Shown in pieces: positions 1 to 64,000 of a stretch of DNA of 64,000 nucleotides (positions are counted from its first letter, which is position 1; each line of letters starts with the position of its first letter). The notes under the pieces are model-generated. The model saw only the letters and a list, made by a program, of their open reading frames with translations. It made no database searches and was not told the DNA's origin. The position numbers and the translations under genes are program-made. This stretch comes from Paracoccus ravus (lineage in GTDB: Bacteria > Pseudomonadota > Alphaproteobacteria > Rhodobacterales > Rhodobacteraceae), in contig NZ_SDEB01000002.1 in NCBI RefSeq assembly GCF_004522175.1, positions 1 through 64,000 of the forward strand. The letters run 5' to 3'.

Positions 1-117
1 GTCGAAAAACTGACCGGCCGATGCCGCAACCCGTTCCTGCGAAAACAGCGGCCGAATTCGAGCCTTCACCTCACGTAGCGAGGACGCCCAAAGCTCAAGC
101 GTCTCTTCGACCGACAA
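1..117 (-). mobile_element. IS701-like transposase, 5' end only (partial)
   Basis: Minus-strand reading from a TTG at 117 gives 39 codons that run off the left edge. The peptide begins MSVEETLELWASSLREVKAR and continues IRPLFSQERVAASAGQFFD. This matches my memory of the N-terminus of IS701-family DDE transposases (LWASSLR-V--RI-PLF-QERVAASA). An in-frame TAG lies just upstream, so TTG is the only plausible start. The rest of the element, including its catalytic residues, lies outside the window, so intactness cannot be judged. No terminal inverted repeat could be identified. Confidence 0.65.
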
Positions 118-548
118 CCCCGCAATCCATGATCCCTAACTTACTCATGGTAGCGCATTGATTCAGATTGAAGCGAAAAATGCAACTGTAATGGAAGGTG
201 TCAGCGTCCCGTCTTGCGCGGGGCCATTCCGGCGATCTCGGCGCATTCGGACCGGACGAATCCACGACCGCCCGCGGCATCATAGGGCCAATCCCTGCAA
301 GCATGGCTCGAGCCCAATGGGCAGCAATTCGCGGCGGGCAATGCCCGCGCATTACGACTGCCCGCGCGATGATACGCAGTGATTTTCCGGTCACGAATGA
401 GGCGATCCCGGTACCAGATTTCCGGCTCAACGGCACTGCTATCTGCGTGCCGATGCGAGAGTTTATCCGCTTGTGCCGCCATGGGCTGCCCGCTGGGCGC
501 GCATATTAAACGCGCGACACGCGCTGCGGGCCTCTTGATGAACATCCG
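118..548. other. Intergenic stretch beside the transposase; no gene supported
   Basis: About 430 bases separate the transposase start from the otnK promoter. Short open frames exist on both strands, but none resembles a known protein and their codon choice is unlike that of the neighbours. The stretch probably contains the outer end of the IS element plus old flanking sequence. The IS boundary and any target-site duplication could not be placed. Confidence 0.4.
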
Positions 549-578
549 TTGACCCGATCCCCCCGCCCGGTTCTATAT
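549..578 (+). promoter_or_regulatory. Candidate sigma70-type promoter of otnK-otnC
   Basis: A TTGACC hexamer (549-554) is followed after 18 bases by CTATAT (573-578). Transcription would begin near 585 and give a short leader, with a GGGAGA ribosome site ahead of the otnK ATG at 606. The site is inferred from the hexamers only. Confidence 0.5.
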
Positions 579-605
579 CGGCCGGGGAAAACGGGAGAGA
601 GATCC

Positions 606-1865
606 ATGGCCATCATCCTCGGTGCGATTGCCGATGATTTCACCGGCGCGACCGATCTGTGCAGCACTTGGGTCAAGGCCGGGCTGCGGGTCGTGCAGAC
701 CATCGGCCTGCCCGCGCCGGATGAGACCCCCGATGCCGATGCGGTGGTGATCGCGCTGAAATCCCGCACCATTCCGCCCACCGAGGCCGTCGCGCAATCC
801 CTCGCCGCGCTGGACTGGTTGCGGTCGCAGGGCGTGCGGCAGATCCTCTTCAAATATTGCTCGACCTTCGATTCGACGCCCCAGGGCAATATCGGCCCGG
901 TGACCGATGCGCTGATGCAGGCGCTGGGGCAAGAGATTGCCGTCATCTCGCCCGCCTTCCCGAAAAATGGCCGCACCATCTACAAGGGTCAGCTTTTCGT
1001 CGGCGACCTGCCCTTGGCCGAAAGCCCGATGAAGGATCACCCGCTGACGCCGATGCGCGACTCAAACCTGATCCGCTTGATGGATGCGCAGGCCTGCGGT
1101 CGAACTGGCCTCATTCCCTTGCAGATCGTCCGGCAGGGCCCCGAGGCGATCCGCGCGGCCTTTGCCACACTTTCCGCGCAGGGCTATCGCTATGCCGTCC
1201 CCGATGCCGTCGAGGATCAGGACATGCTGAGCCTTGGCCGGGCGCTGGCCGATATGCCGCTGGTCACCGGCGGCTCGGCGGTGGGGATGGGCCTGCCCCA
1301 GAACCTGCGCGAGGCCGGGGCCCTGGGGGCGGCGCTTGCCCCTGCCCTCCCTTCGGCCCCCGGTCGCGCCGTCGTGCTTGCGGGAAGCTGCTCGGCGGCG
1401 ACTCGCGCCCAGATCGCCCATGTCGCGCCGCTCTGGCCCGATTACCGAATCGAGATCGACCGTGTCGCGGCGGGCGAGGACATCGCCGCCGAGGCTCTTG
1501 CCTGGGCGCAGGCGCAATCCGGGCCGATCCTGATCCATGGCTCTGCCGATCCCGAAGAAGTCGCCCGCAACCAAAGCCGCTATGGCGTGATGGCGGCTGG
1601 CGAGATGATCGAGCACACGCTTTCCGCGATTGCCCAAGGGCTATTCGCGATCGGTTTTTCGCGTTTCCTCGTCGCCGGGGGCGAAACCTCGGGCGCAGTG
1701 ATCTCGGGCCTTGGGATCAGCGCATTGCAGATCGGCCCCGAGGTCTGCCCTGGCGTTCCATGGTGCGGCGCAAGGGTCGCGGGGCGCGATCTGGCGCTTT
1801 GCCTCAAATCGGGGAATTTCGGCGCGCCCGACATGTTCGTGCAGGCTCTGGAGATGCTGGAATGA
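606..1865 (+). CDS. otnK: 3-oxo-tetronate kinase (four-carbon acid sugar kinase family)
   Basis: Encodes 419 residues of the YgbK/OtnK family (formerly DUF1537). The family phosphorylates 3-oxo-tetronate at O4, before decarboxylation to a triose phosphate. The N-terminus GAIADDFTGATD is the family signature for the sugar-binding domain. The C-terminal nucleotide-binding half contains VAGGETSGAV. ATG 606 is chosen because GGGAGA sits 7-12 bases upstream and the signature follows immediately; an open frame extends further upstream but lacks family sequence. The stop overlaps the otnC start (ATGA), indicating translational coupling. The usual partners (a tetronate dehydrogenase and an isomerase) are not in the window; they may lie beyond the IS element. 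Confidence 0.9.
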   Translation: MAIILGAIADDFTGATDLCSTWVKAGLRVVQTIGLPAPDETPDADAVVIALKSRTIPPTEAVAQSLAALDWLRSQGVRQILFKYCSTFDSTPQGNIGPVTDALMQALGQEIAVISPAFPKNGRTIYKGQLFVGDLPLAESPMKDHPLTPMRDSNLIRLMDAQACGRTGLIPLQIVRQGPEAIRAAFATLSAQGYRYAVPDAVEDQDMLSLGRALADMPLVTGGSAVGMGLPQNLREAGALGAALAPALPSAPGRAVVLAGSCSAATRAQIAHVAPLWPDYRIEIDRVAAGEDIAAEALAWAQAQSGPILIHGSADPEEVARNQSRYGVMAAGEMIEHTLSAIAQGLFAIGFSRFLVAGGETSGAVISGLGISALQIGPEVCPGVPWCGARVAGRDLALCLKSGNFGAPDMFVQALEMLE

Positions 1866-2500
1866 CCGAATCCCGCCAGCGCGATGAGATCGCGCGCCTC
1901 GCGAAATCGCTTTATGATCGTGGGCTGACCTTCGGGTCTTCCGGCAATATCTCGGTCAGGACCGAGGAGGGCTGGCTGATGACGCCGACCGGCTCGAGCA
2001 TGGGGGCGATCGACCCGGCGCGGATCTCGAAGCTCGACGAGGCGGGAAACCTCATTTCGGGGGACAAGCCCACCAAGGAGAGCTTCCTGCATATGGCGAT
2101 GTATCGCCAGCGCCCGCGCGCCGGCGCCATCGTGCATCTGCATTCCACCCATTCGGTCGCGGTCAGCTGCCTGCATGACATCGACCATAGCGATGTGCTG
2201 CCGCCGCTCACTGCCTATTACGTCATGCGAGTCGGCCGCCTGCCGCTGATCCCCTATTTCGCGCCGGGCGATCTGGATCTGGCCAGGGCGGTCGAGGAAA
2301 TGGCCTCGGATCACCATGCCGTGTTGCTGGCAAATCACGGTCCGGTCGTGGCGGGAAAATCGCTCGAAGATGCGGTTTACGCGACCGAAGAGCTTGAAGA
2401 GACGGCAAAGCTTTTTCTGGCCCTGCAGGGGATGCGGACCCGCCCTCTGACCGCGGAACAGGTCGATGACCTGAGGGCACGATTCCCGCGCGATTTTTGA
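1862..2500 (+). CDS. otnC: 3-oxo-tetronate 4-phosphate decarboxylase (class II aldolase/adducin family)
   Basis: Encodes 212 residues of the class II aldolase/adducin fold. It follows otnK with a 4-base ATGA overlap, the usual kinase-decarboxylase pairing, so the likely reaction is decarboxylation of 3-oxo-tetronate 4-phosphate to dihydroxyacetone phosphate. Visible family features are GSSGNIS near residue 25, the zinc-ligand segment IVHLHSTHS around residue 92, and LLANHGP around residue 159 with the third histidine. Related L-fuculose-phosphate and ribulose-5-phosphate aldolases share the fold; the pairing with otnK decides the call. Confidence 0.88.
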   Translation: MTESRQRDEIARLAKSLYDRGLTFGSSGNISVRTEEGWLMTPTGSSMGAIDPARISKLDEAGNLISGDKPTKESFLHMAMYRQRPRAGAIVHLHSTHSVAVSCLHDIDHSDVLPPLTAYYVMRVGRLPLIPYFAPGDLDLARAVEEMASDHHAVLLANHGPVVAGKSLEDAVYATEELEETAKLFLALQGMRTRPLTAEQVDDLRARFPRDF

Positions 2501-2664
2501 TGTGGACGGATCGAAATGCGGGGGCTAGAACCTGCCCCCTCGACCGCTGGCGAGATCGCCGGATTGGGTCAAAAGCCGCGCGTGCGCAGGGGCGCTGCGC
2601 GCTTATCCGCATCTGGGGCAGAGAATCATCTGTTATCCGATCCGGTCTGAGTTCTGCATTTAGA

Positions 2665-2711
2665 CCACAAGATATGGGTAGCGAAGCCCTTTCAATGTCT
2701 ATATACTGGGG
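2665..2711 (+). promoter_or_regulatory. Tandem candidate NrdR boxes at the nrdHIEF promoter
   Basis: The 378-base gap 2501-2878 holds no gene. Two 16-base sites resemble the NrdR box (consensus acaCaAtATaTaGtgT): CCACAAGATATGGGTA at 2665-2680 and TGTCTATATACTGGGG at 2696-2711. Their starts are exactly 31 bp apart, three helical turns, the spacing known for NrdR box pairs. The second site covers a good -10 hexamer, TATACT (2702-2707), so NrdR with (d)ATP would block RNA polymerase. No convincing -35 was seen. A short G/C hairpin at 2520-2539 lies nearer otnC but has no U-tract. Confidence 0.6.
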
Positions 2712-2878
2712 GAACGCGCCGACGAGAGGATGCGATTTCGAAAGAAATCCGGTCGAATCTCAGACGCGAATGTAACTGTAGGTAGTTCATGAATGACTGG
2801 TTCCGGCGAGCACTTCCGCGGGATTTCCGGTCATCGTCGTTGCCTGCAGAACCGTGACAAAGAAAAGGGACCAGAGGC

Positions 2879-3100
2879 ATGAGCATCACCGTCTATTCCA
2901 AACCAGCCTGCGTGCAATGCACGGCGACCACGCGCGCGCTTGATGCCCGTGGTCTGGCCTATGACGTCGTGGATCTGACCGAGGATGACGCCGCCATGCA
3001 GATGGTCACCTCGCTCGGCTATCGCCAGGCCCCGGTCGTCATCGCCGGCGAAGAACATTGGGCGGGCTTCCGTCCGGACATGATCGGCCGCCTCTCCTGA
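2879..3100 (+). CDS. nrdH: Glutaredoxin-like NrdH redoxin
   Basis: Encodes 73 residues with a CVQC redox pair at positions 11-14, the NrdH form of the glutaredoxin active site. NrdH reduces the class Ib ribonucleotide reductase and is itself reduced by thioredoxin reductase. The C-terminal part with WAGFRPD is typical of NrdH. It is the first gene of nrdHIEF and starts at an ATG behind AGAGG. nrdI begins 7 bases after its stop. Confidence 0.95.
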
Positions 3101-3107
3101 GGTCGCG

Positions 3108-3505
3108 ATGGGCGGGCTGGTCTATTTCTCTTCGGCATCAGGCAATACCGCGCGCTTCGTCGCGCGGCTGGGCTACGATGCGGAGCGAATCCCGGCCTCG
3201 CCCGCCGAGGCGATGCCCGAGCCGGCCTCGCCCTATGTGCTGATCTGCCCGACTTTTGCCGATGGCGAGGGTCGGGGTGCCGTGCCGAAACAGGTGATCC
3301 GCTTCCTGAACGATCCTGCCCGCCGCGCGGCTCTGCGCGGTGTGATCGCCGGAGGCAATCGGAATTTCGGCACGACCTTCGCCCTCGCGGGCAAGGTCAT
3401 CTCTGACAAATGCAATATCCCGCTGCTTTATCGCTTCGAACTGGCGGGAACCGATCTTGATGTTGCCCGCGTGCAGTCGGGCCTTGAAAAATTCTGGGGG
3501 ACAGA

Positions 3506-3524
<19 letters not shown>
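3108..3524 (+). CDS. nrdI: Flavodoxin-like NrdI, class Ib reductase activation
   Basis: Encodes 138 residues. NrdI is a flavodoxin-like protein that supplies the oxidant used to assemble the dimanganese-tyrosyl radical cofactor of NrdF. The N-terminal [15 protein letters not shown] is the FMN phosphate-binding loop. [16 protein letters not shown] and GGNRNFG are further NrdI hallmarks. The start ATG lies 7 bases after nrdH. The 3' end overlaps nrdE by 19 bases, so nrdE is probably translationally coupled. Confidence 0.95.
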
Positions 3525-6677
<3,153 letters not shown>

Positions 6678-6682
6678 TCCTG

Positions 6683-6714
6683 ACGCCCGCCGCTTTCGGC
6701 GGGCGTTTTCTTTT
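6683..6714 (+). terminator. Intrinsic terminator of nrdHIEF
   Basis: Arms GCCCGCCG (6685-6692) and CGGCGGGC (6697-6704) pair around a CTTT loop, extended by two further base pairs. TTTTCTTTT follows at 6706-6714. Stem and U-tract make this one of the clearest Rho-independent terminators in the window. Confidence 0.9.
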
Positions 6715-6732
6715 GAATGGCGGTTTCTTTCG

Positions 6733-7413
6733 ATGCTCAAGATGACCTTGCTGACCGGCCGAGTGGCCCCTCTGCCCGGCTCGGCCCGGCTGAGCGGCAT
6801 TGCCAAATCCCCGGTGGATCGGACCTTGCAGCTTGGCCCCACTGGTCTCGAGGGCGACGAGCAAGCCGATCTGCGCGTGCATGGCGGCATCGAAAAGGCC
6901 GTGCATCACTACCCGCGTGAGCATTATGCCGATTGGCAGGCCGATCTGGGTCCGCTGCCCCTTCTGGCCGCGCCGGGGGCTTTTGGCGAGAATATCTCGA
7001 CGCTTGGGCTCATCGAAACAAGTGTGGCGGTGGGCGATATCTTTCGGATGGGAAGTGCGCTGGTGCAGGTCAGTCAGGGTCGCCAGCCCTGCTGGAAGCT
7101 GACCCAGCGCCTTGGCGTGCCGGACATGGCGCGGCGCGTGCAGGGTTCTGGCCGCACCGGCTGGTATTACCGCGTGCTTGAGCCCGGTCTTGTCGCGCCG
7201 GAAGACGCGCTGGAACTGGTCGAGCGCATCGCCCCGGATTGGAGCCTGCATCGCATCTGGCACGCTTTCTATATCGACCGGATGAATGCAGCCGAATTGC
7301 GCGGCATCGCGGATCTTGAGGTGCTGGCCGAGAACTGGCGGCGCTACGCGCAGAACCGGCTAGACAGCGGCCGCATCGAGGATTGGACACGTCGATTGAA
7401 GGGCAGCGCATGA
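6733..7413 (+). CDS. MOSC-domain protein, YiiM type
   Basis: Encodes 226 residues with the MOSC beta-barrel followed by the C-terminal helical extension seen in YiiM. YiiM-type proteins bind molybdenum cofactor and reduce N-hydroxylated substrates such as 6-hydroxylaminopurine. PGAFGENIST and GRQPCWKL are visible; Cys120 in the latter is the expected molybdenum ligand. The ATG at 6733 has no strong ribosome site. The stop overlaps the pdxY start (ATGA), so the two genes are probably cotranscribed, but a functional link is not obvious. Confidence 0.8.
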   Translation: MLKMTLLTGRVAPLPGSARLSGIAKSPVDRTLQLGPTGLEGDEQADLRVHGGIEKAVHHYPREHYADWQADLGPLPLLAAPGAFGENISTLGLIETSVAVGDIFRMGSALVQVSQGRQPCWKLTQRLGVPDMARRVQGSGRTGWYYRVLEPGLVAPEDALELVERIAPDWSLHRIWHAFYIDRMNAAELRGIADLEVLAENWRRYAQNRLDSGRIEDWTRRLKGSA

Positions 7414-8246
7414 CCCCGCCGCTGGTGATTTCGGTGCAAAGTCAGGTCGTGATGGGCCATGTCGGAAACTCTGCCGCGGTCTTTCCGATGCAGGCGGCCG
7501 GGCTGGAGGTGGCACAAATCCCGACCGTGGTGTTTTCCAATACGCCCGACTATCCGACGCTTCGCGGTCGCGCGATGCCAGCCGATTTCTTTGCCGATCT
7601 TATTCAAGGCGTTTGGGAGCGCGGTCTGCCGCAACGCGCAAGCGTCATCCTTAGTGGCTATATCGGCTCGATCGAGGTCGGCTTGATGCTGTCCGAACTT
7701 GTCGCCAAGGCCAAGGAGGCAAATCCCGACCTGATCTATTTCTGCGATCCGGTCATGGGAGACGAGGTTCCCGGCCTTTATGTCCCGGTCGCGATCGCCG
7801 ATATCTTGCGCGACGAACTGCTGCCGCAGGCCGATATCGCCTCGCCCAACCCGTTCGAGATCGCCTATCTGACCGGCCAGCCCATCGAGACGCTGGCCGA
7901 CCTGCCCCGCGCCGCAAAATCGCTGGGAATGTCTCCGGGAGCCAGCCTGATTGCCACCGGATGTCAGTTGGTGGAAACCGAAGCAGGGATGCTCGAAAGC
8001 GTCGTCTTGGGGCCGGACGGGATCAGCCGACACCCAACGGCGCGCCTGCCTGTCGCGCTGGCAGGCACAGGAGATCTGTTCGCGGGACTGGTAGTCGCCG
8101 CCCGGGCGCGTGGCCGAAATCTGGCGGCGGCGGTCGAATTCGCGCAAGCACAGACCTCGCGCGCCTTGACTTGCGCCGCGCGCCTCGGCGCGAAAGAGGT
8201 GGTCCTGTCAGACCCCGAGTTCCGCGCCACGCTCTTGACGCTTTAG
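7410..8246 (+). CDS. pdxY: Pyridoxal kinase
   Basis: Encodes 278 residues of the ribokinase superfamily, PdxY/PdxK branch. The protein phosphorylates pyridoxal with ATP in the vitamin B6 salvage pathway. VISVQSQVVMGHVGN at the start, FCDPVMGD near residue 111 and the anion-hole motif GTGD at 219-222 (Asp222 as catalytic base) are all present. ATG 7410 overlaps the stop of the MOSC gene. Its own TAG stop overlaps the tex stop on the other strand by 4 bases, leaving no room for a terminator. Confidence 0.88.
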   Translation: MTPPLVISVQSQVVMGHVGNSAAVFPMQAAGLEVAQIPTVVFSNTPDYPTLRGRAMPADFFADLIQGVWERGLPQRASVILSGYIGSIEVGLMLSELVAKAKEANPDLIYFCDPVMGDEVPGLYVPVAIADILRDELLPQADIASPNPFEIAYLTGQPIETLADLPRAAKSLGMSPGASLIATGCQLVETEAGMLESVVLGPDGISRHPTARLPVALAGTGDLFAGLVVAARARGRNLAAAVEFAQAQTSRALTCAARLGAKEVVLSDPEFRATLLTL

Positions 8247-10546
8247 GGTTTTTTCAGCGCGTTCAACAGGGCCGCCCCAAGTGCCCCCGGCGTCGAGGAT
8301 GCCGCGGGCTGCGCGGTTTTCGGGCCGCGCACGGGTTGGGATTTGGGGCTGCGCTCTGCCTGCGCCTCGCGGGCGCTGGTCCCGCCATCCTTGCGCATGG
8401 TCAGGCCGATACGCTTTCTGGGCACGTCCACCTCGGTCACGCGGACGCGGACCACGTCGCCGACCTTCACGACCTCATTGGGGTCCTTGACGAAGCGGTC
8501 GGCCAATTGGCTGATATGGACAAGACCGTCTTGATGCACCCCGATATCGACGAAGGCGCCGAAGGCCGCGACATTGGTGACCGTGCCTTCCAGCGACATG
8601 CCGGGCTTGAGGTCTTTGATATCCTCGACACCCTCGGCAAAGCTCGCGGTGACGAAGCTCGGGCGCGGGTCCCGGCCGGGCTTTTCCAGTTCCGACAGAA
8701 TGTCGCGGATGGTCGGCAAACCGAAGCTGTCGTCGACGAATTGCTCGGCTCGGATGCCCTTTAACGCGGCAGCATCGCCCATGATCTGGCGGATGTCGCG
8801 CCCGCAAGCCGCGACGATCTTGCGGGCAACGCCATAAGCCTCGGGGTGGACGGAGGAGGCATCCAGCGGCTCTTTCCCGTCGCGGATACGCAGGAACCCC
8901 GCACATTGTTCAAAGGCGCGCGGTCCCAGCCCCGCCACCTTTTTCAGCGCCGCGCGCGAGGCAAAGGCCCCCTTGGCATCGCGGTAAGCGACAATGTTTT
9001 GCGCCAGCGACGGGCCAAGCCCCGCGACATGGGAAAGCAGCGGCGCTGAGGCAGTGTTCAGATCGACGCCGACCGCGTTCACCGCATCTTCGACCACTGC
9101 TTCGAGCGTTTTCGCAAGCTGGCGCTGGTCCACGTCATGCTGATACTGGCCGACGCCGATGGATTCCGGCGGCACTTTGACCAGTTCCGCCAGCGGGTCC
9201 TGAAGACGGCGGGCAATCGACACCGCGCCGCGCAGCGACACGTCCAGATCGGGGAATTCCTTCGCCGCGAGTTCCGAGGCCGAATAGACCGAGGCCCCTG
9301 CCTCGCTGACGATGACCTTGACCGGGGCTTTCACCCCTGCGGGCAGGCGCTTCAAGACATCGGCCACCATACGTTCGGTTTCACGGCTCGCGGTGCCATT
9401 GCCGATGGCGATCAGTTCGACCTTGTGGCGCAGGATTGTCGCGGCCAGCGCCGCCTCGGCGCCGCGCAGGTCGTTCTTGGGCTGGAAGGGGTAAAGCGTC
9501 GCCGTGTCCAAAAGCTTGCCGGTCGCATCGACCACGGCCAGCTTGACGCCCGTGCGGATGCCCGGATCAAGCCCGATGGTCACGCGCGGCCCGGCGGGCG
9601 AGGCCAACAGCAAGTCTTTCAAATTGCGGCCAAAAACCCGGATTGCCTCGGCATGGGCGCGGGTCCGCAGATCGGTGAGCAGATCGATATACATCGTATT
9701 CGAAAGCCGCACCCGCCACGCCCAGCCCGCGACTTTGCGCAACCATTGATCGCCCGGAGCCTGTCCGAGATTTCCCAGTGAAGCGGCGACGATACCTTCG
9801 GCCCGCGCCGCGCCGGTTTCCGGCTCGGGGGCGATCTCGATTGTCAGAACCTCCTCCTTGGCAGCGCGCAGGATCGCCAAGGCGCGGTGGCCGGGAATGG
9901 CGGACCATTTCTCGGTATGGTCAAAATAATCGCTGAATTTCGCGCCTTCGGCTTCTTTGCCCGGCGTGACCCTCGCGGTGATCTGGGCATCGGTCTGCAT
10001 GAACCCGCGCAGACGCCCCAGAAGATCGGCATTTTCGGAAAGCTCTTCGACCAGAATATCGCGCGCGCCGTCCAGCGCGGCCTTTTGATCGGCGACATTC
10101 TCGGTCAGGTAGCTGGCCGCCAGCGCCGCCGGACCTGCCCCACGATTGTCCTGAATGGCGCGCAAAAGCGGCTCTAACCCGTTTTCCCGCGCGATCATCG
10201 CCTTGGTGCGGCGCTTGGGCTTATAGGGCAGGTAGATATCTTCCAGCGTGGCCTTGGTTTCGGCCCCGACAATGGCGCGGGTCAACTCATCCGTCAGCTT
10301 GCCCTGCCCCTTGATCGATTCAAGAATCGCCTTCCTGCGGGCCTCAAGCTCGCGCAGATAGGCCAGCCTTTCCGCGAGATTGCGCAGCTGCGTATCGTCA
10401 AGCCCGCCGGTCACTTCTTTGCGGTAACGGGCGACGAAAGGCACCGTCGCACCGCCATCCAGAAGCTCGGTCGCCGCTGCAACTTGCGCCGCAGAAGCAT
10501 TGATTTCATTGGCAATCGTACGGGCGATCCGGTCGGTGGTGTCCAT
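8243..10546 (-). CDS. tex: Tex-family RNA-binding transcription accessory protein
   Basis: Encodes 767 residues, standard Tex length. Visible in order are the helical N-terminal region, a YqgF-like RNase H fold around VTIGLDPGIRTGVKLAVVD, helix-hairpin-helix segments (GVDLNTASAPLLSHVAGLGP and the following KVAGLGPRAFEQCAGFLRI), and a C-terminal S1 domain (EGTVTNVAAFGAFVDIGVHQ). An Ala/Pro-rich tail follows. Tex binds nucleic acid and affects transcription and stress tolerance. ATG 10546 is preferred because GGAG lies just upstream. The 62-base gap from uxaA suggests it could receive readthrough from the sugar-acid operon. Confidence 0.95.
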   Translation of the reverse strand: MDTTDRIARTIANEINASAAQVAAATELLDGGATVPFVARYRKEVTGGLDDTQLRNLAERLAYLRELEARRKAILESIKGQGKLTDELTRAIVGAETKATLEDIYLPYKPKRRTKAMIARENGLEPLLRAIQDNRGAGPAALAASYLTENVADQKAALDGARDILVEELSENADLLGRLRGFMQTDAQITARVTPGKEAEGAKFSDYFDHTEKWSAIPGHRALAILRAAKEEVLTIEIAPEPETGAARAEGIVAASLGNLGQAPGDQWLRKVAGWAWRVRLSNTMYIDLLTDLRTRAHAEAIRVFGRNLKDLLLASPAGPRVTIGLDPGIRTGVKLAVVDATGKLLDTATLYPFQPKNDLRGAEAALAATILRHKVELIAIGNGTASRETERMVADVLKRLPAGVKAPVKVIVSEAGASVYSASELAAKEFPDLDVSLRGAVSIARRLQDPLAELVKVPPESIGVGQYQHDVDQRQLAKTLEAVVEDAVNAVGVDLNTASAPLLSHVAGLGPSLAQNIVAYRDAKGAFASRAALKKVAGLGPRAFEQCAGFLRIRDGKEPLDASSVHPEAYGVARKIVAACGRDIRQIMGDAAALKGIRAEQFVDDSFGLPTIRDILSELEKPGRDPRPSFVTASFAEGVEDIKDLKPGMSLEGTVTNVAAFGAFVDIGVHQDGLVHISQLADRFVKDPNEVVKVGDVVRVRVTEVDVPRKRIGLTMRKDGGTSAREAQAERSPKSQPVRGPKTAQPAASSTPGALGAALLNALKKP

Positions 10547-10608
10547 CGTCAGGCTCCTCAAGTTCGGAGGAATGTCATAGCCTGCGATGTCCCTTGCGCC
10601 AAGCCCGA

Positions 10609-12138
10609 TCAGGTCACGATGCCGATCTGCCAAGGCACGAATTCATCCTGCCCATAGCCCAGCAGTTCACTTTTCGATTTCACCCCCGAGGCGCAGTCGA
10701 TCATCATGCGGAAGATCACCTCGCCCAGTTCCTCGATGGTGGCCTCGCCCTCGATGATGGTGCCGCAATTGAGGTCCATATCGTCCTCTTGCCGCCGCCA
10801 CGTCGCCGTATTGGTCGAAAATTTCAGCGACGGCGCCGGCACGCAGCCAAAGGCCGAGCCGCGACCGGTGGTGAAGCAGATCAGATTTGCCCCCGAGGCC
10901 ACCTGCCCCGTCGCCGAAACCGGATCGTAGCCGGGGCTATCCATGAAGACCATGCCGTGTTCGGTCACCGGCTCGGCATATTCATAGACCCCGCGCAGGT
11001 TGGTGGTCCCGGCCTTGGCGACTGCGCCCAGCGACTTCTCAAGGATCGTGGTCAGCCCGCCGACCTTGTTCCCGGCCGAAGGGTTGTTGTTCATCTCGGC
11101 CCCGCCGCGGGCGGTGTGTTCCTTCCACCAGTCGATGCGGGCGATCAGCTTTTCGCCGACCTCCTGCGTCTCGGCGCGGCGGGTCAGCAGGTGTTCTGCG
11201 CCATAGATTTCGGGCGTCTCCGACAGGATCGCCGTGCCGCCATGGCTGACGAGGATATCGACGGCATGGCCGAGCGCCGGGTTCGCGGTGATGCCGGAAT
11301 AGCCGTCGGAACCGCCGCATTGCAGGCCCACGACCAGTTCCGAGACCGGCACCGGCTCGCGCGTCACGGCATTGGCTGCCGCGAGCATGTCTTTGATCTG
11401 GGCAATGCCATGCTCGATGGTCTTGGTCGTGCCGCCTTGGTCCTGAATGGTAAAGGCTTTCAGCTTGGCCCCCTCGGCCAGACCGCCTTGCGCCATGATA
11501 TCCGCGATCTGGTTCGTCTCGCAGCCAAGCCCGATGAACAGCACGGCGGCGAAATTCGGATGCGTGGCAAAGCCCGAGAGCGTCCGGCGCACGATCCGCA
11601 TGGATTCGCTTTTGCCATCCACCGCGCAGCCGATGCCGTGGGTCAGCGCCACGACCCCATCGACATTCGGAAAATCGGCCAGAGCCTCGGGGCGGATATC
11701 GCGGCGGAAGTGATCTGCGATCGAGCGCACCACCCGCGCCGAGCAATTCACCGAGGAAATGATCCCGATATAATTCCGCGTCGCGATCCGCCCGTCAGGA
11801 CGACGATATCCCATGAAGGTCATCGGTTCGTTCGCCGGAGCCGTGGGCCGGGCATCGACGCCGATGGCGTGATCCATCTCAACATCGGTCATGGCGAGGT
11901 TATGGACATGGATATGCTCGCCTGCCCGGATCAGGGTCGAGGCCAACCCGATGATCTGGTTGTAGCGGCGCACCGCCTCGCCCGCCGCGATGTCGCGCGT
12001 GGCGATCTTGTGGCCGGGAGGGATGTCGCCAAGCGTGGTAATGCCTTCCTCGGGCAGGCTCGTTCCTGCGGGGATCGGTTGCGTGGCGATGACGACATCG
12101 TCTTCAGGCCGCAGGCGGATGATGCGTGGCGCTGTCAT
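10609..12138 (-). CDS. uxaA: Altronate dehydratase family protein (UxaA)
   Basis: Encodes 509 residues of the altronate/galactarate dehydratase family. An N-terminal SAF domain (roughly residues 1-90) is followed by the catalytic region with GYRRPDGRIATRNYIGI, VALTHGIGC, GLGCETNQ and GLQCGGSDGYSGITANPA. UxaA dehydrates D-altronate to 2-keto-3-deoxygluconate. The gene is last in the TRAP/uxu operon, 11 bases after the zinc dehydrogenase stop. A related aldarate dehydratase activity cannot be excluded from sequence alone. ATG 12138 is preferred; the longer frame upstream overlaps the neighbouring gene. Confidence 0.9.
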   Translation of the reverse strand: MTAPRIIRLRPEDDVVIATQPIPAGTSLPEEGITTLGDIPPGHKIATRDIAAGEAVRRYNQIIGLASTLIRAGEHIHVHNLAMTDVEMDHAIGVDARPTAPANEPMTFMGYRRPDGRIATRNYIGIISSVNCSARVVRSIADHFRRDIRPEALADFPNVDGVVALTHGIGCAVDGKSESMRIVRRTLSGFATHPNFAAVLFIGLGCETNQIADIMAQGGLAEGAKLKAFTIQDQGGTTKTIEHGIAQIKDMLAAANAVTREPVPVSELVVGLQCGGSDGYSGITANPALGHAVDILVSHGGTAILSETPEIYGAEHLLTRRAETQEVGEKLIARIDWWKEHTARGGAEMNNNPSAGNKVGGLTTILEKSLGAVAKAGTTNLRGVYEYAEPVTEHGMVFMDSPGYDPVSATGQVASGANLICFTTGRGSAFGCVPAPSLKFSTNTATWRRQEDDMDLNCGTIIEGEATIEELGEVIFRMMIDCASGVKSKSELLGYGQDEFVPWQIGIVT

Positions 12139-12149
12139 GGCTTCGCTCC

Positions 12150-13160
12150 TTACAGGTCGATGATGGCCTTGATGACGCCCGCCTCGGGGCGCGACCAATC
12201 CTGAAATAGTTGCACCCCGTCCGAGAGGGAACCGCGATGGGTGTTCAGCGCGCGGGTCGGCACCCGGCCTGACCGCATCTGCGCCACGACCTCGGCAAAA
12301 TCGTCGGGCTGCGCGTTGCGGCTGGCGATCAGTGTCGCCTCGCGCTTGTGGAATTCGGGATCCGAGAAGCGGATATCCTGCCGCACCACCGAAAGCAGCA
12401 CATAGCGTGCGCCATGGGCGAGGAAACCGAAGCCGCGCTCGATCGGAGGCGCGGCTCCGGTCGCATCGATCACCACGTCGAACCAATCGTTATTGGTCTG
12501 GTTGGCGGCGTTCGTTTCGGCCTCCTGATCCGCGAACAGCACGGCATCCGCAGCAAGGCCGGACTGGGCGAAAGCCAGACGATCCTCGCGCGTGTCCATG
12601 ACGGTGACATGCGCGCCGCGCGCCTTGGCGAAGATGATCGCGGACATGCCGATGGGGCCAGAGCCCGTCACCAGCACCCGATCCCGCGCGGTGATGCCGC
12701 CGCGCTTGACGCCATGCGCGCCGATGGCGAGAAACTCGATCATCGCGGCATCGTCCAACGGGATACCGTCCGCCGGGATGACGTTCTGCGCGGGCACCGA
12801 GATCAGTTCGGCCATCCCGCCATCGGTATGGACGCCCAGAACCTTGATATTGCAGCAGGCATTTGTCAGCCCAATGCGGCAGGCCTGACAGGTTCCGCAG
12901 GACAGGTAAGGCACGATATAGACCGCATCCCCGGCCTTCAGCGCGCTGCCCTCGGGCGCTTCCTCGACGGTGCCGGAAAGCTCATGCCCCATGACGCGGG
13001 GATATTCGAGGAAAGGATGCTTGCCGCCGAAGATATGGAAATCAGTGCCGCAGATGCCGACATGCCGGATGCGGACCAGCACCTCGCCCTCGCCGCGCTT
13101 GGGTTCGGGGCGCGAGATCAGGGCCAGCCGGCCCGGTTCTTCGCAGATCAGCGCTTTCAT
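12150..13160 (-). CDS. Zinc-dependent sugar-acid dehydrogenase (L-gulonate/L-galactonate 5-dehydrogenase-like)
   Basis: Encodes 336 residues of the medium-chain zinc alcohol dehydrogenase family. GICGTDFH and GHE supply catalytic zinc ligands. CGTCQACRIGLTNAC carries the four structural-zinc cysteines, and TGSGPIG begins the NAD-binding Rossmann fold. The N-terminus resembles RspB and LgoD/YjjN, which oxidise L-gulonate or L-galactonate to hexuronates. Position between uxuB and uxaA supports such a role. Two adjacent ATG codons exist; 13160 has AAGGAG at better spacing and overlaps the uxuB stop. Exact substrate is inference. Confidence 0.75.
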   Translation of the reverse strand: MKALICEEPGRLALISRPEPKRGEGEVLVRIRHVGICGTDFHIFGGKHPFLEYPRVMGHELSGTVEEAPEGSALKAGDAVYIVPYLSCGTCQACRIGLTNACCNIKVLGVHTDGGMAELISVPAQNVIPADGIPLDDAAMIEFLAIGAHGVKRGGITARDRVLVTGSGPIGMSAIIFAKARGAHVTVMDTREDRLAFAQSGLAADAVLFADQEAETNAANQTNNDWFDVVIDATGAAPPIERGFGFLAHGARYVLLSVVRQDIRFSDPEFHKREATLIASRNAQPDDFAEVVAQMRSGRVPTRALNTHRGSLSDGVQLFQDWSRPEAGVIKAIIDL

Positions 13161-14572
13161 CATGCGCTCCTTTTCGAAGTCGAGAATTGCGAAAAGGCTG
13201 CGCCGACCGCATCGCGCCACAGGGCGTTGCCGGCCAGAGCAGCCGGGAACAGGCCGGGAAGCGCGAGGATCGCGGCGGCAGGGTCATCGGCCTGCGCGGC
13301 TGTCAGCAATTCGGCGCGGCGGGGGTCGTCGGCCTGCCCCCGCAGGCGCAAAGCCGCAATCCATGCCCCCACCACTCGGGCAAAGGGGGCGATATCCTGC
13401 GCAGCGGCGAGCGCGTCGGCGGCAGGTAACAGGATGCGCTGGGGCAGTTTCTGGCTGGTATCCATCGCGATCTGGATATTGCGATGCGCAATCGCCGGAT
13501 TGGCGAAACGCGCCATAAGATCATCGGCATAGCGGTCCAGATCGATCCCCGCCACCGGGTCCAGCGTCGCCCTCGCCGCCTGCATATGGGCGCGGGCCTG
13601 CGCCGCCAAAGCAGGCACGGCCATGACATCGCGAACATGTTCCAGCCCGTTCAGAATGCCCAGATGCGCGATCAGCGTATGGGTGCCGTTCAGCATCCGC
13701 AGCTTCATTTTTTCATAGGGTTCGACATCGGCGACCATGACCGCGCCGACCTTGTCCCAAGCGGGACGGCCCTGCGGGAACTCATCCTCGATGATCCATT
13801 GGATGAAAGGCTCGGTCTCGATCGCCAAGGCGTCCTCGACGCCAAGCAGCGCCGCCGCACGGGCACGGGTGTCCTCGGTCGCGGCGGGGACGATGCGGTC
13901 GACCATCGTGCAGGGAAAGGATACTTCGGTCGCGATCCAGTCGGAGAGTTCGGGATCAGCGATGGCGGCGAATTCCGTGACCAACCGGTGCAGCACCCGC
14001 CCGTTCGAGGGCAGGTTATCGCAGGTCAGCACAGTAAACGGCGCAACCCGTTCAGCGCGACGACGCGCGAGGCCCGCGACCAGCAGACCGACCGCGCCCG
14101 AAGGGGTCGCAGGATTCGCAAGATCGGCGGCAATCGACGGATGTGCCGGGTCCAGCCCACCTGAAGCCGGATCGACGCCATAGGCTTTTTCGGTCACGGT
14201 CAGCGTCACGATGCGGATCGCCGGATCGGCGAGGTGGTCAAGCAGAGCGGACAGGTCGGAGGCGGCGCAAAGCCAATCCTCGGTCACGCCGATCACCTCG
14301 GCGCTGTCGCCATCGGGACCGCGCGTGATGACGGTATACAGCCCGTCCTGCGCCTCAAGTTCACGGATCGGGCTTGCGGAGCGCAAGTTCACCGCGATGA
14401 TGCCCCAAGCTTCGGGATCGAGGTTCAGCGCGCGTTGGGTGTAGACCGCCTGATGCGCGCGATGAAACGCGCCGAAGCCCAGATGCAGGATGCCCGGCAG
14501 CAGCGTCGCGCGGTCGAATTCCGGCGCGGCGACCGTGTCTGGCAGAACGGATTGCGAGGAAAGGTGGCTCAT
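13160..14572 (-). CDS. uxuB: Mannitol dehydrogenase family, fructuronate reductase type
   Basis: Encodes 470 residues of the polyol-specific long-chain dehydrogenase family. LHLGFGAFHRAHQAVY near residue 31 is the NAD-binding N-terminus, and KMKLRMLNGTHTLIAHLG contains the catalytic lysine region. UxuB reduces D-fructuronate to D-mannonate, the substrate of the adjacent UxuA. Both ends overlap neighbours (4 bases with uxuA, 1 base with the dehydrogenase downstream), so translation is probably coupled. Mannitol or tagaturonate reductase activity is the main alternative; the uxuA neighbour favours fructuronate. Confidence 0.85.
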   Translation of the reverse strand: MSHLSSQSVLPDTVAAPEFDRATLLPGILHLGFGAFHRAHQAVYTQRALNLDPEAWGIIAVNLRSASPIRELEAQDGLYTVITRGPDGDSAEVIGVTEDWLCAASDLSALLDHLADPAIRIVTLTVTEKAYGVDPASGGLDPAHPSIAADLANPATPSGAVGLLVAGLARRRAERVAPFTVLTCDNLPSNGRVLHRLVTEFAAIADPELSDWIATEVSFPCTMVDRIVPAATEDTRARAAALLGVEDALAIETEPFIQWIIEDEFPQGRPAWDKVGAVMVADVEPYEKMKLRMLNGTHTLIAHLGILNGLEHVRDVMAVPALAAQARAHMQAARATLDPVAGIDLDRYADDLMARFANPAIAHRNIQIAMDTSQKLPQRILLPAADALAAAQDIAPFARVVGAWIAALRLRGQADDPRRAELLTAAQADDPAAAILALPGLFPAALAGNALWRDAVGAAFSQFSTSKRSA

Positions 14573-15768
14573 GCGCAGGCCCCCAAACGCGGGTGCGACA
14601 GCGTGCGCTCGATTCCGCGCAATTCGGCAAGGCCCTTCAGACGACCGATGGCGGGATAGCCGGGCTGCGCACCCCGGGTCAGATCGTCGAGAATCTCCTG
14701 CCCGTGATCAGGGCGGATCGGGATCATGTGATCCTCGCGGCCCTCCTCGCGGCGGCGTTTTTCTTCGGCCAGAAGTGCTGCGATGACCTCGACCATATCG
14801 GTGCCGCCTTCGAGATGCTCATCCTCGAAGAAGGAACAGGGCGTGGTGTCGGCCTCGCGCGTCACGTTGCGCAGGTGGACGAAATGGATGCGGTCGGCGA
14901 AATCGCTGGTGATTTGCGGCAGGTCGTTGTCGGGACGCGCGCCAAGTGAGCCCGAGCAGAGCGTCACGCCATTCGCGCGGGCATCCACCTGCCCCAGCAT
15001 ATGGGCGTAATCCTCGCGGGTCGACAGGATGCGCGGCAGGCCCAGAAGCGGCCATGGCGGGTCATCGGGATGCGCGCAGATGTTGATGCCGACTTCCTCG
15101 GCGACGGGGACGACCTGCGACAGGAAATCGACCAGATTGCCCCGCAAGCGCGTGGCGTCGATGCCCTGATAGGTGCGCAGCTTGGCCAAAAGCTGGTTCA
15201 GAGAATAGCCATCCGCCGAGCCGGGCAGCCCCGCACCGATATTGCGACCAAGCTCGGCGACACGGGCATCGGACATGGCTTTGAAGCGGCGGGCGGCCTC
15301 GTCGCGCAGGGCCTCGGGATAGTCCTCAGCCGCGCCGGGGCGTTTCAGGATATGCAGATCGAAGGCTACAAAATCGGGCAGATCGAAGCGCATGGCGCGG
15401 GCCTGCTGATGCGTTTCCCAGCGCAGGTCGGTGCGTGTCCAGTCCAGCACCGGCATGAAATTGTAGCAGACCGTGCGGATGCCGCATTGCGACAGGCTGC
15501 GCAGGGTCTCTTGCCAATTCGCGACATGGGCGCGCCAGTCGCCAGTCTGGGTCTTGATGTCTTCCGACACGGGCACGCTTTCGACCACGTCCCATGTCAG
15601 GCCCCCGGAAAGGATTTCGTCCTGACGTTGGCGGATGCCTTCGACGGTCCAGGCCTCGCCGGTCGGGACGTGATGGAGCGCGCTCACGATGCCATGCACC
15701 CCGGCCTGCAGGGCGTCGCGGACGGTGACCTTGTCGACCGGGCCGAACCAGCGCCATGTGTATTTCAT
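14569..15768 (-). CDS. uxuA: Mannonate dehydratase
   Basis: Encodes 399 residues of the UxuA TIM-barrel family, which uses divalent metal to dehydrate D-mannonate to 2-keto-3-deoxygluconate. The N-terminus MKYTWRWFGPVDKV, the segment ICAHPDDPPWPLLGLPRI and HFVHLRNV are family hallmarks, as is the late PIRPDHG. Start and stop overlap idnD and uxuB by 4 bases each. With uxuB this makes a two-step route from fructuronate to the Entner-Doudoroff entry compound. Confidence 0.95.
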   Translation of the reverse strand: MKYTWRWFGPVDKVTVRDALQAGVHGIVSALHHVPTGEAWTVEGIRQRQDEILSGGLTWDVVESVPVSEDIKTQTGDWRAHVANWQETLRSLSQCGIRTVCYNFMPVLDWTRTDLRWETHQQARAMRFDLPDFVAFDLHILKRPGAAEDYPEALRDEAARRFKAMSDARVAELGRNIGAGLPGSADGYSLNQLLAKLRTYQGIDATRLRGNLVDFLSQVVPVAEEVGINICAHPDDPPWPLLGLPRILSTREDYAHMLGQVDARANGVTLCSGSLGARPDNDLPQITSDFADRIHFVHLRNVTREADTTPCSFFEDEHLEGGTDMVEVIAALLAEEKRRREEGREDHMIPIRPDHGQEILDDLTRGAQPGYPAIGRLKGLAELRGIERTLSHPRLGACA

Positions 15769-16820
15769 CGGTAGCTCTCCTCAGAGGCGAAGGTCAGCTG
15801 GACCTTGCAGGCGATGCTGCGATCCGAGGCCAGTTCGAACGCCTCGCGCGCGCGTTCCAGCGGCAGGCTGTGGCTGATGATCGGGCGGACGTCGATGGCG
15901 CGGGTGCCGATCAGGTGGACGGCCTCGGCGAATTCGGGATGGAAGCGCTGCGAACCGCGCCAGATGATCTCCTTGCCGACCAGCGCGTTCAACGGGATGG
16001 TCATGTCGCCAGAGACGCCGACCTGAATGATCGTGCCGCGTGGGCGGATTGCGGCAAAGGCGGTGCGCAGCGCCGGACCCGCTGCCGAGCAGTCGAAGAT
16101 CAGGTCGATCTGGCCTTTGTCCTTTTGCAAGGGCTCCAGTGCTGTGGCGTCGGTTGCAACATTGATCGTGCTGGTCGCGCCCATCGCGCGGGCGCGCTCC
16201 AGCGCGGCATCGGTCAGGTCGGTGACGATGACCTCGCGTGCACCCGCATGCCGCAAAGCGGCAAGGACCAACAGCCCGATCGGCCCGGCCCCGGTGACCA
16301 TGATCCGCTTGCCGGAAAGGTCGGGGGCTTGGGCCACGGCATGCAAGCAGACAGCGAGAGGCTCAGAACAGGCGGCCTCGCCTTCGGTCACGCCCTCGGG
16401 GAAGGCATGGACCTGACGCGCGGGCACGGTGAGAAGATCGCGGAACATGCCCTGCTCATGCGGCAGGCGCATCGCGCTGCCGATGAAATGCATGTCAAGG
16501 CAATGCACCGGCATGTCGCGCTGGCAATATTCGCACGCCCCGCAGGGCTGGGACGGGCTGACCGCGACCAGCGTGCCGGGGACCAGATCCACCCCCTCGC
16601 CCGCCTGAACCACCCGGCCCGATGCCTCATGCCCCGAGATGATCGGCTCGCGCACCCGGACCGGGCCGAAACCGCCATCATGGTAGTAATGCAGATCCGA
16701 GCCGCAGATCCCGCCCGCGGCCATGCGCAGCAAAACCTCGCCGGGGCCGGGAGGGGCGACCCGATCCGTCTCGACCCGCAGGTCATGCGCGCCGTAAAGA
16801 CGCGCGACACGCGTTTGCAT
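15765..16820 (-). CDS. idnD: L-idonate 5-dehydrogenase (zinc MDR family)
   Basis: Encodes 351 residues. GGICGSDLHYYHDGGFG is characteristic of the L-idonate 5-dehydrogenase subgroup. CGACEYCQRDMPVHC supplies the structural zinc site, and TGAGPIGLL starts the Rossmann fold. IdnD oxidises L-idonate at C5 to 5-keto-D-gluconate. The usual partner IdnO is not in this operon, so the enzyme may act here on a different L-aldonate. A strong GGAGG precedes ATG 16820; dctM ends 9 bases upstream. Confidence 0.85.
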   Translation of the reverse strand: MQTRVARLYGAHDLRVETDRVAPPGPGEVLLRMAAGGICGSDLHYYHDGGFGPVRVREPIISGHEASGRVVQAGEGVDLVPGTLVAVSPSQPCGACEYCQRDMPVHCLDMHFIGSAMRLPHEQGMFRDLLTVPARQVHAFPEGVTEGEAACSEPLAVCLHAVAQAPDLSGKRIMVTGAGPIGLLVLAALRHAGAREVIVTDLTDAALERARAMGATSTINVATDATALEPLQKDKGQIDLIFDCSAAGPALRTAFAAIRPRGTIIQVGVSGDMTIPLNALVGKEIIWRGSQRFHPEFAEAVHLIGTRAIDVRPIISHSLPLERAREAFELASDRSIACKVQLTFASEESYR

Positions 16821-16829
16821 GACGACCTC

Positions 16830-18236
16830 CTATCGGATCAGGCCAAGCTGCGTCGGCAGCCAGAGCGTCAGTTGCGGGATGAAGGTAATCAGAAGCAGCG
16901 CCACAATGAGCGGAATCATCCAAGGCAGGATCGCCAAGGCCGTGCGCTCGACCGAGAGTTTCGAGATGCGTGACAGAACAAAGAGCACCATGCCAACCGG
17001 CGGCGTCAGCAGCCCGATCATCAGGTTCAGCGTCACGATCAGCCCCAGATGCACCGGGTCGATGCCATAGCGCGCAGCCACCGGCATCAGGATCGGCACA
17101 AGGATCGAGATCGCGGCGATGGTGTCGAGGAACGCCCCCACGATCAGCAACAGCACGTTCACGATCAAGAGGAAGGTCCACCAATTGTCGGTCAGCGCGA
17201 ACATCGCATCCGAGAACAGCGTGGCCGCCTGCGATACGGTCAGCAGCCAGGCGAAGATCGAGGCGGCGGTGACGATGAACAGCACCGAGGCCGTTGTCTC
17301 GATCGTGTCGAAACTGGCCTTGGCAAGTGTGCGGAAGGTCATCGTGCGGTAACGCACGAGGCCCAGAAACAGCGACCACAGAACGGCGGCGACAGCGGCC
17401 TCGGTGGGGGTGAACCAGCCCATGGTCATGCCGCCGATCAGCAGGACCGGGGCCATCAGCGCCATGACCGCATGCCAGTCGAAATACCAGTCCAGAGCGA
17501 TCAGCGCGGCAAGCCCGATCAGCACGGCGATGTTCACAGAAAGACCGGCCATGACCAGCAAATAGATCGCGACCGGGAAGCACAGGACAATCAGCACCTC
17601 AAGCCCCGCGCCCAGAAGCTGGCGCAGTTCAAAGGGCGTATCCGAGCCCCAGCCCTTGCGACGGGCAAAGATATAGACCGTCAGCATCATCAGCGAGGTC
17701 ATCACTAGCCCCGGCAGGATGCCGGCCATGAACAGCGCCCCGATCGAGGCATTTGCCATCATCCCGTAGATCACGAAGGGCAGCGAGGGCGGAAAGATCG
17801 GCCCCAGCGTCGCCGAGGCGGCGGTGACCCCCACGGCGGCCTCGACCGGGTAGCCGTGATCCTTCATGGCCTTGATCTCGATCGTGCCGATGCCGGCGGC
17901 GTCGGCCAGTGCCGTCCCCGACATGCCGGAAAACACCACCGAGCCGATGATATTGACCTGCGCGAGCCCGCCTTTCATCCAGCCGACGAGCGACAGGGCA
18001 AAGTGATAGATCCGGCCGGTGACGCCTGCGATATTCATCAGGTTCCCGGCCAGGATAAAGAAGGGCACGGCGATCAGGGGGAAGCTCTCGACCCCCGCGA
18101 TCATGCGCTGCGCCGCGATGATGTCGGGCGCGACATTATAGGTCAGCAGATAGGCGAGCGAGGCCACCGCCATCGACACCGCCACCGGCACGCCGATGAT
18201 CATCAGGGCCAGAAATGAACCGATCAGAAGAAGCAT
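16830..18236 (-). CDS. TRAP transporter large permease subunit (DctM type)
   Basis: Encodes 468 largely hydrophobic residues, the length and pattern of a DctM subunit with many transmembrane helices. PFFILAGNLMN, GPIFPPSLPFVIYG, PTEAAVAAV and LTPPVGMVLFV are typical family segments lining the transport path. With the small permease and binding protein upstream it forms a secondary, sodium-driven importer. The neighbouring enzymes suggest a hexuronate or aldonate substrate. It starts 3 bases after the small permease stop. Confidence 0.93.
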   Translation of the reverse strand: MLLLIGSFLALMIIGVPVAVSMAVASLAYLLTYNVAPDIIAAQRMIAGVESFPLIAVPFFILAGNLMNIAGVTGRIYHFALSLVGWMKGGLAQVNIIGSVVFSGMSGTALADAAGIGTIEIKAMKDHGYPVEAAVGVTAASATLGPIFPPSLPFVIYGMMANASIGALFMAGILPGLVMTSLMMLTVYIFARRKGWGSDTPFELRQLLGAGLEVLIVLCFPVAIYLLVMAGLSVNIAVLIGLAALIALDWYFDWHAVMALMAPVLLIGGMTMGWFTPTEAAVAAVLWSLFLGLVRYRTMTFRTLAKASFDTIETTASVLFIVTAASIFAWLLTVSQAATLFSDAMFALTDNWWTFLLIVNVLLLIVGAFLDTIAAISILVPILMPVAARYGIDPVHLGLIVTLNLMIGLLTPPVGMVLFVLSRISKLSVERTALAILPWMIPLIVALLLITFIPQLTLWLPTQLGLIR

Positions 18237-18239
18237 GGG

Positions 18240-18812
18240 TCAGATCCCCGTATAGCCGGACTCGGCCGCTTCTTCGCGGACGGTCTTGCGGTGGGTCAGG
18301 TCGCGGACGAAGTTCTGAAGCGCGCGCAGCAGCATCAGCACGAAGGCTGCGAAGACGGTGTAGAACACATAGCCGCGCGGCAGGTCGATCGTGACCATGC
18401 GCTCGCTGCCGACGATGCCGATATAGCGCCACATCAGCCAGGACATATAGGCAAAGAAGCCGATCGAGATCACGTCCACCCCGATCTGCAACCAGCGGCC
18501 CACCCGTTGCGGCAGGAAATTATAGAGCAGGTCGACGATGATATGGCGGCACATCCGGACGCACATGACCGACCCCAGGAAAACGATCACGACCAGGCAG
18601 TTCGCCGCGATTTCCTCGGTCCAGGCCAGGCTGTTATTCAATGCGTAGCGCGTGAAGAACTGCAGGAAGACGCAAAGGGCCATGCCCCAGAACACCACGA
18701 GCGTGAGCCAGTCCTCGATGGCATAGGGCGAAAGATCGACGGGACCGCCATGCTCTTCGAAGGCATGCGCCATTTCTTCCACGCTGACGGGGGCGTGCTG
18801 CTGGTCTGCCAT
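18240..18812 (-). CDS. TRAP transporter small permease subunit (DctQ type)
   Basis: Encodes 190 residues with four predicted membrane spans after a roughly 30-residue cytoplasmic N-terminus, as expected for DctQ. SLAWTEEIAANCLVVIVFLGSV is the conserved second-helix region. It stabilises the large permease and contacts the binding protein. ATG 18812 is preferred because CCGGAG lies 9 bases upstream; a longer frame begins at 18860. The N-terminus before the first span is unusually acidic. Confidence 0.88.
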   Translation of the reverse strand: MADQQHAPVSVEEMAHAFEEHGGPVDLSPYAIEDWLTLVVFWGMALCVFLQFFTRYALNNSLAWTEEIAANCLVVIVFLGSVMCVRMCRHIIVDLLYNFLPQRVGRWLQIGVDVISIGFFAYMSWLMWRYIGIVGSERMVTIDLPRGYVFYTVFAAFVLMLLRALQNFVRDLTHRKTVREEAAESGYTGI

Positions 18813-18875
18813 GTCACTGGCTCCGGTAATGGTTCGGGAAAACCCCGGTGCCAGGGACACCGGGGCAAATGGGGG

Positions 18876-19850
18876 TTACTGGACCGCGCGGATGGCTTCC
18901 CAGTCCTCTTTGACATAGCCGAAATCTTCGAGCTTCACGTTTTCCAGCACGGTCTTTTCGAAATCGGCCTTGTCGACCTCGGTCACGCCGATGCCCATGC
19001 CCTTGAACTTCTCGACCAGCGCGGCCTCGCGCTCTTCGACGATCTTGGTGCCGCGCTCGGCGGCCTCAAGCATGACCTCGGTAAAGATTTGCTTGTCCTC
19101 GTCGGAGAGGCTCGACCAAAGCTGTTTCGAGACGACCGTGTTCAGGTGATCGACGATATGGCCGGTCAGGGCGATATTCTTCTGAACCTCGTAGAACTTC
19201 TTGGCCTCGATGGTCGTGAGCGGGTTTTCCTGCGCCTCGACCGTGCCGTTCTGCAGCGCCAGATAGACCTCGGCAAAGGCGATGGGGGTGGTGTTCGCCC
19301 CGCAGGCGCGCGGCATCGCCAGATAGGCCGGAACGTCCGGAACGCGGATCTTGAGCCCGTTCATGTCGGCGCAGGCCTTGATGTCCTTGTTCGCGGTGGT
19401 GTGGCGCGTACCGTAATAGGTCACGGCGGTGATATGGTTCCCGGTCGCGTCCTCATAGCCCTGCGCGAGCTTCTTGAAGACATCGCTTTTCGTATAGGCG
19501 ATCAGATGCGAGGGATCGCGGAAGATATAGGGGTAATAGGTCACCCCGATCGGCTTGTAATCGCGCGAGGCAAAGCTGGAGCCCGAGATAATGATGTCGA
19601 CGGTGCCGAGCTTGAGCCCCTGGTTGATGTCGGATTCCTTGCCCAGCTGCGATGCGGGAAAGACATCGATCTTGTAGCGGCCATCGGTGCGCTTGGCGAT
19701 CTCTTCGGCGGCCCAGACGGATTCCGTGTGGAACGGCTCGGATGTCTCATAGACATGGGCCCATTTCAGCGCGGTTTGCGCATGGGCTGCGATGGTGCTG
19801 GCCATCAGCATGGCGGCAACCCCAAAAAGGCCCTTCATCGTGAACTTCAT
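18876..19850 (-). CDS. TRAP transporter periplasmic substrate-binding protein (DctP family)
   Basis: Encodes 324 residues. Residues 1-24 form a signal peptide ending AAHA before QTALKWAHVYE, so the mature protein is periplasmic. GLKIRVPDVPAYLAM contains the conserved arginine that grips the carboxylate of TRAP substrates, and LALQNGTVEAQENPLTTI is a family hallmark. GGAGGAATGC precedes the ATG. It is the first transporter gene after the regulator; the 64-base gap to the next gene is the longest inside the operon and may hold an RNA-processing site. Confidence 0.93.
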   Translation of the reverse strand: MKFTMKGLFGVAAMLMASTIAAHAQTALKWAHVYETSEPFHTESVWAAEEIAKRTDGRYKIDVFPASQLGKESDINQGLKLGTVDIIISGSSFASRDYKPIGVTYYPYIFRDPSHLIAYTKSDVFKKLAQGYEDATGNHITAVTYYGTRHTTANKDIKACADMNGLKIRVPDVPAYLAMPRACGANTTPIAFAEVYLALQNGTVEAQENPLTTIEAKKFYEVQKNIALTGHIVDHLNTVVSKQLWSSLSDEDKQIFTEVMLEAAERGTKIVEEREAALVEKFKGMGIGVTEVDKADFEKTVLENVKLEDFGYVKEDWEAIRAVQ

Positions 19851-19890
19851 GCATTCCTCCCAGTAGCGTTGAGTTCAGTCTTCTTGGCAG

Positions 19891-20598
19891 TCAGGCTTGC
19901 TGGTGACGTTCCACCAGAAAGCTTTCGGTAAATCTTCGCTGCGACTCACTCAGGTGGTGGCGCATCGCCTCGCGCGCGGCAGGTGCGTCGCCATCGGCGA
20001 TGGCATCGCGGATCGCGCCATGTTCGGAAAGCGCCAGGCGCCAGGTGCGCGGTCCTTCAAAACGGCTCGAAAATTCCATGAAAAGCGCGGAAAGCCGTTT
20101 CTCGTAGATCTGTTGGGTAAAGTTGGCGAGGACCGAGTTCCCCACCCCGGCCGCGATCAGGATGTGAAATTGCCCGTCCAGCGCGACCAGCCTCGGCCTG
20201 TCCTCGAGCGCGGCCCCCATCTCGCGCAGGTTGTCGTCCAGCCTTGCGATCAATTCGGGGGAAGCATGGCGCGCGGCCTCTTCGGCGATCGCCGCCTCGA
20301 CGATGCTGCGCGCCTGAAGGATTTCCAGCGGGCCCTCGGCGTCTATAGGGGCCGCGCCGCCCGCAGCCGGACCGGCACCGACATAAATGCCCGATCCCAT
20401 GCGGATCTCGACTTGCCCCTCGACCTCGAGGGCGATCAGCGCCTCTCGCAGCGACGGGCGCGAGACGCTGAGCAATTCGGCCAGATCACGCTCGGAGGGC
20501 AGCCGCTCTCCGGGTGCGAGTTCCTGGCTGGCGACAAGCGCCATGATCTGATCAGCCACCTGCCGATACTGCCGGCGTGGGCGCGGGTCATTGAGCAT
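19891..20598 (-). CDS. GntR-family regulator, FadR/FCD subgroup (UxuR/ExuR-like)
   Basis: Encodes 235 residues. An N-terminal winged helix (about 10-70, with ERLPSERDLAELLSVSRPSL) is followed by an all-helical FCD ligand domain. By family and location it is the local repressor of the uxu/TRAP operon, responding to a hexuronate or aldonate. It heads the operon 40 bases before dctP, and a perfect 19-bp palindrome like UxuR/ExuR operators lies 40 bases upstream of its start. ATG 20598 is preceded by GGAGGAAAG. Confidence 0.88.
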   Translation of the reverse strand: MLNDPRPRRQYRQVADQIMALVASQELAPGERLPSERDLAELLSVSRPSLREALIALEVEGQVEIRMGSGIYVGAGPAAGGAAPIDAEGPLEILQARSIVEAAIAEEAARHASPELIARLDDNLREMGAALEDRPRLVALDGQFHILIAAGVGNSVLANFTQQIYEKRLSALFMEFSSRFEGPRTWRLALSEHGAIRDAIADGDAPAAREAMRHHLSESQRRFTESFLVERHQQA

Positions 20599-20609
20599 CT
20601 TTCCTCCGC

Positions 20610-20631
20610 AACGCCGCCTCCTCGCGGCGTT
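20610..20631 (-). ncRNA. Leader hairpin upstream of the gntR start
   Basis: AACGCCGC (20610-20617) and GCGGCGTT (20624-20631) form a perfect 8-bp stem with a 6-base loop. On the minus-strand transcript the loop reads GAGGAG, a second Shine-Dalgarno-like sequence just upstream of the real GGAGG. The structure could tune translation of the repressor. No U-tract follows, so it is not a terminator. Confidence 0.45.
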
Positions 20632-20637
20632 TGGCCA

Positions 20638-20656
20638 AAACTGGTTTGACCAGTTT
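20638..20656 (-). promoter_or_regulatory. Perfect 19-bp palindromic operator, UxuR/ExuR-like
   Basis: AAACTGGTTTGACCAGTTT has perfect 8-bp arms around a TTG spacer. The TGGT-N-ACCA core matches the operator type of FadR-subgroup GntR regulators, and the flanks resemble the E. coli ExuR/UxuR sites as I remember them. It lies 40 bases upstream of the gntR start, within the 132-base gap after the Ldh gene. It is probably where the regulator represses its own operon. Confidence 0.7.
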
Positions 20657-20730
20657 CAGATTAAGGTTCGATTTCCGCACCGGTCAAGAGATTTTTCAGG
20701 TGTAGGAAAACCACCCTCTGCGGGAACTGG

Positions 20731-21783
20731 TCAGGCCACCGGGGCGATATCAAAACGCCGGGCAAGTTCGTGGAAATGCTGCGCCGTCGTCGGGTCGAGC
20801 GGCACCCCGTTCCGTTCGCGGTCGCGTGCAACATCCCATTCCCTATCGCCCGGAGCCATGACGCGGCATCCTTCGCGGGCCGGGGAATTGCGCAAGCTCT
20901 CGACATATCGAGACATTCCCGCATGGAACTGGTCGCGGTCCAGGAATGCCTCGGGGTTCAGGGCCAGCATGAACGCGCCCATCTGACGCGGAGTCGCGAA
21001 ATCCGGGCCATCCATCGGCAGAATGTCAAAGCTGAGCTTCATGCCGGTCAGCACGGCGCTGAAGATCTCGGCCACCCCACCCAGTGCCGCGCCCTTGAAG
21101 CCAAAGGCCCCGCCGAGCGGTGCCAGCATATCGACAAGCTGGGGGTCGGTCACGTCCCGGCCGGTCGGGTCCGAGGCGACCGAATCGGGCAGGTCCTGCC
21201 CGAGGCTCCGATAGAGCAGCACCCGGTTATAGGGGATCGAACTTGTCGCCATATCCAGGAACCACGGGTCGCCGCCTGGGGTCGGCACTGCGACCGAGAT
21301 CGGATTGGTCCCGTGAAAACGCGCAGCCCCATCATGCAGGCGAACGAAACTGTCTGAATTACAAAAGCTTATCCCAATGAACCCGGCCTCGGCAGCAGCC
21401 AGCGAATAGGCCCCGGCGGGACCGAAATGCGAATTGTTGCGGATCGCGACGGCACCCAGACCGAATTGCCGCGCAAGTTCCACGGCACGTTCCATCCCCG
21501 TATAGCCGCCCAGCGCGCCTTGGGCGTGGTCCGCATCCAGCACCTCGACCGCGCCGAAGCCGCCGACCTTTCTCGGCTCGGGATTGCAGTTCAACCGCCC
21601 TCCTTCGAGCGCCTTGATGTAATGTGGCAGGAGGCGGACGCCATGGCTGTCCACGCCGAAACGCGTGCCATGCATCATGGATCGCGTGGCCGCGACGGCG
21701 GTCGCCTCATTCGCCCCTGAGGCCAGAAAGGCTGCACGGCAAAATCGTTCCAGTTCGCGCAGTCCGACATAATCTCCGGTCAT
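20731..21783 (-). CDS. Ldh-family NAD(P)-dependent oxidoreductase (malate/lactate/ureidoglycolate dehydrogenase fold)
   Basis: Encodes 350 residues. HGVRLLPHYIKALEGGRL, NNSHFGPAGAYSLAA (catalytic His) and FHGTNPISVAVPTPGGDPWFLDMATSS are family signatures. Members reduce or oxidise 2-hydroxy acids, including 2,3-diketogulonate and delta-1-piperideine-2-carboxylate. The sugar-acid neighbours point to a hydroxy or keto acid from the same pathway. ATG 21783 follows GGGGGAG; an upstream alternative start at 21840 lacks family sequence. It is divergent from the double-HTH regulator. Confidence 0.83.
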   Translation of the reverse strand: MTGDYVGLRELERFCRAAFLASGANEATAVAATRSMMHGTRFGVDSHGVRLLPHYIKALEGGRLNCNPEPRKVGGFGAVEVLDADHAQGALGGYTGMERAVELARQFGLGAVAIRNNSHFGPAGAYSLAAAEAGFIGISFCNSDSFVRLHDGAARFHGTNPISVAVPTPGGDPWFLDMATSSIPYNRVLLYRSLGQDLPDSVASDPTGRDVTDPQLVDMLAPLGGAFGFKGAALGGVAEIFSAVLTGMKLSFDILPMDGPDFATPRQMGAFMLALNPEAFLDRDQFHAGMSRYVESLRNSPAREGCRVMAPGDREWDVARDRERNGVPLDPTTAQHFHELARRFDIAPVA

Positions 21784-21839
21784 TGTCTCCCCCTCAATTG
21801 TCTCTTGCACACAGTATCCATAGCAAGGATCATCGCACA

Positions 21840-22805
21840 ATGGCCGAGATCAGCCGCCTTGCCCCCCGCCTCTATCAGCAGGCGACCGAGATGCTTTCCC
21901 GCGAGATTCGGGCGGGCGCTCTGCCGCATGGGACGATGGTGACGCAGATGGGGATTGCGGCGCGCTTCGGGATCAGCCGCGCCCCTGCGCGCCGCGCGCT
22001 CGAGGACCTGGCGGCGGTGGGTTTGCTTTTGCGGCTGTCCTCGGGGCGCTATCAGGTCCAGGGCTCCGCGCCGGGCGGCACGGGCGGCCCGGCATTGTCA
22101 CGCCCGCAGCTTGTCGCGCAGCCCGGCTGGGAAATGCTCTATCCCGAGATCGAGATGGAAGTGGTTTCCCGCACGTCCTTTGGCAGTTGGCGTCTGAACG
22201 AGGCGCAGCTTGCCCGCCATTACGGTGTCAGCCGCACCGTCGCCCGCGATGTGGTGGCAAGACTGCAGAATCGCGGATTGCTGCGCAAGGATGACAGCGG
22301 CCGCTGGCTCGCTCCGGGTCTGACATCGCATCACATCGACGAATTGTTCGAACTGCGCTGGCTGCTCGAACCCGTGGCCATGGAAAAGGCGCTGCCGCAT
22401 CTGCCCGCTGACATGCTGGGCGCGATGCAGGCCGAGCTAGAGGCCGCGATGGCCCCCGAAGCCGAGCGCAATGCCGCCCTGCTGGACCGGCTTGAACACC
22501 AGCTTCACGTCGAGCTTCTGTCCCATTGCGGCAATGACGCGCTGATCCGGGCGCTGCGACTGCCGCAATCCCTGCTGATCGCGCATCACATGCTCTATCA
22601 GCTGACGCTGGAGCTATTCGGCACGGAACCTTTCCTGGGCGAGCATCTGGAAATCGTCAATCGTATGGGCACTGGGGATCTGGAAGGCGCAAAGGCCGCG
22701 CTGGTCGCCCATCTGCGCATCTCGCGGCGGCGCTCGATGCTGCGCGTCGAGGCGGTCAGGGACATGATCCAGCCTGACCCGCTTGCCTATCTTGAACGCA
22801 TTTGA
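21840..22805 (+). CDS. GntR-type regulator with two consecutive winged-helix domains plus FCD domain
   Basis: Encodes 321 residues. A first GntR helix-turn-helix (about 8-70, VTQMGIAARFGISRAPARRA) is followed by a second one (about 100-160, LNEAQLARHYGVSRTVARDV), then an FCD-like helical domain from about residue 165. Most GntR proteins have a single DNA-binding domain, so this duplication is notable. It is divergent from the Ldh gene and lies 35 bases before the gluconolactonase, so it probably controls both. ATG 21840 has no obvious Shine-Dalgarno sequence. Confidence 0.8.
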   Translation: MAEISRLAPRLYQQATEMLSREIRAGALPHGTMVTQMGIAARFGISRAPARRALEDLAAVGLLLRLSSGRYQVQGSAPGGTGGPALSRPQLVAQPGWEMLYPEIEMEVVSRTSFGSWRLNEAQLARHYGVSRTVARDVVARLQNRGLLRKDDSGRWLAPGLTSHHIDELFELRWLLEPVAMEKALPHLPADMLGAMQAELEAAMAPEAERNAALLDRLEHQLHVELLSHCGNDALIRALRLPQSLLIAHHMLYQLTLELFGTEPFLGEHLEIVNRMGTGDLEGAKAALVAHLRISRRRSMLRVEAVRDMIQPDPLAYLERI

Positions 22806-22840
22806 TGCTGTGAGACCATCACAAGAGACAGGAGCCGTCC

Positions 22841-23749
22841 ATGACCGTTTATGAGCAGCGAGACCCCCGCTTTCGCGCGCTGATCCATGCCAATGCACAG
22901 CTGCGCCAGATCGGGACCGGCTTCGAATGGACCGAGGGTCCGGTCTGGTTCCCGGCGGCCCAGATGCTGCTTTTCTCGGACATTCCCGCCCATCGCATGA
23001 TGCGCTGGACCGCCGAGACGGGTTGCTCGATCTTTCGCGAGGATTCGGATTATTCGAACGGGAACACCCGTGATCCGCAGGGCCGCCTTGTCACATGCCA
23101 TCACGGGATGCGCGGGGTCGTGCGCACCGAACATGACGGCAGCCGCTCGATTCTCGCCTCGCATCACGGCGGCAAGCGTCTGAACTCGCCCAATGACCTG
23201 ATCGTGCATTCGGATGGCAGCGTCTGGTTCACCGATCCGACCTACGGCATTCTTTCGAATCTCGAGGGCTACAAAGCGGACCCCGAACAGGAGGGCAGCT
23301 TCGTCTATCGCCTGCCGCCCGGGGGCGGCGCGCCGCGTGCCGTGATCACCGATTTCGTCCAGCCGAACGGATTGTGCTTCTCGCCCGATGAAAAGGTGCT
23401 TTACGTCGCCGAATCCGGCGGAAGCCAGGACCCCGAGGCTCCGCCAGCCATTCGCGCCTTCGATCTGGGACCGGATGGCGTGCTGACAAACCGTCGCGAC
23501 TTTGCCCTGATCGACCGGGGGCGGCCCGACGGGATCCGCTGCGACGCGAATGGCAACCTGTGGTCCTCGGCGGCGGATGGCGTGCATGTCTTTGCCCCGG
23601 ACGGGGTTCTGCTGGGCAAGATCCTGGTCCCCGAGGTCGTGTCGAACATCTGTTTCGGCGGGGCGCGTGGCAATCGGCTCTTCATTACGGCGACGACCAG
23701 CCTTTATCAGATTGCGGTCAATGCGGCTGCCGCGGACTGGCCCGCCTGA
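22841..23749 (+). CDS. SMP-30/gluconolactonase/LRE-family lactonase
   Basis: Encodes 302 residues of the six-bladed propeller lactonase family. FEWTEGPVWFPAAQMLLFSD contains the metal-binding Glu. SPNDLIVHSDGSVWFTDP carries the conserved Asn-Asp pair, and RPDGIRCDANGNLW the later Asp ligand. Such enzymes open sugar-acid lactones. Next to an aldonate dehydrogenase operon it could open L-gulono- or L-galactono-lactone, which is inference. AGGAG precedes the ATG. No signal peptide is seen, so it is cytoplasmic. Confidence 0.88.
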   Translation: MTVYEQRDPRFRALIHANAQLRQIGTGFEWTEGPVWFPAAQMLLFSDIPAHRMMRWTAETGCSIFREDSDYSNGNTRDPQGRLVTCHHGMRGVVRTEHDGSRSILASHHGGKRLNSPNDLIVHSDGSVWFTDPTYGILSNLEGYKADPEQEGSFVYRLPPGGGAPRAVITDFVQPNGLCFSPDEKVLYVAESGGSQDPEAPPAIRAFDLGPDGVLTNRRDFALIDRGRPDGIRCDANGNLWSSAADGVHVFAPDGVLLGKILVPEVVSNICFGGARGNRLFITATTSLYQIAVNAAAADWPA

Positions 23750-23821
23750 CGCCGAGCGGCTGGAATTCGACCGCGCTATGCGCTAGTTCGCGATGGCAAT
23801 CTGAACCGGAAGGAATCCCCG

Positions 23822-24637
23822 ATGCGGCAATATCTGGATGCGCTGCGCTTAGTCCTTGACCAGGGCATGCCGTCGACAGACCGCACCGGGACCGGAACGA
23901 TCTCGCATTTCGGGCTGCAATGCCGCTATCCGCTGGCCGAAGGGTTTCCGCTGGTCACCACCAAGAAACTGCATCTGCGATCGATCGTGCATGAGCTTTT
24001 GTGGTTCCTCTCGGGCGAGACGAATATCCGCTACCTCAAGGAAAACGGTGTCTCGATCTGGGACGAATGGGCGGATGAGAATGGCGACCTCGGGCCGGTC
24101 TATGGCCATCAATGGCGGCATTTCCCGACCCTCCGCGAAGAGGATGGGCGCGTCGTCACGGGCGAAGTCGATCAGATCGCCGAATTGGTCGAGCGCATCC
24201 GCAAGACCCCGGATTCGCGCCGCCTGATCGTCTCGGCCTGGAATCCCGGCGAGGTCGATCGGATGGCGCTGCCGCCCTGCCATACGCTGTGGCAGGTGCG
24301 CATCCAACAGGGCAAGCTGCATCTGCAGCTTTACCAGCGCTCGGCCGACATGTTCCTGGGCGTGCCGTTCAATATCGCCTCATATGCGTTGCTGACCCAT
24401 ATGCTGGCCCATGTCACGGGATACGAGCCAGGCGATTTCATCCATACGATGGGCGATGCGCATATCTATTCGAACCATATGGATCAGGTGGCGACCCAGC
24501 TTTCCCGCGACCCGCGCCCCCTGCCCCGGCTGCGCATCACCCGCGAGGTCAAGTCGATCTTCGATTTCCGCTTCGAGGATTTCGAGTTTCTCGATTACGA
24601 TCCCGCCCCGGCGATCAAGGCCCCGGTGGCGGTCTGA
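23822..24637 (+). CDS. thyA: Thymidylate synthase
   Basis: Encodes 271 residues. ThyA methylates dUMP to dTMP using methylenetetrahydrofolate, producing dihydrofolate for the adjacent FolA to recycle. [12 protein letters not shown], the catalytic Cys153 within [11 protein letters not shown], and [20 protein letters not shown] are present. GGAAGG precedes the ATG. The stop overlaps the folA start by one base (TGATG). The nrd operon, also needed for DNA precursors, lies about 17 kb away. Confidence 0.97.
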
Positions 24638-25116
24638 TGCTGACCCTGATCGTCGCCCGCGCCCGCAATTCCGCCATTGGCAAGGACAACCAGATCCCCT
24701 GGCATTCGCCCGAGGATCTGAAGATGTTCCAGCGCGAAACAACGGGCGGGGCTGTCATCATGGGCCGGCGGACCTGGGACAGCCTGCCCTTCAAGCCGCT
24801 GAAGAACCGGTTGAACATCGTCGTCTCGCGCGATCATGCGCTGGCCGAGAACGTCGCGGGATCTGGCCCTGAGGCGATCGCGCTGGCGCAGGAGGCAGGT
24901 TATAGCCGCATCTACGGCATCGGCGGCGAGGCGATCTATCGCGAGATGCTGCCCTTGGCCGACCGGCTGATGCTGACCGAGGTCGCGCTGGAGATCGAGG
25001 CCGCCGACGCCTTCTTCCCCCGCTTCGACGAAAGCGGATGGATCGAGCTGGCGCGCCGCCGGCTTCCCGGCGAGGGGCCCGAATTCACCCTGCGTGAGCT
25101 GGTCCGCCGCCGTTAA
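24637..25116 (+). CDS. folA: Dihydrofolate reductase
   Basis: Encodes 159 residues, the normal DHFR length. LIVARARNSAIGKDNQIPWH at the N-terminus, VIMGRRTWDSLPFKPLKNR (NADPH site) and YGIGGEAIYREML are characteristic. It reduces dihydrofolate to tetrahydrofolate and is coupled to thyA by a one-base overlap. Its TAA stop overlaps the bdhA stop on the other strand by 4 bases. Confidence 0.96.
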   Translation: MLTLIVARARNSAIGKDNQIPWHSPEDLKMFQRETTGGAVIMGRRTWDSLPFKPLKNRLNIVVSRDHALAENVAGSGPEAIALAQEAGYSRIYGIGGEAIYREMLPLADRLMLTEVALEIEAADAFFPRFDESGWIELARRRLPGEGPEFTLRELVRRR

Positions 25117-25895
25117 AGGGCGGTCCAGCCGCCATCGACGGAAATCGTCGTGCCGGTGACCTGATCGGCGGCGGCCGAGCACAGGTAGACCGCCGTGCCG
25201 CCCATCTGCTCGACCGTGGCGAATTGCCCCGAGGGCTGCCGCTGCAGCATGACCTTGGCGATGACCTCTTCGCGGCTCATGCCATGGGTCTTCATCTGGT
25301 CGGGGATCTGCTTCTCGACGATCGGCGTCAGCACGTAGCCGGGGCAGATCGCGTTGCAGGTGATCGGGTCGGTCGCGGTTTCCAGCGCGGTGACCTTGGT
25401 CAGGCCGACGATGCCGTGCTTGGCCGCGACATAGGCCGATTTGAAAGGGCTCGCGGTCAATCCATGCGCCGAGGCGATGTTGATGACCCGACCCCAGCCC
25501 GCCGCGCGCATCATCGGCAAGGCGATCGCCGTGGTGTGAAAGGCCGAGTTGAGGTTGATCGCAATGATTGCATCCCATTTCTCAACCGGAAATTCCGGGA
25601 TCGGAGCGACATGCTGGATGCCGGCATTGTTGACGAGAATGTCGCAGCGCCCGGCCGTCTCGATCAGCGCGCGGCACTCTTCGGCTTTCGACATATCGGC
25701 CCGGATGTAACGCGCGGTGACGCCATGCTCGGCCGCGAGGCTCTTGGCCAGGGCATGATCCTCGGGACTGTCGGTGAAGCTGTTCAGGACGATATCCGCG
25801 CCCGCCTTGGCCAGTTCGACCGCGACGCCCAGTCCGATGCCCGAATTCGAGCCGGTCACCACCGCCATCTTGCCCGTCAGGAACCTTGCAAACAT
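25113..25895 (-). CDS. bdhA: 3-hydroxybutyrate dehydrogenase (short-chain dehydrogenase)
   Basis: Encodes 260 residues of the SDR family. TGSNSGIGLGVA binds NAD. NNAGIQHVAPIPEFP is highly specific for D-3-hydroxybutyrate dehydrogenases, and Ser in NIASAHG with YVAAKHG gives the catalytic Ser-Tyr-Lys set. The enzyme oxidises 3-hydroxybutyrate to acetoacetate during polyhydroxybutyrate turnover. GGAGGAG precedes the ATG. Related sugar dehydrogenases share the fold, but the IQHVAPIPEFP motif favours this call. Confidence 0.9.
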   Translation of the reverse strand: MFARFLTGKMAVVTGSNSGIGLGVAVELAKAGADIVLNSFTDSPEDHALAKSLAAEHGVTARYIRADMSKAEECRALIETAGRCDILVNNAGIQHVAPIPEFPVEKWDAIIAINLNSAFHTTAIALPMMRAAGWGRVINIASAHGLTASPFKSAYVAAKHGIVGLTKVTALETATDPITCNAICPGYVLTPIVEKQIPDQMKTHGMSREEVIAKVMLQRQPSGQFATVEQMGGTAVYLCSAAADQVTGTTISVDGGWTAL

Positions 25896-25981
25896 GACCT
25901 GTCTCCTCCGAATGCGTCACGGCGGCAGAATGGGGAAAATGCTGCAACTGCACAAGGTGGCGGAGGGGAGCGACAAGCCAT

Positions 25982-26008
25982 AAAAAAAACGCCCGCACAA
26001 GGCGGGCG
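25982..26008 (-). terminator. Orphan minus-strand intrinsic terminator upstream of bdhA
   Basis: Read on the minus strand, CGCCCGC (26008-26002), a CTTGT loop and GCGGGCG (25996-25990) form a 7-bp stem followed by eight U residues (25989-25982). There is no U-tract on the plus strand, so the terminator is directional. No recognised minus-strand gene lies to its right: 26173 onward is a plus-strand gene. It must end either a small transcript starting near 26.1-26.2 kb or antisense transcription. Confidence 0.8.
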
Positions 26009-26012
26009 CCAG

Positions 26013-26174
26013 TCATGAGGCAGGTTTCATACAGGCAAGAAACCTATCGAGCAGTGATTTATCTATACGCTTTTCGCCAGATGAGTCCAATGGGTAAGTT
26101 TGCCACAGGGCGAATGGATCGCTAATCTGATCCCGGGCAAAACCAGCGACCCGAAAAACAGGGCGATCGAGCAT
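26013..26174 (-). CDS. Possible 53-residue ORF ending at the orphan terminator
   Basis: An ATG at 26174 opens 53 codons that stop at 26013, five bases before the terminator hairpin. The peptide starts MLDRPVFRVAGFARDQISDP and ends LLDRFLACMKPAS. I do not recognise it. Codon choice is unusually AT-rich at third positions for this genome. The start shares bases with the start of the plus-strand binding-protein gene. It may be a real small gene, the remnant 3' end of a lost gene, or a chance frame inside a small RNA. Confidence 0.25.
   Translation of the reverse strand: MLDRPVFRVAGFARDQISDPFALWQTYPLDSSGEKRIDKSLLDRFLACMKPAS
26100..26128 (+). promoter_or_regulatory. Candidate promoter of the YejA-like gene
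   Basis: TTGCCA (26100-26105) and TAATCT (26123-26128) are separated by exactly 17 bases. Transcription would begin near 26135, about 38 bases upstream of the ATG at 26173. The call rests on hexamer similarity alone. Confidence 0.55.
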
Positions 26175-28029
26175 GAGATTCTTCAAATTTTCTAACGAAT
26201 CCGCGATCTGGCGGGTACTCGCCTTGGGCGTGTGTGTTGCAGCGATGCCGCTGGCAAGTGCCGCCGAACCGTCACATGCTATTGCAATGTATGGAGAACC
26301 GGCGCTGGAACCGGGCTTTTCGCATTTGCCTTATGCCAATCCCGATGCGCCCAAGGGCGGCACGATTCGACTGGCGGAATCCGGCAGCTTCGATTCGCTC
26401 AATCCTTGGATTCTGATGGGGAACCCGGTTTTTCCTATCTTCACCCAGCCGGGCCTGCTGGCCGAAACGCTGATGACGCGCTCGATCGATGAGCCCTTCA
26501 CGCTTTACGGGTTGCTCGCCGAAACGGTCGAGACCGATCCGGACCGGACATGGGTCGAGTTCACCCTGCGTCCCGAGGCGCGTTTCTCGGACGGAACGCC
26601 CGTGACGGTCGAGGATGTGCTCTGGTCCTTCCAGACGCTGGGGACCAAGGGCCATCCGCGCTACATCGGTGTCTGGGCCAAGGTCGCCCGGATCGAGCAG
26701 ACCGGCCCGCGCTCGGTCCGCTTCACCTTCAGCGTGGTGGACCGCGAACTGGCGCTTTTGATGGGAATGCGGCCCATCCTGAAAAAGGCGCAATGGGAAG
26801 GTCACGATTTCAGCCAGTCCGGCCTGACGCCGCCCATCGGCTCGGGGCCTTACATCATCGACAAGGTCGATCCCGGGCGCGCCATCTCCTTCCGTCGAAA
26901 CCCGGATTATTGGGGCCGTGATCTGCCGGTCAATCGCGGGATGCATAATTTCGACGAGATCCGCTACGACTATTTCGGAGATGCCAATGCCATGTTCGAG
27001 GCCTTCAAGGCCGGCGAGATCGACATCTGGCGCGAATCCGTCGCCGCGCGCTGGGACCGGGACTTCGATTTCCCCGCCATGCGCGACGGCCGTGTGGTGA
27101 AATCCGAGATCCCGCATCAGCGTCCTTCGGGGATCATGGGTCTGGTGATGAACACGCGAAACCCGGCCTTCGCCGATTGGCGGGTGCGGCAGGCCCTGAT
27201 CGACGCCTTCAACTATCGCTTCATCAATATGACGCTGTCGGGGGGCAAGGACCCGCGCATCACCAGCTATTTCTCGAATTCGGAACTGACGATGCAGCCC
27301 GGTCCCGCCACCGGCCGCGAGGCCGAGCTTCTCGCCCCCTTTGCCGCCGACCTGCCGCTCGGCACGCTCGAGGGCTATGCCCTGCCCGAAGGCGGCGAAC
27401 GCCATATCGACCGCAAAGGCATCCGCGCCGCGCTGGACCTGCTCGCGCAAGCGGGCTGGACCGTGCAGCAGGGCGAATTGCGCAATGCGCAGGGCCGCCC
27501 CTTTGCCTTCGAGATCCTCTTGAACCAGTCGGGCAGCGCCATGCGTTCGGCCTCGGAGATGCGCCAGATTGTCGACATCTATGTCGAATCCCTGCGAAAC
27601 CTGGGGATCCGCCCGCAGGTCACGCTGCTCGATTCCGCGCAATATGTCGAACGCACGAACAATTACCAATTCGACATGACCTGGTATGAACGCGGCCTGT
27701 CGCTGTCTCCGGGCAATGAGCAGATGCTGTATTGGGGCTCTGCCGGGGTGGAAAAATCCGGAACCCGCAACTGGATGGGCATGAAATCCCCCGCCGCCGA
27801 GGCGATGATCGCCGAGATGACCCGCGCCTCCAGCCTCGAGGATTATCGCAGCGCCGTTCGGGCGCTGGACCGGGTGCTGACGGCAGGGCGCTATGTCATA
27901 CCGGTCAGCTATTCACGAATTTCTCGTTTGGCTCACAAATCCGACCTGCATTACCCTGAAAATACACCGCTTTATGGCGACTGGCCGGGATTCATGCCAG
28001 AAACATGGTGGCACGAGGAAAGGAATTGA
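26173..28029 (+). CDS. Periplasmic oligopeptide-binding protein, YejA-like (ABC family 5 solute-binding)
   Basis: Encodes 618 residues. A signal peptide (about 1-30, ending LASAA) precedes a family 5 solute-binding domain. HAIAMYGEPALEPGFSHLPY and NPDAPKGGTIRLAE are typical of YejA, the binding protein of the YejABEF importer for peptides and microcin C-like compounds. No YejB, YejE or YejF permease or ATPase gene is adjacent, so it either serves a transporter encoded elsewhere or acts alone. A tiny lipoprotein and a CsbD-like gene follow in tight succession. Confidence 0.85.
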   Translation: MRFFKFSNESAIWRVLALGVCVAAMPLASAAEPSHAIAMYGEPALEPGFSHLPYANPDAPKGGTIRLAESGSFDSLNPWILMGNPVFPIFTQPGLLAETLMTRSIDEPFTLYGLLAETVETDPDRTWVEFTLRPEARFSDGTPVTVEDVLWSFQTLGTKGHPRYIGVWAKVARIEQTGPRSVRFTFSVVDRELALLMGMRPILKKAQWEGHDFSQSGLTPPIGSGPYIIDKVDPGRAISFRRNPDYWGRDLPVNRGMHNFDEIRYDYFGDANAMFEAFKAGEIDIWRESVAARWDRDFDFPAMRDGRVVKSEIPHQRPSGIMGLVMNTRNPAFADWRVRQALIDAFNYRFINMTLSGGKDPRITSYFSNSELTMQPGPATGREAELLAPFAADLPLGTLEGYALPEGGERHIDRKGIRAALDLLAQAGWTVQQGELRNAQGRPFAFEILLNQSGSAMRSASEMRQIVDIYVESLRNLGIRPQVTLLDSAQYVERTNNYQFDMTWYERGLSLSPGNEQMLYWGSAGVEKSGTRNWMGMKSPAAEAMIAEMTRASSLEDYRSAVRALDRVLTAGRYVIPVSYSRISRLAHKSDLHYPENTPLYGDWPGFMPETWWHEERN

Positions 28030-28031
28030 GA

Positions 28032-28160
28032 TTGACGCGCATCGCAACCCTTATCACCCTTCTGGCGTTGGCCGGATGTAACACTGTCGCCGGCGTGGGC
28101 GAGGACATCACCGGCGTCGCGCGCTGGGGACAGGGCATGATGGGAGGACCAGGTTACTGA
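28032..28160 (+). CDS. Entericidin-like small lipoprotein
   Basis: A TTG at 28032, seven bases after AGGA, opens a 42-residue protein. It starts MTRIATLITLLALAGCNTVA, a complete lipoprotein signal with lipobox LAGC and the lipidated Cys at position 16. CNTVAGVGEDI is the core of the entericidin A/B family. Such proteins are membrane-anchored and in enterics form a toxin/antidote-like pair, but only one is seen here. It starts 2 bases after the binding-protein stop and overlaps the next start (TGATG), so the three genes form an operon. Confidence 0.75.
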   Translation: MTRIATLITLLALAGCNTVAGVGEDITGVARWGQGMMGGPGY

Positions 28161-28510
28161 TGAAATGGGCACATGTCCAAGAGAACTGGCCAGCTTTCTT
28201 CGAGGCGATCCTTGAGAAATGGCCCGAGGCAGACGAAGGCGATCTGGATGAGATCGACGGCGACCAGCGCGCCTTCATCCGCTATATCTGCGAAGTGACA
28301 GGCCAGGAGGTCGCCGAGACAAGGGATGAGATCCGCGAATGGCTCGCGGGCGAGATCCCCTCGGATATCGTCATGGACCCGTCGCATGACAATCATTCGA
28401 TCGCCTTGTCGTCCAAATATGTCGGCGAAGGCGAGGATGAATATGACGATGACGCGCGCTTCGGCGATGATGACGAAGTGCGCGGCGATGGTGACGAGAA
28501 CCGTGTCTAG
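28160..28510 (+). CDS. CsbD-like small acidic protein
   Basis: Encodes 116 residues. The first 60 (MKWAHVQENWPAFFEAILEK onward) show the W-x5-W pattern, DLDEIDGD and a following G of the CsbD fold, a small helical stress-associated domain. The C-terminal 40 residues are extremely acidic (EGEDEYDDDARFGDDDE). Function is unknown; related genes respond to general stress in other bacteria. ATG overlaps the lipoprotein stop by one base. The family call is based on pattern only. Confidence 0.55.
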   Translation: MKWAHVQENWPAFFEAILEKWPEADEGDLDEIDGDQRAFIRYICEVTGQEVAETRDEIREWLAGEIPSDIVMDPSHDNHSIALSSKYVGEGEDEYDDDARFGDDDEVRGDGDENRV

Positions 28511-28513
28511 AAA

Positions 28514-29299
28514 TCAGGCGTCGAGGTCGACCCAGACCGGGACATGGTCGCTGGGTTTGTCCTTGGCCCGCTCGTCGCGGTCGATGCCAAGGTCGATCAG
28601 CAGATCCTCGGCTTGCGGCGACAGCAGCACATGGTCGATCCGGATCCCGTTGTCTCTCTGCCAGGCACCCGCCTGGTAGTCCCAGAAGGTAAAGGGGCCG
28701 CGCGTATTGTCCGGATCGCGCAGTCGCACCGCATCCGACCAGCCATCATGGATGATGCGCCGCAGCGCTGCCCGGCTTTCGGGCTGGAATAGCGCGTCAT
28801 TCACCCATTTCTCGGGGTGGGCGGCATCTCGCGGCTCGGGGATGACATTGTAATCGCCCAGCATCACCGCAGGGATTTCCATTTCGCGCAGCACGCGGGC
28901 GCGGGCGCGTAACCGCTCCATCCATGCGAGCTTATAGTCGAATTTCGGCCCCGGCTGGGGATTGCCATTGGGCAGATAAAGCCCGGCGATGCGCACCGCC
29001 TTCTGGCCCACCACCGTCGCCTCGATATAGCGCGACTGCTCGTCGCCCTCGTCGCCCGGCAGGCCGCGCATGACATCCTCGAGCGGCAGCTTCGACAGGA
29101 TCGCGACGCCGTTGAAGCCCTTTTGCCCGTGGGTCTCCAGATGATAGCCCAGATCCGCGATCGGCTCGGCGGGGAAGGCCTCGTCCTGGGTCTTGATCTC
29201 TTGCAGGACGACGACATCGGGCTGCGCCTCGCTCAGCCAGCCGGTCAGGGTTTCGATGCGGGCGCGGACGCCGTTGATATTGAAGGTCGCGATTTTCAT
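28514..29299 (-). CDS. xthA: Exodeoxyribonuclease III (AP endonuclease)
   Basis: Encodes 261 residues of the exonuclease III family, which cleaves at abasic sites and removes 3'-blocking groups. MKIATFNINGVRAR, LQEIKTQDEAFP (metal-binding Glu), LYLPNGNP, GDYNVIP and the terminal SDHVPVWVDL with the catalytic Asp-His are all present. ATG 29299 gives the native N-terminus; the frame runs 8 codons further upstream without family sequence. It is convergent with the CsbD-like gene, 3 bases apart. Confidence 0.96.
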   Translation of the reverse strand: MKIATFNINGVRARIETLTGWLSEAQPDVVVLQEIKTQDEAFPAEPIADLGYHLETHGQKGFNGVAILSKLPLEDVMRGLPGDEGDEQSRYIEATVVGQKAVRIAGLYLPNGNPQPGPKFDYKLAWMERLRARARVLREMEIPAVMLGDYNVIPEPRDAAHPEKWVNDALFQPESRAALRRIIHDGWSDAVRLRDPDNTRGPFTFWDYQAGAWQRDNGIRIDHVLLSPQAEDLLIDLGIDRDERAKDKPSDHVPVWVDLDA

Positions 29300-29337
29300 G
29301 CGCGCGAGACTAGCCGCGCGCAAAGCCTAAGGCCAGA

Positions 29338-29673
29338 TCAGATCGAGAATGACGTGCCGCAGCCGCAGGACGAGCTGGCATTCGGGTTCTCGATCACGAA
29401 GCGCGCGCCGATCAATTCGTCGGTGAAGTCGATCACCGCCCCCGCAAGGAAGGGCAGCGAAACCGGATCGACCACGACGCTTTGCCCGTCCGCGGCAAGG
29501 ATCAGGTCATCCTCGGCCGCCTCGTCAAGGCGGATATCATATTGAAATCCCGAGCAGCCGCCGCCCGAGACCGCGACGCGCAGCGGCCGGGCCGGGCCGC
29601 TGGAATTGATCTCGGCCAGACGCGCGAAGGCGCGGGATGTGACCTTGGGAGGCAGGTTCAGGTCCATGTTCAT
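29338..29673 (-). CDS. erpA: Iron-sulfur cluster insertion protein ErpA (A-type carrier)
   Basis: Encodes 111 residues of the IscA/ErpA/SufA family. Conserved cysteines appear in GGGCSGFQY and in the C-terminal SSCGCGTSF, which together hold the Fe-S cluster being delivered. [18 protein letters not shown] is the usual form in ErpA. Two in-frame ATGs lie six bases apart (29673 and 29667). The dgt gene diverges immediately upstream, leaving only 74 bases for both promoters. Confidence 0.9.
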
Positions 29674-29747
29674 GCTGCGTTCTCGTTTCCGTCCGTGAAT
29701 CTGAAATATAGGCTTCAGGTGAAGACCTCGCAAGGAATGCCGGACGA

Positions 29748-30881
29748 ATGACTGCACCCTATGCCTGCAAACCCGAAGACAGCCGTGGCCGCCACTGGCC
29801 GGAACGCATGTCCACCTTTCGCAGCCCGTGGCAGCGCGACCGCGACCGGATCATCCATTCCTCGGCCTTCCGCCGCCTGAAGCACAAGACGCAGGTCTTT
29901 GTCGAGCATGAGGGCGATTATTACCGCACCCGCCTGACCCATACGATCGAGGTGGCGCAGGTCGCCCGCACCATCGCGGGCGTGCTGGGCCTGAACCCGG
30001 ACCTCGCCGAGACGGTGGCGCTGGCCCATGATCTTGGCCACCCGCCCTTCGGCCATACCGGCGAGGACGCGCTGGCGGCCTTGATGCAGCCCTATGGTGG
30101 CTTCGATCACAATGCGCAGGCGCTCAGGATCGTGACCAAGCTGGAACGCCATTATGCCGATTTCGACGGGCTCAATCTGACTTGGGAAAGCCTAGAAGGC
30201 ATCGCCAAGCATAACGGCCCGGTCACCGGCGACCTGCCCTATGCGCTGGCCGAGGTGAACGCCGAATGGGATCTCGAGCTTTCCGGCAATGCCAGCGCCG
30301 AGGCGCAGGTCGCCGCCGTCGCCGATGACGTGGCCTATAACCATCACGATCTGCATGACGGCTTGCGCGCGGGGCTTTTCACCGAAGAGGATCTGGCGGA
30401 ACTGCCCGTCGTCGGCGAGGCCTTCGCCGAGGTCGACCGCCTGCATCCCGGTCTTGACGCCATGCGCCGCCGCCATGAGGCCCTGCGCCGCGTCTTTGGC
30501 GTCATGGTCGAGGATGTGATCGCCGTCGCCCAGAACCGCCTGACCGCGTTGCAGCCGCAATCGGTGCAGGACATCCGCGACATGGACGGTCCGATCATTC
30601 GCTTCTCGAAGCCGCTTTACCAGAATCTCAAGGCGATCAAGCTGTTCCTGTTCCAGCGCATGTACCGCGCGCCCTCGGTCGTGGTCGAACGCCAGCGTGT
30701 GACCGAGATGCTGAACGGGCTTTTCCCGCTATTCCTGAACGATCCCTCGCAGATGCCGGAACATTGGCTGGCGGCGGCTGAGGCGGCCGGAGACGAGACC
30801 GGCCGCGCCCGCGTCGTGCTGGACTATGTCGCCGGCATGACCGACCGCTTTGCCATTCAGGAGGCAGAGCGGCTTTTGTGA
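29748..30881 (+). CDS. dgt: dGTP triphosphohydrolase-like HD-domain protein
   Basis: Encodes 377 residues. [20 protein letters not shown] is the family N-terminus. The HD metal site is seen as [24 protein letters not shown] and [11 protein letters not shown]. These enzymes hydrolyse dNTPs to deoxynucleosides and triphosphate. The type with shorter length and this N-terminus is the dGTPase-like class common in alphaproteobacteria, whose substrate range is broader. It is divergent from erpA. Confidence 0.9.
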
Positions 30882-30900
30882 CGGGCTGGGGCGCGGGCCC

Positions 30901-31266
30901 CTACTCGGTCTTGTCCTTCGCTTTCAGCCATTCCTGCATCATGGCGATCTCGGCTTCCTGCGCGCGAATGACCTCTTCTGCGAGCTTGCGCACCTCGGGG
31001 TCTTCGCCATGCTCCAGCGCGACCTTGGCCATGTCGATCGCGCCCTGATGATGCGGAATCATGCCGCGCATGAAATCGATATCGGCATTCCCGGTATATT
31101 CGATGGCCATGTCCTGATGCATCTTGTCCATCGCCTTCATGTAACCCTCGGTCGAGGGGGCAACGGCCTCGGCACCATGATCCATGGCGTGCACCGCATG
31201 GTCCTGCGCGATGGCGGGCATGGCGACCAGAGCGGCAAGCGCTGCGGCGGTAAAGGATTTGCGCAT
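30901..31266 (-). CDS. Secreted DUF305 protein
   Basis: Encodes 121 residues with a signal peptide (1-20, ending AIAQ). The mature part has the DUF305 features: [20 protein letters not shown] and a second Met/His-rich helix ending [10 protein letters not shown]. The His and Met pattern suggests metal binding, and the family is often found with copper genes, which are absent here. GGAGGA precedes ATG 31266. It is divergent from osmC with a 159-base gap. Confidence 0.85.
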
Positions 31267-31321
31267 ATGTTCCTCCTGCTTTGCGTGGCTTATCAAGCCG
31301 CTGTCGGTGCGGAATCGGAAA

Positions 31322-31335
31322 TGACAAACCTGTCA
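31322..31335. promoter_or_regulatory. Small perfect inverted repeat between DUF305 and osmC genes
   Basis: TGACAAACCTGTCA has 5-bp perfect arms around AACC and lies centrally in the divergent gap, 56 bases upstream of the DUF305 start and 91 bases upstream of osmC. It could be an operator shared by both genes. No regulator is assigned; arms this short can occur by chance. Confidence 0.3.
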
Positions 31336-31425
31336 GATGGCGCTTTCGTGACAATCTGCCGCAGATGAAACCGCGCGACGGCTCGCGCGTTGGGCCGCGA
31401 ACCTCAGCCAAAAAGGAGACTGACC

Positions 31426-31848
31426 ATGATCGTCAATTCCGGCTCTGCGAAATGGGAAGGCGGCATCAAGGACGGCAAGGGGCTTATCTCGACCAAGTCC
31501 GGCGCGCTTAAGGATCAGCCCTATGGCTTCAATACGCGCTTCGAGGGGCTGCCGGGCACCAACCCCGAGGAACTGATCGGCGCGGCGCATGCCGCCTGCT
31601 TCAGCATGGCTCTGTCTCTGATCCTGCAAGAGGCAGGCGTCACCGGCGTCCAGATCGAGACCAGTTCGGAAATCGGGCTGGCCAAGGAAGAGGGCGGTTT
31701 CTCGATCAAGACGGCCCATCTGACGACGCGGATCAAGGGCAATGGCGATGCCAGCCTGATCGAGGAATGCGCGCATAAGGCGGAAAAGAACTGCCCCGTC
31801 AGCAAGGTGCTGAATGCCGAGATTACGCTGGACGTGACGGTCGGCTGA
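31426..31848 (+). CDS. osmC: OsmC-family organic hydroperoxide reductase
   Basis: Encodes 140 residues, the usual OsmC length. TNPEELIGAAHAACFSMALS contains the peroxidatic Cys, and CPVSKVLNAEITLDV near the C-terminus has the resolving Cys. The enzyme detoxifies organic hydroperoxides using thiols. AAGGAG precedes ATG 31426. An intrinsic terminator follows 13 bases after the stop, so it is monocistronic. Confidence 0.93.
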   Translation: MIVNSGSAKWEGGIKDGKGLISTKSGALKDQPYGFNTRFEGLPGTNPEELIGAAHAACFSMALSLILQEAGVTGVQIETSSEIGLAKEEGGFSIKTAHLTTRIKGNGDASLIEECAHKAEKNCPVSKVLNAEITLDVTVG

Positions 31849-31861
31849 GGCGGAATGAAGG

Positions 31862-31884
31862 ACGGCGCCCAAGGGCGCCGTTTT
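31862..31884 (+). terminator. Intrinsic terminator of osmC
   Basis: ACGGCGCC and GGCGCCGT pair around a CAAG loop and run into TTTT (31881-31884). It lies 3 bases before the end of prfC on the opposite strand, so the same hairpin may also help end prfC transcripts. Confidence 0.75.
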
Positions 31885-31887
31885 CGA

Positions 31888-33483
31888 TCAGACCATCATT
31901 TCCTTGGTCGCCGTCAGCTTCAATTCGGGATGATCGCGGCTCACGCGGTCGATATCCCATTGCAGCCGCGTGAGGTAGACCAGATCCCCGTCATGGTCCT
32001 GCGCCATATGGCCCTTGTTGGACTGGGCGAATTTCTCGACATCGTCCTTGGGCCCGGCGACCCAGCGGGCGCTGGTGAATTGCGAGGATTCGAAGCGCAC
32101 GGGCAGCCCGTATTCGATCTCGATCCGGCTGGCCAGAACCTCGAATTGCAGCGCGCCGACGACGCCGACGATGAAGCCCGAGCCGATCATCGGCTTGAAG
32201 ACCTTGGCCGCGCCCTCTTCGGCGAATTGCATCAGCGCCTTTTCCAGATGCTTGGCCTTCATCGGGTCGCCCGCGCGGACGGTCTGCAAGAGTTCCGGCG
32301 CGAAGCTGGGGATGCCGGTGAAGCGCAGCGTCTCGCCCTCGGTCAGCGCATCGCCGATGCGCAGCTGGCCGTGGTTCGGAATGCCGATGATGTCGCCCGC
32401 CCAGGCCTCTTCGGCCAGTTCGCGGTCGGCGGCAAGGAAAAGGACCGGGTTCGACACCGCCATGGGCTTTTTCGAGCGGACATGGAGCAGTTTCATGCCG
32501 CGTTCGAAGTGGCCCGAAGCAAGGCGCACGAAAGCCACGCGGTCGCGGTGCTTGGGGTCCATATTGGCCTGCACCTTGAAGACGAAACCGGTGACGGGCT
32601 TTTCCTCCGCGCCAATCTCGCGCTCGGCGGAATGCTGGGGCTGCGGCTCGGGGCCGAATTCACCGATGCCGGTCATCAATTCCTTGACGCCGAAGCTGTT
32701 GATCGCCGAGCCAAACCAGATCGGGGTCATGTGCCCTTCGAGGAAGCTCTGGCGGTCAAAGGCGGGCAGCAACTCGCGCGCCATCTCCAGTTCCTCGCGC
32801 AGCTTGGCAAGCAAGTCGGCGGGGACGTGATCGGCAAGCTTCGGATCGTCCAGACCCGAGATTTGCACGGTTTCCGCGACCTTGTTGCGGTCGGCGCGGT
32901 CCATGATCTCAAGGCGGTCGTTCAGCAGGTCGTATGCGCCGATGAAATCGCGGCCCATGCCGATGGGCCAAGACACCGGAGCCACGTCGATGGCGAGGTT
33001 TTCCTGAATCTCGTCGATGATCTCGAAGGTGTCGCGGCTTTCCCGGTCCATCTTGTTACAGAAGGTCAGGATCGGCAGATCGCGCAGACGGCAGACCTCG
33101 AAGAGCTTGCGGGTCTGGCTTTCGACGCCCTTCGCGCCGTCAATCACCATGATCGCGGCGTCCACGGCGGTCAGCGTCCGATAGGTGTCTTCCGAGAAAT
33201 CGCTGTGGCCGGGCGTGTCGACGAGGTTGAAGCGGTATTGCCCGAATTCGAACGACATGGCGGATGCCGAGACCGAGATGCCGCGATCCTGCTCCATCTT
33301 CATGAAGTCCGAGCGCGTGCGCCGCGCCTCGCCCTTGGCGCGGACCTGACCGGCCATCTGGATCGCGCCCCCGAAGAGCAGGAACTTTTCGGTCAGCGTG
33401 GTCTTGCCGGCGTCGGGATGCGAAATGATCGCAAAGGTCCGGCGGCGGGCGATTTCGGGCGGAAGGACGGGTTGGTTGCTCAT
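31888..33483 (-). CDS. prfC: Peptide chain release factor 3
   Basis: Encodes 531 residues. RF3 is a GTPase that removes RF1/RF2 from the ribosome after termination. The G1 loop SHPDAGKTTLTE, G3 DTPGHSDFSEDTYR and G4 NKMDRE are in the first 160 residues. The later C-terminal region with GVVGALQFEVL and KDDVEKF is specific to RF3 rather than EF-G. ATG 33483 is chosen because MSNQPVLPPEIARRRTFAI matches the family start. nadK ends 32 bases upstream. Confidence 0.96.
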   Translation of the reverse strand: MSNQPVLPPEIARRRTFAIISHPDAGKTTLTEKFLLFGGAIQMAGQVRAKGEARRTRSDFMKMEQDRGISVSASAMSFEFGQYRFNLVDTPGHSDFSEDTYRTLTAVDAAIMVIDGAKGVESQTRKLFEVCRLRDLPILTFCNKMDRESRDTFEIIDEIQENLAIDVAPVSWPIGMGRDFIGAYDLLNDRLEIMDRADRNKVAETVQISGLDDPKLADHVPADLLAKLREELEMARELLPAFDRQSFLEGHMTPIWFGSAINSFGVKELMTGIGEFGPEPQPQHSAEREIGAEEKPVTGFVFKVQANMDPKHRDRVAFVRLASGHFERGMKLLHVRSKKPMAVSNPVLFLAADRELAEEAWAGDIIGIPNHGQLRIGDALTEGETLRFTGIPSFAPELLQTVRAGDPMKAKHLEKALMQFAEEGAAKVFKPMIGSGFIVGVVGALQFEVLASRIEIEYGLPVRFESSQFTSARWVAGPKDDVEKFAQSNKGHMAQDHDGDLVYLTRLQWDIDRVSRDHPELKLTATKEMMV

Positions 33484-33515
33484 GCCCGGCCCTTTACCTT
33501 GCCGGGCGTCCAGCC

Positions 33516-34274
33516 TCAAACGAATTGTTCGCGCATCAGCCTTTCCTCCAGACCATGGCCGGGGTCGAAAAGCAGGCGGTGATTGATCGAGGTCTCGGTC
33601 CTGATCTCGACCCACAGGACCGAATCGACGCCGCGCGAATCGGCATCCGCCATGACCGGCCGCTTGTCGGGGTCGAGCACGTCGAAACGCAGCGTCGCCG
33701 AATTGGGCAGGATCGCACCTCGCCAGCGCCGCGGCCGGAAGGCGGCGATCGCGGTCAGCGCCAGCACATCCGAGCCCAAGGGCAGGATCGGGCCATTGGC
33801 CGAGTAGTTATAGGCGGTCGAACCGGCGGGCGTGGAGAGCAGCGCGCCGTCGCAGACCAGTTCCTCCATCCGCACCCGGCCATTGACCGAGATGCGCAGG
33901 CGCGCCGCCTGCGGCCCCGCGCGCAGCAGGCTCACCTCGTTGATCGCCAGCGCGCAATGCTCGTGCCCGTCGGTGGTGCCCGCCGTCATGGCGAGCGGGT
34001 TGATGGCGGTTTCCTCGGCGGCGGCGATGCGCTCGGGCAGGCCATCCTCGGAATAGTTGTTCATCAGGAAGCCGACCGTGCCGCGATTCATGCCGTAAAC
34101 CGGCAATCCGCGATTCTGATGCATCACGTTCAGCATCAGCCCGTCGCCTCCCAATGCGACGATGACCTCGGCCTCGCGGATCGGAACATGACCGTAACGC
34201 GCCGAAAGGGTTTCGGCGGCGCCGGCGGCGGTCTCGGTGCTGCTGGAAATGAAATGCATCTTCATGCGCGCCAT
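33516..34274 (-). CDS. nadK: NAD kinase
   Basis: Encodes 252 residues, typical of short alphaproteobacterial NAD kinases. VIVALGGDGLMLNVMH contains the GGDG ATP-binding motif. NRGTVGFLMN and DGALLSTPAGSTAYNYSANG complete the active site. It makes NADP from NAD. ATG 34274 is preferred because GGGGG lies just upstream; alternative in-frame ATGs are at 34265 and 34259. The gene is divergent from glyA with a 133-base gap. Confidence 0.93.
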   Translation of the reverse strand: MARMKMHFISSSTETAAGAAETLSARYGHVPIREAEVIVALGGDGLMLNVMHQNRGLPVYGMNRGTVGFLMNNYSEDGLPERIAAAEETAINPLAMTAGTTDGHEHCALAINEVSLLRAGPQAARLRISVNGRVRMEELVCDGALLSTPAGSTAYNYSANGPILPLGSDVLALTAIAAFRPRRWRGAILPNSATLRFDVLDPDKRPVMADADSRGVDSVLWVEIRTETSINHRLLFDPGHGLEERLMREQFV

Positions 34275-34407
34275 CTTGCCCCCGACGCGGCCCGGCGCAA
34301 GCCCCCGCGATACCATGGAAGATCTACCGCGCCCGCGTCGCATCCGTCCTAGCGGGCCGCGAGAAATCGGTCTATGAGGCGCGCAAGCCGCTTCACATGA
34401 GGACCAG

Positions 34408-35691
<1,284 letters not shown>

Positions 35692-35700
35692 GAAATCGGT

Positions 35701-35726
35701 CGCGCGGGCTCAGACGAGCCCGCGCG
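35701..35726. terminator. Long GC-rich hairpin between glyA and a convergent gene
   Basis: CGCGCGGGCTC (35701-35711) and GAGCCCGCGCG (35716-35726) form a perfect 11-bp stem with an AGAC loop, 9 bases after the glyA stop. It overlaps the last codons of the convergent membrane-protein gene. There is no U-tract on either strand, so it may serve as a bidirectional transcript-end structure rather than a classical terminator. Confidence 0.45.
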
Positions 35727-36090
35727 CCGTCACGATCCAAAGCGCGATCAGGCCGAGGATCATCAGACCAAAGACGATGCTCGCGGCGACGCCCAGCAAG
35801 CCACCTCCGATCCGCCCCGCCCGGCCCAGCGGCTGCAGATAGCCGGTCAAAGCTCGATAGGCCGTGTCGAATTTCTGAAAATCGACTTGCCGCGCCAGTT
35901 TCGGATGTCCGGCCATCAGATCGGCCCTTGCCATGAACTGCGCCTCGCGCCGCAGCTTGCGTGGCAGAGCACCGCCGCGCCGCTTCAGCATCTCACCCAG
36001 ATCCACCCTGTGACCGCGCCGGACACCGCCGAAACGCGCCGCCATCAGGCTTGCCACCTCATCTGCCTTGGGCCTGATTTCATCTATCAT
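35710..36090 (-). CDS. Small membrane protein of unknown function
   Basis: Encodes 126 residues. The first 95 are basic and soluble-looking (many Arg and Lys, for example KRRGGALPRKLRREAQFMAR). A single transmembrane helix follows near residues 98-121 (GLLGVAASIVFGLMILGLIA). I do not recognise a characterised family; it looks like a lineage-conserved hypothetical. ATG 36090 follows AAGGGTG. The gene is convergent with glyA and divergent from the hydrolase gene. Confidence 0.65.
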   Translation of the reverse strand: MIDEIRPKADEVASLMAARFGGVRRGHRVDLGEMLKRRGGALPRKLRREAQFMARADLMAGHPKLARQVDFQKFDTAYRALTGYLQPLGRAGRIGGGLLGVAASIVFGLMILGLIALWIVTARGLV

Positions 36091-36158
36091 GCTCACACCC
36101 TTTTTTTTCGAGGCTAGCGCCTCTGGCAGTCCTTCGCCAGTGCCGTTACGGTGCCGCC

Positions 36159-36929
36159 ATGATGTTGAACATGACCCTGACCGGAGAGGATTCGACCCAA
36201 GCCCCCGTGCTTTTGGCACATGGGCTGTTCGGATCGGGAAAGAACCTTGGCGGGCTGGCGCGCAGGCTGGCCGAGACGCGACGGGTGATATCACTCGATA
36301 TGCGCAACCATGGCGACAGTTTTCACGACCCCGACCACAGCTATCCCGCCTTGGCGGGCGATCTGGCAGAGATCATCCGCGCCCAGGGCGGTCAGGCCGA
36401 TGTGCTGGGCCATTCCATGGGCGGGAAAGCCGCCATGATGCTGGCGCTGACGCATCCCGAACTGGTGCGCCGCCTCGCGGTTCTGGACATCGCGCCCTTT
36501 GCCTATGGCCATACGCAGACTCCCCTGATCGATGCGATGGAGGCGGTGGATCTGAGGGACCTGAAACTGCGCTCCGAGGCCGATCGCCGGCTGGGCGACT
36601 ATGTCGATACGCCGGGTGTGCGCGCCTTCTTGCTGCAATCTCTGGATTTGAAATCGCTCCCGCCGCGCTGGAAGTTCAATCTCGCGACCCTGCGCGAACA
36701 GATGCCCACCCTCGTGGGGTGGCCCTCGGATGCGCCCAAGGCCACGTTCGACGGCCCCGTTCTGGTCCTGGCCGGTGCCGAATCCGATTATGTCCGCGAG
36801 CCACAGGTCGAGGCGATCCGCGCGCATCTTCCGCAGGCGAAGATCAGGTTCCTCGCCGGATCGGGCCATTGGCTTCATGCCGACCGCCCGAGCGAAGTGG
36901 CCGATACCGTCGCCGAATTCTTCGGCTAA
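36159..36929 (+). CDS. Alpha/beta hydrolase, YbfF-like esterase
   Basis: Encodes 256 residues. LLAHGLFGSGKNLGGLARRL holds the oxyanion-hole region. GHSMGGKAAM carries the nucleophilic Ser, and SGHWLHADRP the catalytic His, with an Asp expected near VLAGAESDYV. This pattern resembles YbfF-type acyl-ester hydrolases; the natural substrate is unknown. The stop overlaps that of the convergent lipoprotein gene by 4 bases. Confidence 0.82.
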   Translation: MMLNMTLTGEDSTQAPVLLAHGLFGSGKNLGGLARRLAETRRVISLDMRNHGDSFHDPDHSYPALAGDLAEIIRAQGGQADVLGHSMGGKAAMMLALTHPELVRRLAVLDIAPFAYGHTQTPLIDAMEAVDLRDLKLRSEADRRLGDYVDTPGVRAFLLQSLDLKSLPPRWKFNLATLREQMPTLVGWPSDAPKATFDGPVLVLAGAESDYVREPQVEAIRAHLPQAKIRFLAGSGHWLHADRPSEVADTVAEFFG

Positions 36930-37225
36930 CAGCGCAAACCGACCCTGCCCTCTCCGGTGTCTCCGGGGATGCGGGTCTTGAGACTGTTGGCGATGGCTTT
37001 GCAACCGCTCGCCTCTTCGGCGGCGCGCATCATCAGGTCGGGAACGCGCCTGCGATCCTTGCGCGAAAGATAGCCAAGGCGGATCACCTCGGCCTCGTTC
37101 GGCTTTACGAAGACCGAAAAACGGATGTCTTCAACGTCGAGGTCATGCCGCCGGGCACCTAGATATTCCGGCGCGGGCGAGGCGCAGGAGGCGAGAAGAA
37201 GCAAGGCAAGGATCATCGGGCGCAT
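36926..37225 (-). CDS. Small lipoprotein of unknown function
   Basis: Encodes 99 residues. The N-terminus MRPMILALLLLASCASPAPE is a lipoprotein signal with lipobox LASC and lipidated Cys14. The mature part is mixed basic and acidic with a conserved-looking RFSVFVKPNEAEVIRLG and two further cysteines. No family is recognised. A CtrA-like site lies 24 bases upstream of its start. Confidence 0.7.
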   Translation of the reverse strand: MRPMILALLLLASCASPAPEYLGARRHDLDVEDIRFSVFVKPNEAEVIRLGYLSRKDRRRVPDLMMRAAEEASGCKAIANSLKTRIPGDTGEGRVGLRC

Positions 37226-37248
37226 GTCCCATTGATCCGCGAAACAGG

Positions 37249-37264
37249 TTAACCAATGCCTAAC
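37249..37264 (-). promoter_or_regulatory. Candidate CtrA-like box (one mismatch)
   Basis: The plus strand reads TTAA, seven bases, CTAAC; the minus strand reads GTTAG, seven bases, TTAA. This matches the CtrA consensus TTAA-N7-TTAA except for one base. It lies 24 bases upstream of the lipoprotein gene at 36926-37225, which is the likelier target, and 161 bases upstream of the lipoprotein at 37425. Confidence 0.35.
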
Positions 37265-37424
37265 GATCTGACGCGCCAGCGTTCGGCGGGCATCCGCGCA
37301 TCCTCTCGGGAAAGCGGGCATTTCCGCCGATCATCCGCCCATCTCGCGCTTGTGTGAGCGGCAATCCCGCCGCGCTTGGCCTAGGCTCGATCCCCGAAGA
37401 GCAGTCAACGACAAGGAGCAATCA

Positions 37425-37601
37425 ATGCGCCGTTTTATTCCCCTTGCGCCAATTCTGGCCGTAATGGCCCTTTCCGCTTGCGAGACCATGCAGGGCGCGG
37501 GCCGCGACATGCAGACCGCAGGCGCCCTGCTGACCGATCAGGCGGCAAACAGCCAGACCCAGATCGGGCAACAGCCCTACGCTTCACCCCCGCCCTATTG
37601 A
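37425..37601 (+). CDS. Small entericidin-like lipoprotein
   Basis: Encodes 58 residues. MRRFIPLAPILAVMALSACE is a lipoprotein signal with lipobox LSAC (Cys19). CETMQGAGRDMQTAG resembles the entericidin core, and the tail is Gln/Pro-rich. AAGGAG lies 9 bases upstream of ATG 37425. It is the second entericidin-like gene in the window after the one at 28032. Confidence 0.75.
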   Translation: MRRFIPLAPILAVMALSACETMQGAGRDMQTAGALLTDQAANSQTQIGQQPYASPPPY

Positions 37602-37657
37602 CGCGAGGTGGAAACCCGGGGCGGCCCCTTATCTTGCGAGACCGCCTCTCTGAACCC

Positions 37658-38617
37658 CTATGGCAGATCTGGACATGCCTGAACGAAGTAAGCGTGATGC
37701 CAATCACCAAGCCTTCGATTGGCTCTGACCTCGGACCATAAGCTGCTGGAGCATCGCACCAATTCATGGCTCATTTGAGCCGAGGCAATCGCGGTTTCCA
37801 GGTGTGACGGCCATCTGCGCGCGAGTAATTCACGCTCCAGAATAGCCATCGCGAAGTTTGTAAAGATCAGGATCGCATCCAGCACGAGGTCAAACACGCG
37901 CGCGTGAACGAATTCACGTTCCCGCTCGGGTTTGAGTACCACATCGACGAAATGGCGAAAGTAATAGTTGCCAGCTTGGTAGGAGGGGTGAACGGCCTCG
38001 GAGAAGTAGCCATATTCCCGGCCCTGATATTCCGCCCGAGCAACCTTCGCCGCATCTGGAAGCTTTGATTGCTCACTCCAAAAGGACTGCGCCTGTTTGG
38101 TGTACTTTCCCTTGCTGCGGGCCCAGTAGCGATCAGCCTTATTTCGGGTCTCGAACATTTCTACCGCAGCATCGTCGCTCCCCACGAGCCAGGTAGCCAT
38201 TCTTTCGCCTTCGTAAACACAGCGGGCCAGAGCACGCAGAGACACTTCGTGTCCGGCCGCCGCTGCGGGCAGAAAAGTAACCAATAACTGCTCAAGATAA
38301 CCCGACATGCTGCATCGGCTAGAAATGACAGGATCGAGATGCTCTGTTTCACCTCGCGACAGCGCTCGCGCTTGAATGCAACTATTCAAAAATAGATTGT
38401 GCGCCCAAACGGCCAGTTCGAGTGCGAGCATGTAATTGCAGCCGACTTGTCCGTATGTACGAATATACCTTACGTCCGAAAGTGGCGGAGGAGGATAAAT
38501 TCCGTACTTCCGTAGCCGCAGATATTTACTTAAGCATTCATCCAAATTGGCGATCCCGGTCTCGGACATGAGATCGCCATATCTCTTATGAAACGGGCTC
38601 TTGGCCGCCTCACCCAT
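37658..38617 (-). CDS. Uncharacterised protein, weakly DUF5677-like, foreign composition
   Basis: Encodes 319 residues. Segments such as [20 protein letters not shown] and the spread of aromatic and His residues resemble DUF5677-type proteins, but this is pattern memory only. There is no signal peptide or clear membrane helix. Base composition is noticeably less GC-rich than neighbours (for example many ATA, TTT and AAT codons), suggesting horizontal acquisition. ATG 38617 overlaps the lepA stop by 8 bases; ATG 38569 is an alternative. Function is not assigned. Confidence 0.6.
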
Positions 38618-40409
38618 CCATCTTGAGCGCTTGGATAAACGCCGTCTGCGGGATTTCGACCTTGCCGAATTGCCGCATCTTCTTCTTACCGGCCTTCTGC
38701 TTCTCCAGAAGCTTCTTTTTCCGCGTGGCGTCGCCGCCATAGCATTTCGCGGTCACGTCCTTGCGCATCGCCGAGAGCGTCTCGCGCGCGATCACGCGGC
38801 TGCCGATGGCGGCCTGAATCGGGATCTTGAACATGTGGCGCGGGATCAGCTCTTTGAGCTTCTCGACCATGACGCGGCCACGGCTTTCCGCGCGGTCGCG
38901 GTGGACCATGATCGACAGCGCATCGACCGGCTCATCGTTTACCAGAATCGACATCTTCACGAGGAAATCCTCGCGATATTCGCTGATCTGGTAGTCGAAC
39001 GAGGCATAGCCCTTGGTCACCGATTTCAGGCGGTCGTAGAAGTCGAAGACCACCTCGGCCAGCGGCAGGTCATAGACCACCATGGCCCGGTTCCCCGCAT
39101 AGGTCAGATCCATCTGGATGCCGCGACGGTCCTGGCACAGCTTCAGCACGTCGCCCAGATATTCGTCCGGCACCATGATCGTCGCTTTGATGCGCGGCTC
39201 TTGGATGTGGTCGACATAGGTCAGGTCGGGCATGTCGGCGGGGTTGTGCAGATCGCGCACTTCGCCGTCCTTCATGTGCAGCTTGAACACGACCGAGGGC
39301 GCGGTGGTGATCAGGTCGAGATCGTATTCGCGCTCCAGACGGTCGCGGATCACCTCGAGATGCAGCAGGCCAAGGAAGCCGCAGCGGAAGCCGAAGCCTA
39401 GGGCAGCCGAAGTTTCCATCTCATAGCTGAAGCTTGCATCGTTCAGCGCGAGCTTTTCGATCGCGTCACGCAGCGCCTCGAAATCGTTCGCATCGACCGG
39501 GAAAAGCCCGCAGAACACCACCGGTTGCGCAGGCTTGAAGCCCGGCAGAGGCGTGTCGGTGCCCTTTTTCTCATGGGTGATGGTGTCGCCGACGCGAGTG
39601 TCGCGGACCTGCTTGATGGATGCGGTCAGCACGCCGATCTCGCCCGGCCCGAGTTCCGCGATATCGACCATCGCCGGCTTCAGGACCGCGAGCTTGTCGA
39701 TGCCGTAAAGCGCGCCCGTCTGCATCATCTTGATGCGGTCGCCCTTGCGGATCACGCCATCCATGACGCGGATCATGACGACGACGCCCAGATAGGCATC
39801 ATACCAGCTGTCGACCAGCATGGCCTTCAGCGGCGCGTTGCGGTCGCCCTTGGGGGCCGGCAGGCGGGTGACGATGGCTTCCAGCACGTCCGGAATGCCG
39901 AGGCCGGTCTTGGCCGAGATCTCGATCGCGTCATGGGCGTCGATGCCGATCACGTCCTCGATGTTTTCCTTGACCCGGTCCGGCTCGGCGGCGGGAAGGT
40001 CGATCTTGTTCAGCACCGGGACGATGTCATGGCCCGCGTCGATCGCTTGGTAGACGTTTGCCAGCGTCTGCGCCTCGACGCCTTGGCTGGCATCGACGAC
40101 CAGAAGCGAGCCCTCGACCGCGCGCATCGAGCGGCTGACCTCATAGGCGAAGTCGACATGGCCGGGGGTGTCGATCAGGTTCAACACATATTTGCGACCA
40201 TCCTTGGCCGGATATTCGATCCGGACGGTATTGGCCTTGATGGTGATGCCGCGTTCGCGCTCGATATCCATGCTGTCCAGCAGCTGGGCTTTCATGTCGC
40301 GTTCGGCGACCGTGCCCGTCATCTGGATCAGCCGATCGGCCAAGGTGGATTTGCCGTGGTCGATATGGGCCACGATCGAGAAGTTTCTGATGAGATCAAG
40401 GTCGGTCAT
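38610..40409 (-). CDS. lepA: Elongation factor 4 (LepA)
   Basis: Encodes 599 residues. LepA is a ribosome-bound GTPase acting in translation and initiation. [17 protein letters not shown] (G1), [11 protein letters not shown] (G3) and [12 protein letters not shown] (G4) are present. The C-terminal domain with KRMRQFG-like lysine-rich sequence ([20 protein letters not shown]) is unique to LepA. ATG 40409 gives [20 protein letters not shown], the family start. Confidence 0.97.
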
Positions 40410-40461
40410 GGCGCGGCTATACTGGGGAAATGGGTTTGCGGGAAGAGGGAACGCACGAGGG

Positions 40462-41370
40462 TCAGCTGCGCAGCGGTGAGAGCCCTGCGTCACGAAGCTG
40501 GCGGCGGCGCAAGAGCGCCTCCCGCCACATCGCGTAGCAGCCCGAGGCGACGATCAGACCTGCGCCACTGAGCGTCAGTGCATCGGGTCGCTCGCCAAAG
40601 ACGATCACGGCAAGCGTCAGCGCAAAGACGAGGCGGGCATAGCGGAAGGGCGCAAGCGCCGCAGCCTCGCCGATGCGGGTGGCAGTGACCAGTAGCGCAT
40701 AGCCCGCGACGCCGACCGCTATGCAGCCCGCGAATTGCAGGGCCTGCAGCGGGCTCGGGATGACGAATTCCTGCCCCAGCACGATCCCCATCGCGATCGA
40801 GGCCAGCAGGATGGCAAAGAAGGCCGAGGCCGCAAGCTGCAGCGAGTGGATCTGCGAGGGGACGCGCCGGGTGACGAGGTCGCGCGCGGCAAGGCCGATC
40901 ACCGCGACCAGCGCCATCAGCGAGGCGGGCTGGAAATCGCCAAGCCCCGGCCGCAAGACCAGCAGCACCCCAAGGAAGCCGACGCCGATCGCGGTCCAGC
41001 GCCTCCAGCCGACCGGCTCGCCCAAGAAAACAGCCGCGCCCAGCACGATCGCGAGCGGCAGCGCCTGCATGATCGCCGCGGTCGAGGACAGTTCCGTCAA
41101 CGCCAATGCCACCACGATCCCGATGGAGCCCACGGCTTCCGAGACATTGCGCAGCACGACCTGCGGGCGGATCAGGTCACGGGTCCACATGTTCCCGCCC
41201 TGCATCTTCAGCATGGCCCAGAAACAAAGCCAGCCCAAAAGGCCGATGATGCCCAGCACCTCGGCAAAGGGCAGGCCCTTGGACAGCAGCTTGATGAACA
41301 TGTCCTCGACGGCGAACAGCACCATCGAGACGAGCATCAGCGTCGCCGCACGAAAATTTTCGCCGCCCAT
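40462..41370 (-). CDS. DMT-superfamily transporter (EamA domain)
   Basis: Encodes 302 residues with about ten hydrophobic spans arranged as two EamA repeats, the drug/metabolite transporter layout. [20 protein letters not shown] in the first helix and [20 protein letters not shown] near the end are typical. Export of metabolites is usual for the family; the substrate is unknown. ATG 41370 has only a weak ribosome site. It is divergent from the metal-binding-domain gene. Confidence 0.82.
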
Positions 41371-41450
41371 CGAAAGGACCTCGGTTGTAGGAATTGCAGA
41401 GCCTGCCATATGCCGCGATGATCTGGCGGTCCAGATGGAAAGGAACGACG

Positions 41451-41636
41451 ATGCGCTTCCATGTCGAAGATATGAGTTGCGGCCATTGCAGCGCGGCCAT
41501 CGAGCGTGCCATCGCCGAGGCCGGGGGCCGTGCGCAGAGCGATCTGTCGCGCCGCTCGGTCGAGATCGAGGGCCTCGACGCCGCCCGGGCCGCGCAGGTG
41601 ATTCGCGATGCCGGATACAGTCCGGAACCCGCGTGA
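41451..41636 (+). CDS. Heavy-metal-associated domain protein (CopZ-like chaperone)
   Basis: Encodes 61 residues forming one HMA domain. MRFHVEDMSCGHCSAAIERA contains the M-x-C-x-x-C metal site (Cys10 and Cys13 by my count), and DAGYSPEPA is the usual end. Such free-standing domains carry Cu(I) to P-type ATPases. No copper ATPase or CueR regulator is visible nearby. AAGGA lies upstream of the ATG. Confidence 0.85.
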   Translation: MRFHVEDMSCGHCSAAIERAIAEAGGRAQSDLSRRSVEIEGLDAARAAQVIRDAGYSPEPA

Positions 41637-41655
41637 CGGCACATCTTGCGGCCAG

Positions 41656-41684
41656 TTTCCGCCACCCCGCCAAGACTGGCCAGA
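41656..41684 (+). repeat. Short intergenic repeat motif, copy A
   Basis: TTTCCGCC (41656-41663) is followed after 7 bases by CAAGACTGGCCAGA (41671-41684). The same two blocks, spaced by 8 bases, occur at 51733-51762. The rest of the 41637-41791 gap holds no gene. Confidence 0.4.
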
Positions 41685-41791
41685 CCAGCGCGATTGAGCC
41701 AAAGCGCATTTCCTGTTAACCTTCGCCGGATAAGACGCGGCCTCGTGAGGGTGTCCAGCCCCGCCGCATGATCCGATCCGAGGAGACAGTG

Positions 41792-42097
41792 ATGTTGAAC
41801 CGCCTGATCATCGCCGCGGCCGCGGTGGCCCTGACCGCGCCGCTTGCCGTTGCCGGCCCCATTGACAGCGCCTGTGCGAAATCCGACCGACGCGCGAGCA
41901 ATCGCAACCTCTGCGGCTGTATTCAGCAGGTCGCGAACCAGACGCTGTCGCGCTCGGACCAGCGGCGTGCGGCGCGATTCTTTACCGATGCGGACGAGGC
42001 CCAGACCGTGCGCATGTCCAAGACCGTCGCCGACAACGCCTTCTGGGACCGCTACATGCGTTTCGCCTCGGCCGCCGAGGCCTATTGCGCGCGCTAG
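41792..42097 (+). CDS. Secreted small Cys-containing protein of unknown function
   Basis: Encodes 101 residues. A signal peptide (1-21, ending AVAG) precedes a mature part with four conserved-looking cysteines: SACAKSD, NLCGCIQQV and the C-terminal YCAR. I recall similar Rhodobacterales proteins labelled arginine transporter, a name the sequence does not support, since the mature chain has no membrane span. AGGAG precedes ATG 41792. The sirtuin gene begins 7 bases after its stop, suggesting an operon. Confidence 0.7.
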   Translation: MLNRLIIAAAAVALTAPLAVAGPIDSACAKSDRRASNRNLCGCIQQVANQTLSRSDQRRAARFFTDADEAQTVRMSKTVADNAFWDRYMRFASAAEAYCAR

Positions 42098-42104
42098 GCC
42101 ACAG

Positions 42105-42785
42105 ATGCGCATCGCCGTTCTGACCGGTGCCGGGATCTCGGCCGAAAGCGGGCTCAGGACGTTTCGCGACACGGAAGGCCTGTGGGAGGATCACCGCGTC
42201 GATGACGTGGCCACGCCCGAGGCCTTTCAGCGCGATCCAGTGCTTGTGCATCGGTTCTACAACATGCGCCGGGCGGATGCGGCCCGCGCCCAGCCCAATG
42301 CCGCGCATCGGGCCTTGGCCAAGCTGGCGCTGCGCCATGACGTGACCCTGATCACGCAGAATGTCGACGACCTGCATGAGCGCGGCGGTTCCCCGGATGT
42401 GATCCATATGCATGGCAGCCTGCTCTGCGCGCTTTGCGCCGCCTGCGGCAGGCGCTGGCCCGCGCCTCTGACCATGCGATCGCTCGATCTTTGTCCGCAT
42501 TGCGGTAAGGCGCAGACCCGCCCCGACATCGTCTGGTTCGGCGAGACGCCCTATCACATGGAGGAAATCTGGCAATCGGTCGAGGCAGCCGAGCTGTTCG
42601 CGGCAATCGGCACCTCGGGTCAGGTCTATCCGGCCGCGGGATTTGCCCAGCATGCGCGCCGGTCAGGCGCGAAAACGGTCGAACTGAACCTGTCGGCCTC
42701 GGCCGTCAGCCGGGATTTCGACGAACACCGGATCGGCCCCGCGTCGCAACTGGTGCCGCAATGGGTGGCGGAACTCTGCGTCTGA
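42105..42785 (+). CDS. cobB: NAD-dependent protein deacylase (sirtuin)
   Basis: Encodes 226 residues, class III sirtuin size. GAGISAESGLRTFRD and TQNVDDLHERGG bind NAD, and His103 in HMHG is the catalytic base. Cys108, Cys111, Cys130 and Cys133 form the zinc site. Tyr52 and Arg55 in FYNMR match the Y-x-x-R motif of sirtuins that remove succinyl or malonyl groups as well as acetyl groups. Confidence 0.93.
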   Translation: MRIAVLTGAGISAESGLRTFRDTEGLWEDHRVDDVATPEAFQRDPVLVHRFYNMRRADAARAQPNAAHRALAKLALRHDVTLITQNVDDLHERGGSPDVIHMHGSLLCALCAACGRRWPAPLTMRSLDLCPHCGKAQTRPDIVWFGETPYHMEEIWQSVEAAELFAAIGTSGQVYPAAGFAQHARRSGAKTVELNLSASAVSRDFDEHRIGPASQLVPQWVAELCV

Positions 42786-42854
42786 CGGCCAAGCGCGCTT
42801 GACGCTGCCAGCGCAATCCGCCACCCATTCCGGGATCGAGCCGGAAAGACCCGA

Positions 42855-43997
42855 ATGACCCAGACCGTCCTTGCCAATGCCCGCCTGATCCTGCCCGATA
42901 CGGTTCAGACGGGTGCCCTGATCGTCGAGAACGGCCTGATCACCGAGATCCGCAGCGGCGACACCGTGCCCCCGGGCGCCATCGACCTGAGCGGCGATTT
43001 CCTGGCTCCCGGCATGGTCGAATTGCATACCGACAATCTGGAACGGCACATGCGTCCGCGCCCCGGCGTGGATTGGCCCCATGCCGCGGCCATCGTCGCG
43101 CATGACGCGGAACTTGCCGGATGCGGGATCACGACGGTCTTTGACGCGATGCGCGTGGGATCGGTGGTGAGCGACGGCCCAGACCAGGATTACGAGAAAT
43201 ACGCCCGTGAACTGGCCCATGAGTTGATCGACCTGCGGCGCGAGGGCGCGCTCAGGATCAGTCATCTGCTGCATCTGCGCGCCGAGGTCTGCTCGGAGAC
43301 GCTGATCGCGGAACTCGATGAATTCGGCCCCGAGGACCGCGTCGGCATCATCAGCCTGATGGATCACACGCCCGGTCAGCGCCAATTCCGCGATATCTCG
43401 AAACTCGCGCAATATGTGCAGGGCCGCTACAAGCTGTCGGACGAGGCCTTTGCCGAGCATGTCGCGCGGATGCAGGCCCTGCGCGACCGTTACGGCGACG
43501 CGCATGAGGCGGCGGCGGTCGAGGTCGCGCACCGCCTGGGCGCGGTGCTGGCAAGCCATGACGACACGACGGCCGAACATGTCGCACGCTCGGCCGGTTA
43601 TGGCGTCCGGCTGGCAGAGTTCCCGACCACGCGCGAAGCGGCGCAGGCCTGCCACGATCACGGCATCATGGTGATGATGGGCGCGCCGAACCTGATCCGC
43701 GGCGGATCGCATTCCGGCAATGTCTCGGCCGCGGAACTGGCGCGGACCGGGCATCTCGACATCCTCTCCTCGGATTACGTCCCGGCCGGGCTGCTGGGCG
43801 GCGCGATGATCCTGGCCGAGATCTGGGAGGACTTGCCCCGCGCCATCGCCACGGTCACCGCCAACCCCGCCCGCGCTGGCGGGCTTGCCGATCGCGGTCG
43901 CATCGCACCCGGCCTGCGCGCCGACCTCATGCGCTTCCGACTGGTGGCCGGGCGGCCGGTCACGCGCGGCACCTGGGTGCGCGGCGAGCGCGCCTGA
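42855..43997 (+). CDS. phnM: Alpha-D-ribose 1-methylphosphonate 5-triphosphate diphosphatase
   Basis: Encodes 380 residues of the amidohydrolase superfamily. VELHTDNLERHMRPRPGV, ASHDDTT and ILSSDYVPAGL are PhnM metal-site signatures. In the C-P lyase pathway PhnM releases pyrophosphate from the ribose triphosphate intermediate. No other phn gene is nearby: the flanks are a sirtuin and an AhpD-like gene. It is either a stray member of a phn set elsewhere or has taken another role. Confidence 0.88.
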   Translation: MTQTVLANARLILPDTVQTGALIVENGLITEIRSGDTVPPGAIDLSGDFLAPGMVELHTDNLERHMRPRPGVDWPHAAAIVAHDAELAGCGITTVFDAMRVGSVVSDGPDQDYEKYARELAHELIDLRREGALRISHLLHLRAEVCSETLIAELDEFGPEDRVGIISLMDHTPGQRQFRDISKLAQYVQGRYKLSDEAFAEHVARMQALRDRYGDAHEAAAVEVAHRLGAVLASHDDTTAEHVARSAGYGVRLAEFPTTREAAQACHDHGIMVMMGAPNLIRGGSHSGNVSAAELARTGHLDILSSDYVPAGLLGGAMILAEIWEDLPRAIATVTANPARAGGLADRGRIAPGLRADLMRFRLVAGRPVTRGTWVRGERA

Positions 43998-44007
43998 CCC
44001 AAACCGA

Positions 44008-44050
44008 TTGATCTGGATCATTTCGCCTTTCCCGTCCGTTGCACCATACT
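44008..44050 (+). promoter_or_regulatory. FNR-type box and -10 element of the AhpD-like gene
   Basis: TTGATCTGGATCAT (44008-44021) matches the FNR consensus TTGAT-N4-ATCAA at 9 of 10 positions. CATACT (44045-44050) is a fair -10. If transcription starts near 44057, the box centre lies at about -42, the classic class II activation position of FNR/FnrL/ANR-type regulators. The ATG of the AhpD-like gene is at 44076. Confidence 0.6.
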
Positions 44051-44075
44051 GGCTGCGGATCGACGAGAGGCTGCC

Positions 44076-44417
44076 ATGAGCTATTCCGACAAGATCGAAG
44101 AGATGCGCAACGAACTGCGCGTGATGAACCGCGCCATTCCCGACACGATGAAGGGCTTCGGCGCGCTGTCCAAAGCGGCCAAGGAAAGCGGCACGCTGGA
44201 TTACCGCACCAAGGAGATGATCGCCCTTGGCATGGCGATCGTGCAGCGCTGCGAGCCCTGCATCCTGTTTCACGTGGAAGGGCTGATGAAGGCCGGAGGC
44301 ACGCGCGAAGAGCTGGGCGACGTCATCTCGATGGCGATCCAGATGAGCGGCGGGCCCGGCGTGATGTATGCGGGTCATGCCATGGCCTGCTGGGACGAAC
44401 TGGCGGCCAAGGCCTGA
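44076..44417 (+). CDS. Carboxymuconolactone decarboxylase/AhpD-like protein
   Basis: Encodes 113 residues of the AhpD-like all-helical family. Cys59-Glu-Pro-Cys62 with His66 (RCEPCILFHVEG) is the redox-active AhpD core, so a peroxidase or thiol-disulfide role is more likely than lactone decarboxylation. The strong upstream FNR-type box suggests induction under low oxygen. AGAGG precedes the ATG. Confidence 0.83.
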   Translation: MSYSDKIEEMRNELRVMNRAIPDTMKGFGALSKAAKESGTLDYRTKEMIALGMAIVQRCEPCILFHVEGLMKAGGTREELGDVISMAIQMSGGPGVMYAGHAMACWDELAAKA

Positions 44418-44460
44418 CGGCACTGGATTGGCCCGGCAGCCGCCGAAATCCCCCCGTTTC

Positions 44461-44474
44461 TTGACCTGAGTCAA
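44461..44474 (+). promoter_or_regulatory. Second FNR-type box, in a convergent gap
   Basis: TTGACCTGAGTCAA is a perfect palindrome of the form TTGAC-N4-GTCAA, close to the FNR consensus. It lies 44 bases after the AhpD-like stop and 141 bases before the end of the convergent yqeY gene. No protein-coding gene starts downstream, so it may drive an unannotated transcript or be incidental. Confidence 0.45.
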
Positions 44475-44578
44475 GGAAAGCCGGGCGATTCGCTGGCACA
44501 AGGGCCTCAATGCCACGGATGGGCGGACATTCTCCCGCCCGGTCCCGTAACCGGATCTGAGGGGGTCTGGCGACAGGA

Positions 44579-44603
44579 GGGGGCGAGGCCTGGCCTCGCC
44601 CCC
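44579..44603. terminator. GC-rich hairpin between the AhpD-like gene and yqeY
   Basis: GGGGGCGAGGC (44579-44589) and GCCTCGCCCCC (44593-44603) form a perfect 11-bp stem with a CTG loop, 12 bases from the yqeY stop. There is no U-run on either side. It could shape transcript ends from both directions. A weaker hairpin, GGGCGG/CCGCCC, lies at 44521-44540. Confidence 0.45.
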
Positions 44604-44614
44604 GGCATTCATGC

Positions 44615-45079
44615 TCAGGCCATCAGCCGGTCCTTGACCAGCGGACCGACCGCTCCGAAATCCATCTGTCCGGCATGGCGGTTGCGCAATTCGGCCATGA
44701 CCCGCCCCATGTCGCGAATGGAATCGGCTCCCAGCTCGGCAATGACCTTGTCGATGGCGGCGCGGGCTTCCTCATCCGTAAGCTGACGCGGCAGATAGGT
44801 CTGAATCACCTTGATTTCGTCCTGCTCACGCTCGGCGAGTTCCAGGCGGCCGCCTTCCTCATAGGCCTTGGCCGATTCCTGGCGCTGTTTGACCATCTTG
44901 GAGAGGATGGCGGTCAGATCGGCATCCGAAAGCCCGCTTTCGTCCCCGCCTTCGCTGCGTGCGGCGATTTCACGATCCTTGATCGCGGCCGAGATCAGCC
45001 GCAGGGTCGACAGCCGGGCCGATTCCTTGGCCTTCATCGCCTCTTTGGTGTCTGCCGTGATGCGTTCGCGCAATCCCAT
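44615..45079 (-). CDS. yqeY: GatB/YqeY-domain protein
   Basis: Encodes 154 residues of the YqeY family, whose fold matches the tRNA-binding tail of GatB. SARLSTLRLISAAIKDREIA and QTYLPRQLTDEE are family segments, and GRVMAELRNRHAGQMDFGAV closes the domain. A role in tRNA amidation or binding is presumed but unproven. The gene is divergent from carA, an arrangement common in related genomes. Confidence 0.88.
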   Translation of the reverse strand: MGLRERITADTKEAMKAKESARLSTLRLISAAIKDREIAARSEGGDESGLSDADLTAILSKMVKQRQESAKAYEEGGRLELAEREQDEIKVIQTYLPRQLTDEEARAAIDKVIAELGADSIRDMGRVMAELRNRHAGQMDFGAVGPLVKDRLMA

Positions 45080-45187
45080 GTGATCCTCGCTTTGTGACTG
45101 AACCGGCGTATTGCCGGGTCTTCGCCTCCCGCGTCAACCCGTCCCCGGCGCAGCGGTTCCTTCTGCCCCAAGGCGCAAGCTCGTACC

Positions 45188-45216
45188 TTGACGCCAAGGG
45201 GCGCTGACACTAGGTT
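45188..45216 (+). promoter_or_regulatory. Candidate sigma70-type promoter of carA
   Basis: TTGACG (45188-45193) and TAGGTT (45211-45216) are separated by exactly 17 bases. The predicted start near 45223 gives a 22-base leader. The ilvB promoter has the same -10 (TAGGTT) and the same spacing. Confidence 0.65.
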
Positions 45217-45244
45217 CCCGCCGATTTACCCGGAGAGAGTGACG

Positions 45245-46390
45245 ATGGCCCAGAAACCGACTGCATGTCTTGCGCTTGCCGACGGAACCGTTTTCTACGG
45301 ACAGGGCTTCGGCGCCACCGGAGAGGTCGTTGCCGAGCTGGTCTTCAACACGGCGATGACCGGCTACCAAGAGATCATGACCGATCCGTCTTATGCAAGC
45401 CAGATCGTAACCTTCACCTTTCCCCATGTCGGAAATACCGGCGTGACCGAGCAGGATGACGAGGCCCCCGAGCCGGTCGCCTCGGGCATCGTGGTGAAAT
45501 GGGATCCGACCGAGCCCTCGAACTGGCGCGCCACCAGCCATCTGGTCGAATGGATGGAAAAGCGTGGCCGCATCGGCATCGGTGGCATCGACACCCGCCG
45601 CCTGACCCGCGCCATCCGCCAGCAGGGCTCGCCGCATGTCGTTCTGGCGCATGATCCGAATGGCGAATTCGACATTGCCCGCATGGTCGCAAAGGCGCGC
45701 GACTGGAAGGGCCTTGTCGGGCTCGACCTCGCCAAAGAGGTCAGCTGCACACAAAGCTATCGCTGGGACGAAGGCCTCTGGGCCTGGCCGGGCGAGTTCG
45801 GCAAGACCGAAGAGCAGAAACCCTTCCGCGTCGTCGCGCTGGATTACGGCGCGAAGCGCAATATCCTGCGCTCGCTGGCGCAAAGCGGCGCCGAGGTCAT
45901 CGTGCTTCCCGCAACCGCCACCGCCGAGGAGGTTCTGGCCCATGAGCCCGAGGGCGTGTTCCTCTCGAACGGTCCGGGCGATCCGGCCGCGACCGGGGCC
46001 TATGCCGTGCCGATGATCCGCTCGCTTCTCGAAAAGGACCTGCCGATCTTTGGCATCTGCCTTGGCCACCAGATGCTGGCTCTGGCTTTGGGTGCGAAGA
46101 CGGTGAAGATGGGTCACGGTCATCACGGCGCGAACCATCCGGTGCGCGACGTGGAAAGCGGCAAGGTCGAGATCACCTCGATGAACCACGGTTTCGCGGT
46201 CGATGCGCAAAGCCTGCCCGAAGGCGTGATCGAGACGCATGTCAGCTTGTTTGACGGTTCGAATTGCGGGCTGCGCATGACCGACCGTCCGGTTTTCTCG
46301 GTCCAGTATCACCCCGAGGCCAGCCCCGGCCCGCAGGACAGCGCCTATCTCTTCGACCGTTTCGCCGAGGCGATGCGCGCCCGCCGCTGA
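45245..46390 (+). CDS. carA: Carbamoyl-phosphate synthase, small (glutaminase) subunit
   Basis: Encodes 381 residues. An N-terminal CPSase domain (FNTAMTGYQEIMTDPSY) is followed by a class I glutamine amidotransferase domain. The nucleophile is the Cys of FGICLGHQML, completed by the His and Glu of QYHPEASPGP. It supplies ammonia to CarB for arginine and pyrimidine synthesis. carB is not in the window. ATG 45245 lies behind GGAGAG. A strong terminator follows. Confidence 0.97.
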   Translation: MAQKPTACLALADGTVFYGQGFGATGEVVAELVFNTAMTGYQEIMTDPSYASQIVTFTFPHVGNTGVTEQDDEAPEPVASGIVVKWDPTEPSNWRATSHLVEWMEKRGRIGIGGIDTRRLTRAIRQQGSPHVVLAHDPNGEFDIARMVAKARDWKGLVGLDLAKEVSCTQSYRWDEGLWAWPGEFGKTEEQKPFRVVALDYGAKRNILRSLAQSGAEVIVLPATATAEEVLAHEPEGVFLSNGPGDPAATGAYAVPMIRSLLEKDLPIFGICLGHQMLALALGAKTVKMGHGHHGANHPVRDVESGKVEITSMNHGFAVDAQSLPEGVIETHVSLFDGSNCGLRMTDRPVFSVQYHPEASPGPQDSAYLFDRFAEAMRARR

Positions 46391-46447
46391 CGTAATATCC
46401 TTGATGCGGACCGCGCCTTCGGGGCCGGTTTCCCATTCTGCATGCAG

Positions 46448-46478
46448 GGCGGCCCCGGACGTAACGGGGCCGCCTTTT
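46448..46478 (+). terminator. Intrinsic terminator of carA
   Basis: GGCGGCCCC (46448-46456) and GGGGCCGCC (46466-46474) form a perfect 9-bp stem with a 9-base loop, followed by TTTT (46475-46478). It lies 58 bases after the stop and separates carA from the glycosyltransferase gene. Confidence 0.82.
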
Positions 46479-46580
46479 CCGTCACATTCTGGTCAAACCC
46501 TCCGGGATCGCGCTCAATCCGCTGATTTTTATGAAATGTTGCGCTTTCTCTGGCGTGGTCCGGCAGCGGCACGGCCATGC

Positions 46581-46596
46581 TTAACCCGTCCTTAAC
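46581..46596 (+). promoter_or_regulatory. Perfect CtrA-type box upstream of the glycosyltransferase
   Basis: TTAACCCGTCCTTAAC matches the full CtrA consensus TTAA-N7-TTAAC. It lies 43 bases upstream of the ATG at 46639, a position suited to control of that gene. In Rhodobacterales CtrA regulates motility, gene transfer agents and c-di-GMP functions. AT-rich sites of this kind are rare in such GC-rich DNA. Confidence 0.65.
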
Positions 46597-46638
46597 CCTT
46601 CGCGGGGAAAACAGGGGGCGCATAGGACGGGAATCACG

Positions 46639-48714
46639 ATGGCCAGCATCCGCGCGCTTGCGACAGAACCGATCGACCTGACCCTCGACGGCATGGCCTC
46701 GGGCGTGACAGAGGCTGGCGTGGTCAGCACGCGCGATCAGCGCCCCTTGGGCCAGATGCTGATCGAGGATGGCGCCGTCCAGCCGCGCGACCTGCTCAAG
46801 GCGCTTGCGATGCGCCAGCGGCAATCCGTCCGGCTGGGCGAAATCCTTCTTGCCAATGGCTGGGTCGAGGAACCGGCCCTGCTCCGGGCGCTGACACGGC
46901 AATGGCGTGCTCCGATCATCGATCTGGTGAAAATGCCGCCGGACCCGCGCCTGATCGACGCATTGGGTGCCGGCTTCTGCCTGGCCAAAGGCGTTGTGCC
47001 CTGGCGGCGGGTCGGCGGCGTCACCTATATCGCCACCGCGCGGCCCGACGAATTTGCAGACCTGCAGAAACGGCTGCCTCGGGATATGGGCGAGTTCCGG
47101 ATGCTTCTCTGTTCCGAGAATGCCGCGCGCGAGGCGCTTTTGCAGACCCGCCGCACCCTGCTGGCCCGGCAGGCGGAAACGCGGCTGCCCGGCGCGTTCA
47201 GTTGCCGGACCCGCGATGAACGGCAAACCAGACGCCTGGCGATCGCCCTTGTCGCGCTGGCCGGGCTTGGCCTTGCGTTCAAGCCCGGCGCGGTGATCGC
47301 GGTCCTGACCCTCTGGGCGGTGCTGACGCTCTTTGCCTCGATGTTGCTCAAGCTCTTCAGCTTTGCCGCGATCCTCAAGCGCAGTTCGGCAGAAGGCGCG
47401 ATCCGGCGCGAAATCGCCTCGGGACGGCTTGCGCGCCCGCAAATGACCGCCCCCCTTCCCGTGATCTCGGTCATGGTGCCGCTGTTCGCCGAGGCCAATA
47501 TCGCCGAGCGGTTGATCTCGCGCCTCGCACAGCTCGACTATCCGCGCGAGTTGATGGACATCCTTCTGGTGGTCGAAACCACGGACAAGGTGACCTGCGC
47601 GGCATTGGAAACCGCCATGCTGCCGCGCTGGATGCGGGTGGTGACCGTTCCCGAAGGGCCGGTGCAGACCAAGCCCCGTGCGCTGAATTATGCATTGAAT
47701 TTCTGCCGGGGGCAGATCGTCGGGATCTGGGACGCCGAGGACCGGCCCGAGCCGGACCAGTTGCACAAGGTCGCCCGCGGATTTCACGAAGCCGCGCCCG
47801 ACGTCGCCTGCCTGCAAGGCGTGCTCGATTATTACAATCCCCGCAGCAACTGGCTGGCGCGCGCCTTCACGCTGGAATATGCGGCGTGGTTTCGTGGCAC
47901 CTTGGCCGGTGCGGCGGCTCTGAACCTCGTCGTGCCGCTGGGCGGGACGACCCTGTTTTTCCGCCGCGCGCTTCTGGAGAATGTCGGCGGCTGGGACGCC
48001 TGGAACGTGACCGAGGATGCCGATCTGGGCGTCCGTCTCGTGCGGCATGGCTACCGCACCGAGATGCTCGACAGCATCACCCATGAAGAGGCGAATTGCA
48101 GGCTCTTGCCCTGGATCAAGCAGCGCTCGCGCTGGCTCAAGGGCTTCGCGATGACCTGGGGCGTGCATATGCGCGATCCTGTGGGCCTGTGGCGCGATCT
48201 TGGCCCGCGCCGCTTCCTCGCGCTGCAGGTCCAGCTTGCGGCCTCGGTCTCGCAATATCTGCTGGCGCCCGTGCTCTGGAGCTTCTGGCTGCTCTGCACC
48301 AGCTGGCCGCATCCGGTTCGCAGCATGCTCGAAGGGCATATGGCCGGGAGTATCATCCCCGTCTTGCTTGCGCTTTTCTTGGCCTCCGAGGTTCTCAATA
48401 TGGTGATCGCGGCGTGGGCGGTGCGCGGGAAGGAGCATCGCCATCTCTGGCCCTGGGTTCCGAGCCTGCACCTTTATTTCCCCTTGGGCTGCCTTGCCGC
48501 CTGGAAGGCGATGCACGAAATCATTCGAAAACCCTTCTATTGGGACAAGACCCAGCACGGGATCTATGATGCCGCGAGCGACGCGCCCGCCGCCCCGGCA
48601 GAGGCCCCACCAAAAGCCCGACTCATCCCGATGCAAGGAAAAGCCCAAGCCCCGCGGCGCCAGCCCCTGGCCCCCGGTCCGGTTGAACTCGACCTGATCG
48701 GACAGGTCGGTTGA
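46639..48714 (+). CDS. Membrane family 2 glycosyltransferase with N-terminal MshEN (c-di-GMP-type) domain
   Basis: Encodes 691 residues. Residues 36-59 and 65-88 are two LG-x2-L-x3-G...L-x3-L repeats separated by five residues, the layout of the c-di-GMP-binding MshEN domain. The first repeat is degenerate, with Pro and Arg at its ends; the second is complete (R65, Q88). Two membrane helices (about 200-247) lead to a GT2 domain with DAEDRPEPDQ, TEDADLGVRL and KQRSRWLKG, the motifs of processive inverting enzymes. Three more membrane spans follow. NfrB of E. coli has the same parts in reverse order. The product is probably a cell-surface or secreted polysaccharide. Confidence 0.85.
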   Translation: MASIRALATEPIDLTLDGMASGVTEAGVVSTRDQRPLGQMLIEDGAVQPRDLLKALAMRQRQSVRLGEILLANGWVEEPALLRALTRQWRAPIIDLVKMPPDPRLIDALGAGFCLAKGVVPWRRVGGVTYIATARPDEFADLQKRLPRDMGEFRMLLCSENAAREALLQTRRTLLARQAETRLPGAFSCRTRDERQTRRLAIALVALAGLGLAFKPGAVIAVLTLWAVLTLFASMLLKLFSFAAILKRSSAEGAIRREIASGRLARPQMTAPLPVISVMVPLFAEANIAERLISRLAQLDYPRELMDILLVVETTDKVTCAALETAMLPRWMRVVTVPEGPVQTKPRALNYALNFCRGQIVGIWDAEDRPEPDQLHKVARGFHEAAPDVACLQGVLDYYNPRSNWLARAFTLEYAAWFRGTLAGAAALNLVVPLGGTTLFFRRALLENVGGWDAWNVTEDADLGVRLVRHGYRTEMLDSITHEEANCRLLPWIKQRSRWLKGFAMTWGVHMRDPVGLWRDLGPRRFLALQVQLAASVSQYLLAPVLWSFWLLCTSWPHPVRSMLEGHMAGSIIPVLLALFLASEVLNMVIAAWAVRGKEHRHLWPWVPSLHLYFPLGCLAAWKAMHEIIRKPFYWDKTQHGIYDAASDAPAAPAEAPPKARLIPMQGKAQAPRRQPLAPGPVELDLIGQVG

Positions 48715-48729
48715 CGGATCGCCCGGGGC

Positions 48730-51546
48730 TCAGGTCTGGGCCGGTTCGGTCTGGGATAATGTCCTGTCGATGATCCCCCCGGCGCTGTCCACAACCTCGG
48801 CCAGCCTCGCCGACAGCCCGGCCAGATCGGCCATCCCGGTTTCACGCAGCAGGAAGGCCTGACCGCCCGCCCCCAGATTTTCCATGTTCAGGGGGCGCTC
48901 GGTCAGAAGCCGGCCCGAGCATTGCAGGTTCCACAGAAACCGCCGGGCCGAGGCCAGGGTTTCCGCCGCATGGCGGTCGATCAGCCCGCTGCGGGACCCG
49001 GCCCGCAACTGGGCGGCGACCGCCCGGGGCGACGCGCCGGATCGCAGCGCTAAGGATTGCGCCAGTAATTCGATGTCCTGCAGACGGCCGCGACCGATCT
49101 TGGCTTCCCATTCCCCATCCGGGGCCTTGGCGGCAAAGATGCGTCTGCGCATTTCCGCCAGATCCGAAAGGACCCGCGAATCGCCGCCCCTTGCGGACAG
49201 GACCTCGACGCGCAGTTCCTCGACCTGCCGGGCCAGCCCCGCGCCATCCGCACCACATGAGGCGATAGCGCGCGCGCGCGTCAGGGCAAGATGCTCCCAG
49301 GTCCAGGCCTCGTCCATCTGATAGGTGCGGAAGGACTGGATCGAGGTCGCGACCGGCCCCTGCCGCCCCGAGGGACGCAGCCGCATATCGACCTCATAAA
49401 GCCGTCCGGCCGAGCTTGGCGCCGACAGCGCCGTGATCATCGCCTGGGTCAGCCGGGCATAATAGGCGCGCGGCGCGAGGGGCTTTGCCCCTTCGGATGT
49501 GTCCTGCCCATCCGCATCATAGATCACGATCAGGTCCAGATCAGAACCCGCATTGAGTTGGCGCGCCCCCAAGGAACCCATGCCGAGCAGAACTGCCCCG
49601 CGCCCCGGCGGGGGACCGTGCCGGCGCGCGAATTCCGCGCTGACGATCGGAAACAGGGTGACCAGAACCGCATCCGCGATATCGGCATATTGCGCGCCGG
49701 CCTCTTCTGCGTCGATCAGGGCACGAAGGTGATGCACCCCGGTGCGGAACTGCCATTCATGGGCCCATCGGCGGGCCTCGTCCAACGCGCGCTCGTAGCT
49801 GCCGCCCGAGGCCTGGGCCGCCTGGTTCAGATGAAACTGCAACTGGTGCTGCAGGCCCTCTGCCCCCGGCCAGGGCGAAAAGAAGCTGCCCCCCAGCACC
49901 GCGTCGAGAACACCCGGATGCCGCGCCAGATAGGCGGCGAGTCCGGGGGCGACACCGCAGATGTCGGCGATCAGGTCGATCAGTTGCGGATTGGCCTCGA
50001 AGAGCGAGAAAAGCTGGACGCCGGCCGGCAGGCCCGAAAGGAACGCATCAAAGCGCAAAAGCGCATCCGGGCCATGATCGCTGCCGATCAGCCGGGTCAG
50101 AAGATCAGATTCGATCCGGGCAAAGACCTGGCGTGCCCGCTGCGAGCGCAGGGCGGGATAGGAACGCCAGCGCTCGACCATCGCCTGCGCCTCTGGCGCA
50201 AGCTTCGGCAATTCCCTCTGCTTCTCATTTGCAAAGAAACTCGCGGTCAGGGTCTCGACGCGTTCGAGCCGCGCAACGATCCCGTCCGACCATGCCGCGA
50301 CATCGCCCGCGCCCATCATATGCGCGATATTGGCCAGACCCTCGGCGCTCTGCGGCAAGAGATGGGTCTGCGCATCATTCACCATCTGGATACGATGCTC
50401 GACTTCGCGATGCGCGCGGTAATGCGCGGTCAGTTCCTCGGCGACATCCTGCGGGATCCAGCCCTTTGCGGCAAGTCGCGCCAGCCCCTCGACCGTGCCC
50501 CGCACGCGCAGATCCGGATCGCGGCCACCGGCGATCAGTTGGCGGGTCTGGGTAAAAAACTCGATCTCGCGGATCCCGCCCCGACCGAGTTTCATGTTAT
50601 GGCCCAAAGCCTCGATCCGGCCATGCAGGCCCTTGTGATCGCGGATACGGCGGCGCATGTCCTCGGTGTCCTGGATGGTCGCGAAATCCAGATGCCTGCG
50701 CCAGACAAAGGGCGTCAATTCGTGCAGAAAACGCGCGCCTGCCGCGAGGTTTCCGCCGCAGGGCCGCGCCTTGATATAGGCGCTGCGCTCCCAGGTGCGA
50801 CCCTCGGCCTCGTAATAGGCCAGCGCCGCGGCAATGGACATGCAGACCGGGGTGACCGCCGCATCGGGGCGCAGCCGCAGGTCGGTCCGGAACACGTAAC
50901 CCTGATCGGTATTGTCCGAGAGCGTCGCCGCCGCGCGGCGGGTGGCGCGGATCAGGGCGGCCCGGGCATCGAATTGATCCTCTGGTGCATAGGCCGTCTC
51001 GTCATAGAGCACGATCAGGTCGATATCCGAGGAATAGTTCAACTCGCCCGCACCCATCTTGCCCATGGCGAGCGCGGTGATGCCGCCGGCCTCGCTTTGG
51101 GTCCGGGGCAGCTTGCCGCGGGCGCGCTCTTGCTCGACATGGACGCGCAATGCGAGGTCTGTGGCCCGATCGGCCAGCGCCGTCAGCGCCCCCGTCACCG
51201 CTTCGAGCGACCAGATCCCGGCCAGATCCAGAAGCGCGGTCCAAAGCGCCACGCGCCGCTTGGCACGCCGCAGCGCCGGGCCGAGATCCTCGGCCGAAAG
51301 CGCCTCGAAGCCCGCGGTTTCGCGATGCGCAATGTCATGCTGCCCCACCCCCTCTTGGGCCAGAGCGGCGGTCAACCACCCGCTTTCATGCGCGATCAGG
51401 CCCGCCAGATAGGGGCTGCATCCTGCCGCACCGCGAACCAGCGCCGCCATTTCGGGTGCAAGTGGTCCTAGCAGGTCCAGGGCCGACTGACCGCGGGCCG
51501 GATCGAAGGGAATCGGAAATCGGGTGATCTTCTGCGCAAGTGTCAT
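48730..51546 (-). CDS. glnE: Glutamine synthetase adenylyltransferase/adenylyl-removing enzyme
   Basis: Encodes 938 residues, close to the E. coli length. Two nucleotidyltransferase domains are visible: [20 protein letters not shown] (deadenylylase, N-terminal half) and [20 protein letters not shown] (adenylylase, C-terminal half). The enzyme tunes glutamine synthetase to nitrogen supply under PII control. The protein ends 16 bases from the convergent glycosyltransferase stop. Its start lies in a 269-base divergent gap shared with bpt, where no strong promoter was identified. Confidence 0.96.
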
Positions 51547-51727
51547 ATCCGCAGCCTATCCGCCGCCCCGGCAAGGTCAATCGCAGCCCTGTTGCGAACC
51601 ACACCGACTGGCGGCATTCTTCGACGGGGCAGGATGCGACCCTTGCGCGCAGTTCGCCTTTTCCGTGCTTGGACTCGCCGAGATCTGTTGTTACGCTTTG
51701 CCGACTTCCACTCCGAGTAAACTGCTT

Positions 51728-51762
51728 GGGCATTTCCGCCGATGCGCGCAAGACTGGCCAGA
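51728..51762 (+). repeat. Short intergenic repeat motif, copy B
   Basis: GGGCATTTCCGCCGAT (51728-51743) is identical to 37316-37331, upstream of the lipoprotein at 37425. CAAGACTGGCCAGA (51749-51762) is identical to 41671-41684. This copy therefore links two other intergenic copies. It lies 54 bases upstream of the bpt start. Confidence 0.45.
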
Positions 51763-51815
51763 TACGTCACCTTTCGAAGCAAGGCCGCCGGCCGGGCACG
51801 GGTGGAGTCCACCTG

Positions 51816-52649
51816 ATGCGGCATACCCTGCCCCATGCCCCGCAATTCTATGTCACCGCCCCGCAACCCTGCCCCTATCTGCATGGCCGGGCCGAGCGGA
51901 AGCTGTTCACCGCCCTTGCAGGCGATTCAGCCAATGATCTGAACAATGCGCTTTCGCGTCAGGGCTTCCGCCGCTCGCAGAACGTGCTTTACCGGCCAAG
52001 CTGCGAAAGCTGCGTCGCCTGCATGTCGGCGCGGATCCGGGTAGCGGATTTCGCGCCCTCGCGCACGCAGCGCCGCGTGCTGCGGCGCAATGACAACCTG
52101 CGCCGGCAAGCGACCAGCGCCTGGGCAACCGAAGAGCAATACGAACTCTTTCGCCGCTATCTCGACGACCGCCATGCCGATGGCGGGATGGCGGATATGG
52201 ATATTTTCGAGTTCGCCGCGATGATCGAGGAAACTCCGGTCCGCACCCGGGTCATCGAATATCGGCTGGGCGAACCGGGGCGGCCGCCCTCGCAGGACGA
52301 TCAGTTGATCGCGGTCTGCCTCACGGATGTGCTGGATGACGGGCTGAGCCTCGTTTACAGCTTCTACGACCCCAGGCTGCGGGATTCGAGCCTGGGGACC
52401 TATGTCATCCTCGATCATGTCGCGCTGGCCCGTGCGGCCGATCTGCCCTTCATCTATCTGGGCTATTGGGTGCCGGGCAGCCGCAAGATGGATTACAAGG
52501 CCCGCTTTTCGTCGCTTGAGATCTACAAAGGCGGCGTCTGGCAGCCGATCGGCGAACCGGATCAGCACAATTCCGACATCCACCCGCTGTCGATCGATCC
52601 GATTGTCGAGCAGGTGGCGCGCATCAACCTGCCGATCAAGCAGCGTTAG
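51816..52649 (+). CDS. bpt: Aspartate/glutamate leucyltransferase (N-end rule)
   Basis: Encodes 277 residues of the Bpt/ATE family. The enzyme transfers leucine from tRNA to proteins starting with Asp or Glu, marking them for ClpAP. The N-terminal [33 protein letters not shown] and [20 protein letters not shown] are diagnostic. ATG 51816 follows GGTGGAG and gives the family N-terminus; the open frame upstream lacks it. Confidence 0.94.
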
Positions 52650-52725
52650 TTTCAAGAATCCCCTACTCGCGGAAATTAAGTTTCAATTTTTTGCGCGATG
52701 CGGTCATTTTCTTGGCGAAACGGCA

Positions 52726-52754
52726 TTGACCCTCATGGGCGCTCCCCCTAGGTT
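52726..52754 (+). promoter_or_regulatory. Candidate sigma70-type promoter of ilvB-ilvN
   Basis: TTGACC (52726-52731) and TAGGTT (52749-52754) are separated by 17 bases, nearly identical to the carA promoter. The leader to ATG 52819 is about 58 bases. A 19-codon frame at 52775 lacks the runs of Leu, Ile or Val expected of an attenuator peptide. Confidence 0.6.
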
Positions 52755-52818
52755 CCGGCGGCGCGGCGGCAGGCATGGGCCTGCACGGAACGCATGGAAC
52801 AGCGAATGGAGGATGGGC

Positions 52819-54576
52819 ATGTCTCGTAGCATGACCGGTGCAAGAATGGTGATCGAAGCTCTGCGGGATCAGGGCGTCGACACTGTATTCGGCTATCCGG
52901 GTGGTGCGGTCCTACCCATCTATGACGAGATCTTCCAGCAAAACGACATCAAGCATATCCTGGTCCGCCACGAGCAGGGCGCGGTCCATATGGCCGAGGG
53001 CTATGCGCGGTCCACCGGCAAGCCGGGTGTCGTGCTGGTGACCTCGGGTCCGGGCGCGACCAATGCAGTGACCGGCCTGACCGATGCGCTGCTGGATTCG
53101 ATCCCGCTCGTGGTATTGTCGGGTCAGGTTCCGACCTTCCTGATCGGCACGGATGGGTTCCAAGAGGCCGATACCGTCGGCATCACCCGCCCCTGCACCA
53201 AGCATAATTGGCTGGTGAAGGAGACCGACGACCTGGCGGCGACGATCCACAAGGCCTTCCATGTCGCGACTTCGGGCCGTCCCGGCCCCGTGCTGGTCGA
53301 TATCCCGAAGGACGTGCAATTCGCCACCGGCGAATATGTCGGCCCGAAACAGATCGAGACGCCCAGCTATCAGCCCGCTAAAAAAGGCGATCTCGACGCG
53401 ATCACGCGCCTTGTCGAGCTGATGGAAAAAGCCGAGCGCCCGATCTTCTACACTGGCGGCGGCGTCATCAACTCCGGTACCGGCGCGAGCCAGCTTTTGC
53501 GCGAGATCGTCGAGGCCACCGGCTTCCCGATCACCTCGACGTTGATGGGCTTGGGCGCCTACCCGGCCTCGGGCGGCAAGTGGATCGGGATGCTCGGGAT
53601 GCACGGCCTTTATGAGGCCAATATGGCGATGCATGACTGCGACCTGATGATCGCCGTCGGCGCGCGTTTCGACGACCGCATCACCGGCCGCGTCAAGGAT
53701 TTCAGCCCTGACTCGATCAAGGCTCAGATCGATATCGATTCGAGCTCGATCAATAAGGTCATCCATGTCGACCTGCCGATCGTCGGCGATGTCGGCCATG
53801 TGCTCGAGGACATGCTGAAGGTCTGGAAGGCCCGCGGCCGCAAGACCAATGCCGAGGGGGTCCGGAAATGGTGGGCCCAGATCGAGCAATGGAAGGCTGT
53901 GAAATGCCTGACCTATCGCAATTCGGAAAAAACCATCAAACCGCAGCACGCGCTGGAACGCCTGCAGGCCCTGACCGCGCATCGCAAGGACCGCTACATC
54001 ACCACCGAGGTCGGCCAGCACCAGATGTGGGCCGCGCAATTCCTGCATTTCGAGGATCCGAACCGCTGGATGACAAGCGGAGGCTTGGGCACCATGGGCT
54101 ATGGCCTGCCGGCCTCGATCGGCGTGCAGGTCGCCCATCCCGAGGCGCTGGTCGTCAATGTCGCGGGCGAAGCCTCCTGGCTGATGAACATGCAGGAGAT
54201 GGGCACCGCCGTGCAGTTCCGCGCCCCGGTCAAGCAGTTCATCCTGAACAACGAGCGCCTGGGCATGGTGCGGCAATGGCAGCAGCTCCTGCATGGCGAG
54301 CGCTACAGCCAGAGCTGGTCCGAGAGCCTGCCCGATTTCGTGAAGCTGGCCGAGGCCTTCGGCTGCAAGGGCCGGCTGGTCAGCGACCCGGCGGACCTGG
54401 ACGACGCCATCCAGGAGATGTTGGAATATGACGGGCCCTTCATCCTCGACGTGATGGTTGAGAAGCACGAGAACTGCTTCCCGATGATCCCCTCGGGCAA
54501 GCCGCACAATGAGATGATTCTGGGCGAAGCCTCGACCGAGGACGCCATCGTGGGTGCCGGCGGCGCGCTGGTCTGA
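52819..54576 (+). CDS. ilvB: Acetolactate synthase, large (catalytic) subunit
   Basis: Encodes 585 residues. Thiamine-diphosphate enzyme making acetolactate and acetohydroxybutyrate for valine, leucine and isoleucine. RHEQGAVHMAEGYARSTG contains the catalytic Glu; GARFDDRITG and LNNERLGMVRQWQ are present. The usual GD-A/G-S cofactor motif reads GEAS here. ATG 52819 sits six bases after GGAGG; in-frame ATGs at 52813 and 52831 are less well placed. The small subunit follows after 25 bases. Confidence 0.95.
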   Translation: MSRSMTGARMVIEALRDQGVDTVFGYPGGAVLPIYDEIFQQNDIKHILVRHEQGAVHMAEGYARSTGKPGVVLVTSGPGATNAVTGLTDALLDSIPLVVLSGQVPTFLIGTDGFQEADTVGITRPCTKHNWLVKETDDLAATIHKAFHVATSGRPGPVLVDIPKDVQFATGEYVGPKQIETPSYQPAKKGDLDAITRLVELMEKAERPIFYTGGGVINSGTGASQLLREIVEATGFPITSTLMGLGAYPASGGKWIGMLGMHGLYEANMAMHDCDLMIAVGARFDDRITGRVKDFSPDSIKAQIDIDSSSINKVIHVDLPIVGDVGHVLEDMLKVWKARGRKTNAEGVRKWWAQIEQWKAVKCLTYRNSEKTIKPQHALERLQALTAHRKDRYITTEVGQHQMWAAQFLHFEDPNRWMTSGGLGTMGYGLPASIGVQVAHPEALVVNVAGEASWLMNMQEMGTAVQFRAPVKQFILNNERLGMVRQWQQLLHGERYSQSWSESLPDFVKLAEAFGCKGRLVSDPADLDDAIQEMLEYDGPFILDVMVEKHENCFPMIPSGKPHNEMILGEASTEDAIVGAGGALV

Positions 54577-54601
54577 GATTCAAGACAAGGAATTCAAGAA
54601 C

Positions 54602-55162
54602 ATGGCGGCATTGAAAATCGAACAGGGCGCGTCAAGCCATTCGGCCTATGACCTGCGCGACCCGAACGCCCAAGTGATCGAAAGCCATACCCTCGCGGTG
54701 CTGGTCGATAACGAGGCGGGCGTGCTCGCCCGCGTCATCGGTCTGTTCTCGGGGCGCGGCTTCAACATCGACAGCCTGACCGTGGCCGAGGTGGACCATC
54801 TGGGCCATCGCTCGCGCATCACCATCGTGACCCGCGGCACGCCCGCGGTGATCGAGCAGATCAAGGCGCAACTGGGCCGCATCATTCCGGTGCATGAGGT
54901 TCATGACCTGACTGTCGAGGGGCCGAGCGTCGAGCGCGAACTGGGTCTGTTCAAGGTTTCCGGAAAAGGGGACAAACGGGTTGAGGCCCTGCGCATCGCC
55001 GAGATTTTTCGCGCGAATGTCGTAGATTCGACGCTGGAAAGTTTTGTCTTCGAAATGACCGGCACACCCGAGAAACTGGACGCTTTCGCCGAACTGATGC
55101 GCCCCTTGGGCCTTTCGGACCTGGCCCGGACCGGGGTGGCCGCGCTGGCGCGCGGCATCTGA
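54602..55162 (+). CDS. ilvN: Acetolactate synthase, small (regulatory) subunit
   Basis: Encodes 186 residues. An ACT domain (HTLAVLVDNEAGVLARVIGL, then FSGRGFNIDSLTV) is followed by the second ACT-like region with RVEALRIAEIFRANVVDS. It confers valine feedback inhibition on the catalytic subunit. ATG 54602 lies about 10 bases after AAGGAA. It ends the operon, 4 bases from the stop of a convergent gene. Confidence 0.94.
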   Translation: MAALKIEQGASSHSAYDLRDPNAQVIESHTLAVLVDNEAGVLARVIGLFSGRGFNIDSLTVAEVDHLGHRSRITIVTRGTPAVIEQIKAQLGRIIPVHEVHDLTVEGPSVERELGLFKVSGKGDKRVEALRIAEIFRANVVDSTLESFVFEMTGTPEKLDAFAELMRPLGLSDLARTGVAALARGI

Positions 55163-55166
55163 CGGA

Positions 55167-55595
55167 TTATCCCGCGGCCGCCACTTTCAGCGGCAGCGGG
55201 AGCGGCTTCTTCCGCCCTTCGCCACCTGAGACCACACGCAAGGCAGGCTTGCCGGGTGGCGACGTCTCCATTTCACGCAAGAGCCCCGGCAAGTCGGGAC
55301 GCTGTCTGGGCGACATCAGCGAGACACGTCGTGCCAGACGATGTTCCGCGACATACTCGCTTTCAAGCTCGACCAGATCTCCCACTTCCGGCCATTGATC
55401 TTCGATGATCAGATTTTCCCGGCCGCGCAGATAGGCCAGCGCCGCATGGTCCTCGCACCAGATGATCGCGCTTTCTCTCGCGCGATCACTCCATAAAATC
55501 ACTCCGATCACAATATTCCCCCGGTAATCGCGCCCCATTTTCGGCGGGCCACCGCTACAATCTGAAGGGGAGGGTATTGGCAAATCTTCGCTCAA
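55167..55595 (-). CDS. Conserved hypothetical protein
   Basis: Encodes up to 142 residues from a TTG at 55595, or 123 from an ATG at 55538, which begins MGRDYRGNIVIGVILWSDRA. Neither start has a clear ribosome site; the ATG form may be the true one. The fold looks like a small beta-rich domain (IVIGVILWSD, IIWCEDHAALAYLRG) with a basic tail. No family or membrane segment is recognised. The coding sequence is less GC3-rich than neighbours. An AT-rich stretch lies upstream (55631-55650). Confidence 0.55.
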   Translation of the reverse strand: MSEDLPIPSPSDCSGGPPKMGRDYRGNIVIGVILWSDRARESAIIWCEDHAALAYLRGRENLIIEDQWPEVGDLVELESEYVAEHRLARRVSLMSPRQRPDLPGLLREMETSPPGKPALRVVSGGEGRKKPLPLPLKVAAAG

Positions 55596-55772
55596 GGAAG
55601 GAATATTTCGAGCAACTCCTCGCCGATGCGTTAACCTAAATTAATTTTCTTGGGAACCAAATCGTTCGATCTGCGTTTAAGCGTCCCGGTGTGGAATATT
55701 CTCCTTGTATAACAAAATCTTGCGCATCAGCCAAGAGGGCTGCTGCATCCTTGCCACAGTCTTTGGCTATTT

Positions 55773-56522
55773 TTACCGCACCCGACCCGAGCGGTAATCT
55801 GCCACGGCCCGGCTGACCTGCTGCATGCGCGCGTCCCGCGACGGATGCGTGCCCAGAATTCGGTCGCCGGGATCGGGGATACGCGCGAAAAACTGCGCGC
55901 CATGTTCCGGATCATAGCCCGCGTTCTGCGTGATGATCGCGCCCAGATAATCGGCCTCGAGTTCCCAATCCTTCGAATAGTAGCGCGCGCCGAATTGCGC
56001 ACCCATCTTCTGCGCGCTGGCGATGGCGTCGGGATTGCCGCCATAGGCGCTGGCCAGCCCTCCAAGGATCACCGCCCCCATCGCGGCTGCGCTGCTCTTG
56101 CGGTCGATATGGCCCAAGATGTGGTGGCTGGCCTCATGCCCGACGACAAAGGCCAACTCGTCCCCGTTGCGGGCCTCACCAATCAGGGACAGAGTAAAGC
56201 CGATGATCGGCCGTCCCTGCTCGTCCACCGTCTGAAAGGCATTGGGCTCGAGGCCAGAGCGATCATCGACAATGAACTGAAAGTCGCAATTGATGGGCTG
56301 CGTGCGCCGTTGCAGGCATTCACGCTCGACGGCGGGCTCCATCCGGTTGATCACCTCGATGAAGGACCGTGCAGAGCTGCGCGCGTCACTGCCGTAAGAG
56401 GGCGTGGCAACCGGCGTGGCGGGCATGGGGCGCGCGGGCACCTGAGGCGGCAAGCCGGGCTGAACCGCGCATCCTGCCAGCGTCAGGGTCGCGAAAGCCA
56501 TCGCCTTGCAAATTTTCGACAT
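55773..56522 (-). CDS. M48-family lipoprotein metalloprotease
   Basis: Encodes 249 residues. The signal peptide ends in lipobox LAGC with lipidated Cys18, so the protein is anchored to the membrane on the periplasmic side. His129-Glu130-x-x-His133 (HEASH) and the third ligand in ELEAD (about 187-191) form the zinc site. Relatives of BepA/LoiP act in outer-membrane protein quality control. GGGAG precedes ATG 56522. The 177-base gap between this gene and the next holds no gene. Confidence 0.88.
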   Translation of the reverse strand: MSKICKAMAFATLTLAGCAVQPGLPPQVPARPMPATPVATPSYGSDARSSARSFIEVINRMEPAVERECLQRRTQPINCDFQFIVDDRSGLEPNAFQTVDEQGRPIIGFTLSLIGEARNGDELAFVVGHEASHHILGHIDRKSSAAAMGAVILGGLASAYGGNPDAIASAQKMGAQFGARYYSKDWELEADYLGAIITQNAGYDPEHGAQFFARIPDPGDRILGTHPSRDARMQQVSRAVADYRSGRVR

Positions 56523-56668
56523 GCCAGATCTCCCGCCTGCTATTCCGGCGGAGCCTTCCGCGCGTCGCGCCACTTTACCCGCAGCCGATATGCCGCGCCA
56601 AGGCCCGGACTTGCCCCGCCGTGCGGTTCACGCGAAAGTTGAGGTGCAACTGCCTAGAAAGGCCCGAT

Positions 56669-56923
56669 ATGTTCACCATCGAGCATGAATTCGACGCGAC
56701 CGTCATCACTCTGGTCGACGAGCTGCCCCGGGGCAGCGGGGCGGCGACCCGTCCCCTGAACGAGGATGTCGTCATCCAGAGTTTCGACGATCGGGTCATC
56801 ATCGAGCAATATGACCCCGACACCGGCGAACTGGCGCAGATCGTCTTGACCATCGAGCAGCTCGACGAATTGCGGGCGGCGCTGAATCTGCCAGAGGGCA
56901 ACTATCGCCTCGAGCGGCGCTAG
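56669..56923 (+). CDS. Small acidic conserved hypothetical protein
   Basis: Encodes 84 residues rich in Asp and Glu, with alternating hydrophobic stretches (ATVITLVDE, DVVIQSFDDRVIIEQYD, AQIVLTIEQLDELRAAL) suggesting a small beta-alpha domain. No family or export signal is recognised. GAAAGG precedes ATG 56669. It is divergent from the M48 protease and overlaps the stop of the convergent DUF167 gene by 4 bases. Confidence 0.6.
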   Translation: MFTIEHEFDATVITLVDELPRGSGAATRPLNEDVVIQSFDDRVIIEQYDPDTGELAQIVLTIEQLDELRAALNLPEGNYRLERR

Positions 56924-57168
56924 TCGATCCGGAACACCTTGTCGCGCGCGCTGGCGCCCCGGATCAGGACCAGTCGCGACTTTGCCACGCCCAGGCTTTT
57001 CGCCAAGAGCTTGATCACCGCCGCATTGGCCTTGCCATCTTCGGGGACGGCGGTGACATGGATGCGGATCACGTCGCCGTCCAGCGTCAGGGCATTGCGG
57101 GAAGCGCGGGGCGTGACGCGCACGGCGATCTCGGCACCGCTGCGGGCATATTCAGTCAGATCGGTCAT
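56920..57168 (-). CDS. DUF167/YggU-family protein
   Basis: Encodes 82 residues, the full DUF167 domain. VRVTPRASRNAL and VPEDGKANAAVIKLLAKSLGV are the family signatures, and the fold is a small alpha/beta domain of unknown function. ATG 57168 is preferred; an open frame continues upstream without family sequence. The nitroreductase gene diverges 116 bases away. Confidence 0.85.
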   Translation of the reverse strand: MTDLTEYARSGAEIAVRVTPRASRNALTLDGDVIRIHVTAVPEDGKANAAVIKLLAKSLGVAKSRLVLIRGASARDKVFRID

Positions 57169-57284
57169 GACTTTCACAAACCCATTTTGGCCGGGCGGAT
57201 CAAGTGAAACGCGATGCCGCCCGTCCTGGATCGGCGACGGGGCTTGACCCCCGCAGCCCAGATGCGCATCTCGGATGCCAAACA

Positions 57285-57878
57285 ATGCCCATTCAGATTT
57301 CGAGGTCCTTCGTGCAATATAGCGATCCCGCAACTCTTTCCTTCCTGCGTAGCCGCCGCTCCCATCCGCCCAAACTGCTTTCCGGCCCGCCCCCTACGCG
57401 CGAGGAGATCCTCGACCTGCTTTCGATTGCCGGTCGCGTGCCCGATCACGGCAAGCTCGAACCCTGGCGCTTCGTCGTGCTGGAGCGCGCGACGCTCGAC
57501 CGTCTCGCGCCGCTGCTGGCGGAATATGTCGCCGCCTCTGGCGCGGATGAGGCGGCTGTCGAAAAGGCCCGCTCGGCATTCGATTCCCCGGTCATCGTGG
57601 CCGTCGTCTCGACCCCGGTCGCTAGCCCCAAAATCCCCCAATGGGAACAGGTCATGTCCTCGGGCGCGGTCTGCCTGCAATTGCTGAATGCGGCGCTGGC
57701 CGCGGGCTATGGTGCGGCATGGCTTTCCGGCACGGCCACCCAGTCCGAATTTGCCGAAGCCCATCTGGGCGTGGAACCCGGCGAGCAAGTCGTCGGACTT
57801 GTGCATATCGGTCAGCGCGGCGCGACCCCGCCCGAGCGACCGCGCCCCGATATCGCGGCAAAGACGGTGTTTCTGTAA
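57285..57878 (+). CDS. Nitroreductase-family protein (YdjA-like)
   Basis: Encodes 197 residues. RSRRSHPPKLLSGPPPTREE binds FMN phosphate through its arginines, RVPDHGKLEPWRFVVL is typical of the YdjA subgroup, and the C-terminal GLVHIG completes the flavin site. The physiological substrate is unknown. The start is taken at ATG 57285; an upstream ORF extension lacks family sequence. The stop overlaps the next start by one base (TAATG). Confidence 0.83.
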   Translation: MPIQISRSFVQYSDPATLSFLRSRRSHPPKLLSGPPPTREEILDLLSIAGRVPDHGKLEPWRFVVLERATLDRLAPLLAEYVAASGADEAAVEKARSAFDSPVIVAVVSTPVASPKIPQWEQVMSSGAVCLQLLNAALAAGYGAAWLSGTATQSEFAEAHLGVEPGEQVVGLVHIGQRGATPPERPRPDIAAKTVFL

Positions 57879-58561
57879 TGGTCCTGACCAGCCTGACCCG
57901 AGCCTGGGGCGATCTGTTCCGAACTCGGATCTTCGGCGTGCTGGTCCTGGGCGTGGCGCTGACACTTCTGCTGTTCGTGCTGCTTCAGGCCGGGGCCTTC
58001 TGGGCGATCCGCGCCTTTTCACCCGAGACATTGACCCTGCCCTGGATCGGCACCCTGCCCTTGGGCAATGCGCTGTCCTGGGGCTCGCTGCTGCTGTTTC
58101 CGCTGATGTCGATTTTCCTGATGGCACCGGTCACGGCCGGTTTCGCGGGGCTCTTTGCCGAGCGGGTCGCAGAGGTGGTCGAAGAGATCCATTATCCCGG
58201 CGCAAAGGGCCTGCCCGTGCCCTTCTGGGACGGGCTGAGGGAATCCGTGGCGATCATGGGCGCGGTTCTGCTGGTCAGCATTCTCAGCCTTGCCCTCACG
58301 CCATTTCTGGGGCCGCTCAGTCCGGTTCTGTTCTATCTTGGCAATGGCTGGCTGCTTGGCCGCGAATTCCTGCAGATGGCGGCGCAGCGTCACCTGCATC
58401 CGCAGCAGGCCAGCGCTGAACGCCGACGCATGGGGCGGCAGGCGACGATGCTTGGCGTTCTGATCGCTCTGCTTCTGAGCGTTCCGTTTCTGAACATCGT
58501 CGTCCCGGTGCTTGCCGCGGCGGGATTCACCCATCTGTTCCACCTGGGCCAGAGGCGTTAA
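57878..58561 (+). CDS. EI24-domain membrane protein (CysZ-like)
   Basis: Encodes 227 residues with about four to five hydrophobic spans, including VLVLGVALTLLLFVLLQAGA and GVLIALLLSVPFLNIVVPVL. YLGNGWLLGREFLQMAAQRH near residue 150 is typical of the EI24 fold. CysZ relatives carry sulfate, but no sulfur genes are nearby, so the substrate is open. The gene is coupled to the nitroreductase and its stop overlaps the convergent DUF1467 gene by 4 bases. Confidence 0.78.
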   Translation: MVLTSLTRAWGDLFRTRIFGVLVLGVALTLLLFVLLQAGAFWAIRAFSPETLTLPWIGTLPLGNALSWGSLLLFPLMSIFLMAPVTAGFAGLFAERVAEVVEEIHYPGAKGLPVPFWDGLRESVAIMGAVLLVSILSLALTPFLGPLSPVLFYLGNGWLLGREFLQMAAQRHLHPQQASAERRRMGRQATMLGVLIALLLSVPFLNIVVPVLAAAGFTHLFHLGQRR

Positions 58562-58818
58562 CCGGCCCAGTTCTCGATATCGGCGCGGGTGATGACCCCG
58601 CCAAGAATGACATAGGCGATCGCGGCCCAGATCAGGGCCGCGATCAGCGTCGCCCAGATCATCTTGCGCTTCAGCTTCGGCTCATGCGGTGCGCCCGCGG
58701 GCGTGCCGGGCGTCACCGCGCCGACATCGGCCTGGCTTTGCTGTCCGATCGGCAAAAGGACGAAGAGCACCAAAAACCACAATACGGCGTAAAGGACGAT
58801 GCCTCCGGTCAGATTCAT
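58558..58818 (-). CDS. DUF1467-family small membrane protein
   Basis: Encodes 86 residues with two membrane helices: LYAVLWFLVLFVLLPIG near the N-terminus and MIWATLIAALIWAAIAYVIL near the C-terminus. The intervening loop with PKLKRKM is typical of DUF1467. Function is unknown. Its start overlaps the mce stop (TGATG), a pairing common in Rhodobacterales and suggestive of cotranslation. Confidence 0.85.
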   Translation of the reverse strand: MNLTGGIVLYAVLWFLVLFVLLPIGQQSQADVGAVTPGTPAGAPHEPKLKRKMIWATLIAALIWAAIAYVILGGVITRADIENWAG

Positions 58819-59222
58819 CAGACTTGCTCCAACTCGATCAGGCAGCCGTTGAAATCCTTGGGGTGCAGGAACAGAACGGGCTTGCCATGCGCGCCGATCC
58901 TTGGCTCGCCCGAGCCGAGCACGCGCGCACCTTCCGAGGCCAATTGATCGCGCGCGGCCAGGATATCCTCGACCTCGAAACAGATGTGATGGATGCCGCC
59001 TGCGGGATTCTTTTCCAGAAAGCCGCTGATCGGGCTGTTCTCGCCCAAGGGATGCAGCAATTCCAGCTTGGTATTGGGCAGGTCGATAAAGATCACCGTC
59101 ACGCCATGCGCGGGCTCATCCTGCGGCGCACCGACCGTTGCGCCGAGCGTCTGGGCATATTGCGCCGCCGCCGCATCCAGATCGGGCACGGCGATCGCGA
59201 CATGGTTCAGCCTTCCGATCAT
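58818..59222 (-). CDS. mce: Methylmalonyl-CoA epimerase
   Basis: Encodes 134 residues of the VOC (glyoxalase) superfamily. LNHVAIAVPDL and GIHHICFEV supply metal-binding histidines, and LIELEQV the C-terminal Glu. KPVLFLHPKDFNGCLIELEQ is the usual end of this enzyme. It interconverts the two methylmalonyl-CoA epimers, needed in the ethylmalonyl-CoA and propionate pathways. GGAGGAG precedes the ATG. Confidence 0.93.
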   Translation of the reverse strand: MIGRLNHVAIAVPDLDAAAAQYAQTLGATVGAPQDEPAHGVTVIFIDLPNTKLELLHPLGENSPISGFLEKNPAGGIHHICFEVEDILAARDQLASEGARVLGSGEPRIGAHGKPVLFLHPKDFNGCLIELEQV

Positions 59223-59300
59223 CGGTTTCTCCTCCTGTTTCGGCTGTTTTTAGGATGGAGGCTTGCGGGCGAAAAGGAAAATCGCCCCCGCCCGGCGCGG

Positions 59301-59315
59301 TTAACGACTTCTTAG
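59301..59315 (+). promoter_or_regulatory. CtrA-like box upstream of the response regulator
   Basis: TTAACGACTTCTTAG matches TTAA-N7-TTAA at 7 of 8 positions. It lies 54 bases upstream of the response-regulator ATG at 59369, in the 146-base divergent gap with mce. With the perfect site at 46581 it suggests that CtrA-type control operates in this region. Confidence 0.45.
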
Positions 59316-59368
59316 GCGAATCGGACGAATTTGATGAAAGAGATTATCTCTTTTGAAGGATTCTGGCG

Positions 59369-60100
59369 ATGACGGACGATCTGACGAAGGACCTGACCGA
59401 AATTCCGGTATGGCGCGCGGCATTGCCCGACCGCCCGCTCAGCGGATTGACCGTTCTGGTGGTCGAAGATTCCAGATTCGCCTCGGAAGCGGTGCGGCTC
59501 CTGTGCCTGCGCTCGGGGGCGCGGATCCGGCGCGCCGATTCGATGCGTTCGGCGCTGAAGCATCTGCAGACCTACCGGCCCGGCGCGATCATCGTCGATA
59601 TCGGATTGCCCGATGGCGACGGGCTCGAGATGATCCGCGATCTGAGCCAGGCCAGCCCGCGGGTTCCGGTGATCCTGGGCATCTCGGGGGACAGCGCGCA
59701 TCGCGCGGCGGCGCTGGAGGCGGGGGCGGATAATTTCCTTGCCAAGCCCATCGAAAGCCTTGCCGAATTCCAGCACGCAATCCTGTCCGCGCTGCCGGTC
59801 GAAGCACGGCTCGCCGGGCCGCGATCCCTGCCCGATGACCTGGTCACGCCGGACGAGACGCCCCTGCGCGAGGATCTGGCCCATGTCGCCCAGATCCTCG
59901 CGATGGCCGATGATGTCAGCGCCATCGACTACATCGCGCGGTTTCTGGCGGGCGTGGCGCGTTCGGCCCATGACAGCCCGCTCGAGGATGCGGCGATCGC
60001 CCTTGCCCGCGACCATGCCGATGGCCAGCCCCTGGCAATGGATCTCGCGCGGATCAGCACCATGGTTCACGACCGGCTGTCCGCGGCTCCCCGGGCCTGA
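59369..60100 (+). CDS. Response regulator with receiver domain and uncharacterised C-terminal domain
   Basis: Encodes 243 residues. The receiver domain spans about 25-140: Glu33-Asp34 in VVEDSR, phospho-acceptor Asp77 in IIVDIGLPDGDG, Ser106 in GISGDS and Lys126 in LAKPIE. All key residues are present. The roughly 100-residue helical C-terminus has no recognised DNA-binding or enzyme motif. No histidine kinase is adjacent. A CtrA-like box lies upstream. The 3' end overlaps the convergent GNAT gene by 34 bases. Confidence 0.85.
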   Translation: MTDDLTKDLTEIPVWRAALPDRPLSGLTVLVVEDSRFASEAVRLLCLRSGARIRRADSMRSALKHLQTYRPGAIIVDIGLPDGDGLEMIRDLSQASPRVPVILGISGDSAHRAAALEAGADNFLAKPIESLAEFQHAILSALPVEARLAGPRSLPDDLVTPDETPLREDLAHVAQILAMADDVSAIDYIARFLAGVARSAHDSPLEDAAIALARDHADGQPLAMDLARISTMVHDRLSAAPRA

Positions 60101-60783
60101 AGCGCCTCGCGCGTCAATTCGGACAGGCGCGAGATCTGGCTGCCATCCGAACGGAAATTCCCGGGCGCAAGCCAGGCCGCATAGACGGGCCGCAAGAGCG
60201 GCCAGTCTTTGTCCAGGATCGAGAACCACGCAGAGTCCCGGTTCCGGCCCTTGACGATCATATGCTGGCGGAACGTCCCCTCTGGGCTGAAACCGTATCG
60301 CCCGGCGGCCCGAATCGAGGCTTCGTTCAGGGCATTGCATTTCCACTCGACCCGACGATAGCCCTGCTCGAAGGCCCAGCCAATCATCAGCATGAGCGCC
60401 TCGCTGCTACCGGGGCTGCGCTGAAAGGCGGGCGCGATCTGGATATGCCCGATCTCGATCACGCCATTGGCTCGGTCGATGCGCAGGAACGAGGCGATCC
60501 CCTGGACCTTGGCCGTACCCACTGCGCAAATCGCATAGAAGAACGGGTCGGGCTTGCCCGCGACGGATTTCTGCCAGCTCAGATAGGCCGCAGCGTCCGG
60601 GAACGGTCCATAGGGCATATAATCCCACAGGGCGTCATGGCCGCGATTGGCCAGATAGAGATCCTCGGCATGGCGCGCCGGATCCAGCGGCTGAAGCTCG
60701 ACGAACCGGCCATGCAGAACGGGTCCGGGCAGAGGCGGAGGCATGAAATCCGGCACTGTCGCGCCGAGCGGGCGGTCGGTCAT
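60067..60783 (-). CDS. GNAT-family N-acetyltransferase (RimJ/RimL type)
   Basis: Encodes 238 residues. VIEIGHIQIAPAFQRSPGSS is the acetyl-CoA-binding core of the fold, and YRRVEWKCNALNEASIRAAG with RYGFSPEGTFRQHMIVKGRN the typical RimJ/RimL end. The long N-terminal segment with RFVELQPLD fits the same subgroup. Substrate is unknown: protein N-termini or small amines are both possible. Its last 34 bases overlap the response-regulator gene on the other strand. Confidence 0.85.
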   Translation of the reverse strand: MTDRPLGATVPDFMPPPLPGPVLHGRFVELQPLDPARHAEDLYLANRGHDALWDYMPYGPFPDAAAYLSWQKSVAGKPDPFFYAICAVGTAKVQGIASFLRIDRANGVIEIGHIQIAPAFQRSPGSSEALMLMIGWAFEQGYRRVEWKCNALNEASIRAAGRYGFSPEGTFRQHMIVKGRNRDSAWFSILDKDWPLLRPVYAAWLAPGNFRSDGSQISRLSELTREALQARGAADSRS

Positions 60784-60806
60784 TCGGGCCTCTTGGGCAA
60801 AAGCGA

Positions 60807-61988
60807 TCAGGCCAGCATCTGCGGATCGCTGCCAAGTTCAAGCCCTGGAAATATCTGACGTTCCAGCGCATCGGTCCCGGTACCGAAAAGGCCCCGCATC
60901 GCCCAGGCGGCATAGGCGCGAATGTCGCGCGTCGGCATCAGGTCGCGATCGGCATAGAGCTGCCCCTCGCCCAGACCCGGCCAATCGCCATAGGCGCGTC
61001 CACCCTTGACCGCGCCCCCGGCCATGATCAGCGCGCCGCCGGTGCCATGATCCGTCCCGCCCGATCCGTTTTCGCGCACGGTCCGGCCGAATTCCGTCAT
61101 AGCCAGAACGGTGGTGCTGCCCCAGTTTTGGCCCAGCCCATCGCGCAGCGCGAGGATCGCCGCGGCGAGCTTGTCGAGCGCCCCCGCAATGACCTTTCCC
61201 TGATTGGCATGGCTGTCCCAGCCGGCGATGGAAAAGGCGGCGATACGCGCCGTTTCATTCAGCCGGGTCGCGGCGAATGCCCCCAGTGCCATGGCATCGG
61301 CCGTCGGCCCCTTGCCGCGCTCGGTCTCGATGCCGCTATCCGCGATGCCGAAAGCGTCGCGCGAGGCCTCGCGGAACAGGGGGTCGTCGTGATAGACGTG
61401 ATCGAGCAGCATCTGCGCCTGGGGCGACATGGCCAGCGTCGTATCGGGCGCCCAGCCCATATGCGCCGCCTGGCCGCTGAGGATCTTCATCTGTTCCAGC
61501 CCGACGGCATAGGCCGTCTCGGCCGTTGCCTGTGGCATGGCCTGCAAAAGCCGGTTCAGCCAGCCTCCCACGCGCCAGTCGATCGGAAGGTCATTGCCCG
61601 TCCCGGCCTCAAGCAGGTCCTGCCCGTCGAAATGGCTGCGCTTGTCGCGGTAAGGCGTGGATACGGCATGGGCAAAGGCCAACTCGCCCTTTTGCCAAAG
61701 CGGCATCAGCGGGCCAAGGCTGGGATGGAGGGCATAGAACCCGTCCAGATCCAGCGCCCCCTGCCCCGGCCCGACCGAGACGGTGCTGCGCAGCTTGGCC
61801 AGCATGGGATCGCCATAGGGCTGGATGGCGTCCAGCCCATCCATCGCGCCGCGAAGGATAATCACCACCAGCCGGTTATCCGTAGGCAAGGCCGCGAAGG
61901 TGATCGAGGTCATCAGCGGATGGGCCGCGGCTGAGCATCCGATCAGCGCGGCGGATTTCATGAACAGACGCCGGTTGAGCGAGATCAT
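60807..61988 (-). CDS. DUF1501 protein with Tat signal
   Basis: Encodes 393 residues. NRRLFMKSAALIGCSAAAHP is a twin-arginine signal, so the folded protein is exported. The DUF1501 core with VVIILRGAMDGLDAIQPYGD, SHFDGQDLLE, WDSHANQGK and TEFGRTVRENGSGGTDHG resembles the alkaline-phosphatase/sulfatase-like fold. Activity is unknown. It follows the DUF1800 gene by 9 bases; the two families are regularly paired. Confidence 0.87.
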   Translation of the reverse strand: MISLNRRLFMKSAALIGCSAAAHPLMTSITFAALPTDNRLVVIILRGAMDGLDAIQPYGDPMLAKLRSTVSVGPGQGALDLDGFYALHPSLGPLMPLWQKGELAFAHAVSTPYRDKRSHFDGQDLLEAGTGNDLPIDWRVGGWLNRLLQAMPQATAETAYAVGLEQMKILSGQAAHMGWAPDTTLAMSPQAQMLLDHVYHDDPLFREASRDAFGIADSGIETERGKGPTADAMALGAFAATRLNETARIAAFSIAGWDSHANQGKVIAGALDKLAAAILALRDGLGQNWGSTTVLAMTEFGRTVRENGSGGTDHGTGGALIMAGGAVKGGRAYGDWPGLGEGQLYADRDLMPTRDIRAYAAWAMRGLFGTGTDALERQIFPGLELGSDPQMLA

Positions 61989-61997
61989 AAGAGCCTC

Positions 61998-63365
61998 CTA
62001 TCGGCGGTTGAAATCGGTCGAAGCCAGGACCAGCCCGACGCCTTCGGCCTGGCTCTCGGCCTTGGGCACGGCCCAGGCCAGCGCCTCGGAACCGGTCCCG
62101 CCGAGCGCGGTGCCCAGGAATTCGCGCGGATCGGGCACGCGCTCCAGCATCCGCCTGGGCATGGTCATCGACCAGCTGATCCGGGCCGCCAGCAGTTGCG
62201 GCGCAAGCCATGCCTCGGGCGCCTCGGGCCAGCCATCCGGGCCATTCGGTCGCCACCACCTTTGCCCCATGCGGATCATCGGGTCAAAGCAGGTCTGGGC
62301 GAGGTTCTTGAAGTTCAGATCCATGACCTGCGCGCCGGTCATCCCCAATGCCCGCAACCCCGCGGCCAGCAGATCGAAGGGCTGGCGCACCTTGTGCCGA
62401 AAACACGCGGCCAGTTCCGGATGCTCGGCCAGGACACGATAGACCTGCGGCAGATCGCCATTGCTGTCCTGCCAGGCACCCGCAAGGGCCCCCACCATCT
62501 CATCCGAGGGATTGTCCGAAACGAAATGCACCGCGAGCTTGCGCGCCATGTAGCGCGCGGTCTCGGGGCGGCGTGCAATATCGCGAAAAGCCGCGCGAAT
62601 ATCCTCGAAACTGCCGGATTTTCCTCCGTAGCTGCGCCCCAGAACCGTTTCGGCCCCCGGCTCGGCGATTTGAGGGCGATAGGCGAAACCGTCCTTGGGG
62701 CTGTAGCTCAGCCCGGTCAGCAATTCCGCAAGCTCGCGCACATCGTCCTGCGTATAGGGCGCGCCAACCCCCATCGAATGCAGTTCCAGCGCCTCGCGGG
62801 CAAGGTTTTCGTTCAGGCCCAGCCCCTTGTCCTTCCTGCGCCGCGCCGCGGCCGAATTCGGCCCGCGGCTCTGCGTCTGGTTCAGATAGATCAGCATCAT
62901 CGGATGCGTGTCCGCCGCCGCGAACATGTCCTCGAACCGGCCATTGACATGCGGTCGGATCGCCTCGTCCACAAAGGCCATGACAAGGGGGTTCTTGCCC
63001 GACCCATTCATCGGATTGACCGTGAAATGGTCGGTCCAGAACTGCACCAGCCTTTCGCCGAACCCGCTGTGCGCGTCCACTGCCCGGGCCAGACGGCGCT
63101 GCAGGTCGCGAACCTGCAACTGTCCCAGCCCGCGGTCATATTTGCGATAGATCTCGCGCCCGTCCTCGGTGTCGCGGCGCGCCTTGCGCAACGCGTCCCA
63201 TTTCAGCGCCTGCTCGCGCGCCATCTCGGTGCTGACCGCGTCCGCGCCCGGCCCGACGGAAGAGAGCCCGGCAAGAACCTCATCGACGGTCTGGGGAGGC
63301 GGCGACAGCGGCGACAGGCCGAAACCCAGCCTGATCGCTGCCATCTCGGGGTAAGGGATGTTCAT
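61998..63365 (-). CDS. DUF1800 protein
   Basis: Encodes 455 residues of the DUF1800 family. LVQFWTDHFTV, NENLAREALELHSMGVGAPY and YSPKDGFAYRPQ are characteristic. No signal peptide is visible, so export may depend on the Tat-bearing DUF1501 partner. The two genes form a minus-strand unit downstream of aspS, separated from it by 146 bases. Confidence 0.86.
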   Translation of the reverse strand: MNIPYPEMAAIRLGFGLSPLSPPPQTVDEVLAGLSSVGPGADAVSTEMAREQALKWDALRKARRDTEDGREIYRKYDRGLGQLQVRDLQRRLARAVDAHSGFGERLVQFWTDHFTVNPMNGSGKNPLVMAFVDEAIRPHVNGRFEDMFAAADTHPMMLIYLNQTQSRGPNSAAARRRKDKGLGLNENLAREALELHSMGVGAPYTQDDVRELAELLTGLSYSPKDGFAYRPQIAEPGAETVLGRSYGGKSGSFEDIRAAFRDIARRPETARYMARKLAVHFVSDNPSDEMVGALAGAWQDSNGDLPQVYRVLAEHPELAACFRHKVRQPFDLLAAGLRALGMTGAQVMDLNFKNLAQTCFDPMIRMGQRWWRPNGPDGWPEAPEAWLAPQLLAARISWSMTMPRRMLERVPDPREFLGTALGGTGSEALAWAVPKAESQAEGVGLVLASTDFNRR

Positions 63366-63463
63366 GCGTCACCCGAAGCGAAATCCAACTCGCCTCGTTA
63401 TGCCATGAAGCTGCCGCAGGTTCAGTTCACGCTTTTGGCAGCGCTGCATTGCAGCAGGGATTT

Positions 63464-63488
63464 GCCGAAAACCGCCAAGGTTTTCGGC
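63464..63488. repeat. Perfect inverted repeat between aspS and the DUF1800 gene
   Basis: GCCGAAAACC (63464-63473) and GGTTTTCGGC (63479-63488) are perfect 10-bp arms with a GCCAA loop, 23 bases past the aspS stop. It may be the aspS transcript-end hairpin, though no U-tract follows on the minus strand. A second small stem, GCTGC/GCAGC, lies at about 63443-63455. Confidence 0.45.
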
Positions 63489-63511
63489 ATGTTTCAAGTT
63501 CTTGTCCGAAA

Positions 63512-64000
63512 TCACTCTTTCGGGAGGCTGCGCAGGCGCAATTCGCGCATCTGCTCATTGGTGGGCTCGGACGGTGCGCCCATCATCAGGTCCTCGGCGC
63601 GCTGGTTCATCGGGAACATGATGACCTCGCGGATGTTTTGCTCATCGGCCAGCAGCATGACGATACGGTCGATGCCCGCAGCACAACCACCGTGGGGCGG
63701 AGCGCCATAGCGGAAAGCCTTGACCATGCCGCCGAAACGCTTCTCGACCTCGTCATGGCCGTAGCCGGCCAGTTCGAAGGCCTTGAACATGATCTCCGGC
63801 TTGTGGTTCCGGATCGCGCCCGAGATCAGCTCATAGCCGTTGCAGGCGAGGTCGTACTGGTAGCCCTTGACGCTCAGCGGGTCGCCCGACAGCGCGTCGA
63901 GGCCGCCCTGCGGCATCGAGAACGGGTTGTGGCTGAAGTCGATGCGGCCATCGTCGCCCTTCTCGTACATCGGGAAATCGACGATCCAGGCGAATTTGAA
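63512..64000 (-). CDS. aspS: Aspartyl-tRNA synthetase, C-terminal part (partial)
   Basis: The frame enters from the right edge and encodes the last 162 residues, starting [41 protein letters not shown] and the class II motif 3 sequence [14 protein letters not shown] identify Asp[12 protein letters not shown] lies just before motif 3. The enzyme charges tRNA-Asp (in related bacteria often also tRNA-Asn). The catalytic motifs 1 and 2 and the anticodon domain are outside the window. Confidence 0.96.

Follow-up and report, generated by a model that had tools for sequence, protein, structure and literature searches.

NfrB of Escherichia coli is a c-di-GMP-activated exopolysaccharide (EPS) synthase in which an MshEN domain and a processive-type family 2 glycosyltransferase (GT2) with TED and QxxRW motifs are joined in one inner-membrane protein (PMC8669469). 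Its MshEN domain lies at the C terminus and has been shown to bind c-di-GMP (PMC8669469). That MshEN domains can be fused to glycosyltransferases was described by Wang et al., who also found that the Arg and Gln at the motif ends and the Leu and Gly positions of MshE bind c-di-GMP (PMC5013675). The same fold, with tandem 24-residue motifs, forms the N-terminal (GSPII, MshEN) domains of MshE, PilB and PilF, where it is attached to an ATPase. Membrane-bound GT2 synthases of related build are BcsA, which combines a GT2 core and membrane helices with a c-di-GMP theme, and the hyaluronan synthases of Chlorella virus and Xenopus, in which interface and membrane helices accompany the GT2 core. In BcsA a PilZ domain stands at the C terminus, and these two hyaluronan synthases are not known to carry an MshEN domain. 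The response regulator CtrA is known in the Rhodobacterales for targets of other kinds: flagellar, c-di-GMP-turnover and dprA genes, and in some strains gene transfer agent (GTA), competence and quorum-sensing genes (PMC12363192).

Here, we analysed a 64-kb stretch of Paracoccus DNA (the window) that carries a gene for an MshEN-GT2 fusion protein preceded by a CtrA-type box. The protein shares with NfrB the MshEN domain, the processive-type GT2 and the TED and QxxRW motifs, and it has the parts in the opposite order, with MshEN before the glycosyltransferase, just as the preliminary description of the locus had held. Further differences are that the window protein has DAED where NfrB is described with DxD and that it is encoded by a lone gene beside carA rather than in an operon such as nfrBA-ybcH. 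Binding of c-di-GMP, shown for NfrB (PMC8669469), is possible for the window protein as well. The NCBIfam NfrB model scored 42.2 bits against it (cut-off 1170), with the best stretch at residues 31–133, and NfrA_C (PF13283) was found in none of 120 family genomes, our own included, in a search whose E. coli control was positive. The reversed order, the low score and the lack of NfrA_C in the 120 genomes rule out an NfrB equivalog. The protein differs from BcsA in its N-terminal MshEN domain and in its score with the CelA model (45.6 bits, cut-off 699.1), and is only 10–14% identical to the two hyaluronan synthases; from MshE, PilB and PilF it differs in that its MshEN domain is attached to a glycosyltransferase and its motif I is altered at both ends.

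The locus has the TTAA-N7-TTAA(C) site expected of a member of the Rhodobacterales CtrA regulon, whereas the synthase is not named in the regulon section of PMC12363192. Words beginning with "glycosyl" or "polysaccharide" do not occur in the main texts, as far as covered, on the regulons of Dinoroseobacter shibae (PMC4046655) and Phaeobacter inhibens (PMC12363192). We found no report of the synthase as a CtrA target in the literature covered, which did not extend to the supplementary regulon tables, where the gene may be listed without comment. MshEN-glycosyltransferase fusions are already known; we found no report of one that is widespread, linked to carA, has its MshEN domain first and is preceded by a conserved CtrA site. 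Two other sets of surface genes were compared by description: the Paracoccus aggregation gene pxm (Pden_0842) encodes a phosphoglycosyltransferase in a different cluster and was set apart (PMC13235738), and Rhodobacter capsulatus has a capsule cluster, rcc01081–01086, and a chain-initiation gene, rcc01932 (PMC10218006).

The synthase gene beside carA

The window belongs to a genome of 4,200,079 bases in 90 contigs. Among named loci, the closest are those of Paracoccus species, with identities of up to 74% in the best segment. The fusion gene stands between two ORFs that we take, from their sequences, to be carA and glnE (Table 1). A match to the synthase was obtained in 268 of 295 Rhodobacteraceae genomes (E 1e-20). 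The arrangement is best explained by a lone gene that is fixed beside carA in the Rhodobacteraceae.

Table 1. Coordinates of the features of the locus (positions in the window; residues of the fusion protein)
Feature	Position	Strand	Basis or remark
carA, conserved upstream neighbour	45245..46390	+	in 70/70 loci longer than 11 kb
CtrA-type box TTAAC-N6-TTAAC, TTAACCCGTCCTTAAC	46581..46596	+	also fits TTAA-N7-TTAA; 42 nt before ATG
Conserved downstream element, family TG(C/G)(A/C)A, +24 to +28 from box start	46605..46609	+	column frequencies, 113 boxes
MshEN-GT2 fusion gene	46639..48714	+	open ORF, 691 aa, between carA and glnE
MshEN domain, residues 34–171	46738..47151	+	model versus MshE + c-di-GMP structure 5htl_B
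c-di-GMP-type motif I, residues 36–59	46744..46815	+	substitutions at both ends (P36, R59)
c-di-GMP-type motif II, residues 65–88, RLGEILLANGWVEEPALLRALTRQ	46831..46902	+	ligand-contact positions all present
Hydrophobic stretch, residues 200–247	47236..47379	+	hydropathy and model helices
GT2 catalytic domain, residues 273–502	47455..48144	+	DAED 365–368, TED 458–460, QRSRW 495–499
C-terminal interface/membrane helices, residues 523–630	48205..48528	+	model helices; region covered by alignments with BcsA and hyaluronan synthases
glnE, convergent downstream neighbour	48730..51546	-	in 51/70 loci longer than 11 kb

An AlphaFold2 model of the protein, obtained with 57 sequences, had a mean pLDDT of 86.5 and a pTM of 0.85. 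The hydrophobic stretch behind the MshEN domain probably forms two membrane helices in front of the catalytic domain, as modelled. The Pfam GT2 profile PF13641 matched residues 275–501 with 99.6 bits (cut-off 27), and the sequence motifs were nearly invariant among 122 family proteins: DAED, a variant of DxD, and QRSRW were present in all 122, and TED in 121. When residues 214–644 of the model were compared with solved structures, the best match was to PcManGT (Z 27.7, rmsd 4.0, 336 residues aligned), with Z scores of 18–24 for BcsA and 20–23 for the hyaluronan synthases. A GT-A core, C-terminal membrane helices and the Asp motif, TED and QxxRW, the features of a processive GT2, are all present. 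Fold and invariant motifs bear out the earlier assignment of a processive-type GT2 fused to MshEN, and the model supports the architecture of a membrane synthase of the processive type. The product may be a surface polysaccharide, as the preliminary description suggested.

The CtrA-type box and its conservation

The box TTAACCCGTCCTTAAC (46581–46596, forward strand) was the sole match to TTAA-N7-TTAA(C) in the window, in which dinucleotide shuffles gave an expectation of 0.01. The perfect TTAA-N7-TTAAC box reported in the preliminary description is thus there and unique, and the 43-base gap to the gene needs a small correction, being 42 bases by count to the ATG at 46639. Compared with the form of the D. 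shibae CtrA site, TTAAC-N5-GTTAAC (PMC7232146), the window box has everything except the G. Across the 4.2-Mb genome there was no enrichment of the bare TTAA-N7-TTAA (13 places; reversed control, 22) or of the TTAAC form (7 distinct places; reversed control, 10 strand matches). Genome-wide enrichment was dropped as support, the bare box being rarer than its reversed control. A single site, which in a GC-rich genome might arise by chance, therefore proves little, and we judged the footprint to be real because the box is conserved before orthologues.

The orthologue set comprised 109 loci (L002–L110, own locus excluded), 106 of which had at least 250 nt of upstream sequence and an alignment start before residue 100; removal of five duplicates with identical coding sequence left 101 distinct orthologues. 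The box was sought from -220 to +30 relative to the aligned start. TTAA-N7-TTAA was found before 96 of the 101, as against two occurrences in the remaining 954,257 nt of these loci. The spacers N5, N6, N8, N9 and N10 occurred in 1, 0, 0, 2 and 0 of the 101, and all five orthologues without the exact box had one with a single mismatch. Seventeen of 20 more divergent Rhodobacteraceae members also carried the box, which in one of them (L151) lay 350 nt before the aligned start; two of the misses were one mismatch off and one had no box at all. These 20 were hand-picked among the matches listed in the 295-genome search, the weaker matches being represented by six genomes with the synthase and no CtrA. 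By comparison, the exact box was absent from all 20 homologues of other alphaproteobacterial families, two of one family being one mismatch off; the 20 were drawn from 38 genomes with a match, 17 of them because the match began at the MshEN region. Within the sample compared, the box is restricted to the Rhodobacteraceae. Judged by its conservation, the box is a real phylogenetic footprint. Of the double control by CtrA and c-di-GMP that had been proposed for the gene, the CtrA part is well supported in the form of this conserved predicted binding site; the c-di-GMP part is the weaker one.

Alignment of 113 boxes (own included) gave strong columns at TTAAC(C)...TTAACC and at a short element (+24 to +28, counted from the first base of the box). 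Minor columns of 0.2 to 0.5 bit were seen at spacer position 9, at +18, at +33 to +35 and at +48, and the rest were below 0.2 bit. TG-N2-A occurred at +24 in 40 of the 113 sequences and in 0–3 of 113 at six control offsets; the window has GGGAA at this place, keeping the A's and lacking the TG. The gap between box and ATG had a median of 43 nt, with 10th and 90th percentiles of 40 and 51 nt (106 loci with an in-frame ATG). From the sequence pattern we infer that the TGNNA element is an extended -10 and that CtrA binds immediately before it. At L150, L164 and L200, and also in G006, two or three tandem TTAA half-sites with an 11-bp period form overlapping CtrA-type boxes. In the window, scans of 46380–46700 gave no match to a sigma-70 promoter and no terminator-like site between carA and the box (46391–46580), so that read-through from carA may be a further source of transcript. 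No riboswitch or other RNA upstream of the synthase was matched in Rfam at gathering thresholds (46300–46800).

Another box of the window genome (L123:1501) precedes a gene that, from its sequence, is presumably comM-like. In R. capsulatus, comM is listed among the recipient-capability genes (PMC10218006). The comM promoter was rejected as a positive control: in 28 orthologues (30 loci, minus our own and one with short upstream sequence; L168–L196), TTAA-N7-TTAA was found in none and TTAA-N6-TTAA in seven, while our own genome has N7.

Could the synthase box be a chance match, or have been kept by shared ancestry without any function? The lack of genome-wide enrichment and the unconserved box before the comM-like gene would fit such a view. 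It is very improbable, however, and already contradicted by the retention of both halves and of the N7 spacer among proteins down to about 45% identity, with flanking columns that are mostly near random. What CtrA would do at the box is a separate matter. Its position just upstream of the conserved element leads one to expect an activator-type arrangement. Caulobacter CtrA both activates and represses, and the sign of regulation is unreadable from sequence alone; CtrA might bind the box and repress the gene, for example confining its expression to a CtrA-inactive stage. We regard repression as unlikely, since the box lies upstream of the TGNNA element, at a fixed spacing, and not over it, and since three phosphorelay mutants of P. 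inhibens mostly down-regulate the genes that they share (PMC12363192). Activation by CtrA is the reading that we retain.

The CtrA of the window genome is 71% identical to Caulobacter crescentus CtrA over 224 aa, and the next best response regulator only 38%. Using a threshold of E 1e-60, we found CtrA in 270 of the 295 Rhodobacteraceae genomes. Synthase and CtrA occurred together in 261 genomes, the synthase only in seven, CtrA only in nine and neither in 18, a strong association in a table that counts genomes irrespective of phylogeny. In a sample of 90 genomes, comM was missing from four, each of which lacks both CtrA and the synthase, so genomes with neither have other losses as well. Of these 18 (G014, G029, G059 and G102 among them), several are large, 3.4–5.6 Mb, and gave few response-regulator candidates in an initial search.

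Five of the seven synthase-only genomes keep the exact box. As to the others, the contig of G273 has no upstream sequence, and no box was found in G008, in which the best alignment begins only at residue 261. Most of the seven are probably incomplete assemblies, since G006 has a CtrA fragment. This does not apply to G184, which is 99% complete: it has the synthase with a perfect box (G184:C1:514418–516289) and, in our search, no CtrA above 34% identity. The case counts against CtrA control, and an incomplete assembly would hardly explain it.

The MshEN domain and its c-di-GMP-type motifs

Residues 34–171 of the model superimposed on the MshE structure with bound c-di-GMP (5htl_B) with a Z score of 17.9 and an rmsd of 2.3 over 137 residues at 24% identity. 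The NCBIfam profile NF053729 ("c-di-GMP_motif") matched residues 36–88 with 48.5 bits (cut-off 38), and Pfam MshEN (PF05157) matched residues 90–167 with 30 bits (cut-off 23.1) and was present in 56 of 57 aligned family members. Profile matches extended to the solved domains of PilF, PilB and MshE, several of which are named as c-di-GMP-binding. The MshEN assignment of the preliminary description is in this way upheld by two profiles above their cut-offs and by matches to solved domains, as is its view of the two repeats, the first being degenerate at its outer positions and the second complete in its ligand contacts. Motif I starts with P-L-G and ends with R59, compared with RLG...Q, and A46 occupies one of its L/V/I positions. 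Motif II, RLGEILLANGWVEEPALLRALTRQ, fits the published 24-residue motif except that W75 stands where L, V or I is expected. Exactly five residues separate the two motifs.

These substitutions are common in the family. Of the 122 family proteins, 96 have Pro and four Arg at the first position of motif I (no Arg in 118), and at the last position Arg is found in 72 and Gln in 36 (no Gln in 86). The pattern PLG..R is present in 45 of 61 proteins of a set made up of Paracoccus and the window. Motif II is full in 78 of the 122 and full but for its Arg in 27 more; Q88 is kept in 113, G38 in 120 and G67 in 110. Next to the motifs (residues 60–61, 46816–46821, and residue 89, 46903–46905), R61 is found in 107 and W89 in 89 of the 122 family proteins, as compared with 3 of 17 and 0 of 17 in other families. 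R61 and W89 possibly reshape the ligand pocket.

The GSPII domains of Thermus PilF offer a scale for such changes. A Pro at one motif start does not keep GSPII-C from binding c-di-GMP, its KD being similar to that of MshE, and GSPII-B, with Lys/Leu at the motif start, binds at 6 nM (PMC11731258). GSPII-A, with non-Gln ends, does not bind, and binding was regained with both Gln, an Arg starting motif II and trimming (PMC12002112). For the window protein, the MshEN fold and the intact motif II speak for the c-di-GMP control that had been proposed, and the replacement of the last Gln of motif I, a ligand contact in MshE, in 86 of the 122 proteins (window included) speaks against it. From its fold and motifs, the MshEN domain probably senses c-di-GMP. 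Control by c-di-GMP appears plausible and is less supported than control by CtrA.

Two alternatives concern the protein. CtrA may control the gene while the MshEN domain, in Paracoccus, no longer senses c-di-GMP and has been retained for a structural role or for binding a partner. The exchange of Gln for R59 in 72 of the proteins and the frequent PLG..R in Paracoccus would suit this, and non-binding domains have precedents in XpsE/GspE (PMC5013675) and PilF GSPII-A (PMC12002112). We find it doubtful, if worth taking seriously, because motif II is full, or lacks just its Arg, in so many family members, because Q88, G38 and G67 are so widely kept, and because Pro at the first position is compatible with binding in PilF GSPII-C (PMC11731258). 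The other alternative is a non-processive GT2 part, one that loads a single sugar onto a lipid carrier or glycolipid, in which case the output would be a modified envelope lipid and not a polymer. PcManGT, which is not known as a processive enzyme, is after all the structure with the highest Z score. Nevertheless, a non-processive enzyme seems rather unlikely, given that the alignments with BcsA and the hyaluronan synthases reach residues 630–651, with the C-terminal helices included, and that the QRSRW of all 122 proteins fits the QxxRW signature of processive glycosyltransferases (PMC8669469). We keep to a processive, c-di-GMP-sensing synthase as the preferred reading.

A possible joint output of CtrA and c-di-GMP

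The locus suggests the following mechanism. Phosphorylated CtrA would bind the TTAA-N7-TTAA box in the synthase promoter, as indicated by the strong phylogenetic footprint, and would most likely activate transcription, given that a conserved element follows the box closely. The synthase, by its fold and invariant motifs an inner-membrane GT2 of the processive type, would turn nucleotide-sugars into a growing glycan that passes through its own helices. By binding c-di-GMP, the N-terminal MshEN domain would adjust its activity; in Paracoccus the contacts to the first guanine are probably weaker or altered. With CtrA activation and MshEN adjustment combined, an envelope glycan would be made chiefly in cells with active CtrA and a high level of c-di-GMP. 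For this model as a whole, a CtrA-activated, c-di-GMP-adjusted processive GT2 glycan synthase beside carA, which rests on sequence comparison and a predicted structure, we have a slight preference. The overall interpretation of the preliminary description is in part supported, by the predicted CtrA site and by the fold and motifs of the GT2; for c-di-GMP control, with the altered motif I, the case is weaker. Two outcomes that the preliminary description had named as refuting it, a lack of significant MshEN hits and a lack of the box before orthologues, did not occur.

A bolder reading, which we offer tentatively and think rather improbable, is that the synthase represents a core output of CtrA that is ancestral and independent of motility, and that it acts as a coincidence detector, giving envelope glycan only at high levels of both CtrA~P and c-di-GMP. 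The glycan would then be attachment material or a receptor layer, and it would persist in non-motile lineages such as Paracoccus denitrificans. The orthologue of P. denitrificans (L033), a species described as non-motile (PMC13235738), keeps a perfect box. The window genome encodes flagellins (three matches), so that it cannot by itself separate the synthase target from motility.

In the literature covered, accounts of the Rhodobacterales CtrA regulon centre on flagella, gene transfer agents and quorum sensing, and the synthase would bring a surface-glycan output into this regulon. It would also provide an MshEN-first architecture of a c-di-GMP-controlled synthase. As a candidate for control by both CtrA and c-di-GMP, the synthase lends itself readily to testing, and it would offer a simple system for studying the convergence of two lifestyle regulators on one protein.
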